Source: a virus. From it: a stretch of 27,634 bases of DNA. The notes under the pieces were generated by a model that did not search any database, had not been told where the DNA came from, and saw only the letters and a list, made by a program, of their open reading frames with translations. The translations under genes were made by a program, and so were the position numbers. The DNA is taken from IMG/VR virus record IMGVR_UViG_3300031669_000193, positions 1 to 27,634 of that record; one strand, given 5' to 3'. Each line of letters opens with the position of its first letter. Position 1 is the first letter of the stretch. This document shows positions 1 to 27,634 of this stretch, piece after piece.

Positions 1-36
1 AAGGAGCTGGTGGAGAAGAAGGAGGTGGAGCTATGA
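1..36 (+). CDS. 3' end of an upstream gene (partial)
   Basis: The first 36 bases are open in frame 1 and end with TGA at 34-36. The 11 visible residues are charged (rich in Lys and Glu), as in a helical or coiled-coil C-terminus. The stop overlaps the next start as ATGA, the junction type used throughout this window, which is the main reason to believe it is a real gene end. No function can be given. Confidence 0.45.
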   Translation, partial: KELVEKKEVEL

Positions 37-440
37 GTGGCGCAGCAAAGAAGATAAAGAAGATGTCGAAGGAGAAGCTCTTGGAGTGGTTGGAGTTGGG
101 CCGACCGAGCAGCTTCCAAATGAGAATGATGGAGATGTGCGGCGAGTGTATAGCCAAGATGAAAAAGGAGTTCGAGGTAGCGCGTCCGGACGCGGGTCTG
201 TGCGAGAGATCGGTTCTGCTGCGCTGGCACCCTGCACACCGCGACGGCCCGGGCAGCTTCACGATCACCATCGATTGTAAGCCCTGCCCGAAGCTCAAGA
301 AGTGCCAGCGGCTGGAGTCGCAGATGACGCGGCGCCTCGTGGATGAAGAGCGCATGATCAATCTAGGAACCATGGAAAGCCCGGAGGAGACGTCGAAGCG
401 GCTGATCCGGATCCGGGGGAAAGGAAAGACCGATGGCTGA
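33..440 (+). CDS. Cysteine-containing small early protein, function unknown
   Basis: A 135-residue basic protein with a strong ribosome binding site (GGAGGTGG, 21-28) and an ATGA overlap with the preceding gene. A CGEC motif lies near residues 36-39 and CKPCPKLKKC near residues 82-91. This Cys-x2-Cys ... Cys-x2-Cys-x5-Cys spacing could bind one zinc ion and resembles the small zinc-binding proteins common in phage early regions. The C-terminus is Arg/Lys-rich. I do not recognise a family. It heads a run of four overlapping small genes upstream of bet. Confidence 0.75.
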   Translation: MSGAAKKIKKMSKEKLLEWLELGRPSSFQMRMMEMCGECIAKMKKEFEVARPDAGLCERSVLLRWHPAHRDGPGSFTITIDCKPCPKLKKCQRLESQMTRRLVDEERMINLGTMESPEETSKRLIRIRGKGKTDG

Positions 441-657
441 GGAAAAGAAACAGTGGGCTATGCCTGGCTGGATGGAGCCGTACCGGAAATATCTCGACCG
501 CTACTGCGGAGGGATCCCGGCCGAAGAGCTGATGAATGATACCGAGACGACCATGCACAATAACATTATCCGGATCGGTGTGATAATCGGCTGCGAACAT
601 ATGGTGAATATGCTCATGATGCTCCACGCAGACGGCGAGCTGAAGGAGGTATCGTGA
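433..657 (+). CDS. Small hypothetical protein, 74 aa
   Basis: Begins eight bases before the end of the previous gene with a modest AAGGA signal, and its stop overlaps the GTG start of the next gene. The sequence is tryptophan- and methionine-rich, with a helical C-terminal half (MLMMLHADGELKEV). No cysteine pair or known motif is visible. Tight coupling on both sides supports it as a real translated gene, but the function is unknown. Confidence 0.65.
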   Translation: MAEEKKQWAMPGWMEPYRKYLDRYCGGIPAEELMNDTETTMHNNIIRIGVIIGCEHMVNMLMMLHADGELKEVS

Positions 658-1121
658 GAACGGATATCGCCAAGAGGACGCATCCCTTTTGTTCCGTATG
701 CGAGGTGGCGAGACGGTCCCACCACGATCAGCGGTGCTGTTGTAAGCAGATGCCGGGGATCTGCCATCCGGACAATTTCAATAAGCCGCTTAAGCGGTAT
801 GTCCGGCTAGCGTTATTGAGCGGGAACTACTCGATAGACTGGTGGGAGGATGACCCTAGTATCTACTATGTCCGGCCAGCGACCAAGGAGAAACGCGGCT
901 GTTTCAAAGATCCATCGTGGGGTGGCGAGTGCTGTTTCCTTACCGGGTCCGGTTGCTCCTTGCCATATGGAGAGCGACCGCATGGTTGCGTTTCGCTGAT
1001 GCCAATATCTATTACGGAATGCATCGGCGATGGTAAATACGCTAGCGCGTTGTATTGGAAGGATCACCAGTTAATTCTAACGGAGCTGCTTGATGAGCTC
1101 AAAGAGAGGATCGATCGATGA
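654..1121 (+). CDS. Cys-cluster protein, YkgJ-like zinc/iron-chelating candidate
   Basis: A 155-residue protein starting at GTG 654 behind GGAGG at 644-648; the start overlaps the upstream TGA. It has an N-terminal Cys set (CSVCEVA, then CCCKQMPGIC) and a second cluster around residues 83-106 containing GECCFLTGSGCSL and ERPHGC. The pattern C..CCF...GCSL..RP.GC is what I know from YkgJ-type (CxxCxxCC) putative Zn/Fe-chelating domains. That assignment is by eye. The C-terminal ~25 residues form an amphipathic helix. Role in the phage unknown; metal binding is the only reasonable inference. Confidence 0.65.
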   Translation: MRTDIAKRTHPFCSVCEVARRSHHDQRCCCKQMPGICHPDNFNKPLKRYVRLALLSGNYSIDWWEDDPSIYYVRPATKEKRGCFKDPSWGGECCFLTGSGCSLPYGERPHGCVSLMPISITECIGDGKYASALYWKDHQLILTELLDELKERIDR

Positions 1122-1468
1122 CTAGAGAGTCGAAGCTAATCGTGGCGTACCGCGCAGTACTGCGCGGAGTGACCAACGGTGAATGCATCCACAAGCTGGG
1201 GCTCGGCGCAGTCTATAGGACGCGGATCTCCGACGTCCGGCTGGCGATGGAGGAGAAGTTCGGGCCCCATCCTGCCGGGGACTGGTGCCCGGGCGTGATG
1301 GTCTTTCGCTCGAAGGAGAAGACGATTGTGCGCTGGGAGCTGATCATCCCGGACGGCGCGAACCCAGCTGATCCTTTGCTCTGGCTGCCGGAGACAGAGA
1401 AAGGTGAGAAAAAGCTTGACGCGGCCAAGCGTGGTGCGCTAGATTGTGCTCAGACGCTATTGTTTTAG
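1118..1468 (+). CDS. Hypothetical protein, 116 aa
   Basis: Starts at ATG 1118, overlapping the previous stop as ATGA, with only a weak purine-rich signal upstream. The product has mixed alpha/beta character with several Trp and hydrophobic strands in the middle (TIVRWELIIP). No motif is recognised. Its last codons contain the first copy of the 13-bp palindromic motif (1461-1473), so this gene's 3' end doubles as the control region of bet. Confidence 0.65.
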   Translation: MTRESKLIVAYRAVLRGVTNGECIHKLGLGAVYRTRISDVRLAMEEKFGPHPAGDWCPGVMVFRSKEKTIVRWELIIPDGANPADPLLWLPETEKGEKKLDAAKRGALDCAQTLLF

Positions 1469-1471
1469 AAA
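1444..1471 (+). promoter_or_regulatory. Possible promoter for bet
   Basis: TTGTGC (1444-1449), a 16-base spacer and TAGAAA (1466-1471) lie just before bet. The -35 hexamer is identical to that of the much better portal promoter, also with a 16-base spacer. The -10 matches the sigma70 consensus at 4 of 6 positions and lies inside the palindromic motif, so a bound repressor would block it. The weak -10 keeps confidence low. Confidence 0.35.
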
Positions 1472-1473
1472 CA
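1461..1473 (+). promoter_or_regulatory. Palindromic 13-bp motif, copy 1 (candidate operator)
   Basis: TGTTTTAGAAACA: arms TGTTT and AAACA around TAG. It ends 21 bases before the bet start codon. The identical 13-mer recurs at 4111-4123 and, inverted, at 12580-12592. An exact AT-rich 13-mer three times in 27.6 kb is far above chance, so a shared binding site is likely. The LexA-like protein encoded at 11638 is the obvious candidate binder (inference). Confidence 0.6.
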
Positions 1474-1494
1474 TTTAACAAACGGAGGTGCAGG

Positions 1495-2496
1495 ATGGCA
1501 GTCGCAACAAAGGTCCGAAGTAAACCCGCCAAGAAGTCCAGAAGGAAAACCAAAAAGAAGTCGACGGCTCTCGCCAAGCGGAGCGCAGCTCCGGCTCCCC
1601 GGTATGACAACACGCCTTACTCGCCGAAGGATAAACGCTGGTGGACACCGCGCCGGACGGAGGTGGTCCGGAATCTTTATGCAAAGAACGCCGATGATGA
1701 CCAGTTCGAGGTCTTCAAGGGCGTGGCCATGTCCTTGAACCTCTCTCCGCTGGCGAAGCAGATTTATTGCGTGGTCCGGGATGGAGAGATGGCGATTCAG
1801 ACCGGCATCGATGGTCTGCGCCTGATCGCGCAGCGCACCGAACAGTACCGGGGGCGGACGGAGCCCGAGTGGTGCAGCGTCGATGGCATATTCAAGAAGG
1901 TGCTCGGCCCGAAGGACGCGCTTAACGCCGCGCGGATCGGGGTCAAGCGAGAAGGCTTCACGGATCCGGTCTACGCGGTTGTCTACCTCAGCGAGTACTT
2001 TAATTCTAGTAGCTTCATCTGGGGGAAGATGCCGAGGAACCAGCTCATCAAGTGTGCAGAGGCACAGGCGCTCCGCGCGTGTTTCCCTCAGGAGCTGAGC
2101 GGGCTCTACGCGCACGAGGAGATGCCGGACACGGCTCAGGTAAGCAGCGAAGAGGCCGATGAGCGCAACCGCGTGAAATACGAAAAAGAGTTGCAAACCC
2201 TGATCAGAAAGTTCTATTTTGTTGGTCGCCAAGCTGGTTACAAGGACGCAGAGCTTGAGACGCGGCTTAAGAAGAAGTACAAGATTAACAGTCACAACGA
2301 TGCGTCCCTCGAGCAGCTCAAAGAAGCGATCGCCACGCTGGCAGAGAAGGCCACGCGGAAGGCGACTCGCCGGGGCAAGCTCATCAAACCGGAGGTGAAG
2401 AAGGATGGCGACCAGAAAGGCGGGAAAGACATCAGCGATGCGGAAGTCATCGAAGAAGACGGTGAAGGCAAAGACGGCGCCACCGCGCAGGCGTAA
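1495..2496 (+). CDS. bet: Bet/RecT-family single-strand annealing protein
   Basis: Anneals complementary single-stranded DNA during phage recombination, working with a partner exonuclease. The 333-residue product has a Lys-rich, disordered tail (about 1-45), then a Bet/RecT core (about 55-210) with the recognisable stretches LNLSPLAKQIYCV, the IQTGIDGLRLIA region and KCAEAQALRACFP. The C-terminal ~70 residues are charged and acidic at the end. I chose ATG 1495 because AACGGAGGTG lies just upstream; an in-frame ATG at 1444 lies inside the previous gene and would run through the operator. The last 92 bases also encode the start of the nuclease gene. This is the lambda Red beta equivalent. Confidence 0.92.
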   Translation: MAVATKVRSKPAKKSRRKTKKKSTALAKRSAAPAPRYDNTPYSPKDKRWWTPRRTEVVRNLYAKNADDDQFEVFKGVAMSLNLSPLAKQIYCVVRDGEMAIQTGIDGLRLIAQRTEQYRGRTEPEWCSVDGIFKKVLGPKDALNAARIGVKREGFTDPVYAVVYLSEYFNSSSFIWGKMPRNQLIKCAEAQALRACFPQELSGLYAHEEMPDTAQVSSEEADERNRVKYEKELQTLIRKFYFVGRQAGYKDAELETRLKKKYKINSHNDASLEQLKEAIATLAEKATRKATRRGKLIKPEVKKDGDQKGGKDISDAEVIEEDGEGKDGATAQA

Positions 2497-3676
2497 GACG
2501 CCGAAGGGCTACATCAGCCATACGCAGATCATCACCTACAAACGATGCGGTCTACAGTACAAGACTAAGTATATCGATCACATCGTCCCTGAGGCTTCAT
2601 ACCCGATGAGGCAGGGCTCCGTCGCGCACACGGCGCTGAAGATCATCCATGACACGGCAGCGGCGATCGTCGACAAGCATCCGGACCACGATCCGGAAAT
2701 GCTCTCGAATATGATGGACGCCAGCGACGCGCGGTCTGCGCTCGAGCAGGCGCTGCGCCTCGACTCGAAGCCGGGAGAGATCCTCATGCGAGACGTGCAA
2801 CTTATGGAGGCCGCGCTGGTGCGGTACACCGAGCATCTCATGCAGAACATCCGAGGTATGATCGCCACGGAATATGAGGTGCCGGTGGAGTACAAGCCCG
2901 GGCTGAATCTCTTGGTGGTCATCGACCGGATCAACAGCATAGATGAGGAGACGCTAGAGATCGTCGACTTCAAGTGGAGCTATAACATCCTCTCGAAGAG
3001 CGACCTGCTCGAGGATCAACAGCTCAATCTCTATGCTTACGCGGCAAAGATAATCAATCCGGGGATACGGCGCTTCCGCCTTACGCATTATATGCTCCGC
3101 CAGAATTTTCCCAACTCGATCGAGATCGACGCCGATCAGGTCGTCCACGTGAAGACGGCGGTGGACTACGCGCTGGAGGGGATAGAGACCGGCCAGTTCG
3201 AGCCGCGCATCAATCCCTATTGCCATAATTGTCCAGTCCGTGGTAAGTGCCCGGCCTACGCGGATCGTTTCGCCGTAAACCACGAGCTGATCAACGAGGT
3301 CGGGTCCGCGCACGAGGAATTGCGAGACGTCAACGCGAAGATCGCCAATCTGGACGATCGGAAGGTCGCGCTGCGTGGTTTCATCGGAGGCGAGGTCGAG
3401 GAGAAGGGACCCCAAGAAGTCGAAGGCGGCATCAAGCAATGGGCCTACTGGGAAGCGGAGGGATCAGAGCGCGAGATGAAAGCGACGGTAGAGTTATTCA
3501 GGAAGAATGGACTTGACATCACTCCGCTGATGGCCATAACGTCGAAGAACCTCAGGCTGGCCGCTGACCAGCTGGCCGACCGGGTTCCATTTGAGAAGAT
3601 GAAGGAGATCCGCACGGAGCTAGATAACCTCTGCAAGCGGAAGGTCACGAACCGTTTAGAATGCCGCAAGGTATAG
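2405..3676 (+). CDS. RecB/Cas4-type PD-(D/E)XK nuclease with Fe-S cysteines
   Basis: Probable exonuclease partner of Bet, resecting duplex ends. The 423-residue protein starts with a Lys/Arg-rich tail, then C48 (TYKRCGLQY), the GSVAH motif at 71-75, D174 (VVIDRI), D188 and K190 (IVDFK) as the PD-(D/E)XK core, and Q206/Y210 (QQLNLYAYA). Cysteines 273, 276 and 282 (CHNCPVRGKC) with C48 give the 1+3 pattern known from AddB/Cas4-like 4Fe-4S nucleases. A coiled-coil C-terminal region follows. GGAGGTG at 2391-2397 supports ATG 2405, 92 bases inside bet in another frame. No helicase domain is present. Confidence 0.9.
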   Translation: MATRKAGKTSAMRKSSKKTVKAKTAPPRRRKTPKGYISHTQIITYKRCGLQYKTKYIDHIVPEASYPMRQGSVAHTALKIIHDTAAAIVDKHPDHDPEMLSNMMDASDARSALEQALRLDSKPGEILMRDVQLMEAALVRYTEHLMQNIRGMIATEYEVPVEYKPGLNLLVVIDRINSIDEETLEIVDFKWSYNILSKSDLLEDQQLNLYAYAAKIINPGIRRFRLTHYMLRQNFPNSIEIDADQVVHVKTAVDYALEGIETGQFEPRINPYCHNCPVRGKCPAYADRFAVNHELINEVGSAHEELRDVNAKIANLDDRKVALRGFIGGEVEEKGPQEVEGGIKQWAYWEAEGSEREMKATVELFRKNGLDITPLMAITSKNLRLAADQLADRVPFEKMKEIRTELDNLCKRKVTNRLECRKV

Positions 3677-3688
3677 AAAGGGGGGAAT

Positions 3689-4480
3689 ATGGGGACACGA
3701 GCGGTCCTGTTGGCCGGCGACTTTGGCACTTCGATGTTCGAGCGCCAGCTATCAGGCGGCGCGCGGAATGCATTCGCTTCTTTCCAACGGGCGCTGTGTA
3801 ACTTCGGCGGCTGCATCTATAATCCAGATGCGGTCCACTCTGCGATGTACCACGGCAACACAGATCCGTCGGTCAAGGACGTTAAGAAATGGCTCGATGA
3901 GTACATTAGGCTGGGCGTCGCAGAGCGATTCAAGGCGCCGGACGGCGAGCTCTATTTATTCGTGCCGCGCTACCTAAATGATAATTACCATCGGTCGCGA
4001 TGTGTACCGAGTATCCCCCGGCCGCGCAGCTTGTCCAATAAGATCACGGTCATTGAGTGGAATGAGGGACAGTCGCCGAACGTCAAGGCGTTATTCAAGA
4101 AGAAAAGACGTGTTTTAGAAACAACCCAAAACTTGTTGGGTGAAGGTAAAGGTGAAGGTGAAGATGAACTACAAGACTCAGCTGTGCATGAGGATATCCT
4201 TTCAGTATTCAACCACTACAAAGACAAGATCCAGAGTGGGTGTAGGCCTACTGATAAGGCGCTGCGGAAGATCCGGACGCGATTGAATGAGTTTTCAGTT
4301 GACCAGCTGAAGAAAGCGGTGGACAACCGCGCGGGCGACGCGTGGTTCATGCAGCACAACGCCTCGCGTGGTCCGGCGTGGTTCTTTGAGAGCGAAGACC
4401 GGATTGATGGGTACGTCACAGGCAAACCGAGGAAGAGCGCAGATGATATGAAAAGCGACATCGCAGAGGAGGAAGAGTAA
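3689..4480 (+). CDS. Phage replication protein, two-domain (DnaD/replisome-organiser type)
   Basis: Likely binds the phage origin or the loader during replication initiation. Residues ~1-125 look like a winged-helix region; ~130-165 is a low-complexity linker of Gly/Glu/Lys repeats; ~168-235 is a helical domain (FNHYKDKIQSG, IRTRLNEFSVDQLKKAV, HNASRGPAWFF) resembling the conserved C-terminal domain of phage replisome organisers. It sits directly upstream of a DnaC-like ATPase and overlaps it by one base, the usual initiator-loader pair. GAAAGGGGGG precedes the start. The linker contains copy 2 of the palindromic motif and a small hairpin. Family assignment is by pattern and context. Confidence 0.7.
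   Translation: MGTRAVLLAGDFGTSMFERQLSGGARNAFASFQRALCNFGGCIYNPDAVHSAMYHGNTDPSVKDVKKWLDEYIRLGVAERFKAPDGELYLFVPRYLNDNYHRSRCVPSIPRPRSLSNKITVIEWNEGQSPNVKALFKKKRRVLETTQNLLGEGKGEGEDELQDSAVHEDILSVFNHYKDKIQSGCRPTDKALRKIRTRLNEFSVDQLKKAVDNRAGDAWFMQHNASRGPAWFFESEDRIDGYVTGKPRKSADDMKSDIAEEEE
4111..4123 (+). promoter_or_regulatory. Palindromic 13-bp motif, copy 2 (inside replication gene)
   Basis: Exact TGTTTTAGAAACA, here within the linker-coding part of the replication gene. It is followed at once by an inverted repeat, ACCCAA (4124-4129) and TTGGGT (4136-4141) with a six-base loop. A binding site inside a coding region could act as a roadblock or control internal transcription. Confidence 0.5.
4138..4167 (+). 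repeat. Short GGTGAA/GGTAAA tandem repeat in linker
   Basis: Hexamers of the form GGTGAA or GGTAAA recur in tandem (GGTGAAGGTAAAGGTGAAGG and onward), encoding a Gly-Glu/Gly-Lys linker. The repeat unit is a multiple of three, so copy changes would alter linker length without breaking the frame. Confidence 0.6.
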
Positions 4481-5274
4481 TGGACGCACTGTGGGAAGTA
4501 CCGGAAGACGTCCGGCAAGACGTAGAGAGAATCAAAGCGGCTGGGCTCGGCTTTCCGGATCTTGATACTTCCGCGCCGGTGACGCTGGTCTACGGAAGCG
4601 CAGGGAGTGGCAAGACGAGGTGGGCGGCGAACATCGTCATGAGCGGCCCGGGGTGGTACTACTGCAACGCGATGGACTTGATCGAGCACATGCGGAGCTG
4701 CAAGAACAACGCAGACATCGTGAAGCTAGAGCACGTTCTACACACCGCGCGTCGGCTGGTGATCGACGATGTTGCAAACGAGGCGGGAGAGGTGATCGAT
4801 ACGTTTGGTACGAAGCGCAAGCCGCGAGAGATCATCCGCGTGGCTATGATGAAACGCTTCAGGGAGAATATGCGGACTATCTACCCGACGAACATCAAGC
4901 CATCTTCGATCGTGGCGATCTATGATAAGTCGGATAAGGACCGGGGACGCATCAGCTCGAGGCTGGCGAACCACGCGCTGCTTTATTTTTTCCGTGGCGA
5001 TCGCCGGAAGGGCGAGCAGATGACCCACAAGGCGACTAGGTACATCAAAGATCCAAAAGCCAAGATCGAAACGCTCAAGGCCACGATCCCGCTCTACGAA
5101 GAGCCGGAATTGGATCCGCGACTGAAGCAACCGCTGCGCGAGAAGGACGTCCGGGATGCGCTCGATGCGGTACAGGGTAAGCCGTTGTTGGCTGAGATCT
5201 ATTACCGTTTCCTGCGCGGGACAAAGTTCTCGGACCTCGCGCCTTCGGAGATGGATCAGAAAGGGGGTGAGTGA
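4480..5274 (+). CDS. DnaC-like AAA+ ATPase, probable helicase loader
   Basis: Would load a replicative helicase at the phage fork. The 264-residue protein has a Walker A motif GSAGSGKT at 39-46 and a Walker B-type LVIDDV at 93-98, spaced as in DnaC/IstB ATPases; TYPTNIKPSS around 130-145 is compatible with sensor 1 and SDKDRGRISSRL (~150-160) with an arginine-finger/sensor region. A C-terminal extension of ~80 residues is unrecognised. It follows the replication protein with a one-base overlap. No helicase gene is seen in the window, so the host enzyme or one encoded outside may be used. Confidence 0.8.
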   Translation: MDALWEVPEDVRQDVERIKAAGLGFPDLDTSAPVTLVYGSAGSGKTRWAANIVMSGPGWYYCNAMDLIEHMRSCKNNADIVKLEHVLHTARRLVIDDVANEAGEVIDTFGTKRKPREIIRVAMMKRFRENMRTIYPTNIKPSSIVAIYDKSDKDRGRISSRLANHALLYFFRGDRRKGEQMTHKATRYIKDPKAKIETLKATIPLYEEPELDPRLKQPLREKDVRDALDAVQGKPLLAEIYYRFLRGTKFSDLAPSEMDQKGGE

Positions 5275-5573
5275 TGGGAGACGAAATAACGCGGCGGAAG
5301 TTTCTGGAGAAGGCGATGGAGACTGCGCTTTCAACGCTACTTGTTAGTGCGTTCACCGGTTTGGTCGTCAAAGAAACGAATACTTTAAATGGCGCGAGAG
5401 AATCGATAGCAGAGCTATATGCTACTAAGTTGGAAATGGATCACGCGCATCTTCAGAGAATCTACTTTGGTGATGTCACCGTATACCCAAGCGAAGAAAC
5501 AAAGCAGAGATGGCGGATGGAGATAAAAGCTGCTTATGATCAGTGCTTCAAGCCGGATGGGGGTGATAGATGA
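5274..5573 (+). CDS. Small protein with N-terminal hydrophobic segment, Tat-like motif
   Basis: A 99-residue product starting at ATG 5274 in a TGATG junction (GTG 5271 is also possible). After an acidic start it has TRRKFLEKAMETALS and then a hydrophobic stretch LLVSAFTGLVV, about residues 20-32. The RRKFL followed by a hydrophobic region resembles a twin-arginine signal, but the hydrophobic core is short and no clear cleavage site follows; a membrane-anchored protein is equally possible. The rest is a soluble helix. From here to about 7260 the DNA is visibly more AT-rich than its neighbours. Confidence 0.65.
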   Translation: MGDEITRRKFLEKAMETALSTLLVSAFTGLVVKETNTLNGARESIAELYATKLEMDHAHLQRIYFGDVTVYPSEETKQRWRMEIKAAYDQCFKPDGGDR

Positions 5574-5797
5574 AGAAGATAGATCCGTGTCCGCTTTGTA
5601 AGGGAGAGTACTATCGTGGTAAAGCCGAAGCGTACCGAGAGATGTTTGGCGAGAGCATCCGCACAGCGCAGATGAAAAGCGTGATGGTGTGCAAAAATTG
5701 CAAGCATTGGTCTGGCTTCAAGTGCCGCAAAACCAGAACGTCTGTGTGCGGAAGTGACCGCTGCGGCAAGTGGGAAATTAAAAGGGGGAATAGATGA
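5570..5797 (+). CDS. Zinc-ribbon small protein, 75 aa
   Basis: Two cysteine pairs are prominent: CPLC (7-10) and CKNC (41-44), with further Cys at CRKTRTSVCGSDRCGKW. Enough ligands for one or two zinc ions. ATGA overlap with the preceding gene and the same arrangement with the next. One of a set of very small Cys-x2-Cys proteins in this region. Function unknown; nucleic-acid or protein binding is the usual role of such folds. Confidence 0.7.
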   Translation: MKKIDPCPLCKGEYYRGKAEAYREMFGESIRTAQMKSVMVCKNCKHWSGFKCRKTRTSVCGSDRCGKWEIKRGNR

Positions 5798-6132
5798 GCA
5801 AGCAGAGAGACAAGCGGGTAGAGGAAGCGGTGGAGAAGGTAAGGGAAATATACAAGGATGTAAACACAGAAATACACGGTCAAGAGCAGGAGATAGAAAA
5901 AGTCAAAGCACTCCTCACCAACCTACTTAACACCCAGACGTCAAGAATAAGGGATAGCCTATTGGAAGCGAAGGAATTACTTGGAAAAAGAATATGCCCG
6001 TTAGACCAATCATCGGAGAATCCAGACGAAGATGTGTGTAGTTGTCCAACGTGCGAGGAGTTTAATGAGGGCGTGATAATCATAGACAACGCATTGGAAG
6101 CCATAACCCCCACGGGTAAAGGAGGAGAGTGA
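5794..6132 (+). CDS. Coiled-coil small protein, 112 aa
   Basis: Residues 1-60 form a charged amphipathic helix with heptad-like spacing (VEEAVEKVREIYKDV, EQEIEKVKALLTNLL). A CPLDQS...CSCPTC segment follows, with four Cys that might bind zinc. It ends in GKGGE, encoded by the ribosome binding site of the next gene. Coupled to both neighbours. No family recognised. Confidence 0.65.
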   Translation: MSKQRDKRVEEAVEKVREIYKDVNTEIHGQEQEIEKVKALLTNLLNTQTSRIRDSLLEAKELLGKRICPLDQSSENPDEDVCSCPTCEEFNEGVIIIDNALEAITPTGKGGE

Positions 6133-6134
6133 TG
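6117..6134 (+). repeat. Repeated RBS/start module, copy 1
   Basis: TAAAGGAGGAGAGTGATG: a strong Shine-Dalgarno, the TGA of one gene and the ATG of the next in one 18-base block. Four near-identical copies occur between 6117 and 6906. The match to copy 4 extends four bases further, to 22 bases. Confidence 0.8.
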
Positions 6135-6485
6135 AGCGAGAAGAAAAGTTTACAGCAAGGAGTGGAGGAGTTGAGGGATGAGGTGTTGCTGGAGATAGAA
6201 ACGTCCAGCGAAGAACACACGCATAGTGATGAAGCACTAGCCGAACAACTAAAAGAAGCCTACAACAAAGTCCTCACCCTCATCAAGCAACACGAAGCCA
6301 ACAGACCGAGTGTGGATAAGGCGGTGGAGGAGATACTACAGTTGTCGGACACAGAGGGATTGTGGAAAGTAAAGCACGGGCCGTTGCTAGATGAAGCAAA
6401 CCCGAAACTCAAAGCAATCCTCCTCTCCCTATCCCCAGCCACAAAGGAACAGCAACCACCCAGCGATAAAGGAGGAGAGCGATGA
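6132..6485 (+). CDS. Acidic helical small protein, 117 aa
   Basis: Starts at ATG 6132 in a TGATG junction (GTG 6129 lies just before). Mostly helical and strongly acidic (VEELRDEVLLEIETSSEE, AEQLKEAYNKVLTLI). There is no cysteine. The C-terminus SDKGGER is read from the next gene's ribosome binding site. Its length and helical start are similar to the preceding gene, so the pair could be distant duplicates, but this is not clear by eye. Function unknown. Confidence 0.6.
   Translation: MSEKKSLQQGVEELRDEVLLEIETSSEEHTHSDEALAEQLKEAYNKVLTLIKQHEANRPSVDKAVEEILQLSDTEGLWKVKHGPLLDEANPKLKAILLSLSPATKEQQPPSDKGGER
6458..6484 (+). repeat. 27-bp direct repeat, copy A (contains RBS/start module copy 2)
   Basis: The 27 bases beginning ACCCAGCGATAAAGGAGGAG and ending at an ATG are repeated at 6632-6658 with one difference (C for T). 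The two copies flank the 48-codon membrane-protein gene exactly, so that gene is a repeat-bounded unit. Confidence 0.85.
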
Positions 6486-6628
6486 AGATGAGTAAAGAGG
6501 AATTGAAGGTTCTTAAAGGGGCGGCAGGGGCGTTGCTTGCTTTGCGAGTTCTGTTTTATTTCATCGCAGGGTCAATCGTATGCAACTTTGTGTGGGAAGT
6601 AATTCGCCGTATATATTTTTGGAGATAA
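6482..6628 (+). CDS. Small single-span membrane protein, 48 aa
   Basis: Starts at ATG 6482 (ATGA overlap) behind AAAGGAGGAG. The product has a basic N-terminus (MKMSKEELKVLKG), then a hydrophobic span of roughly residues 14-41 (GAAGALLALRVLFYFIAGS and on), and a basic end (RRIYFWR). This is a typical phage mini membrane protein. The gene is bounded by the 27-bp direct repeats. It could affect host membrane functions or superinfection; nothing specific is visible. Confidence 0.65.
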   Translation: MKMSKEELKVLKGAAGALLALRVLFYFIAGSIVCNFVWEVIRRIYFWR

Positions 6629-6631
6629 TCT

Positions 6632-6658
6632 ACCCAGCGATAAAGGAGGAGAGTGATG
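6632..6658 (+). repeat. 27-bp direct repeat, copy B (contains RBS/start module copy 3)
   Basis: Second copy of the repeat described at 6458-6484, 26 of 27 bases identical. It supplies the Shine-Dalgarno and start codon of the following zinc-ribbon gene. Four bases separate the membrane-protein stop from the repeat. Confidence 0.85.
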
Positions 6659-6904
6659 GCAGATGATACGAACAACCTTGATTTTCCTTCTGCTGCCGAG
6701 GTATTAAGCGACAAGTCGCCGGTGGATGAGTGTCCGGTTTGTGATACCACCACTGACTATTTCGAGTATCGCTTTAAGGACGGTGGGAGATGGGAGTTTT
6801 GGAAATGTCCGCGTGGGCACGGTAAGTGGCAGTTAAAAAAGGGGGAGCCGGAACTAAAAGCGTGGTGGAAAGAAAATCTTGACCAGAGTAAAGGAGGAGA
6901 GTGA
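6656..6904 (+). CDS. Zinc-ribbon small protein, 82 aa
   Basis: Starts at ATG 6656, the final ATG of the repeat. A single zinc ribbon is evident: CPVC at about 26-29 and CPRGH at about 51-55, separated by a beta-rich, aromatic stretch (YFEYRFKDGGRWEFWK). That is a CxxC...CxxxH arrangement. It ends in SKGGE, read from the next ribosome binding site. Function unknown; the fold is common in phage nucleic-acid-binding mini-proteins. Confidence 0.7.
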   Translation: MADDTNNLDFPSAAEVLSDKSPVDECPVCDTTTDYFEYRFKDGGRWEFWKCPRGHGKWQLKKGEPELKAWWKENLDQSKGGE

Positions 6905-6906
6905 TG
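6889..6906 (+). repeat. Repeated RBS/start module, copy 4
   Basis: TAAAGGAGGAGAGTGATG again, identical to copy 1. The match with copy 1 continues to AGCG (6889-6910 versus 6117-6138, 22 bases), so the first codons of the two downstream genes are also shared. Confidence 0.8.
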
Positions 6907-7281
6907 AGCGTAGTAGTTAGATGTGGTGATTGTAAGAAGAAGTATTTTGAAGGAAAGACCAGTGAGATTGACGCGGAATATACGGGTCTAATATGCGAGA
7001 AGTGCGCATATATAAAAGCGCTGACAGCGCTAGAAGGTGTGAGTCTCGAGGTGGAATCGTATTGGGAGGAGGCGATCGGCGAGGGCGAGAATATGTACGA
7101 TTGGGTGCAAACGGTGATCGGAGATGCTATCGTGGGTATAAGGGGCCCGCGTGCGCGGAAGATCAAGCTAGACCCATGCGATGTCCCTATGGAGCACCGG
7201 AAGGAGTGCCGCAAGAACACCGGGGTGAAAACTTGTGACGAGTGCATAGCAAAGCTAATTCCTATAACAAAGGGGGAGTGA
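6904..7281 (+). CDS. Small protein with two CxxC pairs at each end, 125 aa
   Basis: Starts at ATG 6904 (TGATG junction). The N-terminus has CGDC (about 7-10) and CEKC (about 31-34), a likely zinc ribbon. A second group, CDVPMEHRKEC and CDEC, lies near the C-terminus. The central ~50 residues are helical and acidic (SYWEEAIGEGENMYDWVQ). It ends in TKGE, read from the next Shine-Dalgarno. No family recognised. Confidence 0.65.
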   Translation: MSVVVRCGDCKKKYFEGKTSEIDAEYTGLICEKCAYIKALTALEGVSLEVESYWEEAIGEGENMYDWVQTVIGDAIVGIRGPRARKIKLDPCDVPMEHRKECRKNTGVKTCDECIAKLIPITKGE

Positions 7282-7523
7282 TGGAGCTGGTGAAGAGCGA
7301 TTTCAAATGCATACGCTGTAAGGGAGAGACGGGAGACTGGACGCCCGGGTGGTCGTGGTGCGCGAACTGCAAGATCTACATCCACCGGGCCAGCGGGACG
7401 GTGAAGGACACGCAGCGGCAGAAGACGTACTTCTGCTTTATGTGTGGACAGCGTATGGAGGGCAAGCTAAGAGAGTGCCCAGCCTGCGGAGTTCAAAACC
7501 CATGGGAGGAAGACGATGGCTAA
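7281..7523 (+). CDS. Double zinc-ribbon protein, 80 aa
   Basis: The start is ATG 7281, one base into the upstream TGA, preceded by AAGGGGGAG; an in-frame ATG at 7242 lies inside the previous gene and has no signal. Four CxxC pairs form two zinc ribbons: CIRC (10-13) with CANC (27-30), and CFMC (52-55) with CPAC (66-69). Basic middle, acidic C-terminus. Such double ribbons usually bind nucleic acid or a polymerase/ribosomal partner. Role here unknown. Confidence 0.7.
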   Translation: MELVKSDFKCIRCKGETGDWTPGWSWCANCKIYIHRASGTVKDTQRQKTYFCFMCGQRMEGKLRECPACGVQNPWEEDDG

Positions 7524-7665
7524 GCGCAACACTAAGTGGCAAGGGATGAATCCAGATCACCAGCTGCAGTTGATCTATGACCGGATTGGTCTGGCGATGT
7601 GGTGGCTGGCAGCGCTCGCGGTCGAGGGCGCGGCGCTGCTTTACATCTTACTGAGGGGGTTCTGA
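7516..7665 (+). CDS. Small single-span membrane protein, 49 aa
   Basis: ATG 7516 lies inside the last codons of the zinc-ribbon gene, preceded by GGGAGGAAGACG. The product has a basic, polar N-terminus (MAKRNTKWQGMNPDHQ) and a hydrophobic segment from about residue 25 to 46 (IGLAMWWLAALAVEGAALLY). It ends in LLRGF. The stop overlaps the next start (TGATG). No family is recognisable. Confidence 0.6.
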   Translation: MAKRNTKWQGMNPDHQLQLIYDRIGLAMWWLAALAVEGAALLYILLRGF

Positions 7666-8060
7666 TGGCGGATCACGAATTGAAAACCTGGCCGGACTAC
7701 TTCCGGATGGTGGAGAGCGGCCACAAGTCGTTTGAGGTGCGACGGTATGACAGGAATTTTCAGCCAGGCGAGATGCTCCTGCTGCGCGAATGGGATCCGG
7801 TTGATGAGGAATACACCGGGCGACAGGTGGAACGGCGCATCAGTTTCATACTGACGGGCGGTAAATTCGGGATCGAGGCTGGATTCTGCATCTTGCAGCT
7901 ATATGAGGGCGACACGGAGAAGGCACTGCGTGAAGCGAGGTACAAGCTGGATGAATTGAAAGATATTTTTATATTCAATACTCCGGAAGGCAGGGGTGCC
8001 GCATGGCACCAGTTTGCGAAGTATCTCGACGAGTCTATTAAGTCAGCGAAGGGGGAATGA
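7665..8060 (+). CDS. ASCH/PUA-like protein (DUF3850 type)
   Basis: The 131-residue product starts HELKTWPDYFRMVESGHKSF, followed by EVRRYDRNFQPGEMLLLREW and EEYTGRQVERRISFIL. This order (HxLK, GxKxFExRxxDRxFxxGDxLxLxEW, YTGR) is the signature I know for DUF3850, a compact ASCH-superfamily fold thought to bind RNA or modified nucleotides. The family domain ends near residue 90; an extra helical tail of ~40 residues follows. ATG 7665 overlaps the upstream TGA, whereas the frame's earlier ATG at 7599 lies inside the membrane-protein gene. Its role in phage is unknown. Confidence 0.85.
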   Translation: MADHELKTWPDYFRMVESGHKSFEVRRYDRNFQPGEMLLLREWDPVDEEYTGRQVERRISFILTGGKFGIEAGFCILQLYEGDTEKALREARYKLDELKDIFIFNTPEGRGAAWHQFAKYLDESIKSAKGE

Positions 8061-8224
8061 TGGAGAACTCAGCGGTGAAAGCGCTTCGCCTCGAGCGGCA
8101 GAAGGCAGAGAAGAAGCGGCGCGATATCAAGACTAAGATTGATCGGCTGCAGCAGGACGACGCCAAGCTGATGGAACAGATCGATAGCCTAGACGAGGCG
8201 ATCAAGGTGTTGGAGAAGCAATGA
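8060..8224 (+). CDS. Short coiled-coil protein, 54 aa
   Basis: Starts at ATG 8060 with AAGGGGGA upstream, in a TGATG junction, and ends in an ATGA overlap with the next gene. Nearly the whole protein is one charged heptad helix (KALRLERQKAEKKRRDIKTK, then IDSLDEAIKVLEKQ), expected to form a dimeric coiled coil. Function unknown. Confidence 0.65.
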   Translation: MENSAVKALRLERQKAEKKRRDIKTKIDRLQQDDAKLMEQIDSLDEAIKVLEKQ

Positions 8225-8730
8225 GCAGCAAGATCCCAGACAGCGAAGTGAGGCGGCGCCGCGCGGAGTTCCGGAATGCGCACCGCTATTGCTGGGCGAT
8301 GCTGACCAAGAGCGATGGGATCTATGTTTGCATGGCCTACTGCAGGACCGGCTACTGGCCGCATCATTTGGCGCGAGGCCGGGGTCGCGACGAGCACGAA
8401 TCGCTGGCGAATTACTATCCACTCGCGGATCCACCGATCGATAATCACCACATGGGATATGCCCACGCGCAGGACCCGAGTTATGGACTGACGGAGCGAG
8501 AGACGCGCCTCTGGATGTTCGCATTTAAGTACTTGATCGGGGAGGCGACGATCGAGGAGATCGAATTCCTGATGAAGGGTCGACGCTGGTGGGAGTCTAG
8601 CTACATGGCGCCAGATATGACGCTGCGTATGGTGATCAATGACCGCGCGTCGGCGCTGCAGCGCAGCGTGAGAAATCTCGATTTTGTTAAGAAAAAGCTT
8701 GCCAGAGGGGGTGATGCCGTGATATTATGA
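8221..8730 (+). CDS. Cys/His-containing protein, possible HNH-type nuclease
   Basis: A 169-residue protein. C24, C37 and C41 are followed by HH at 48-49, N64 (SLANYYPL) and HH at 76-77. The spacing H-15-N-12-H and the sequence PHHLARGRGRDEHESLANYY fit the outline of an HNH endonuclease fold, but the usual zinc CxxC pairs are not both present and the fit is loose. The C-terminal half is helical, Trp-rich and ends in a basic segment. Treat as hypothetical with a possible HNH fold. Confidence 0.45.
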   Translation: MSSKIPDSEVRRRRAEFRNAHRYCWAMLTKSDGIYVCMAYCRTGYWPHHLARGRGRDEHESLANYYPLADPPIDNHHMGYAHAQDPSYGLTERETRLWMFAFKYLIGEATIEEIEFLMKGRRWWESSYMAPDMTLRMVINDRASALQRSVRNLDFVKKKLARGGDAVIL

Positions 8731-8808
8731 TGCTGCGAATCGGAGGACACCGGAAGCTGCTGGAGCGAACGGTGCGAAACGCAACCCTGAAAGGAGGAGG
8801 AACGCACG

Positions 8809-9522
8809 ATGGCTGGAAACGCAGGAACCGCAGTACTCGACCCAACCGAGACGGAAGCAATCAGGAAAGAAAGTGAATCGGCAGTAGCGACCATCGAAGG
8901 CCTCAAGGTGACCAACGAGATCACCAACACCGAGGCTGGCGACGCGCTCAAGCGGATCAAGCGCGTCAAGGACCGCATCGTAGATTGGATCTCGCCGACG
9001 AAGAAGTCGGCCCGGGCCACCTACGAAGGTCTGAGGCAGATGGAGAAGGATCTACTTTCGATTCCAGAACGTGCAGAGCGGCACGTGCGTGGCGAGATGG
9101 AGGGCTACGCGGATGTCCGGCGCAAGGCGCAGCAAGAGAAGATGCGGAAAGAGCAGGCGCGTCTTCAAGCAGAAGCCGACGAGCGTAGGGAGAAGGAACT
9201 CGCGGAGCTGGCTAAGAAACGCGACGCAGAGAGTAAGCGGCGCAAGAAAGAGTTGGAGGAGACGCCGGTCGTGGTCGATGCAGTTCCGGAGAAGGAACTC
9301 ATGAAGACCTCCGCGGCGGGCGTCTCGAATAGGCAGATTTGGCAGTTCGATGTCCAGAGCAAGTCCACGCTTGTTCAGGCGGCCGCGAAGGATCCGAAGC
9401 TGCTCGACTACCTGAAGGTCGACGAAGCGGCGGTCGGCAAGATCGTCCGCGCCGCGAGGGGTAAGATCGAGATCCCCGGAATACACGCTTATCCCAAAGA
9501 GGTCGTTTCGGCCAGAACGTAA
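8809..9522 (+). CDS. Coiled-coil phage protein next to SSB
   Basis: A 237-residue product behind AAAGGAGGAGG. Residues ~15-150 are a long charged helix, partly coiled coil (RRKAQQEKMRKEQARLQAEA). The C-terminal ~70 residues are globular: SNRQIWQFDVQSKSTL, LLDYLKVDEAAVGKIVRAAR, IEIPGIHAYPK. I recognise this last pattern (IWxFxV ... YLxxDExxIGxxVRAxxGxxxIPGI) from phage proteins encoded beside recombination and SSB genes, with no firmly assigned function. A role with recombination is suggested only by location. It resembles Gam-like host-nuclease inhibitors in length and helicity, but I see no specific match. Confidence 0.7.
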   Translation: MAGNAGTAVLDPTETEAIRKESESAVATIEGLKVTNEITNTEAGDALKRIKRVKDRIVDWISPTKKSARATYEGLRQMEKDLLSIPERAERHVRGEMEGYADVRRKAQQEKMRKEQARLQAEADERREKELAELAKKRDAESKRRKKELEETPVVVDAVPEKELMKTSAAGVSNRQIWQFDVQSKSTLVQAAAKDPKLLDYLKVDEAAVGKIVRAARGKIEIPGIHAYPKEVVSART

Positions 9523-9531
9523 GGGGGATTC

Positions 9532-10056
9532 ATGCCAGACTATCAGAACTACACAATCGTTGGACGGCTCACCAAGGACCCCAAGTCGAATATCGTTGGC
9601 GACGACCTGCATGTCTGCAACTTCACGGTCGCAACGAATCGGTGGAAGAAGGGTGGTGAGAAGGTCGTCCACTTTCAGTCCTGCACGGTGTGGGGGAAGC
9701 AGGCGGAGGCGTGTTCGCAATACCTTTTCAAAGGCGATCCGGTGATGGTTGTCGGATACCTCGAGACTAGCAAATGGGATAGCGACGACGGACAGAAGCA
9801 CAGCATAACCAAATGCATAGCTCAGAAGGTCGTCTTCCTACGCTCGAAGAAGGACGGACGCGCAGTTCCGCAGGATGAGAACGAAGACTCACAGGTGCCG
9901 CCGGAGGAGAGAGATGAATCTCCCAGCAAACCGGGACGTACCAAACAAGGTAAGGGCGTTATCGATAACGATCCGGATCCGGACGACGCGGTCGGCAGGC
10001 AGCAGCAGCCGGACCCAGAAGAGCCGGGTGAGGACGACGATGATGTCCCTTTTTAA
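9532..10056 (+). CDS. ssb: Single-stranded DNA-binding protein
   Basis: Binds ssDNA at replication and recombination sites. Residues 1-107 form the OB-fold domain (NYTIVGRLTKDPKSN, VCNFTVATNRW, CTVWGKQAEACSQYLFKGDP, VVGYLETSKW). A long acidic, disordered tail follows and ends in DDDDVPF, very close to the DDDIPF tip of bacterial SSB that docks host partners such as RecO, PriA and exonuclease I. The preserved tip suggests that the phage protein recruits host factors. Start ATG 9532 is preceded by AAGGGGG. Length (174) is typical of SSB. Confidence 0.95.
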   Translation: MPDYQNYTIVGRLTKDPKSNIVGDDLHVCNFTVATNRWKKGGEKVVHFQSCTVWGKQAEACSQYLFKGDPVMVVGYLETSKWDSDDGQKHSITKCIAQKVVFLRSKKDGRAVPQDENEDSQVPPEERDESPSKPGRTKQGKGVIDNDPDPDDAVGRQQQPDPEEPGEDDDDVPF

Positions 10057-10072
10057 ATGAGGTGGAACAGAG

Positions 10073-11641
10073 ATGCGGAAACCACCTAGTTATGACCCTA
10101 CAGTTCAGATCACGCAATGCATGCTTACGCGCAGCGCGCTTAATCGAAGGGTTGACGCCAACGGAGAAGCGCTCCGCGAGCTCTCGGACTCGATTAAAAA
10201 GCACGGCATCTTGCAGCCGCTACTCGTTAGAGAGCAGAGAGCGCCGGGCGAAAACCAGGGGGAGTATAAGATCACCGGCTACGAAATCATCGCCGGAGAA
10301 CGGCGCTTCCATGCGGCGATCAAGGCCGGACTTTCGGCGCTGCCATGCAAGGTCATCGACTGCAGTGACGAAGAAGCGGTCGAGATCATGATCATCGAGA
10401 ATCTTCACCGTAAGGATTTACACCCGCTCGATGAGGCGCGGGGTTATGCAGAGTTGATCAAGCTCAAGTACTCAGCGTCGAAGATCGCTAGTGAGATCGG
10501 CAAGTCCGAGTCCTACATCGCCAAGCGTATTAAGCTGAATGAGCTGGCGGAACCCGCCAAGAAGCTATTCAAGGATGGGAAGATTGCGCTCTCTGCTGCA
10601 TTAGCGGTCGCGCGGATACCAGACGATAGGCTTCAGGAGAAGGCGGCGGATGAGATCGCGGCGAACTCGTGGATGCGGGCGGGCGATAACGCGAGGAAAC
10701 ACGTCGTCGAGAAATTCATGGTGCGGTTGAAAGACGCGTGGTTCAAGCTGGACGATCGGAAGCTGGTCGAGGACGCCGGGCCCTGTACCGAGTGCGACAA
10801 GCAGACAGACAAGGCGCCGCGACTCTTCGATGATATTGGCAAGGACGCGCACTGCACGGATCCGGCTTGCTACCGCAGGAAGGTGAAGTCGCTCCGGAAA
10901 CGGCTCGTGGCTCACGCGAAGTCGACGGGCGTGGACCTGCTTGACGGCGACCGCGCGAAGAACGTGTTGCAGGGCGAGGGCATGGGGTGGAACTCGATCT
11001 ATACGATCATCTCTGGCAAGTGCCAGTACAGCGATAATGGAATGCTCTGGAGCAAGGTTCTGGCCGGGCAGGAGATCCAGCGTTGCGCAATCATCACGAG
11101 CCGTGGGCGGTGGCTAGACCTCGCGTTGTCAAAGGACGTCGCCAGGGTGCTGCGGAAGCTGGGATTCAAGAAGTTGCCAAGTGTGTATGAGCCCAGCCAG
11201 CAACAGGCCGTCGCAACCGAAACGCCAGCTCAGAAGGAAAAGCAGGAACGCGCGGCATACATCGCTCGTGCAGAACGTGAGATCTTCTGCACGGCGGTCG
11301 GTGAATGTGCAGAGAAGGCCAAGCTCGAACATGATCACATGAGGATCCTCGCGGAGACGGTCGCCGATCGGTACTATAGGGATACAGCGCCGATTCGGAA
11401 GCGTCTCGGAGTTCGGAACTTGCGGGGATTCGCGTGGAAGGGATCGCCATCAAAGGTGCTGAGCATGTGCATGGAGATGATCGCGCGGTCTGGCGAGCTT
11501 GACAAGCCGCTGTTGAAGACCTTCAAACTGGACCCGAGGGCGATCACCAAGCAGGCGGCGACTGAGTATGACCTGCTCAAGAAGGCAGCGGAGAAGAAGG
11601 TGAAGCCCAAGGCGAAACCCGCGAAGGGAAAGAAGAAATGA
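10073..11641 (+). CDS. ParB/Spo0J-family protein with Cys cluster
   Basis: A 522-residue protein. Residues ~10-120 are a ParB N-terminal (CTPase/sulfiredoxin-like) domain with GERR at 75-78 and ENLHRKDLHPLDEA at 109-122. Residues ~130-165 are the HTH (YSASKIASEIGKSESYIAKR). A Cys group (CTECDKQTDK ... HCTDPACYRRK, about 242-270) may bind zinc. The rest is helical and ends in a Lys-rich tail. No ParA lies beside it, so a partition role would need one elsewhere; phage ParB-like proteins also serve as transcription or replication factors. It overlaps the LexA-like gene by four bases. Confidence 0.82.
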   Translation: MRKPPSYDPTVQITQCMLTRSALNRRVDANGEALRELSDSIKKHGILQPLLVREQRAPGENQGEYKITGYEIIAGERRFHAAIKAGLSALPCKVIDCSDEEAVEIMIIENLHRKDLHPLDEARGYAELIKLKYSASKIASEIGKSESYIAKRIKLNELAEPAKKLFKDGKIALSAALAVARIPDDRLQEKAADEIAANSWMRAGDNARKHVVEKFMVRLKDAWFKLDDRKLVEDAGPCTECDKQTDKAPRLFDDIGKDAHCTDPACYRRKVKSLRKRLVAHAKSTGVDLLDGDRAKNVLQGEGMGWNSIYTIISGKCQYSDNGMLWSKVLAGQEIQRCAIITSRGRWLDLALSKDVARVLRKLGFKKLPSVYEPSQQQAVATETPAQKEKQERAAYIARAEREIFCTAVGECAEKAKLEHDHMRILAETVADRYYRDTAPIRKRLGVRNLRGFAWKGSPSKVLSMCMEMIARSGELDKPLLKTFKLDPRAITKQAATEYDLLKKAAEKKVKPKAKPAKGKKK

Positions 11642-12174
11642 CCAGTCCGCCTACGGATAAGCAGCTGAAGGTGCTCAAGTTACTCATGAAGTACACGCTA
11701 TCGAACGGTTACCCTCCGACGCTTGCTGAGATGGCGAAAACTCTTCGGCGCGCTGTTCCGACTGTATGGCAATCTGTCCGGGCATTGAAAAGAAAGGGTT
11801 TGATCAAGTCTGGGGAGGGCAAAACCAGAACGATTACCGTTACTCCGAAGGGATCCATGCTCTGTTCGGAAGAAACGCGCTCGGTAGCCAAGGCTCCGGA
11901 AATCACCTTTGATAGCTTGACAGCTGCTATCAAAACTATTCCTCGGGTCGGTTCTGCGCCAACGATAGTGACGAAGAAGGAGAACCTCAGCATCGTAGAT
12001 CGAGTGCTCGGTGTGGTGGAAGACGACGGCGAGACAGTGAGTGGTTTGTTCTTCTCGGAAATCATTGTTAGTGAGTTGGTCCCGGAGCGAAACAAAAATG
12101 GCCAATTGGTCGCATGGATGATGGGTAAGGACAGAGAAGGTAATGACTACGTTAGAGAATTAATTTTAGAATGA
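11638..12174 (+). CDS. LexA-type winged-helix regulator without visible autoprotease
   Basis: Residues ~8-68 match the LexA DNA-binding domain: LKLLMKYTLSNGYPPTLAEM, then AVPTVWQSVRALKRKGLI and a basic wing GKTRTITVTPKG. The remaining ~105 residues show no S24 cleavage region or catalytic Ser/Lys pattern, so it is unlikely to be a self-cleaving SOS repressor. The C-terminal part (SIVDRVLGVVEDDGET ... DREGNDYVRELILE) looks beta-rich and is not recognised. It is the best candidate to bind the TGTTT-N3-AAACA motifs. ATGA overlap with the ParB-like gene. Confidence 0.75.
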   Translation: MTSPPTDKQLKVLKLLMKYTLSNGYPPTLAEMAKTLRRAVPTVWQSVRALKRKGLIKSGEGKTRTITVTPKGSMLCSEETRSVAKAPEITFDSLTAAIKTIPRVGSAPTIVTKKENLSIVDRVLGVVEDDGETVSGLFFSEIIVSELVPERNKNGQLVAWMMGKDREGNDYVRELILE

Positions 12175-12187
12175 AAGGAGAGTAGAA

Positions 12188-12508
12188 ATGCCACTATGGT
12201 ACGTCGAGTTAGCTGATTCGTTGCGTAAAGCGATCCTCGCGCTCGGAGAGGCGATCGAGAACTTCAGCACCGAAACGATCAAGAAGCAACCCCAGTTTGC
12301 GGACACGCTCGGGCAGGTGATGCTCCACATTTCTCAGGCGATATCGCAGGTCACCAAGGCCGGAGAAGCGCTCGATGACTTCGTGAAGGACTTCAAGAGC
12401 TGGGAAGCGGATCAGAAGCAAGGCAAGATCCCCGGAACTAGTCCGGAGGAAACGAAACCGGCGCCAAAGAAGGAGAAGTCCGACAAGAAGGAGAATCCAG
12501 TCGGATAG
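12188..12508 (+). CDS. Small helical protein with charged tail, 106 aa
   Basis: Behind AAAGGAGAGTAG. Residues 1-75 are predicted helical with hydrophobic repeats (LADSLRKAILALGEAIENF, MLHISQAISQVTKAG); the tail is Lys/Pro/Glu-rich and disordered. No motif is recognised. It is the last gene before the strong terminator at 12531, so it closes the recombination/replication operon. Confidence 0.7.
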   Translation: MPLWYVELADSLRKAILALGEAIENFSTETIKKQPQFADTLGQVMLHISQAISQVTKAGEALDDFVKDFKSWEADQKQGKIPGTSPEETKPAPKKEKSDKKENPVG

Positions 12509-12530
12509 TGCCCCCACGGCTGGTTCTCTA

Positions 12531-12561
12531 GGGGGAGCGGTTTCTCACCGCTCCCCCGTTT
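12531..12561 (+). terminator. Rho-independent-type terminator
   Basis: A perfect 10-bp stem, GGGGGAGCGG (12531-12540) and CCGCTCCCCC (12548-12557), with loop TTTCTCA, followed by GTTTG. The U tract is short, but the stem is very stable and sits between the end of one operon and an operator-bearing start of the next. Confidence 0.8.
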
Positions 12562-12579
12562 GTCGGCCATGTCGAGAAT

Positions 12580-12592
12580 TGTTTCTAAAACA
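12580..12592 (-). promoter_or_regulatory. Palindromic 13-bp motif, copy 3 (candidate operator)
   Basis: TGTTTCTAAAACA on the + strand, the exact reverse complement of copies 1 and 2. It lies between the terminator and the nuclease start at 12601, the only control region available to the nuclease gene. Position right before the gene fits repression. I could not settle on -35/-10 boxes here. Confidence 0.6.
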
Positions 12593-12600
12593 TAGAGAAT

Positions 12601-13170
12601 ATGAAAGAGCGAGTGATCACACAGCGGCTGCAGGCATGGCTTAAGAAGCGCGGATGGATCGTCTACAAGCCACCGGACACCTACGGCGCCGACACTGTTT
12701 GCCCGACCTGCGTCAGGGAAGGGAGAGACGGGACGCTCTACTGCAGGACATGCGCCAAAGAGATCGAGAAAGATATGACCAGCCGCTTCACGCCTTACAA
12801 GCCAGCCGATCTAGCTGTGCTGCAGAGCCCTATCAGCTGGGGGGGGTGGATCGAGGTGAAGCAGAGCAAGGCGCGAACGGAGAAGGGCATGACGTTCCGA
12901 CCCAAGTACGTCAAGCCACATCAGGCCAAGGCGATGGCGCAGACGGACGGCTTTCTCGCGCTGGCGTTCGTGCAGGAGCGCAAGCCAGAGAAAGAGCAGG
13001 TTATCGGCGTCTATCTGGTGCGCTGGGCCAAGATCATGGAGAGTGAAGTCGTGACCCGGGCTGAGATCCGGGAGCTTGCAGAGATCACGGTCAAGGATTC
13101 GCCGGAGGTGGTGCCAGTGGTTGTGAGGAAAGAAAAAGACCCGGCGTTTGCTTTTATGGATCAGGAGTGA
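12601..13170 (+). CDS. PD-(D/E)XK nuclease with inserted zinc ribbon
   Basis: A 189-residue protein. An N-terminal helix (QRLQAWLKKRGWIVYK) leads to a core with D70 (PADLAVL), E85 and K87 (GGWIEVKQSK), and Q108 (KPHQAKAM), a complete D-ExK-Q set like VRR-NUC or Holliday-junction-resolvase-like phage nucleases. Between the first helix and D70 are two CxxC pairs, CPTC (34-37) and CRTC (48-51), a zinc-ribbon insertion. Its substrate is unknown; branched DNA or modified/foreign DNA are plausible. The start ATG has little Shine-Dalgarno and lies only nine bases after the palindromic motif, so the message may have a very short leader. Confidence 0.75.
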   Translation: MKERVITQRLQAWLKKRGWIVYKPPDTYGADTVCPTCVREGRDGTLYCRTCAKEIEKDMTSRFTPYKPADLAVLQSPISWGGWIEVKQSKARTEKGMTFRPKYVKPHQAKAMAQTDGFLALAFVQERKPEKEQVIGVYLVRWAKIMESEVVTRAEIRELAEITVKDSPEVVPVVVRKEKDPAFAFMDQE

Positions 13171-13176
13171 TACAAT
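13148..13176 (+). promoter_or_regulatory. Possible promoter for the methyltransferase
   Basis: TTGCTT (13148-13153), 17-base spacer, TACAAT (13171-13176), then GGAGGTGG and the ATG at 13193. The -10 matches 5 of 6 positions. It lies in the 3' end of the nuclease gene and would allow separate expression of the methyltransferase. Confidence 0.5.
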
Positions 13177-13192
13177 AAATTCGGAGGTGGTG

Positions 13193-14449
13193 ATGACGAA
13201 GATGCATGAGAAGAAGGAAGTTGTTATTAGCTGTACCGGCGCCGCGCAGATGCCGCTCGAGGCGCTAACGTCTTTCCAAGGCAAGCTAAAATCTCTATCC
13301 GACCAGAACGCGCAAAAACTTAAGAAGGAAATCCTCGAGCTGGGTTTCTCTGAACCGATCGCCATCTGGGTCAAGGGTAAGACGAATTACATTCTCAACG
13401 GCCACCAGCGTGTGCGCGTCCTCGAGATGATGAGAGAGGACGGTTACACTATCCCGGACCTGCCGGTCGTGGTTGTGGAGGCGAAGAACGCGACCGAGGC
13501 AAAGAAGAAAGTCCTCGCGCTAACGTCGCAATATGGCAAGATGGAATTCGATGGGCTGATTGAATTCACCAGCGACACGCCGATCAGACTGAAGGATATC
13601 GCGGATAGCTTTTCTTTTCCTGAGCTCGACACCAAGATCGAGCGCGAGTTTAACAAGCTAGGGAATGCCGGGAAGAAGGACGATGATGCGGTGCCGCCAC
13701 TACCGGACAAGGCAAAGAGCAAGCGCGGAGAACTGTTCCAGCTGGGGGAGCATCGAATACTATGCGGAGACTCGACCGACCAGAACGATGTGGACAAGGT
13801 CATGGGTGACGACCGGGCGATCGTCTGCCTCACGGACCCGCCCTATAGCATCGACTACCAGAACCAGCGCAGGAAGCCGGACAGCCCGACGCGGAAGGAA
13901 CGCGGCGACAGCTACGTGGATCCGCCGAACGCTGAGGAGTTGCTCACTAAGTTCATTGGATTGATACCAGCTGAGGTATTGGTGATGACGTATCCGATCA
14001 ACTTGCATTTCCACGAGCTCGCGCGGTCGACCGGCGACTGGGATATGCTCTATGAATGCTGCTGGGTAAAGCACCACTTCGCGTTCGTGATCGGGCGCCG
14101 CTACCAGCCGCAGCACGAGCCGATTCTGATCTTCCGGAGGCGCAAGCATCAGAAACGGCACGTCTTTAACGTACCACCCAACCAGCCGACCACCTTCATG
14201 ATAGATCGTCCATCGAAGAGCAAGGAGCATCCGACGATCAAGCCGGTGGAGCTTTACAAGATGCTGACTGGATTCCACTCGAACAAGCACGACGTGGTAT
14301 ATGAGCCGTTCGCCGGATCCGGAACGACGCTCATCGCCTGCGAATCGCTGGGGCGCCAGTGCAGAGCGATCGAGATCTCACCGCAGTACGTGGACCTGGT
14401 AATCAAACGGTGGGAAGACTACACAGGTAGAAAGGCGCGAAAGCTATGA
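13193..14449 (+). CDS. DNA methyltransferase with N-terminal ParB-like domain
   Basis: Methylates adenine (N6) or cytosine (N4) in DNA using S-adenosylmethionine. The 418-residue protein has a ParB-like domain (about 15-150; LNGHQRVRVL at 68-77), then a beta-class amino-methyltransferase with the catalytic DPPY at 215-218 and the SAM-binding FAGSGTT at 373-379. This ParB-plus-N6_N4_Mtase layout is common in phages and usually occurs without a cognate restriction enzyme; it may protect phage DNA. ATG 13193 is chosen for its GGAGGT; the frame's earlier start at 13148 lies in the nuclease gene. Target sequence unknown. Confidence 0.93.
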   Translation: MTKMHEKKEVVISCTGAAQMPLEALTSFQGKLKSLSDQNAQKLKKEILELGFSEPIAIWVKGKTNYILNGHQRVRVLEMMREDGYTIPDLPVVVVEAKNATEAKKKVLALTSQYGKMEFDGLIEFTSDTPIRLKDIADSFSFPELDTKIEREFNKLGNAGKKDDDAVPPLPDKAKSKRGELFQLGEHRILCGDSTDQNDVDKVMGDDRAIVCLTDPPYSIDYQNQRRKPDSPTRKERGDSYVDPPNAEELLTKFIGLIPAEVLVMTYPINLHFHELARSTGDWDMLYECCWVKHHFAFVIGRRYQPQHEPILIFRRRKHQKRHVFNVPPNQPTTFMIDRPSKSKEHPTIKPVELYKMLTGFHSNKHDVVYEPFAGSGTTLIACESLGRQCRAIEISPQYVDLVIKRWEDYTGRKARKL

Positions 14450-14484
14450 ATGGCGCTATAAACGTCGCTCATAGTTGCGCTAGG

Positions 14485-14680
14485 TTGAGCGACCTCACTC
14501 GAGGTCGATACATTGCTCAAGGAAAGCTACCGGCGCGTGGTGTTCCAGCCCTGCGCGTCGGCCGGGGTCCGCAGCGACTGCCGGGCCCCGGAAACAATGG
14601 GGTGGTGAGTGTTCCCTTGTCGGCTCCTTTGATGTAGAACTCTAGGGAGGGCAACACCGGCTCGGGGACGCTCCCACCTG
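14485..14680 (+). ncRNA. Candidate structured RNA in intergenic region
   Basis: Four consecutive strong foldable elements fill most of the 253-base gap between the methyltransferase and the next gene. Stem 1: TTGAG/CTCAA (14485-14489/14516-14520) enclosing CGACCTC/GAGGTCG with loop ACTC. Stem 2: CCGGCGCG/CGCGTCGG (14530-14537/14554-14561). Stem 3: 14562-14574 with 14578-14591, about 12 GC-rich pairs around loop CGA. Stem 4: 14601-14616 with 14664-14678, 15 pairs with one bulge, enclosing GTCGG/CCGGC and CTCC/GGAG. None is followed by a U tract, so they are not simple terminators. I recognise no known class. A 63-codon ORF (14446-14637) overlaps and could instead be a gene with an ATGA start. 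Confidence 0.45.
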
Positions 14681-14702
14681 ATAATTGAGCGGGGAGGAAA
14701 GC

Positions 14703-14915
14703 ATGATAAAGATTGCGGGAAACAAAACTGGCACTATCAGCTGCGATTGCGGGAACGGTAAATTCATGTTCTATGGCGGTGTGACCACGCAAAAACTAGA
14801 CCCAGACGAAGGAACCACCGATGGTGAATGGAGGCTATTAGAATGCCTTCGCTGCGGCACTGTGATTGAAGTAGATATGATCGAGGAGAGGAATCGCAGG
14901 GGTCTACAAATATGA
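14703..14915 (+). CDS. Zinc-ribbon small protein, 70 aa
   Basis: Starts at ATG 14703 behind GGGGAGGAAAG. One zinc ribbon is evident: CDCG near residues 14-17 and CLRCG near 48-52, separated by a beta-rich stretch. A basic tail (EERNRRGLQI) follows. The stop overlaps the next gene by four bases, coupling it to the DUF5131 gene. Function unknown. Confidence 0.7.
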   Translation: MIKIAGNKTGTISCDCGNGKFMFYGGVTTQKLDPDEGTTDGEWRLLECLRCGTVIEVDMIEERNRRGLQI

Positions 14916-15619
14916 ATCCTACCAAGATCGAGTACTGCCACGCAACATGGAATCCGATCACAGGCTGCCGGCACACATGCCGGTACTGCTACATGAAGCG
15001 AATGCACAAACGGTGGGGAAAGTCGACCGAGCCGGAATTCCACGAGCGACGTCTTCACGAGTATGATCAGATCGAGCCATCAATTATCTTCGCCGTGGAC
15101 ATGGGCGATATCTTCAGCCCGGGCGTGAAGTCCATATGGCGAGACCGCCTCTTTCACAGAATTGAATCGAACCCCCAGCACGACTATTTGCTGCTCACCA
15201 AGAACCCACGTTACGCCGAATGCCTGCCCGGCAACTGCTGGGCCGGGGTGTCGGTGACATGCAACGCAGATATGTCCCGGGTGGGTGCGCTACCAGATAA
15301 GAATTACAGCTATATCCAGTTCGAACCGCTGCTGGAAAGCATCGACAAGTCGTCGCTAGTGTATGCAATCGGGTTGGTGGACTGGGTAATCATCGGCCGC
15401 GCGACGCAGCATAAACACGCATGGGACCCCAGCTGGGCGCTGGCGATAGTCAATATGTGTGTGAAGATGGAGAAGCCAGTTTTCGTGAAGTCGAATGCCA
15501 AGCTCGACGTCTCGGTACGCGGCTTTCCTAACGAGCTGGGTGAGAAGGCATGTGATCTGCACATTGGAGCTAAGCGGAGGCGCATCGCGTCCGGAGGGAA
15601 TCCTGATGAAAGGAGGTGA
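14912..15619 (+). CDS. DUF5131 (phage Gp37/Gp68) radical-SAM-like protein
   Basis: The 235-residue protein begins IEYCHATWNPITGCRHTCRY, matching the WNP-x2-GC-x3-C-x2-C start of the phage Gp37/Gp68 family (DUF5131). Cysteines 19, 23 and 26 form CxxxCxxC, the radical-SAM 4Fe-4S motif. Further family segments are FAVDMGDIFSPGV, DYLLLTKNPRYA, CWAGVSVTC and VDWVIIGR. The reaction and substrate are not known; location beside a methyltransferase makes nucleic-acid or nucleotide modification a reasonable guess only. The family is widespread in phages and mobile elements. Confidence 0.9.
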   Translation: MNPTKIEYCHATWNPITGCRHTCRYCYMKRMHKRWGKSTEPEFHERRLHEYDQIEPSIIFAVDMGDIFSPGVKSIWRDRLFHRIESNPQHDYLLLTKNPRYAECLPGNCWAGVSVTCNADMSRVGALPDKNYSYIQFEPLLESIDKSSLVYAIGLVDWVIIGRATQHKHAWDPSWALAIVNMCVKMEKPVFVKSNAKLDVSVRGFPNELGEKACDLHIGAKRRRIASGGNPDERR

Positions 15620-15620
15620 T
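15609..15620 (+). promoter_or_regulatory. Exceptionally strong Shine-Dalgarno
   Basis: AAGGAGGTGATC is the full 12-base complement of the bacterial 16S rRNA 3' tail (GATCACCTCCTT). It decides the start ATG 15625 for the next gene over the in-frame GTG 15616, which lies inside the site. Confidence 0.8.
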
Positions 15621-15624
15621 CAGA

Positions 15625-15891
15625 ATGCCGAAGAAGTGTATTGCTTGTAGGTTCGAGCAGCATGGAGGTAAGGATGTCAAGGAAGGCGAAGCACGGTGCC
15701 ATCATCCGCAGATGTTAGCGAAGAGCGGCCAGGGTAAGCTCATCGATGTGGACCCGGGCAAGAAGCGCCCAGACTGGTGTCCGTACCCCATCGAAGCGGC
15801 GCCTACGTCTCCGGATCCAGAGATGAAGAAACCGCCGCCGCCGACCGGGGCCAAGAAGGCGGCCAAGAAGGCGGGAACTAAGGTCGACTAA
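15625..15891 (+). CDS. Small Cys/His protein with Lys/Pro-rich tail, 88 aa
   Basis: Residues 4-7 CIAC, then CHHP (about 26-29) and DWCPYP (about 49-54), a C..C...C.HP...WCP pattern that recurs in small phage proteins and would fit one zinc ion. The C-terminal ~30 residues are Pro/Lys/Ala-rich (KKAAKKAG) and probably disordered, perhaps binding nucleic acid. It has the strongest ribosome binding site of the window and is followed by a terminator, suggesting high expression. Function unknown. Confidence 0.7.
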   Translation: MPKKCIACRFEQHGGKDVKEGEARCHHPQMLAKSGQGKLIDVDPGKKRPDWCPYPIEAAPTSPDPEMKKPPPPTGAKKAAKKAGTKVD

Positions 15892-15898
15892 CAGACCG

Positions 15899-15937
15899 GG
15901 GGCGGTGGGCCAGCTGCAGAGGGTCACCGCCCCTTTT
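15899..15937 (+). terminator. Rho-independent terminator
   Basis: GGGGCGGTG (15899-15907) pairs with CACCGCCCC (15925-15933), nine perfect pairs, followed by TTTT. The 17-base loop contains CAGCTG. It separates the modification genes from the packaging genes. Confidence 0.85.
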
Positions 15938-15952
15938 ACGTGGAGGATGAAC

Positions 15953-16162
15953 ATGAACGTAGCGGACGCAGAGAAAAAGATTGATGAGCTGGCAGAGAGA
16001 TTGAATCGCATCGAGACGCGCAGCAATCAGATATTGTCTGAGCTGATCATGCTTATCAGGAAGCGTGACGAAGAGCGCATAAACGCAATAGACCAGCGGC
16101 TGGCCACGATAGAGATGCAGCTGGCTGATGGAGCGGTGGACCTAGGCGGGAAAGGGAACTGA
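15953..16162 (+). CDS. Short coiled-coil protein before terminase, 69 aa
   Basis: Start ATG 15953 has GTGGAGG at 15940-15946 with proper spacing; ATG 15947 is too close and the upstream GTG 15905 lies in the terminator. Nearly all of the protein is an amphipathic helix (AEKKIDELAERLNRIETRSN, LIMLIRKRDEERI, IDQRLATIEMQL), ending in a short Gly-rich tail. Its location and size would allow a packaging or head-assembly accessory role, but no family is recognised. Confidence 0.65.
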   Translation: MNVADAEKKIDELAERLNRIETRSNQILSELIMLIRKRDEERINAIDQRLATIEMQLADGAVDLGGKGN

Positions 16163-16167
16163 CGAGG

Positions 16168-16683
16168 ATGGGAAAGCGCGGACCGAAAAAAGGCACGAAA
16201 CCGAAGCGCGACCGGCTGAGCAAGAAGGCGAAGAAAGAGATCATCCGGGACGTGATGAAGCGCCACGTGAACTACAATAGGCATGGATTCACAACAGTGC
16301 TGAGGCAATATTTCATAAACGAATATGGGATAACGTTAACTGCCGGGTACATCTGGCAGTTGAAAAAAGAGGTTATAGACGATCTACGCAACGCGGACGA
16401 CATATTCTTAGCAAAGAGGCACATACTTGAGAGCATGGCCAGATTGTGCGAGAAGGCAGAGGAGGCACAAGATATAGCGGTTGCCGGGAAGTTATTAACT
16501 GAAATAGCAGATCTTCAGGGAATGTACCTGAAACGCGACGAAGGAGGCCATGGAGACCTCGCCGAAATCGGTCGGACACTCACAGCTATCTTTAAGCAGC
16601 GGACTAGCGACGAATCTTATCGACCAACCGCACCTGCTGGGCCACCTACTGGGGTACGACCGCCTAAAGACGATTCACAGTGA
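16168..16683 (+). CDS. terS: Terminase small subunit (probable)
   Basis: Recognises phage DNA ends and hands them to the large subunit. The 171-residue protein starts with a very basic segment (KRGPKKGTKPKRDRLSKKAK), followed by a helix-turn-helix-like region (HGFTTVLRQYFINEYGITLT, GYIWQLKKEVIDDL) and a helical oligomerisation region (about 78-125). It ends in a Pro-rich tail. Identification rests on size, HTH, and location directly before the large subunit. The last 134 bases are shared with the large subunit gene in another frame. Confidence 0.7.
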   Translation: MGKRGPKKGTKPKRDRLSKKAKKEIIRDVMKRHVNYNRHGFTTVLRQYFINEYGITLTAGYIWQLKKEVIDDLRNADDIFLAKRHILESMARLCEKAEEAQDIAVAGKLLTEIADLQGMYLKRDEGGHGDLAEIGRTLTAIFKQRTSDESYRPTAPAGPPTGVRPPKDDSQ

Positions 16684-17860
16684 CTGGATCAAGTACGTCT
16701 GGGGGACGACGGACGATGTAAACCTGCAGGCGCATCGCGGAAGCTATAAGACGACCGCGATCACCATCGTGGGCATGATCTGGTATCACCTATTCAACCC
16801 GGAAGACCGGATCCTGCTTTCACGGAAGAACTACAAGGGCGCATGCAATACGATCGTCGAGATGATCGGCCACTACAGACGACCAGTCATGCGCGAGATC
16901 TACCGGCGCCTGTGGGGGATTGAGAACTTTAAGCTGCCAACGGCTCGGAAAGAGCGCATCGTCTTACCCACCAAGCAGAGATCTTCTAAAGAGGGCAGTG
17001 TGGACGCTTCTGGAATCGATACCTCGGTCACCGGGCTTCACTACGAGCGCCAGATTGACGACGACGTAGTGGCGCGCGAGGACAAGGAGTCGAAGGCGGC
17101 ACGGCTAGCCACGATCGCTTATTACCATGAGCAGCAGAACCTACGGAACCCGGGCGGTTGCGTGGATGTTATCGGCACACCGTGGCACAAGAACGACCTC
17201 TGGAGTATCCTCGAAGGTATAATGAAGTTCCCGCTCGGTACGCCTGGCATGAACATTCCGGGCTTCACGGAAGCGTATATCAGGAAGCTCGAGCGAGCAT
17301 TGACGGCGCAGCTCATGGCTTGCAACTATCATCTGATCCACATCGCGGAGAGCGACCGCATCTTCCCGGACCCGGTCAAGGGCGACTGGCCCAAGGAGCT
17401 GCAGCCCCGGGCATACCTGGACCCGGCATTCGGCGGAGAGAACACCACGGCGCTGACGATGATCGGGAACTACCGGCGCCAGTGGTATGCTAGAGGCTGG
17501 GTCTGGCCGATGGACGTGACGCAGCTCTACCAGAAAATCGTCAATATGCTCGAGCAATACAAGAACGGGACGCTCTACGTCGAGGACAACGCGGACAAGG
17601 GCGCCAGTGCGCGAGATCTCGCACAAAAGTGGCCAGCCGTAGAGCGCAGGACCGAGTCGATGAATAAGCATACGCGTATCGTGACGTTTGCGAAGCAGCA
17701 TTTCCACAAGCTGATATGGGCCCACGACACGCAGACCGAGTATATGTCGCAAATCATTGACTACGCAGAGGGCGAGGAACCGGACGACGCTCCGGATTCT
17801 CTGGCAGGTATGATCCGAGAGCTGGCAATCGGCGACGCGGATATTCGAGATAGATACTAA
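16550..17860 (+). CDS. terL: Terminase large subunit (ATPase/nuclease)
   Basis: Motor that packages DNA into the prohead and cuts it. The 436-residue protein has a terminase-type Walker A, HRGSYKTT at 62-69, and a Walker B-like segment YERQIDDDVV at 165-174; motif III is plausible at VIGTPWH (208-213). The C-terminal RNase H-like nuclease shows D291 (YLDPAFGG), an acidic pair at 345-346 (LYVEDNADKG) and D416 (DAPDSLAGM). It is shorter than many large terminases but complete. ATG 16550 lies 134 bases inside terS; the AAGGAGG at 16541-16547 is only two bases from it. No later ATG/GTG precedes the ATPase motif. Confidence 0.92.
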   Translation: METSPKSVGHSQLSLSSGLATNLIDQPHLLGHLLGYDRLKTIHSDWIKYVWGTTDDVNLQAHRGSYKTTAITIVGMIWYHLFNPEDRILLSRKNYKGACNTIVEMIGHYRRPVMREIYRRLWGIENFKLPTARKERIVLPTKQRSSKEGSVDASGIDTSVTGLHYERQIDDDVVAREDKESKAARLATIAYYHEQQNLRNPGGCVDVIGTPWHKNDLWSILEGIMKFPLGTPGMNIPGFTEAYIRKLERALTAQLMACNYHLIHIAESDRIFPDPVKGDWPKELQPRAYLDPAFGGENTTALTMIGNYRRQWYARGWVWPMDVTQLYQKIVNMLEQYKNGTLYVEDNADKGASARDLAQKWPAVERRTESMNKHTRIVTFAKQHFHKLIWAHDTQTEYMSQIIDYAEGEEPDDAPDSLAGMIRELAIGDADIRDRY

Positions 17861-17869
17861 AAATAACAC

Positions 17870-17897
17870 TTGTGCTGAAATGGGCCGGTGATATAAT
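17870..17897 (+). promoter_or_regulatory. Sigma70-type promoter for portal
   Basis: TTGTGC (17870-17875), 16-base spacer, TATAAT (17892-17897, perfect -10), then GGGAGGTCAAGG and the portal ATG at 17922. It lies in the 61-base gap after the large terminase gene, one of the few true intergenic gaps here. Confidence 0.75.
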
Positions 17898-17921
17898 AGA
17901 GCCAAGCAAGGGAGGTCAAGG

Positions 17922-19286
17922 ATGGACATATTCAAGAATTATCAAAGACGGAAGCAGCAAGACGAAGCAGCGCGGCAAATGATGTCCGCGATCGACGGAT
18001 TCATTGACCAGACCTATGGCCGGGGCTTATCGACTGACCGCACCCAACGACTTGAGGGAGGCAAGGGACGCAGAAGCGACGACGCTGTCCTCGGGCTCTA
18101 CCGCAAGAATGGATTCCTCCAGAGGATCATCAACAGCGTGGCGCACGATGCGACGCGTGAATGGTTCGTGGCCACCCCCAAGAATGCAGACAAGAAGACG
18201 GAGAACTTCGACGAGGTGCTGCAACAGGCGCTACTCGATCACGACGTGAAGGGCAAGGTGCGCGAGATGATCAAGTGGATGCGCGTCTTCTCTAAGGGCT
18301 CCGGGATGTTCTTCGGGACGCATCTCGACAACGCGGAAGAGCAGAGGCTGATCGGCGAGAAGTTACCAGATAAGATCCGGAAGGTGGACTATCTGAATGT
18401 GTTCGATAACCCCAAGCGCATTACTATTCAGATCGATAACGACCAGAACCCTACCAAGAAGGATTACAATAAGCCACGGCTTGAGATCGACGGAGAGAAG
18501 GTCCACGAGTCGCGGTACGTCTGGATGGTGAATGAATTCATCGCGGAGGACAAGGAAGGACTGTCCGTGGTAGACACGGTCTTTGACGCCGTGGGCGCGC
18601 AGGACTCAGCGCTATGGAGCGCGTCGACGCTGATGCAAATGCTCTCGCTGCTGGTCTTCAAGAGTGATGCATTCGTCGGATTGCCACCGCACGAGAAGGG
18701 TGATTTCCTCTCCAAAATGAAGAGCTTCCTCAACACGCAAGGTGCCGTTGGCGTTAAGGAGAATGAGGAGTTGAGCCGACTCGATTACAAGTTCTCCGGA
18801 CTAAAGGATATGTTCGATTTCATCTTCGAGAACATGAGTGGCGCCTCGGGGATCCCGAAGAACATCTTGCTCGGCAGGGCGCATGGCGTGATCACCGCTG
18901 GCGAGTTCGACACGATCAACTACTATGCCATGATCAGCCAGTTCCAGGAGAACGTCCTCGAGAAGCCGGTGCGGAAGATCATCGATCTATTCACGCGCGT
19001 CGAGGGCTCGGACCTGCAGAAGATGTCGGGCGGCCCAGGCTTCGAGTACACGCTAGATTGGGAACCGCTGTGGAAGCTGGACCCGGTGTCGCAGGCAGAG
19101 GTCAACGAGAAGAACGCGAACGTCGACAAGATCAACATCGAGACCGGGAAGGTAGCTCCGGAAGAGGCGCGCCTCGAAGATGAAAACGTGAGGCACCTCG
19201 GACCCTTCGAGAAGGAAGACGAGGACAGGACGCAACCGCCGCAGGAAGGCACGGAGGAAGACGATGGGCTACTCGGTGACGAGTGA
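17922..19286 (+). CDS. Portal protein (DUF1073 family)
   Basis: Forms the dodecameric DNA entry channel of the head. The 454-residue protein has the family course: N-terminal LYRKNGFLQRIINSVAHDAT, a middle segment with LSVVDTVFDAVGAQDSALWS and ASTLMQMLSLLVFKSDAF, then IFENMSGASGIPKNILLGRA, FDTINYYAMISQFQENVLEK, and an acidic C-terminus with WEPLWKLDPVSQAEVNEKNA. These match DUF1073 phage portals as I know them. It follows the terminase with its own promoter and a good ribosome binding site. The last ~30 residues are Glu/Asp-rich and disordered. Confidence 0.9.
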   Translation: MDIFKNYQRRKQQDEAARQMMSAIDGFIDQTYGRGLSTDRTQRLEGGKGRRSDDAVLGLYRKNGFLQRIINSVAHDATREWFVATPKNADKKTENFDEVLQQALLDHDVKGKVREMIKWMRVFSKGSGMFFGTHLDNAEEQRLIGEKLPDKIRKVDYLNVFDNPKRITIQIDNDQNPTKKDYNKPRLEIDGEKVHESRYVWMVNEFIAEDKEGLSVVDTVFDAVGAQDSALWSASTLMQMLSLLVFKSDAFVGLPPHEKGDFLSKMKSFLNTQGAVGVKENEELSRLDYKFSGLKDMFDFIFENMSGASGIPKNILLGRAHGVITAGEFDTINYYAMISQFQENVLEKPVRKIIDLFTRVEGSDLQKMSGGPGFEYTLDWEPLWKLDPVSQAEVNEKNANVDKINIETGKVAPEEARLEDENVRHLGPFEKEDEDRTQPPQEGTEEDDGLLGDE

Positions 19287-19323
19287 ATCGAGACTTGAAC
19301 GCAAGGGAGAGGAAACAATATGA

Positions 19324-19525
19324 GGCCTCAAGCTCTAGACGCAAACATATCAAGAGCCAATGAGGTATTGGCCGTCTGTCTCCGGTACAGCCGGGGACGG
19401 AAACTAGGCGGCCCAAATTTGCGGCGGTTCCGGCGAGCGATTAACGGCAGGAATAGTGATAGAGCGAGGTTTCAATCAGCCTTGCCCTGCACCTCCACCT
19501 GCTGCGCCACTGACCCGGGGCCGCC
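19324..19525 (+). ncRNA. Candidate structured RNA upstream of the tRNA
   Basis: The 200 bases before the tRNA fold well. Hairpin 1: GCTCT/AGAGC (19332-19336/19353-19357) inside CCTC/GAGG. Hairpin 2: CCGT/ACGG and CTCCGG/CCGGGG (19372-19400, loop TACAG). Element 3 is a long nested stem: GGCGGCCC/GGGCCGCC (19407-19414/19518-19525), GGCG/CGCC (19432-19435/19505-19508), GCAGG/CCTGC (19447-19451/19498-19502), GAGGT/ACCTC (19466-19470/19491-19495). The tRNA begins five bases later. A 106-codon ORF (19320-19640) spans the region but reads through the tRNA in a shadow-like composition. Could be a ncRNA or a tRNA leader. It is smaller than the GOLLD and ROOL RNAs that occur near phage tRNAs, and I cannot match it to them. 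Confidence 0.45.
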
Positions 19526-19530
19526 CTTAC

Positions 19531-19605
19531 CGCGGAGTGGGCGAACGGTACGCCGCAAGGCTCATAACCTTGAGACAGCGAGTTCAACTCTCGCCTCCGC
19601 TACCA
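19531..19605 (+). tRNA. tRNA-Met(CAU), initiator-like
   Basis: A complete 75-base cloverleaf with encoded CCA. Acceptor CGCGGAG/CTCCGCT with a C1 x U72 mismatch; D-stem GGCG/CGCC with loop AACGGTA; anticodon stem CAAGG/CCTTG with loop CTCATAA (anticodon CAU); variable loop AGACA; T-stem GCGAG/CTCGC with loop TTCAACT; discriminator A73. The 1:72 mismatch, G2:C71, C3:G70, G4:C69 and purine 11:pyrimidine 24 (G11:C24) are initiator tRNA features. The anticodon stem has A29:U41, G30:C40, G31:C39 instead of three G:C pairs, a variant known from some mycoplasma and rhizobial initiators. Elongator Met or a lysidine Ile2 tRNA is less likely because of the unpaired 1:72. Confidence 0.92.
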
Positions 19606-19617
19606 AGGAGTGGCATC

Positions 19618-19779
19618 GTGGATATGTTCGGGCAGCTTGAGGAATTCCTAGACGAAACGGAGGACGAGGTGGCCAAGCTGAAATATTTTCTGATCGGTGT
19701 ACTAGTCGGGCTCGTTGGAGGATGGGCTAGCCACGTGGTGTGGATCTGGCTTAACAGCACCCCGGCCATCGGTCTATAA
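19618..19779 (+). CDS. Small single-span membrane protein, 53 aa
   Basis: The start is taken at GTG 19618, seven bases after AAGGAG (19605-19610), which begins at the last base of the tRNA CCA; ATG 19624 is the alternative. The frame is open from 19456 but that part is the tRNA and its leader. The acidic N-terminus (EEFLDETEDEVAKLK) is followed by a membrane span at about 23-45 (YFLIGVLVGLVGGWASHVVW). Could be a small holin-like or accessory membrane protein; no family is recognisable. Processing of the tRNA 3' end would cut into the ribosome binding site. Confidence 0.6.
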   Translation: MDMFGQLEEFLDETEDEVAKLKYFLIGVLVGLVGGWASHVVWIWLNSTPAIGL

Positions 19780-19793
19780 CAGGAGGAGCGACG

Positions 19794-20075
19794 ATGCGTG
19801 AGGAACAGACAGACATGACGATCGCGGAATTCTCGGCCGCACTGCAGGATATCCGGGAAGGGCTCGACCAGCTGCAGGAGCTGGCCGGACGGTTGGGGAT
19901 GGAGGTCGTGATTCGGAAGAAGGGAATGATGGCTCCGAAGCAAAAGGTCAAAGCGAAGGGAACCACCGAGGAAGCCAAGCCGAAGTGCCAACGGTGCGGG
20001 CAGGTGAAGCGCGGAGTTAAGCTTCGGAGTAGAGGCCGGATGATGTGCAACGCCTGTGCCGGGAGGTCGACATGA
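19794..20075 (+). CDS. Helical protein with C-terminal zinc finger, 93 aa
   Basis: Start ATG 19794 behind AGGAGGAG. The N-terminal ~40 residues are a helix (EFSAALQDIREGLDQLQELA), then a basic linker, then a C-terminal CQRCGQVKRG...CNACAGR, a CxxC...CxxC zinc finger with Arg/Lys-rich surroundings. This suggests nucleic-acid binding. Coupled to the next gene by ATGA. Confidence 0.65.
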   Translation: MREEQTDMTIAEFSAALQDIREGLDQLQELAGRLGMEVVIRKKGMMAPKQKVKAKGTTEEAKPKCQRCGQVKRGVKLRSRGRMMCNACAGRST

Positions 20076-20257
20076 GAGGATCGGTAGTTAAGAGGATCAA
20101 GCGATTCGTGCGGACGCTGAAGCTCGTGCCGGATGTGCAGATCGTTAACGGAGGAGGAACTAAGGTACACACTGGCCCGGCGAGGGCGATCGCTCAGGCC
20201 AAGGTTGCGCACCGTTCGGTGCCGCGTCCCAAACGCTCACGGCTGTGGGCCACGTAG
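20072..20257 (+). CDS. Basic small protein, 61 aa
   Basis: ATG 20072 overlaps the previous stop (ATGA) with GGGAGG upstream. The product is very basic (MRGSVVKRIKRFVRTLKLVP at the start, RPKRSRL at the end) without cysteines. It could bind DNA or RNA, but there is no recognisable motif. It ends just before the AGGAGGA of the next gene. Confidence 0.55.
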   Translation: MRGSVVKRIKRFVRTLKLVPDVQIVNGGGTKVHTGPARAIAQAKVAHRSVPRPKRSRLWAT

Positions 20258-20265
20258 GAGGAATG

Positions 20266-20673
20266 ATGGCTGCTAAGAAAGAGAAGAAGTCGAAGGTCAA
20301 GACGGATGAGGTCATGCTGGCGTTCGGCTGCGCGGAGAAGGCGATCGAGATCCTAGACAAGGTCATGCAGGAGCACGACTTCGGCCACGTGAAGTATGCC
20401 GACATTCAGGAGGTCCGGAAACAGATCGGTGTTGCTCGTGAATCATTGGCCGCTGCGGCTAAGAAGCAAAGCGAGCACGCGCCGCTAGCTGGCAGTGGTC
20501 GTGATCTAGATCCGGGAGCTGGCGACGACTCGAGCGAAGGCGACTATACCCAGTGCGACAAGTGCGGAGGCACAGCGCACCCGACGCAGGAGAAGGAGAT
20601 CGACGGGAAGAAATTCAATATCTGCGCTGAGTGCGTGGAGAAGGAGGTCGACAATGGAAGCTCCGACGAATGA
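20266..20673 (+). CDS. Zinc-ribbon protein with helical N-terminus, 135 aa
   Basis: ATG 20266 is favoured over ATG 20263 because AGGAGGA ends at 20262; the frame's earlier GTG 20245 lies in the previous gene. A Lys-rich start leads to a helical region (EVMLAFGCAEKAIEILDKVM), an Asp/Gly/Ser linker, then CDKCGG ... CAECVEKE, a single CxxC...CxxC zinc ribbon near the C-terminus. Function unknown. The next gene starts inside its last 20 bases. Confidence 0.7.
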   Translation: MAAKKEKKSKVKTDEVMLAFGCAEKAIEILDKVMQEHDFGHVKYADIQEVRKQIGVARESLAAAAKKQSEHAPLAGSGRDLDPGAGDDSSEGDYTQCDKCGGTAHPTQEKEIDGKKFNICAECVEKEVDNGSSDE

Positions 20674-20962
20674 GCAGCTCGATAAGCTGATGGAAGACAT
20701 AGAAGCGCACGTTGAGGACGGATATAGTCTGTGGGATAAGTTCCGCAAGTGGTTATGCGGAGATCTGATCGAGCGGGAGATCGGCATCACGCTGATCGCC
20801 GTAAGGCGCGCACTCGGTCGGCAGATACAGGCCAACCCGCGCGACCACAATCAGTTAAGCCAGTTTCACCAATGGCTTAGTTCTGCGCTCGGGCCATTCT
20901 TCACCAAGGCATGGGACTACCTCAGGGAACACGGCATCGATTGGAAAACTAGCGAGCAATGA
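20654..20962 (+). CDS. Hypothetical helical protein, 102 aa
   Basis: ATG 20654 is supported by AAGGAGG eight bases upstream; it overlaps the zinc-ribbon gene by 20 bases. All-helical in appearance, with several Trp (SLWDKFRKWLCGDLIER, FHQWLSSALGPFFTKAWDYL). The C-terminal half may be amphipathic. It is coupled by ATGA to the MuF protein, which suggests a head-morphogenesis role, but no family is recognised. Confidence 0.65.
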   Translation: MEAPTNEQLDKLMEDIEAHVEDGYSLWDKFRKWLCGDLIEREIGITLIAVRRALGRQIQANPRDHNQLSQFHQWLSSALGPFFTKAWDYLREHGIDWKTSEQ

Positions 20963-23016
20963 AAAGCCAGTATCCCATACATCTCGAGCGCAGCTTATCG
21001 AGAATATGGGCGGCCTACATTGAACGCTTTTTCCAAGTCATGCTGCAGCTTGTCCGGAAGCAGTATGAGAAGGATCTCCCCGTCGATCCCCAGCAACAGG
21101 TAGCCGCCGATTCTCTCAACGAAGATCTGATCGCATTCATCAATACGATTGATGGCACGGATCACGCCGCCACCGGCGCCGTCGTCGACATCGAAGGCAC
21201 CAAAGTATCAAAGAGCATGGTGCAGAGCATCCGGCGCACCATGCGCGAGATCGACACGTGGAGCTTTGACACGACCAAGGCTGCGGTGCAACGCATCGAC
21301 GTGCGGAAAGGCACGGAGCTAGCCGTGGACGTCTTCCGCGAGACTCCGGCGCTGAATAATATCCTGCGGAGTAGGGCGGTCGAGAACGCCAAGCTGATTA
21401 AAGGACTACAGACAACGCAGGCGAAGAAAATCGCCGGAGCTGTCCGGCAGAGCCTGACAAAGGGAACCTCCCTAAAGAAGTTAGAGGCGCGACTCCGGAA
21501 GATCGGCAACGTCGACAAGAATAAGGCGCGATTCTGGGCCGTCGACCAGCTGGGGACGCTCAACGCGGACCTCAACGAAGAGCGTCACAAGGGCGCCGGG
21601 TTCCCCGGCTATATTTGGTGGACCTCCCTGGACAACCGAGTCCGTGATACTCATGCTGAGCGGCATGGTAATTTCTATGAGTATGGGAAGACCGACACTG
21701 ACCCGGGCCGGCCTTACCGTTGCCGGTGCCATGCGGAGCCGGCGTTCGGACCCGAGGACGCTCAGACCGAGATGCAGAAGGCGCGGGATCTTAATATCAT
21801 GAAGCGGGAACGTCGAGCGTTTGGGCAGCCGACAGAAGCCTTGAACGATCTAATCGTAAGCGCCAAGCCAACCAACCTTATTTCATTCAAAGCCGTGCCA
21901 TCATCTAATTTATCCGCGCTCAAGACAATCGAGCTCAGAGAGATGGCGAAGGAACGCGGGATCAAATACTTTCGCGTGATGAATAAAGAGGAGCTTCAGG
22001 TCGTTCTTACGAATCCGGATCGTGTAGAGGAAATCGCTATGATAGCAAAGGCCCGGTGGCAGAAGTTGCCGGTGCCTAATCCTAAGGGTGCAATTACATC
22101 TTTAGAGGTAGAACTGAACCGCAAGAGCGTCCGTGCATTGCAGATGGAGGCTAACAAAAAGGGCATCAAGAACTTCCGCGTGATGAATAAGGAACAACTG
22201 GTGCGTGTTTTATCTGATCCATCTGAGTATGACAAGGTCCAGCGGGAGCTTAAGGTAAAGCTGGCGGCTGCCGGCAGAGTGAGAGGTCGCAAGGTAGGCA
22301 CTACGAAGTTCGACGATCTGAAGCTGAGCCGCGAAGCTGCAAAGAGAGAGGAGTCGATCAACAATATTCTGGACAGGGTTTCCGCAAATGGAAGGCGTTC
22401 AGGCGGTAAGCTAAGAACAGAATTCAAGGAGTATTTGAATGAACTAACAACGAAACAAGTACAGACGGCAGAGAAGTTCCTGCAGGAGATCAGAGATTAT
22501 GATACGTGGAAAGATGCAGTATTAGATTTAGGGCTGAGTGACACTAAAGAATTCACCGGATTGTATTTCGATCAGAAGATGGTAATAGTTGGCAGCAAGA
22601 TGAGACGAGATACATTCACGCATGAATTCGCTCACTTCCTAGATGATATGTTTGGAGTGACATCCATTTCTAAAGGCAAGGCCAGCCGAAAGCTGCGCGA
22701 TGCTGTGGATGTAGCGTTCGAAAGATCCCGCGAGCGGGCGCTTAAGAAGCTAAAGAAATTATCGCCAAGGGTATACAAGGATATCACCAACACGGTAGAT
22801 GTAGATTGGAAAGACGAGCAGGTCTACGGGGCATTCTTCAAGTGGCGAGCGGAAGAAGCGAAGATCATCAGTGGGTATTCGCTTTACGATAGGGGCGAGT
22901 ACTGGGCCGAATCCGTGATGTATTACATGGAGAAAGGCAACTGGCTGATCAGGCAAGAGCCAGGTCTGTATAAGCTTCTCAAAGAAGAAATATTTGATGG
23001 GAAGGAATTCTTATGA
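20959..23016 (+). CDS. MuF-type head-morphogenesis protein fused to HExxH metallopeptidase domain
   Basis: A 685-residue minor head protein. Residues ~1-265 are the SPP1 gp7/MuF region, with the diagnostic WWTSLDNRVRDTHAERHG (220-237) and PGRPYRCRC (249-257). Residues 321-355 and 390-425 are two similar ~35-residue repeats sharing GIKxFRVMNKEEL/QL, like SAP/Rho-N helical hairpins. Residues ~450-685 carry HEFAH at 555-559 and an E651 candidate third ligand (YWAESVMYYM), the layout of a gluzincin zinc peptidase. MuF proteins with variable C-terminal enzyme or toxin domains are known; here the domain could act on head proteins or be delivered with the DNA. The C-terminal coding part is more AT-rich than the MuF part, suggesting a later addition. 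Confidence 0.88.
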   Translation: MKSQYPIHLERSLSRIWAAYIERFFQVMLQLVRKQYEKDLPVDPQQQVAADSLNEDLIAFINTIDGTDHAATGAVVDIEGTKVSKSMVQSIRRTMREIDTWSFDTTKAAVQRIDVRKGTELAVDVFRETPALNNILRSRAVENAKLIKGLQTTQAKKIAGAVRQSLTKGTSLKKLEARLRKIGNVDKNKARFWAVDQLGTLNADLNEERHKGAGFPGYIWWTSLDNRVRDTHAERHGNFYEYGKTDTDPGRPYRCRCHAEPAFGPEDAQTEMQKARDLNIMKRERRAFGQPTEALNDLIVSAKPTNLISFKAVPSSNLSALKTIELREMAKERGIKYFRVMNKEELQVVLTNPDRVEEIAMIAKARWQKLPVPNPKGAITSLEVELNRKSVRALQMEANKKGIKNFRVMNKEQLVRVLSDPSEYDKVQRELKVKLAAAGRVRGRKVGTTKFDDLKLSREAAKREESINNILDRVSANGRRSGGKLRTEFKEYLNELTTKQVQTAEKFLQEIRDYDTWKDAVLDLGLSDTKEFTGLYFDQKMVIVGSKMRRDTFTHEFAHFLDDMFGVTSISKGKASRKLRDAVDVAFERSRERALKKLKKLSPRVYKDITNTVDVDWKDEQVYGAFFKWRAEEAKIISGYSLYDRGEYWAESVMYYMEKGNWLIRQEPGLYKLLKEEIFDGKEFL

Positions 23017-23297
23017 GGTACGCAATGATCGCGCGGGAGATTAAAGGCCGGATGGAACCGGTCGGCACGATTGATTTAGATAAGGACGGCTTTTCGTTCG
23101 AGACTAGCGACGCGAAGCTTTCAAGATTGCTGGGCCGTGTGAGGAAGAATGGTCTCCAAGTGATCGGCCCTCCGGGAAGCGAGGGTCCGGGCATTCATGC
23201 GGTGAACGTTATCCAGAAGAAAATCACTGAGGATACAACCGCGTTGCTGGAGCACGAGCTGCTAGTGAATGAATATTACTGGTGGGAGGAAATATGA
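23013..23297 (+). CDS. Small hypothetical protein after MuF, 94 aa
   Basis: ATGA overlap with the MuF-peptidase gene and with the next gene. Alternating beta/alpha pattern (MIAREIKGRMEPVGTIDLDK, GLQVIGPPGSEGPGIHAVNV), acidic C-terminus with WWEEI. No family recognised. Its place directly after a MuF protein with a variable enzyme domain is where an immunity or accessory gene would lie, but nothing in the sequence shows this. Confidence 0.6.
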   Translation: MRYAMIAREIKGRMEPVGTIDLDKDGFSFETSDAKLSRLLGRVRKNGLQVIGPPGSEGPGIHAVNVIQKKITEDTTALLEHELLVNEYYWWEEI

Positions 23298-23767
23298 CGC
23301 TGGCCAAGAAAGATATACTCAGCAAGAAGCGTGAAGTCACGGCGTTGCGCGAGTCGATGATTTACTTCCTGATCAGAGGTAATGATATTGTCTACATCGG
23401 TCAGACAAAGGTTGGTCTCTCGCGTGTGCTAGTCCATGCATCTGACAAGGCATTCGATTCGTTCTTCTCTATTGATTGCCCGGAGGCGCAGCTCGACGAG
23501 ATGGAGTCGCGGTATATTAAGAAGTTCGCGCCGCTGCACAACATAAAAGGTCTTGGTAGCAAACCTCCTGAAAAGGAACGACCGCTAGAGTTGCAAGATT
23601 TCTACACGATAAAAGAGGCGGCAGGACAGCTCAGAGTCACACCGCGCACCATCCTCCGCTGGTGCCATGCTAAGAAGATCGGGTATTTCAAACCATCCGC
23701 GAAGGTCTTTCTAATTCCACGAGACGATATTCTCCGGCTCTTGTCGGGTGAAACCATAAAGGATTAG
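23294..23767 (+). CDS. GIY-YIG nuclease domain fused to excisionase-like HTH
   Basis: A 157-residue protein starting at ATG 23294 (ATGA junction; the frame's GTG 23282 is less likely). Residues 20-85 carry a GIY-YIG-type domain: Y24 (SMIYFLIRG), YIG at 34-36, R44, E71 (LDEMESRYI) and N83 (LHN), all catalytic positions filled. Residues ~102-150 are a MerR/excisionase-type HTH (FYTIKEAAGQLRVTPRTILR, then FLIPRDDILRLL). A DNA-binding domain after the nuclease resembles homing endonucleases or small phage regulators. It is the last gene before the capsid promoter, which it might regulate (inference). Confidence 0.78.
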   Translation: MTLAKKDILSKKREVTALRESMIYFLIRGNDIVYIGQTKVGLSRVLVHASDKAFDSFFSIDCPEAQLDEMESRYIKKFAPLHNIKGLGSKPPEKERPLELQDFYTIKEAAGQLRVTPRTILRWCHAKKIGYFKPSAKVFLIPRDDILRLLSGETIKD

Positions 23768-23838
23768 TCGTTTCGTGTCTTTTCGCGACATTCGCGGACA
23801 AAATCAGTCCGGAAAGATTAGCCTGCAACACTTAGTAT

Positions 23839-23866
23839 TTGACAGCGAAATGAGCCATGCTAATAT
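23839..23866 (+). promoter_or_regulatory. Sigma70-type promoter of the capsid operon
   Basis: TTGACA (23839-23844, perfect -35), 16-base spacer, TAATAT (23861-23866) with an extended TGC just upstream. The expected transcript start, about seven bases after the -10, falls on the ATG at 23873. The gap 23768-23872 holds nothing else that I can name except partial TTCGCG repeats at 23782-23796. Confidence 0.75.
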
Positions 23867-23874
23867 AGGCTCAT
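23850..23874. promoter_or_regulatory. Inverted repeat over the -10 and start codon (candidate operator)
   Basis: ATGAGCC (23850-23856) and GGCTCAT (23868-23874) are perfect inverted 7-base arms with an 11-base centre. The palindrome covers the -10 box and the first two bases of the ATG. It could be a repressor site. In a transcript starting farther upstream, the same repeat would form a hairpin hiding the start codon. Confidence 0.65.
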
Positions 23875-25141
23875 GACTGTAACGATTACCCGATCATTCT
23901 TCTGTGTTGATGTTGGCACCCTCGAGGTTGTCCAGACTGGTGAAGGCTTCCTGAAAGCCAGAATAACGGTCGCCAAGCTGGGCGTTTTCCCTTACATCGA
24001 AGATGGAGACATCGTCTGGAAGGCAAAACTTCCGGAAGATCTGTTCTCTGAGGAAACCGTGGATAGCATCCGTGGGGTTCCTTTTGTCGAGGACCACCCG
24101 ATGGAGAATGGAAAGCCACTCTTGCTGAATCCGGACAACGCGAAGTTCTTCACCCGAGGGAATGTGTCGGAGCCTAGAATCGTTGGCGATAAACTGCAGG
24201 CGTTAGCAACGGTGACTGACAGGGAGTCGATCGACAAGATACAGCGCGGAGAGAAGCGCGAAGTCTCGATCGGGTTCGTGTTCGACGAGGAGATCCGCAT
24301 GGGCTCCTACGACGGGAAGCCGTTCGAGCGGGTGCAGAAAAATATTCGAGTGAATCATATCGCTCATGTTGAGGCGGGACGTGCAGGTCCGGAAGTGAGA
24401 ATCCATGTAGACAAAAAGGAGTGTATCATGACGGGAGAAAAAGGTGCAGCCGCAGGGCAGAAGGGCAAAGCCACGGACGCCGACAAGACGTTCAGCTATC
24501 GCTTATACGATGGCAGCAAGGACATCAATGTCGACTCCGTCGCGCACACGGAGCTGATGAATCTTCGAGACATGCTCAAGGAGTACGACGAGAAGATCAA
24601 GCAGTTCGAGATGGACGCGAAGGATCAGAAGGGTTCCGACGCGAAGGGTAAGGTCGAGGTTGACAAGGCCATCGAAGAGGCGACCAAGGAGATCCAGACC
24701 AAGCTAGACGTTTCGGAAGACAAGGTCAAGAAGCTCACGAGCGAGCTGAAGACATCGCGCGATGAGATGCCGAAGCTGGTCGCGGAGAAGGCCAAGGTCA
24801 TGAAGCAGCTGGAAGAGGACGCGAGGATCGCCGGTGTGGAGAGCATCGATGGTCTGGACGACCGCCAGATCAAGCTTCAGATCTGCGCCAAGCTCCTGCC
24901 CTTCGCTGATGGTGTTTCGACGGACAGTTTGAGCGACGAACGCATCGGTGCGCAGTACGAGGCAGCGATGCAGATGAAGCGCGAGCTGGTAAACAAGGCC
25001 GATGGCGGGAAGCCTGCTGGTGACTCCGCTGCGGCACTCGACGACGACGCCATCGAGGCGAAGCGCTCGGCGCTGAGCGACGTCTTCGATCGCACCCAAG
25101 AGAAGCTCTCGGGTGACTCCGGAAAAGGAGGTGACCAGTAA
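23873..25141 (+). CDS. DUF2213-type prohead protein (protease/scaffold candidate)
   Basis: The 422-residue protein has an N-terminal domain (about 1-190) with LKARITVAKLGVFPYIEDGD, a PFVEDHPMENGKP segment, VSIGFVFDEE and NHIAHVEAGRAGPEVRIHVD, in the order of DUF2213 proteins as I know them, thought to be phage maturation proteases. The C-terminal part (~195-422) is a charged coiled coil (KEIQTKLDVSEDKVKKLTSE), fit for a scaffold. A single chain with both roles is common in phages. It lies between MuF and the capsid protein, as expected. There is no Shine-Dalgarno: the -10 lies six bases before the ATG, and no later in-frame ATG/GTG precedes the conserved domain. Confidence 0.8.
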   Translation: MTVTITRSFFCVDVGTLEVVQTGEGFLKARITVAKLGVFPYIEDGDIVWKAKLPEDLFSEETVDSIRGVPFVEDHPMENGKPLLLNPDNAKFFTRGNVSEPRIVGDKLQALATVTDRESIDKIQRGEKREVSIGFVFDEEIRMGSYDGKPFERVQKNIRVNHIAHVEAGRAGPEVRIHVDKKECIMTGEKGAAAGQKGKATDADKTFSYRLYDGSKDINVDSVAHTELMNLRDMLKEYDEKIKQFEMDAKDQKGSDAKGKVEVDKAIEEATKEIQTKLDVSEDKVKKLTSELKTSRDEMPKLVAEKAKVMKQLEEDARIAGVESIDGLDDRQIKLQICAKLLPFADGVSTDSLSDERIGAQYEAAMQMKRELVNKADGGKPAGDSAAALDDDAIEAKRSALSDVFDRTQEKLSGDSGKGGDQ

Positions 25142-25635
25142 TGAGCATCATCGAAAAAGGTCTAGAGTCGGAAGCACCCCGGAAGCTCGGCGAAGTGCCG
25201 ATCAACCATCCGGCGCAGTTTGCTAAGACACTGGTCGCTGAAGACGCGGTCGGGTTTGGCCGCGCGGTCATGCTCGGTACGGCTGGTGATCAGGGCAAGA
25301 TCTACGCAGGGGCCAGTAAAGCCTTCGAGGGCGTAAGCGCGAAGAGCTTCGAGGCCAGCGACATAGACAACGAGGCCTACAGCGATGGCGATGTGATGGG
25401 TGTCATCGACGAGGGCTACGTGCAGGTCTACGTTGAGGAAGCGGTGTCCAAGGGTGACCCCGTCCGGGTCCGGCACACAGCCGATACCGGAAAATACGCT
25501 GGTGATTTCGCTACCACCGCCGATGCGGGCAAGACCGCGTTGCTGGTCGGCGCGGAGTTTGCCAGTGAGACGACCGCAGCCGGGATCGCAGCGATTAAGT
25601 TAACCCCGCCGTTCGAGACGACGGACGACGTCTAA
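25141..25635 (+). CDS. Structural cement/head decoration protein 1
   Basis: Behind AAAGGAGGTG, sharing the A of the upstream TAA. The 164-residue protein is beta-rich, with FGRAVMLGTAGDQGKIYAGA, SDGDVMGVIDEGYVQVYVEE, SKGDPVRVRHTADT and an Ala/Thr-rich end. The layout fits the phage structural-cement family that stabilises the shell surface. The next gene is its paralog. Identification is by pattern and position between protease/scaffold and capsid. Confidence 0.75.
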   Translation: MSIIEKGLESEAPRKLGEVPINHPAQFAKTLVAEDAVGFGRAVMLGTAGDQGKIYAGASKAFEGVSAKSFEASDIDNEAYSDGDVMGVIDEGYVQVYVEEAVSKGDPVRVRHTADTGKYAGDFATTADAGKTALLVGAEFASETTAAGIAAIKLTPPFETTDDV

Positions 25636-25651
25636 TCGCTGAGGAGGAACT

Positions 25652-26569
25652 ATGTCTATAATCGAGAGAGCCCTGTTCAACGAGAGGCCGCGAAATGCTG
25701 GCGAAATATCCATCGCCCATCCGTCGACCTTCATCTCGTCGCTCATAGCCGATGGTAAGATCCAGTTCGGCAGAGCGGTGATGTATGGAAGCGATGGACA
25801 GCATGGCGCGAACTTCGCGGGCGCAGGGAAGAAGTTCAAAGGTGTGTCGGCTCGGTCATTCGAGGCATCGGGCCTTGATACCGTAGACGCCATCACCGGC
25901 ACGGTCGGCGAGTACGCAGCGAAGGATATGCTGGGTGTTGTGGAAGAAGGGTTCGTCGCCGTTTACGTGGAAGAGGCGGTTACTCCTACGGATGCAGTCC
26001 GGATCCGGCACAGCCAAGAGGCCAAGAGTTCAGGCTATCAGGAGATCTCGTCTACACCCACGACGTTTGTCGGCGCGACTGTCCCGGCGATCGCGAGTGC
26101 CACTTACGATCTCGACGTGACGATCGACGGTGGAGGTCTGAACCAGCTTGCGGTGGCCATCCTCGTTACGGATGACTGGGACACAATAGCTGCGGCTATT
26201 CAGTCCGCATTGCAGACCGCGACGGGTAACGCAGATCTGGCGGTGATCATCGGCGGGAAGATGCTGGTCACATCCAACTCTATCGGCGCTACCTCGACGG
26301 TTTTGATTGCAGCAGGGACGGCCGGGTCCGGAGGCGGCGACTTGCTCGCCTACATCGATGCGAGTGTGGCGAACATGACCGTCACCATCGAGGCCGCGGT
26401 GCCGGGAAGCGACGACCCCAGCGCGATCAAAGAGCCGGGAAACTTTGCGACCACTTCTGAGGCAGGCAAGACCACGCTGCTGAAGGGTGCCAAGTTTGTG
26501 GGTCAAACGAGCGGCCCCGGACTGGTGATACTGAAGCTCGAGCCGCCAACAAAAACGACGGATGACTAA
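25652..26569 (+). CDS. Structural cement protein 2, with inserted domain
   Basis: A 305-residue paralog of the preceding gene. Both start MSIIE and share FGRAVM, KxFxGVSAxSFEAS, GVxxEGxVxVYVEEAV and the ending NFATTxxAGKTxLLxGAxF ... LKLxPPxxTTDD. Between VRIRHSQEAKSSGYQ (about 130) and the shared NFATTSEAGKT (about 267), the second protein carries ~125 extra residues: YDLDVTIDGGGLNQLAVAIL, WDTIAAAIQSAL, GKMLVTSNSIGATSTVLIAA. This segment resembles a tail-sheath/DUF3383-type repeat, with modest confidence. Strong AGGAGGAAC before ATG 25652. Confidence 0.8.
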   Translation: MSIIERALFNERPRNAGEISIAHPSTFISSLIADGKIQFGRAVMYGSDGQHGANFAGAGKKFKGVSARSFEASGLDTVDAITGTVGEYAAKDMLGVVEEGFVAVYVEEAVTPTDAVRIRHSQEAKSSGYQEISSTPTTFVGATVPAIASATYDLDVTIDGGGLNQLAVAILVTDDWDTIAAAIQSALQTATGNADLAVIIGGKMLVTSNSIGATSTVLIAAGTAGSGGGDLLAYIDASVANMTVTIEAAVPGSDDPSAIKEPGNFATTSEAGKTTLLKGAKFVGQTSGPGLVILKLEPPTKTTDD

Positions 26570-26580
26570 GGAGGCATAAC

Positions 26581-27525
26581 ATGCCCGAAGTATTACAGGA
26601 AGATCTAAGGCAAATATCCAACACGCTGTATTCACCCCGCGAACAGGAGCTAAAGACTCGCCAGCTCCTGCGTATAACGCGTGATTATGACGCGTTTGCG
26701 GACGTGATCGGCTACGACGTCTACGACCGCACAGGCAGCGCCATCGTGCTGGCAGCCGGTGCGGATGCGAAGGACATCCCTTTCGTAGGTGACAACCTCG
26801 AGCGTTTCACGCAGCAGGTCTACACCGTAGCGACCGGGATCCGTTTCACCAAGTCGGAACGCGATGCTGTTGAGTCGCGCAGGCGCAGGGCGATCGGCCC
26901 GGCACCCCAGCTCGACCAGCGGCGCGTGGCAACTGCCCGGCGCTATTGCTTCGAGAAGGAGCACAAACTGACGTTCGCCGGTGACTCTGCGGTCGGCATC
27001 AAGGGCCTTTTCGACGCCTCTTTCTACGGCGCCAACAAGGGCACCAAAGAGGACGTTGCAGAGGGATCGTTCGGCGGGACCGCCGCGCAGAACCGACTCT
27101 GGGTAAACAAGACGCCGCAGGAAATCCTTGATGACCTCTTGCAAGCCAAGATCGTCGTCGAGGACGGAGAGCTGTTCGAGTCGAAGGTGCTGGTGATCAG
27201 CACCAAAGCGAAGAACCGGCTCTTGAAGCCCTATTCCAACACGTCGCCAATGACCACGCTGAAGTGGCTGGCGACTGAGGGGATGTACTTCAACCAAGTG
27301 ATCACCACCAACGTCATGACCTCGACTTACAACGGTGACAGCGTTGATTATTTCATGGTGCTGGACAACGATCCGGAGATCGTCGAGCTGGCCACCACGC
27401 AGGACATCACGCTGCTGCCAGCGGTCTTTGACATGCTTCAGACGTCGAAGCAGGCAGTGATCATGAAGACAGGCGGCCCCATCGTCCGTCACCCGGCAGC
27501 TTTCTACATCGGCAAAGGGGTGTAG
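26581..27525 (+). CDS. Major capsid protein (DUF2184/encapsulin-like)
   Basis: Forms the icosahedral shell. The 314-residue protein has an N-terminal RQISNTLYSPREQELKTRQL and DYDAFADVIGYDVYDRTGSA, a central VDV-like beta region, KEHKLTFAGDSAVGIKGLFD, the P-domain helix (TPQEILDDLLQAKIVVEDG), and a C-terminal LPAVFDMLQTSKQAVIMKTG followed by GPIVRHPAAFYIGKGV. This course fits DUF2184-type HK97-fold capsid proteins. No N-terminal cleaved delta domain is obvious. AAGGAGGCAT lies upstream of ATG 26581. The family usually follows a cement protein, as here. Confidence 0.87.
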   Translation: MPEVLQEDLRQISNTLYSPREQELKTRQLLRITRDYDAFADVIGYDVYDRTGSAIVLAAGADAKDIPFVGDNLERFTQQVYTVATGIRFTKSERDAVESRRRRAIGPAPQLDQRRVATARRYCFEKEHKLTFAGDSAVGIKGLFDASFYGANKGTKEDVAEGSFGGTAAQNRLWVNKTPQEILDDLLQAKIVVEDGELFESKVLVISTKAKNRLLKPYSNTSPMTTLKWLATEGMYFNQVITTNVMTSTYNGDSVDYFMVLDNDPEIVELATTQDITLLPAVFDMLQTSKQAVIMKTGGPIVRHPAAFYIGKGV

Positions 27526-27526
27526 A

Positions 27527-27634
27527 ATGGTTGTCCCTCTGTCGAACGTGAGAACGTTCTTCGGGGGTTTGGAAGGGGTGGACGACTCGACGTTAACGAT
27601 CCATATCGCGGATGCCGAACGTCGGGTCGTCCAT
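27527..27634 (+). CDS. Head completion/adaptor protein, DUF4054-like (partial, runs off the end)
   Basis: The ORF opens at ATG 27527, one base after the capsid stop TAG (27523-27525), and is still open at the window end. The 36 visible residues (start MVVPLSNVRTFFGGLEGVDD, then STLTIHIADAERRV) resemble the N-terminus of DUF4054-type head-tail adaptors, which start V..VRTxFPxLxxVxDxxIxxxIxxA. Location after the capsid gene fits. The Shine-Dalgarno is AAAGGGG within the capsid gene. Confidence 0.6.
   Translation, partial: MVVPLSNVRTFFGGLEGVDDSTLTIHIADAERRVVH

Follow-up and report, generated by a model that had tools for sequence, protein, structure and literature searches.

A palindromic 13-mer in three copies in an uncultured phage: candidate binding sites before recombination genes and within a replication-initiator-like gene

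A palindromic word at three places in one phage record

The window analysed here is the entire virus record IMGVR_UViG_3300031669_000193 (27,634 nt, 55% GC). It contains the 13-mer TGTTTTAGAAACA three times, which raises the questions of whether these copies are a coincidence and which protein might bind them. A search of the full record found all three exact copies at the positions and on the strands given by an earlier sequence-only reading (Table 1), and no fourth exact copy on either strand. The word is a near-palindrome whose arms are 5 bp long and whose 3-bp centre reads TAG in all three copies. The earlier reading had placed two copies before bet/recT and a nuclease (resolvase-like) gene and the third inside a replication gene, and this placement was confirmed. 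The two copies before recT and the resolvase-like gene sit where operators would sit, at the gaps ahead of these genes.

Table 1. Copies of the 13-mer, nearby sequence features and surrounding genes in the window
Feature	Coordinates	Strand	Remarks
Promoter-like TTGACG-N18-TAGATT	1416-1445	+	9/12 match; directly before site 1; no commoner than in shuffles
Site 1, TGTTTTAGAAACA	1461-1473	+	Overlaps stop codon of ORF 1118-1468; ends 21 bp before recT ATG at 1495
RecT/Bet-like single-strand annealing protein	1495-2496	+	Family-profile matches
PD-(D/E)XK exonuclease	2405-3676	+	Family-profile matches
Replication-initiator-like protein (rep)	3689-4480	+	Weak phrog_428 match; adjoins helicase loader
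Site 2, TGTTTTAGAAACA	4111-4123	+	Within rep ORF 3689-4480; encodes approximately residues 141-145
DnaC-like helicase loader	4480-5274	+	Clear phrog_50 match
ParB	10073-11641	+	ParB N-terminal and HTH domains; candidate binder
LexA-type DNA-binding domain protein	11638-12174	+	No S24 domain detected; candidate binder
Perfect 11-bp hairpin	12531-12557	+	Terminator-like stem without clear T run; precedes site 3
Site 3, TGTTTTAGAAACA	12580-12592	-	Ends 8 bp before ATG of resolvase-like ORF at 12601
Holliday-junction-resolvase-like protein	12601-13170	+	Weak phrog_843 match; start without clear Shine-Dalgarno

Seven 13-mers occur at least three times in the record; six of them overlap in one ribosome-binding-site repeat at about 6117-6900, and the seventh is TGTTTTAGAAACA. 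The frequency of such words was determined in 3000 synonymous-codon shuffles, which preserve the proteins and codon pool of the phage, and in 1500 order-2 Markov sequences. Any 13-mer in three copies was observed in 5.4% of the shuffles and 1.9% of the Markov sequences. A loosely palindromic 13-mer in three copies (at least 5 of 6 pairs) was observed in 0.07% of each set, whereas perfect 5-bp outer arms were never observed (0/3000 and 0/1500, respectively). Both nulls thus support the earlier claim that the three copies are not due to chance, the strict palindrome never being reached. In addition, two of the three copies touch non-coding DNA compared to 6.9% of 13-mers (P ~0.014, a value dependent on the gene calls used). 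Collectively, TGTTTTAGAAACA is a genuine dyad word that is not random, its copies are placed as regulatory sites might be, and the phage lineage that carries it is isolated.

The copies did not originate by duplication of a longer stretch, which was ruled out by the differing flanks of the three sites, nor are they explained by a repeated promoter, promoter-like sites numbering 11 in the record and 10.1 in shuffles. A scan of the phage genome with TGTTT-N3-AAACA, which the sequence-only reading had suggested, added no sites above chance: with up to two mismatches it gave 6 matches compared to 5.4 expected in the record, and no further convincing variant. A text search of a literature collection found no occurrence of TGTTTTAGAAACA; the same kind of search with GCAGACGTCTGC matched one paper, on DNA crossovers.

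The close relative and the site within rep

A close relative, IMGVR_UViG_3300031565_000074 (46,427 bases), was found by a TerL alignment scan among the best 80 of 402 matches. Counterparts of the window's 1118, RecT, exonuclease, rep, loader, 8221, 8809, SSB, ParB, resolvase, methylase and 14912 proteins lie in its early region, with identities of 65% for SSB and 39% for ParB. When 43 window proteins were used as queries, the LexA-like protein had no counterpart in the relative (best match 38 residues, E 0.21). The scan of relatives with TGTTT-N3-AAACA, also suggested earlier, found the motif in 0/5 records, comprising the close relative and four others; three of the 80 TerL loci L092-L171 (the best 80 of 402 TerL matches) had one occurrence each. 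No comparable palindrome was found before the recT or resolvase gene of the relative, which has kept neither site 1 nor site 3.

At the place matching site 2, the relative's rep gene contains a 17-bp palindrome, AAAGTTTCTGAAACTTT, with the same GTTT-N3-AAAC core as TGTTTTAGAAACA. This core has two occurrences in the loci covering the relative's record, one in rep and one elsewhere. In the protein alignment, R-K-V-S-E-T of the relative lies opposite R-R-V-L-E-T of the window; V, E and T are conserved, and a fair test of the rep palindrome is therefore conditional on the protein. Codon redraws of the relative's protein produced the core in 1.8% (genome usage) to 10.7% (A/T-ending codons favoured) of cases, and the linker codons of the relative's rep end in G/C in 36% of cases compared to 75% genome-wide. 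The notion that the relative's rep palindrome is very unlikely by chance was dropped on the strength of this codon test. The core shared by both rep genes hints at a conserved element and is suggestive only (p 0.02-0.11 given the relative's protein).

The relative is also the one locus returned by a rep alignment scan of viral contigs, and a rep profile run against the ORFs of 239 loci gave no other clear ortholog, so that the matching palindrome is kept in 1/1 ortholog found. The exonuclease alignment scan of viral contigs returned 13 loci. Single-protein scans of viral contigs with the LexA-like protein, ParB, TerL and RecT gave no close relative and one LexA-domain match at 29% (L004). A TerL scan of genome contigs gave identities of at most 35%, with no close prophage and no host found.

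The relative's rep ortholog has a weak match to phrog_2149, which, like the family matched by the window's rep, is named replication initiation. A structure model of rep built from the two sequences was poor (mean pLDDT 54). In this model, elements at 41-91 follow a winged-helix-like order, confidence is low over 93-162, and a helical part from 164 onwards scores better; the site 2 codons would fall in the linker-like, low-confidence stretch between the winged-helix-like and helical parts. The model had no fold match to solved structures at E 0.001, and tblastn of rep against a phage collection gave no match. Possible origin-type features in rep comprise the one palindrome, weak direct repeats of the GGTGAAGGTAAAGGTGAAGGTGAAG type that begin at 4137, after site 2, and locally low G+C. 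That site 2 ranks low in codon usage was not taken as evidence, because an A+T-rich word forces such a rank.

parS-like palindromes at related ParB loci

Related ParB loci were examined as a separate set, the best 80 of 334 alignment-scan matches, of which 75 remained after near-duplicate removal. GTGCA-N6-TGCAC was present in 42/75 of these loci compared to 4 expected, and in 2/121 control loci. Addition of Acidovorax phage Aval and Variovorax phage VarioGold gave 82 loci, or 77 after near-duplicate removal. Allowing up to two mismatches, the 16-bp parS-like palindrome GTGCAGACGTCTGCAC was found within parB in 57/77 loci, outside parB in 46/77 and at both places in 37/77. At the same threshold it was found in 1/121 TerL-selected control loci (from 130), while five order-2 shuffles of the 77 loci gave 0, 0, 0, 0 and 1 with it.

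In most cases the copy within parB coincides with codons for S or G followed by A-D-V-C-T. The serine codon at this site was AGT in 31/34 cases compared to 161/2283 across these ParB genes, and the alanine codon was GCA in 51/56 compared to 925/5913; this skew speaks for selection on the DNA. A recognition-helix residue, which we also compared with the Caulobacter ParB numbering, was K or R in 65/66 loci with the site compared to 8/11 without it (Fisher p 0.008, which is optimistic as the loci are related). The same residue is E in the window ParB and P in that of the close relative. With E instead of K or R in its recognition helix, the window ParB may have a different target from the 16-mer of its kin. 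Palindromes with TGTTT or GTTTC half-sites were not enriched across the ParB kin. A literature search for parS within a phage parB gene matched only work on B. subtilis transformation. With a recurrent 16-bp parS-like palindrome of this kind, often inside parB, the targets of many phage ParB proteins would become predictable and open to testing.

Candidate binding proteins

The three 13-mers are candidate dyad-symmetric binding sites of one phage DNA-binding protein. We tentatively favour the replication initiator Rep as this protein, and infer from the arrangement of the sites an origin and two operators. Site 2, within the initiator gene rep, would mark an origin-like element. Site 1, which has the recT, exonuclease, rep and loader genes downstream, would be an operator tying those genes to the same protein, and site 3, before the resolvase and methylase genes, may be a further operator for it. 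Several observations point this way: the exact triple is rare in the nulls, two copies sit at the gaps that precede gene groups, the loader gene is next door, site 2 falls in a linker-like stretch of rep, and AAAGTTTCTGAAACTTT lies at the matching place in the ortholog's rep. Against this, the relative has neither sites 1 and 3 nor TGTTT-N3-AAACA, the data hold a single ortholog, its rep core can be reached by codon redraws, and the rep model is poor. We rank Rep above ParB, and ParB above the LexA-like protein, because Rep is present in both phages and no site other than the one in its gene shows any sign of conservation.

A close parallel is Bacillus phage SPP1. According to two papers (PMC6316719, PMC3485210), the SPP1 protein gp38 binds oriL within its own gene 38 and also the distant oriR. 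Here, too, an initiator-like gene adjoins that of a helicase loader, a candidate site lies in the initiator gene with another kilobases away, and a single-strand annealing protein, an exonuclease and a resolvase are encoded. Gp38 and Rep are likened by gene layout rather than by initiator sequence. The SPP1 origins consist of direct repeats and an A+T-rich element, whereas there is one palindrome per place in the window; known phage origins of the SPP1 kind have direct repeats, and rep has the one palindrome with weak direct repeats.

It is also conceivable, if somewhat unlikely, that the phage ParB uses the three sites as its parS: a few dispersed, exact palindromes, one of them in rep, that would load a CTP-dependent clamp. 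The window ParB is well supported by its domains (PF02195, E 2.5e-20; PF17762, E 4.7e-15; TIGR00180 above cut-off), has the N-terminal CTPase-type and HTH arrangement, and is common to both phages. As in the ParB-parS systems of chromosomes, plasmids and phages, a ParB gene here accompanies few, dispersed palindromes, which is the copy pattern of the 16-bp palindromes at related ParB loci, and the E found where nearly all site-bearing loci have K or R makes a changed target plausible. The outer letters TGTTT/AAACA occur in bacterial parS too. However, the site of the kin is 16 bp and ACGT-centred, whereas TGTTTTAGAAACA spans 13 bp around an odd centre; the window parB neither contains nor adjoins a copy, and the recognition-helix residues of its product are unlike those of the kin. 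The 16-mer of the kin has no match in the window at up to four mismatches. TGTTT-N3-AAACA was found in 0/87 loci L005-L091, ParB kin included, and a scan of these loci with the canonical parS pattern likewise gave no match. A more specific version, in which the sites are a shortened, odd-spaced parS and the K/R to E change in the helix moved the target from the 16-mer to the 13-mer, strikes us as quite improbable. If the sites were parS, one CTP-clamp protein would mark the replication gene as well as those for recombination.

The sequence-only reading had suggested that the LexA-like protein could use the three sites as a non-cleavable repressor, which we consider unlikely. Its account of the protein was borne out: the 11638 product matches the LexA DNA-binding domain (PF01726, E 2.5e-11), no S24 peptidase match was found in Pfam at E 0.1, and TIGR00498 matched at residues 6-71 only, below cut-off. 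The structure prediction of the C-terminal half that it had called for was run and was uninformative (mean pLDDT 37). LexA operators are diverse and include short palindromes such as TTAC-N3-GTAA (PMC8565304), and in this respect a short palindrome in a phage that encodes a LexA-type DNA-binding domain is not out of place. The letters and spacing of TGTTTTAGAAACA are, however, unlike those of the motifs quoted in PMC8565304. The role as binder also fits poorly with the absence of a site in or beside the regulator's own gene, in contrast to LexA operators and phage LexA-domain repressors, the nearest copy lying 406 bp past the gene end, and with the rep palindrome being kept in the relative (n=1), which has no such gene. 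The relative lacks the gene together with sites 1 and 3, which is compatible with the earlier proposal and does not speak against the use of those two sites by the LexA-like protein. A LexA reading is possible but unsupported, and an initiator-binding system of the SPP1 kind is tentatively preferred.

That TGTTTTAGAAACA lacks a common phage function, being there by chance or as sites for a host regulator, would fit with sites 1 and 3 not being shared by the only close relative, the position of site 2 within coding DNA and the rare word expected somewhere when many windows are scanned, but is unlikely to hold given a palindromic 13-mer in three copies at no more than about 0.0007 per genome in the nulls and the scarcity of the non-coding DNA that two of the three copies touch.

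A dyad-site system of this type would be ordinary in kind. A dispersed dyad site of which one copy lies in the initiator gene would provide this uncultured phage lineage with a testable origin as well as a small regulon.

Promoters and gene starts in the window

Two good sigma-70-like promoters were identified in the window, and their coordinates are collected in the table with those of the repeats. The TTGACA-N16-TAATAT promoter ends 6 bp upstream of an ATG and looks leaderless. No clear Shine-Dalgarno sequence was seen at the start of the resolvase-like gene (12601). In contrast, the ortholog of this gene in locus L172 has a clear one. An 18-bp repeat, TAAAGGAGGAGAGTGATG, spans the ribosome-binding site and the GTG-ATG start of three small window genes.

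Positions of promoters, repeats and palindromes
Feature	Locus	Position	Remark
Sigma-70-like promoter TTGACA-N16-TAATAT	Window	23839-23872	
Sigma-70-like promoter TTGTGC-N16-TATAAT	Window	17870-17897	Upstream of 17922 gene
TAAAGGAGGAGAGTGATG	Window	6117, 6641, 6889	
GTAGCCATTGGCTAC	L020	531, 3887, 6856	Identical copies
Operator-like palindromes	L012	2743, 2767, 3960, 3984	
Operator-like palindromes	L013	1361, 2457, 2481	
GTGCAGACGTCTGCAC	L005 (Acidovorax phage Aval)	3608, 5782	
GTGCAGACGTCTGCAC	L006 (Variovorax phage VarioGold)	3302, 5749	

Operator-like palindromes and palindromes next to -10-like sequences

In L012 and L013, paired operator-like palindromes of the forms AAACA-N3-TGTTT and AGCCAT-N2-ATGGCT lie close to repressor-like genes. 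Each copy of the 15-bp palindrome of L020 lies directly downstream of a -10-like sequence, ~35-60 bp upstream of a gene start; the recognition-helix residue of the L020 ParB is A, not K or R.

A 16-bp palindrome of loci with ParB relatives

The 16-bp palindrome GTGCAGACGTCTGCAC, with ACGT at its centre, is repeatedly present across loci with ParB relatives (L012-L091, L005 and L006). It was found within parB in 57 of 77 loci, elsewhere in 46/77 and at both locations in 37/77, compared to 1 of 121 TerL-selected control loci. The in-parB copy is encoded with the rare codons AGT and GCA. We propose GTGCAGACGTCTGCAC as a candidate parS for the phage ParB group of these loci.

Follow-up and report, generated by a model that had tools for sequence, protein, structure and literature searches.

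The tRNA gene at positions 19531-19605 of the window, the linear stretch of 27,634 bases from the IMG/VR phage record IMGVR_UViG_3300031669_000193 analyzed here, is confirmed at the sequence level as a well-supported bacterial-type initiator tRNA (tRNA-fMet). Its identity by sequence, its unbroken fold, the CCA that it encodes, and its place and strand are established, and we favor the reading, with a probability of about 0.6, that it is late-expressed head-operon cargo with which a tailed phage would top up the supply of initiator.

ARAGORN detected this tRNA-Met(CAU) on the plus strand as the sole tRNA in the window, and it matched Rfam RF00005 over its full length (57.9 bits, E = 2.9e-10). 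The predicted minimum-free-energy (MFE) fold was a cloverleaf (-27.8 kcal/mol, z = -2.05 versus shuffles). The sequence was parsed into the columns CGCGGAG TG GGCG AACGGTA CGCC G CAAGG CTCATAA CCTTG AGACA GCGAG TTCAACT CTCGC CTCCGCT A CCA. Bacterial initiator genes usually encode their CCA (PMC5143459). The gene and its parts, the latter read from the parsed sequence, are as follows:

19531-19605, plus strand: initiator-type tRNA gene, anticodon CAU, 3' CCA encoded (ARAGORN, Rfam, cloverleaf MFE, log-odds)
19531-19537, plus strand: 5' acceptor strand CGCGGAG, with C1xU72 unpaired, then G2:C71, C3:G70 and G4:C69
19540-19554, plus strand: D arm GGCG-AACGGTA-CGCC, in which G11:C24 is a purine:pyrimidine pair of initiator type
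19556-19572, plus strand: anticodon arm CAAGG-CUCAUAA-CCUUG, with A29:U41, G30:C40 and G31:C39
19595-19605, plus strand: 3' acceptor strand CUCCGCU, A73 and the encoded CCA

Column by column, the parsing bore out the base identities named in the original prediction (C1xU72, G2:C71, C3:G70, G4:C69, purine11:pyrimidine24, A73 and the CAU anticodon) and its AU/GC/GC anticodon stem, here A29:U41, G30:C40 and G31:C39. By the initiator determinants described in the literature (PMC7949028), the tRNA has the weak or unpaired 1:72, the three acceptor pairs that follow it, the purine11:pyrimidine24 pair and G30:C40; A29:U41 stands in place of the first of three consecutive G:C pairs at 29-31:39-41. A log-odds classifier was also made for this analysis, in which the collected CAU tRNAs were split solely by a strong or weak 1:72 pair and scored over 47 other columns, positions 1 and 72 being excluded. 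On this score, trained on the same collected loci, the window tRNA, at 45.2 bits, came close to the median of 46.7 for the weak-1:72 (initiator) set, whereas the highest of 65 strong-1:72 (elongator-like) CAU tRNAs reached 29.4, in agreement with the initiator type that had been predicted. The CAU anticodon by itself fits initiator, elongator tRNA-Met and lysidine tRNA-Ile2 alike, but the unpaired 1:72, the purine11:pyrimidine24 pair and the anticodon stem are all unlike elongators and the score exceeds that of every elongator-like tRNA, so that an elongator or Ile2 tRNA sharing some initiator features is extremely improbable. Unusual in the window tRNA are G11:C24, which is rarer than A11:U24 among initiators, the 7-nt D loop, and A15/A48, which occupy positions 15 and 48 instead of the usual G15-C48 tertiary pair. 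A similar AACGG D loop with A48 was seen in L008 and L202 and in two bacterial tRNAs (L141, L144).

Near-universality is generally assumed for the three G:C pairs of the initiator anticodon stem, which have been studied chiefly through mutants made in the laboratory. They are typical of tRNA-fMet and not strictly defining; A29:U41 is also present in many bacterial initiators and in that of phage T5. The core of the window stem (pattern AAGGCTCATAACCTT...GTTCAA) was found in 82 IMG/VR contigs, and most of their tRNAs had purine11:pyrimidine24 and lacked a strong 1:72 pair. Viral initiators were then sampled by a D-stem pattern, which placed no condition on the anticodon stem, and 104 unique tRNAs among the matches listed were parsed. 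Pair 30:40 was G:C in 101 of these 104 listed tRNAs. Pair 29:41, by comparison, was A:U in 43, G:C in 33, U:A in 26 and other in 2, and pair 31:39 was G:C in 76, C:G in 15 and mixed in the remainder. Eighteen of the 104, whose stem is the alphaproteobacterial TCAGG/CCTGA, could be copies of host genes at the ends of prophages. The same D-stem pattern listed 186 bacterial genomes (95 Pseudomonadota, 60 Bacillota and 31 Cyanobacteria; totals counted by eye). Among the Pseudomonadota listed, 66 had G29:C41 and 29 had A29:U41, the latter being usual in one block that includes alphaproteobacteria such as Agrobacterium; nearly all listed Bacillota and Cyanobacteria had G29:C41. A29:U41 was also common in Pelagibacter and Omnitrophota. 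The AU/GC/GC stem is therefore natural variation, as had been claimed, shared with initiators of all these A29:U41 groups. Among the matches listed, U29:A41 occurred in 26/104 viral tRNAs and in none of the 186 bacterial genomes (Fisher p = 3e-13), and a 31:39 pair other than G:C, seen in only two bacterial copies, was likewise more frequent in viruses (p = 5e-12), in tests on sequences that are not phylogenetically independent.

Published work gives a structural reason for this pattern: G30-C40 is read by 16S A1339 through an A-minor contact that is sensitive to the bases, G1338 touches C41 at its 2'-OH, and exchange of G30-C40 for C:G lowered initiation about 20-fold in vivo (PMC11497404). 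On these grounds, A29:U41 in the window tRNA is no argument against initiator function, and retention of G30:C40, here and in 101/104 viral initiators, is as selection for P-site use predicts. The frequencies suggest that the middle pair is nearly fixed in viral initiators and that the outer pairs of the anticodon stem are loosened. Phage-borne initiators supply many natural stem variants, which indicate that it is the middle pair that is indispensable, in agreement with the structures. In the bacterial genomes L127 (Agrobacterium), G091, G155 and G156, a normal initiator tRNA is accompanied by another copy whose anticodon stem differs; these extra copies are possibly phage-derived.

The altered stem also bears on counter-defense against tRNA-fMet nucleases, which is the main rival to late resupply. 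On this account the phage would replace initiator cut by a host nuclease, for example a VapC toxin, and the stem would lower cleavage of its own copy. VapC enzymes of several bacteria cut the anticodon stem-loop of tRNA-fMet, and extra metZWV partly rescues from the Bosea VapC (PMC8522696); evasion of tRNases has been proposed for phage tRNAs (PMC10264068), and at 29:41 the window stem departs from GGG/CCC, the form that most bacteria have. However, ordinary bacterial initiators have the same stem, the loop CUCAUAA is the common bacterial anticodon loop, and published evasion works via loop changes. We consider this account unlikely.

Within the head operon, and on its strand, the tRNA has the portal gene on one side and a small membrane ORF on the other. 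This position, the status as sole tRNA of the window and the A at position 48 are additions to the original prediction. Window genes run in the order recombination/replication, ParB/methyltransferase, terminase, portal, tRNA, small ORFs, head morphogenesis, head protease, structural and major head protein. The principal neighbors are:

16550-17860, plus strand: terminase large subunit gene (phrog_38, E = 8.2e-44; 38.5% identity to Leptospira phage LE4)
17922-19286, plus strand: portal protein gene, the upstream neighbor of the tRNA (phrog_146, E = 1e-75)
19618-19779, plus strand: small ORF of 53 aa with a GTG start and one hydrophobic segment (small membrane ORF; from sequence)
20959-23016, plus strand: head morphogenesis/minor head protein gene, the next large gene downstream of the tRNA (phrog_324, E = 6.9e-45)
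26581-27525, plus strand: major head protein gene with an AAGGAGG Shine-Dalgarno (phrog_264, E = 1.5e-49)

With terminase, portal and head genes flanking it, the setting of the tRNA is a phage genome and not a host fragment. The AAGGAG Shine-Dalgarno of the 53-aa ORF overlaps the CCA end of the tRNA; since this site starts right at the CCA, the tRNA is compactly fitted into the operon. Immediately upstream of the tRNA, neither a promoter nor a terminator was found above chance. A 106-aa ORF (19320-19640) with a good Shine-Dalgarno start and no family match reads through the tRNA, and is perhaps a gene truncated by tRNA insertion. A near-identical 25-base stretch occurs at 19505-19530, just before the tRNA, and at 21695-21719, inside the head morphogenesis gene; it gives no clear signal and may be a shared coding motif. 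Between the head morphogenesis and protease genes, the ORF at 23282-23767 has a C-terminal HTH_17 domain and, judged by eye only, an N terminus (IYFLIRGNDIVYIGQT) like that of a GIY-YIG nuclease.

A further reading takes the tRNA for the remainder of an attachment site in a host tRNA, or for a support of tRNA-dependent lysogeny. Seven viral contigs (L212, L240, L255, L278, L305, L312 and L317) carry only the 3' half of tRNA-fMet, as for prophages integrated there, and L212, L240, L255, L305 and L312 terminate in this half. The initiator tRNA of L283 adjoins an integrase, and lysogeny can depend on tRNA genes that the phage carries (PMC10865867). The window tRNA, in contrast, is full-length including a divergent 5' half and sits in the head operon. 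No integrase was recognized among the ORFs searched in the window, itself a genome fragment beyond which one may lie. An attachment-site remnant was rejected on account of the complete and divergent 5' half, and an origin in a host attachment site or a role in tRNA-dependent lysogeny support is, taken together, highly improbable.

When the portal, the major head protein and the terminase were each used singly to search IMG/VR, no relatives came up. Terminase alignment recovered relatives, the closest of which with portal homology (L544-L551) have a terminase identity of 39-52%; no tRNA was found in these, several of which are short contigs. Any tRNA was present in only 6/80 loci of the terminase family, which amounts to sporadic carriage. 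As it is missing from the closest relatives by terminase and portal, the tRNA is not conserved in the lineage and would be recent or often lost cargo. Four genomes with a similar tRNA were searched for the portal, and it was absent from the results. Protein relatives are scattered over Leptospira, Enterococcus, Listeria, Vibrio and others, and the CAAGG stem is present in several phyla; both point to no one host. The tRNA-free close relatives and the 6/80 carriage would fit a neutral tRNA gained by recombination and carried without benefit. Neutral carriage is nevertheless quite unlikely: every stem is intact though the sequence is far from any host sequence seen, and viral initiators keep G30:C40 at 101/104 while adjacent pairs drift, which neutral decay would not do.

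We asked where other viral initiators lie. Fifty-six had at least 2 kb of flank on each side, and 36 of these were without another tRNA in the stretch examined. For 31 unique lone loci (the near-identical L038 and L043 counted once), the largest ORF within 2.5 kb was scanned against PHROGs. Thirteen had a head, packaging or connector neighbor and two a DNA metabolism neighbor, and 16 gave no informative match; head/packaging genes thus made up 13 of the 15 neighbors with an assigned function, all 13 on the tRNA strand. In the control, lone tRNA-Arg(UCU) loci (n = 15), two neighbors were head/connector, seven other and six without assignment (2/15, or 2/9 assigned). The difference had a Fisher p of 0.003 for assigned loci and 0.09 for all loci. 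Lone viral initiator tRNAs thus appear often to have head/packaging genes as neighbors and to share their strand, which from small samples and a small control is suggestive and not settled. From such placement one may suspect that late protein synthesis in phages can be limited by the supply of initiator. More tentatively, and with the balance of probability against it, phage initiator tRNAs may constitute a recurrent late module, repeatedly acquired and placed in the head operon, no longer bound to the outer two G:C pairs of the three but keeping the middle pair, and boosting initiation during capsid synthesis; if so, viral tRNAs would amount to a mutational scan of the initiator's anticodon stem carried out by nature. 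In Nocardia phage NTR1 (MF477236, L422), an unannotated CAU tRNA follows the major tail protein.

From these observations we infer what would become of the window tRNA, from transcription with its neighbors to use on the ribosome, and how the phage would benefit. It would be transcribed together with the portal and head genes and excised from the head transcript by RNase P and host 3' nucleases. Host MetRS would charge it and host Fmt formylate it, and the charged tRNA would enter the P site alongside host tRNA-fMet. The benefit would be an initiator supply that stays high at peak head-gene translation, or under host tRNA degradation or attack. Late resupply is argued for by the initiator determinants, the log-odds score, the constancy of G30:C40, the position of a lone tRNA between portal and head genes, the recurrence beside head genes and the layout of two Erythrobacter phages (below). 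Against it stand the closest relatives without a tRNA, the unusual G11:C24, D loop and A15/A48, an upstream region without a clear promoter, and the small samples behind the head-gene enrichment.

An initiator tRNA serves every message and is not message-specific. The proposal that the phage pushes host initiation toward its own messages therefore has to be qualified: total initiation could rise, but phage mRNAs would not be favored by the tRNA alone. Weak or leaderless starts could possibly be favored indirectly. One such start was suggested by the following site:

23839-23866, plus strand: promoter-like TTGACA-16-TAATAT; 6 nt separate its end from the ATG (23873) of the head protease gene

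No Shine-Dalgarno was seen before the protease gene, and a leaderless start there is plausible from the sequence; the promoter-like site is a consensus match only, one being found against a shuffle average of 1.1. The possibly leaderless capsid-operon message of the original prediction is accordingly plausible for the protease gene but not for the major head gene, which has a normal AAGGAGG; 33/39 starts examined, including this one, have a Shine-Dalgarno-like site.

Phage initiator tRNAs are already known, and the window tRNA is a further case and not a new phenomenon, since one is annotated in T5 and they are frequent in Sinorhizobium prophages. The tRNA-fMet of bacteriophage T5 (AY543070, 32428-32505) is likewise a phage-encoded CAU tRNA annotated as initiator. 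Parsed here, it has U1xU72, A11:U24, A29:U41 and G30:C40, and so also departs from the full set of three G:C pairs but retains the middle pair. It differs in belonging to an array of over 20 tRNAs that is remote from the head genes and in having U31:G39 and U73, whereas the window tRNA is alone, among head genes, with G31:C39 and A73. In S. meliloti phage-related sequences, tRNA-fMet is the commonest tRNA (9/25; PMC11476347), and phiLM21-like and other prophages of Sinorhizobium meliloti, phages of about 50 kb, likewise carry a single tRNA-fMet(CAU) unrelated to the integration site (PMC12429752, PMC11476347). These prophages are integrated in other tRNA genes, whereas the window phage is an uncultured fragment without a detectable close relative. 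Among bacterial A29:U41 tRNA-fMet (Pelagibacter, Omnitrophota, alphaproteobacteria), the A29:U41/G30:C40/G31:C39 core is common with the window, and Pelagibacter and many Omnitrophota have the full CAAGG/CCUUG stem. Unlike the window tRNA, bacterial copies selected by a CAAGG/CCUUG-type stem almost always have C1xA72 (90/113), A11:U24 (110/113) and longer D loops. In layout, Erythrobacter phages ZS04 (L423, PV416405 8406-8482) and vB_EliS_R6L (L625, KY006853) likewise have a CAU tRNA within the head module, in the gap between the terminase large subunit and portal genes; it is absent from the annotation of both and is the only tRNA in ZS04. The ZS04 tRNA has C1xA72 but also C11:G24 and C29:G41 with an elongator-like D stem, in contrast to G11:C24 and A29:U41 in the window, and because of C11:G24 its class is less clear. 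In both Erythrobacter phages the tRNA precedes the portal gene, whereas in the window it follows it.

Follow-up and report, generated by a model that had tools for sequence, protein, structure and literature searches.

We examined IMGVR_UViG_3300031669_000193, the entire record of a tailed phage (27,634 bases, hereafter the window), and found a sigma-70 type promoter whose -10 element lies inside an inverted repeat at the start of the DUF2213 head maturation protease gene (23873..25141, + strand). The reading that we favour on balance, drawn from this junction and its relatives, is that the capsid mRNA made from this promoter would be leaderless, whereas read-through RNA would fold a hairpin over the same AUG. 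In particular, the host-type promoter would drive the capsid block, with its RNA beginning at the A of the DUF2213 ATG and being read without a Shine-Dalgarno (SD) sequence; the left arm of the repeat would be missing from this RNA, so that its AUG would be free. Read-through RNA from the upstream head genes would hold the whole repeat; its hairpin would take up the -10 into the loop and place the AUG within the stem or against it. Because of this hairpin and the absence of an SD, poor translation would be expected of such RNA. The capsid protease, and perhaps also the block behind it, would be made only upon firing of this promoter. The motifs, their spacing, the missing SD, the predicted folds and the return of both the promoter position and unrelated repeats in relatives were established directly, and from them we infer the transcript start, leaderless translation and repression of the read-through RNA.

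The DUF2213 promoter and its surroundings in the window

The window carries RecT, exonuclease, SSB, ParB-like and methyltransferase genes, followed by the head genes (terminase, portal, Mu F-type head protein, DUF2213 head protease, two cement-type proteins and the major capsid protein). The cement-type and major capsid genes form a downstream block (25141..27525, + strand) in which each gene has its own SD, and which probably shares an mRNA with the DUF2213 gene. The two cement-type genes stand in tandem (25141-26569), and their domain has several further copies in the closest relative. Upstream of DUF2213, the gene at 23282..23767 (+ strand) encodes a GIY-YIG-like N-terminus combined with HTH_17, and its protein is a candidate regulator; the homologue in the closest relative retained the HTH part alone, the GIY-YIG-like part being missing.

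The promoter scan placed the -35 hexamer TTGACA at 23839..23844 (+ strand), followed by a 16-nt spacer ending in TGC, the -10 hexamer TAATAT, six nucleotides and the ATG (23873-23875). The extended -10 covers 23858..23866 (+ strand; TG at 23858-23859, TAATAT at 23861-23866) and forms part of the loop between the two arms of the repeat. Counting 7 nt past the -10, the predicted transcript start is A23873, the A of the ATG, and the preceding base is C; initiation at an A preceded by C is a step favoured by sigma-70. Promoters were scored on both strands with weight matrices, and the site at 23839 scored 16.2 and ranked second in the window, under approximate E. coli matrices, which may not fit the hosts. 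Only one out of 60 dinucleotide shuffles of the full window held any site scoring at least 16.2.

We detected no SD within 20 nt upstream of the DUF2213 ATG, while most other genes of the window have GGAGG-type SDs. A TAA at 23861 is in frame with this ATG, so that no start codon farther upstream is usable, and the conserved DUF2213 domain starts at residue 15-22. Promoter position and SD absence, each on its own, point towards a leaderless mRNA. The sequence-only reading had proposed this promoter, an SD-less start and a leaderless transcript; the promoter letters and coordinates were all correct, the SD-less start was confirmed, and the putative leaderless promoter is strongly supported by its position, the missing SD and the same layout in the closest relative and 20 other SD-less relatives. 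The exact promoter with its palindrome had no match in IMG/VR.

Four high-ranking sites on the + strand combined an extended TG with a gene close downstream, namely genes 8809, 13193, 17922 (portal) and 23873. The promoters of the first two lie at 8699-8728 and 13148-13176, and the homologous junctions of the closest relative also carry promoters. The portal gene has an extended -10 promoter of its own (17870-17922; TTGTGC-16-TATAAT with TG) together with an SD, and the spacer holds GAAATGGGCC. Exact GAAATGRGCC occurred in the window only in the portal and DUF2213 promoter spacers, where it is possibly a shared activator site; the closest relative lacks GAAATGRGCC, and the explanation of the left arm as a mere shared promoter element was therefore demoted to an observation. 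Elsewhere in the window, a strong inverted repeat at 12526-12560 (GGGGGAGCGG...CCGCTCCCCC), located 3' of gene 12188-12508, is probably a terminator, and gene 12601, which comes next, lacks an SD. Finally, the genes at 6129, 6653 and 6901 all have the identical start region AAAGGAGGAGA GTGATG.

The inverted repeat in the window and in the closest relative

The arms ATGAGCC (23850..23856, + strand; in the -35/-10 spacer, at -23 to -17) and GGCTCAT (23868..23874, + strand; spanning the discriminator and the AT of the ATG) form a perfect 7+7 repeat with 11 nt between them and the -10 enclosed, as had been claimed from the sequence alone. Provided that transcription starts at A23873, the left arm is missing from the promoter's own RNA. 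Taken alone, this palindrome is weak evidence, expected by chance in about 3-8% of cases: a 7+7 repeat was present in 8% of shuffles of the local 133-nt region, and, of the remaining gene starts in the loci surveyed, 3% were covered by a repeat of equal quality. The window holds 35 perfect 7+7 repeats whose loops measure 3-15, where 22 are expected. The suggested check for the same palindrome elsewhere was run within the window and returned a single occurrence, even with up to 3 mismatches allowed. An operator of MerR type, which needs a dyad centred in the spacer, was ruled out because the dyad centre falls in the -10. The predicted fold of the read-through RNA reached -10.5 kcal/mol, with z -2.65 in 38 nt and a modest z -1.28 in 81 nt, and the predicted hairpin pairs the AU of the AUG and no more of the codon. 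RNA beginning at the ATG had no unusual structure in the leaderless forms of the window and the closest relative (z +0.6 and +1.05).

The closest relative, and the sole near one in the comparison, is IMGVR_UViG_3300031565_000074 (locus L008, record G001; 46,427 bases). It was reached by an alignment of the window DUF2213 protein with those of two Firmicutes phages, Listeria B054 and Lactobacillus LBR48. No close kin turned up when DUF2213, portal or major capsid protein was searched singly, a search of genome contigs gave no match, a scan with the window and L008 together returned the contig of L008 alone, and the family-wide DUF2213 alignment was too diverse to serve as a query. The two DUF2213 proteins are 39% identical, and about 25 genes were matched between the two records, at 32-65% identity and largely in synteny, with an HTH_17 gene adjoining DUF2213 upstream in the relative too.

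The DUF2213 start of the relative reads TTGACC-16-TAGAAT-AACTGC-ATG, with the -35 at the same distance, a spacer ending in TGC and no SD. Anchored at the ATG and without gaps, positions -34 to -1 were identical at 20/34 sites, versus a mean of 11 and a maximum of 17 in the other upstream windows compared and 8-11/36 farther upstream; CATGCTA, which lies before and within the -10, is common to both. The repeat of the relative (GAAGATGCTCATGC TAGAATAACT GCATGAGCATTTTC) has 14-bp arms with 13/14 pairs, plus one G.U in RNA, and these arms are unlike those of the window; the loop contains the -10, and the right arm takes in the ATG. Its read-through RNA folds at -18.3 kcal/mol (predicted; z -6.3 in 39 nt and z -4.2 in 81 nt). 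Since the repeat is unrelated and yet in the same place, the arrangement recurs while letters, register and loop change. At 30778-30845 of this record (window orientation) we also observed a very strong promoter, TTGACA-17-TATAGT; behind it, TGACTC...GAGTCA flanks a GAGGAGG SD and reaches up to an ATG. Its predicted RNA would lack the left arm, which would make it a gate of the same type with an SD.

DUF2213 loci in other phages and the possible role of the repeat

We fetched 80 DUF2213 loci, with the start sites of the relatives picked by rule, and used 186 other ORF starts from the same loci as controls. All 22 SD-less junctions, the window included, matched a promoter whose -10 stops 6-8 nt short of the start codon. 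Their promoter scores were at or above the 99th percentile of the controls, at most 0.5% of which scored as high (Mann-Whitney p 1e-14), and inverted repeats over the start were stronger than in controls (p 3e-8), though both p values are optimistic, as the rows are related and fall into roughly five or six groups. Firmicutes-type DUF2213 loci have strong SDs, and such a promoter was absent in the 15 SD-bearing relatives of this type that were scored.

The hairpins varied more than the promoter. Besides the closest relative, L013, L020, L015 and L017 had significant hairpins (z -4.4, -3.9, -2.4 and -4.1, respectively), and the hairpin shows a two-sided change between L015 and L017. The group of L037, L026, L069, L032 and L028 kept the promoter and has GTG starts with hairpins weak or lost (z -0.7, -1.3 and -0.4 in L037, L026 and L069); z was -1.7 in L033. 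Thus the promoter is constant, and the repeat is frequent, not universal. Unrelated repeats over the -10 and start were found again in several groups, and the repeat of L012-L024 is a nearly loopless DNA palindrome that would suit a protein as well as RNA. The read-through hairpin proposed over the ATG was borne out by the predicted folds and by other, stronger hairpins in the closest relative and two further groups, but it is weak in one group.

Out of twelve named phages, a clear case was present only in Vibrio phage vB_VpM-pA2SJ1 (L131, OR813779.1), whose DUF2213 promoter reads TTGTGA-18-TATAAT-6-ATG without an SD; a CRP-like sequence, TGTGA-ATTTCG-TCACA, lies just 5' of it (L131 1120-1180). 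In L012-L014, L020 and L026-L037, which make up two otherwise different groups, CGGAAATT(A/G)CG(A/G)CCT is found 5' of the promoter at the DUF2213 start, and GACCTTG is repeated in one of the two. Plasmids searched to identify hosts for L037 and L020 yielded no match, and an unconfirmed guess that these are Leptospira prophages was dropped.

The main rival to the hairpin, also compatible with it, is that the leaderless promoter is real and the dyad is an operator, bound by a phage repressor or the upstream HTH_17 protein, which would block RNA polymerase until late infection; we consider this a possible but less probable account. A dyad over the -10 and +1 occupies the classic repressor position, the palindromes of L013 and L020 are nearly loopless, and HTH_17 genes lie directly 5' in the window, L008 and L010 (the last read from translation), while I-TevI has an operator and a hairpin together at one promoter (PMC2988022). 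Against it, the half-site is single-copy in the window, and arms, register and half-site spacing differ between the window and the closest relative, the one hexamer that they have in common (ATGAGC/GCTCAT) being in inverted orientation; in the other groups no HTH gene was recognised upstream in translations judged by eye. The sequence-only reading had suggested that the capsid genes may stand under an operator; this is possible, but the half-sites are out of register between the two phages and a second copy is absent.

It is unlikely that the promoter is an ordinary leaderless or near-leaderless one and the repeat of the window a functionless product of chance. Repeats of 7+7 are common, and several relatives hold the promoter without a convincing hairpin; however, a much longer unrelated repeat stands at the same place in the closest relative, others occur in two further groups, and SD-less DUF2213 junctions exceed the controls in repeats across the start. 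An unused promoter, with coupling or SD-independent initiation on read-through mRNA accounting for DUF2213 translation, is very improbable, because the upstream gene ends 105 nt from the ATG, too far for coupling, and the geometry recurs at DUF2213 in relatives and not at control starts, even though no terminator-like site was found on the + strand between 23767 and 23839 and the two further SD-less genes of the window (20959 and 14912) overlap upstream genes and so need no promoter.

The putative hairpin-gated leaderless promoter may have a helper in an initiator-like tRNA-Met (CAT) at 19531..19605 (+ strand). In the ARAGORN fold this tRNA has C1xU72, G2:C71, C3:G70, G4:C69 and G11:C24, all of them initiator-like when set against the E. 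coli initiator, but only 2/3 of the initiator-type G:C pairs in the anticodon stem; an elongator identity, read by eye, was dropped in view of C1xU72 and G11:C24. Raised initiator tRNA favours the translation of leaderless mRNA (PMC9031893), so the suggested link between tRNA and leaderless start is reasonable, and the tRNA is possibly a helper of the leaderless message. No tRNA gene was detected in the record of the closest relative, which has the promoter and repeat arrangement, and the device therefore does not require one. A wider proposal, which we regard as doubtful, is that several otherwise distant phage lineages gate the capsid block by a promoter with its -10 in a hairpin loop and its RNA starting at the initiation codon, whereby one set of bases would decide on transcription and on which transcripts are translatable, and that the initiator-type tRNA carried here would further favour the leaderless message late.

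Comparison with known systems

The best-known leaderless phage mRNAs are those of repressors, lambda cI among them, and the best-known hairpin-gated starts are those of T4. For lambda cI, transcribed from PRM, the flanking operators are known. A literature search, largely without subscription papers, returned no report of leaderless phage capsid transcripts.

In T4, the genes e, soc, 49 and I-TevI have a late promoter in or next to a hairpin that buries the start in long transcripts (PMC3014915, PMC2988022); the short transcripts lack the 5' arm, and long e transcripts give 100-fold less lysozyme (PMC3014915). The window resembles these genes in that the promoter's own RNA would lack the left arm and longer upstream RNA is predicted to bury the start, and in that late genes are embedded in longer transcripts. 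However, the T4 promoters depend on a late sigma factor of the phage itself, and an SD is present in the I-TevI-type genes described, whereas the window promoter is of sigma-70 type, its RNA is predicted to be leaderless and its gene encodes a capsid protease. The T4 late promoter sequence TATAAATA was not found in it; by analogy, it can act like the hairpin-gated T4 promoters without being a T4 late promoter.

Lambda cI has a leaderless mRNA (PMC9031893), and the window shares with it a start codon at the 5' end of the transcript (predicted here), a sigma-70 promoter and symmetrical promoter DNA, but cI encodes a repressor and its operators are known, while in the window the operon is structural, the dyad is single and a repressor is at most putative. 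As in bacterial leaderless genes with the -10 directly before the start, the -10 ends 6-8 nt ahead and there is no SD; unlike in those genes, the arrangement is tied to one phage gene and often lies inside an inverted repeat. The cultured Vibrio phage vB_VpM-pA2SJ1 has TATAAT-6-ATG at the same gene, which makes the leaderless half testable at the bench. If the favoured reading is true, it would allow a direct test of whether phages time structural genes through leaderless translation, and the leaderless start and changing hairpins at the capsid protease would merge both known types in a 37-bp device.
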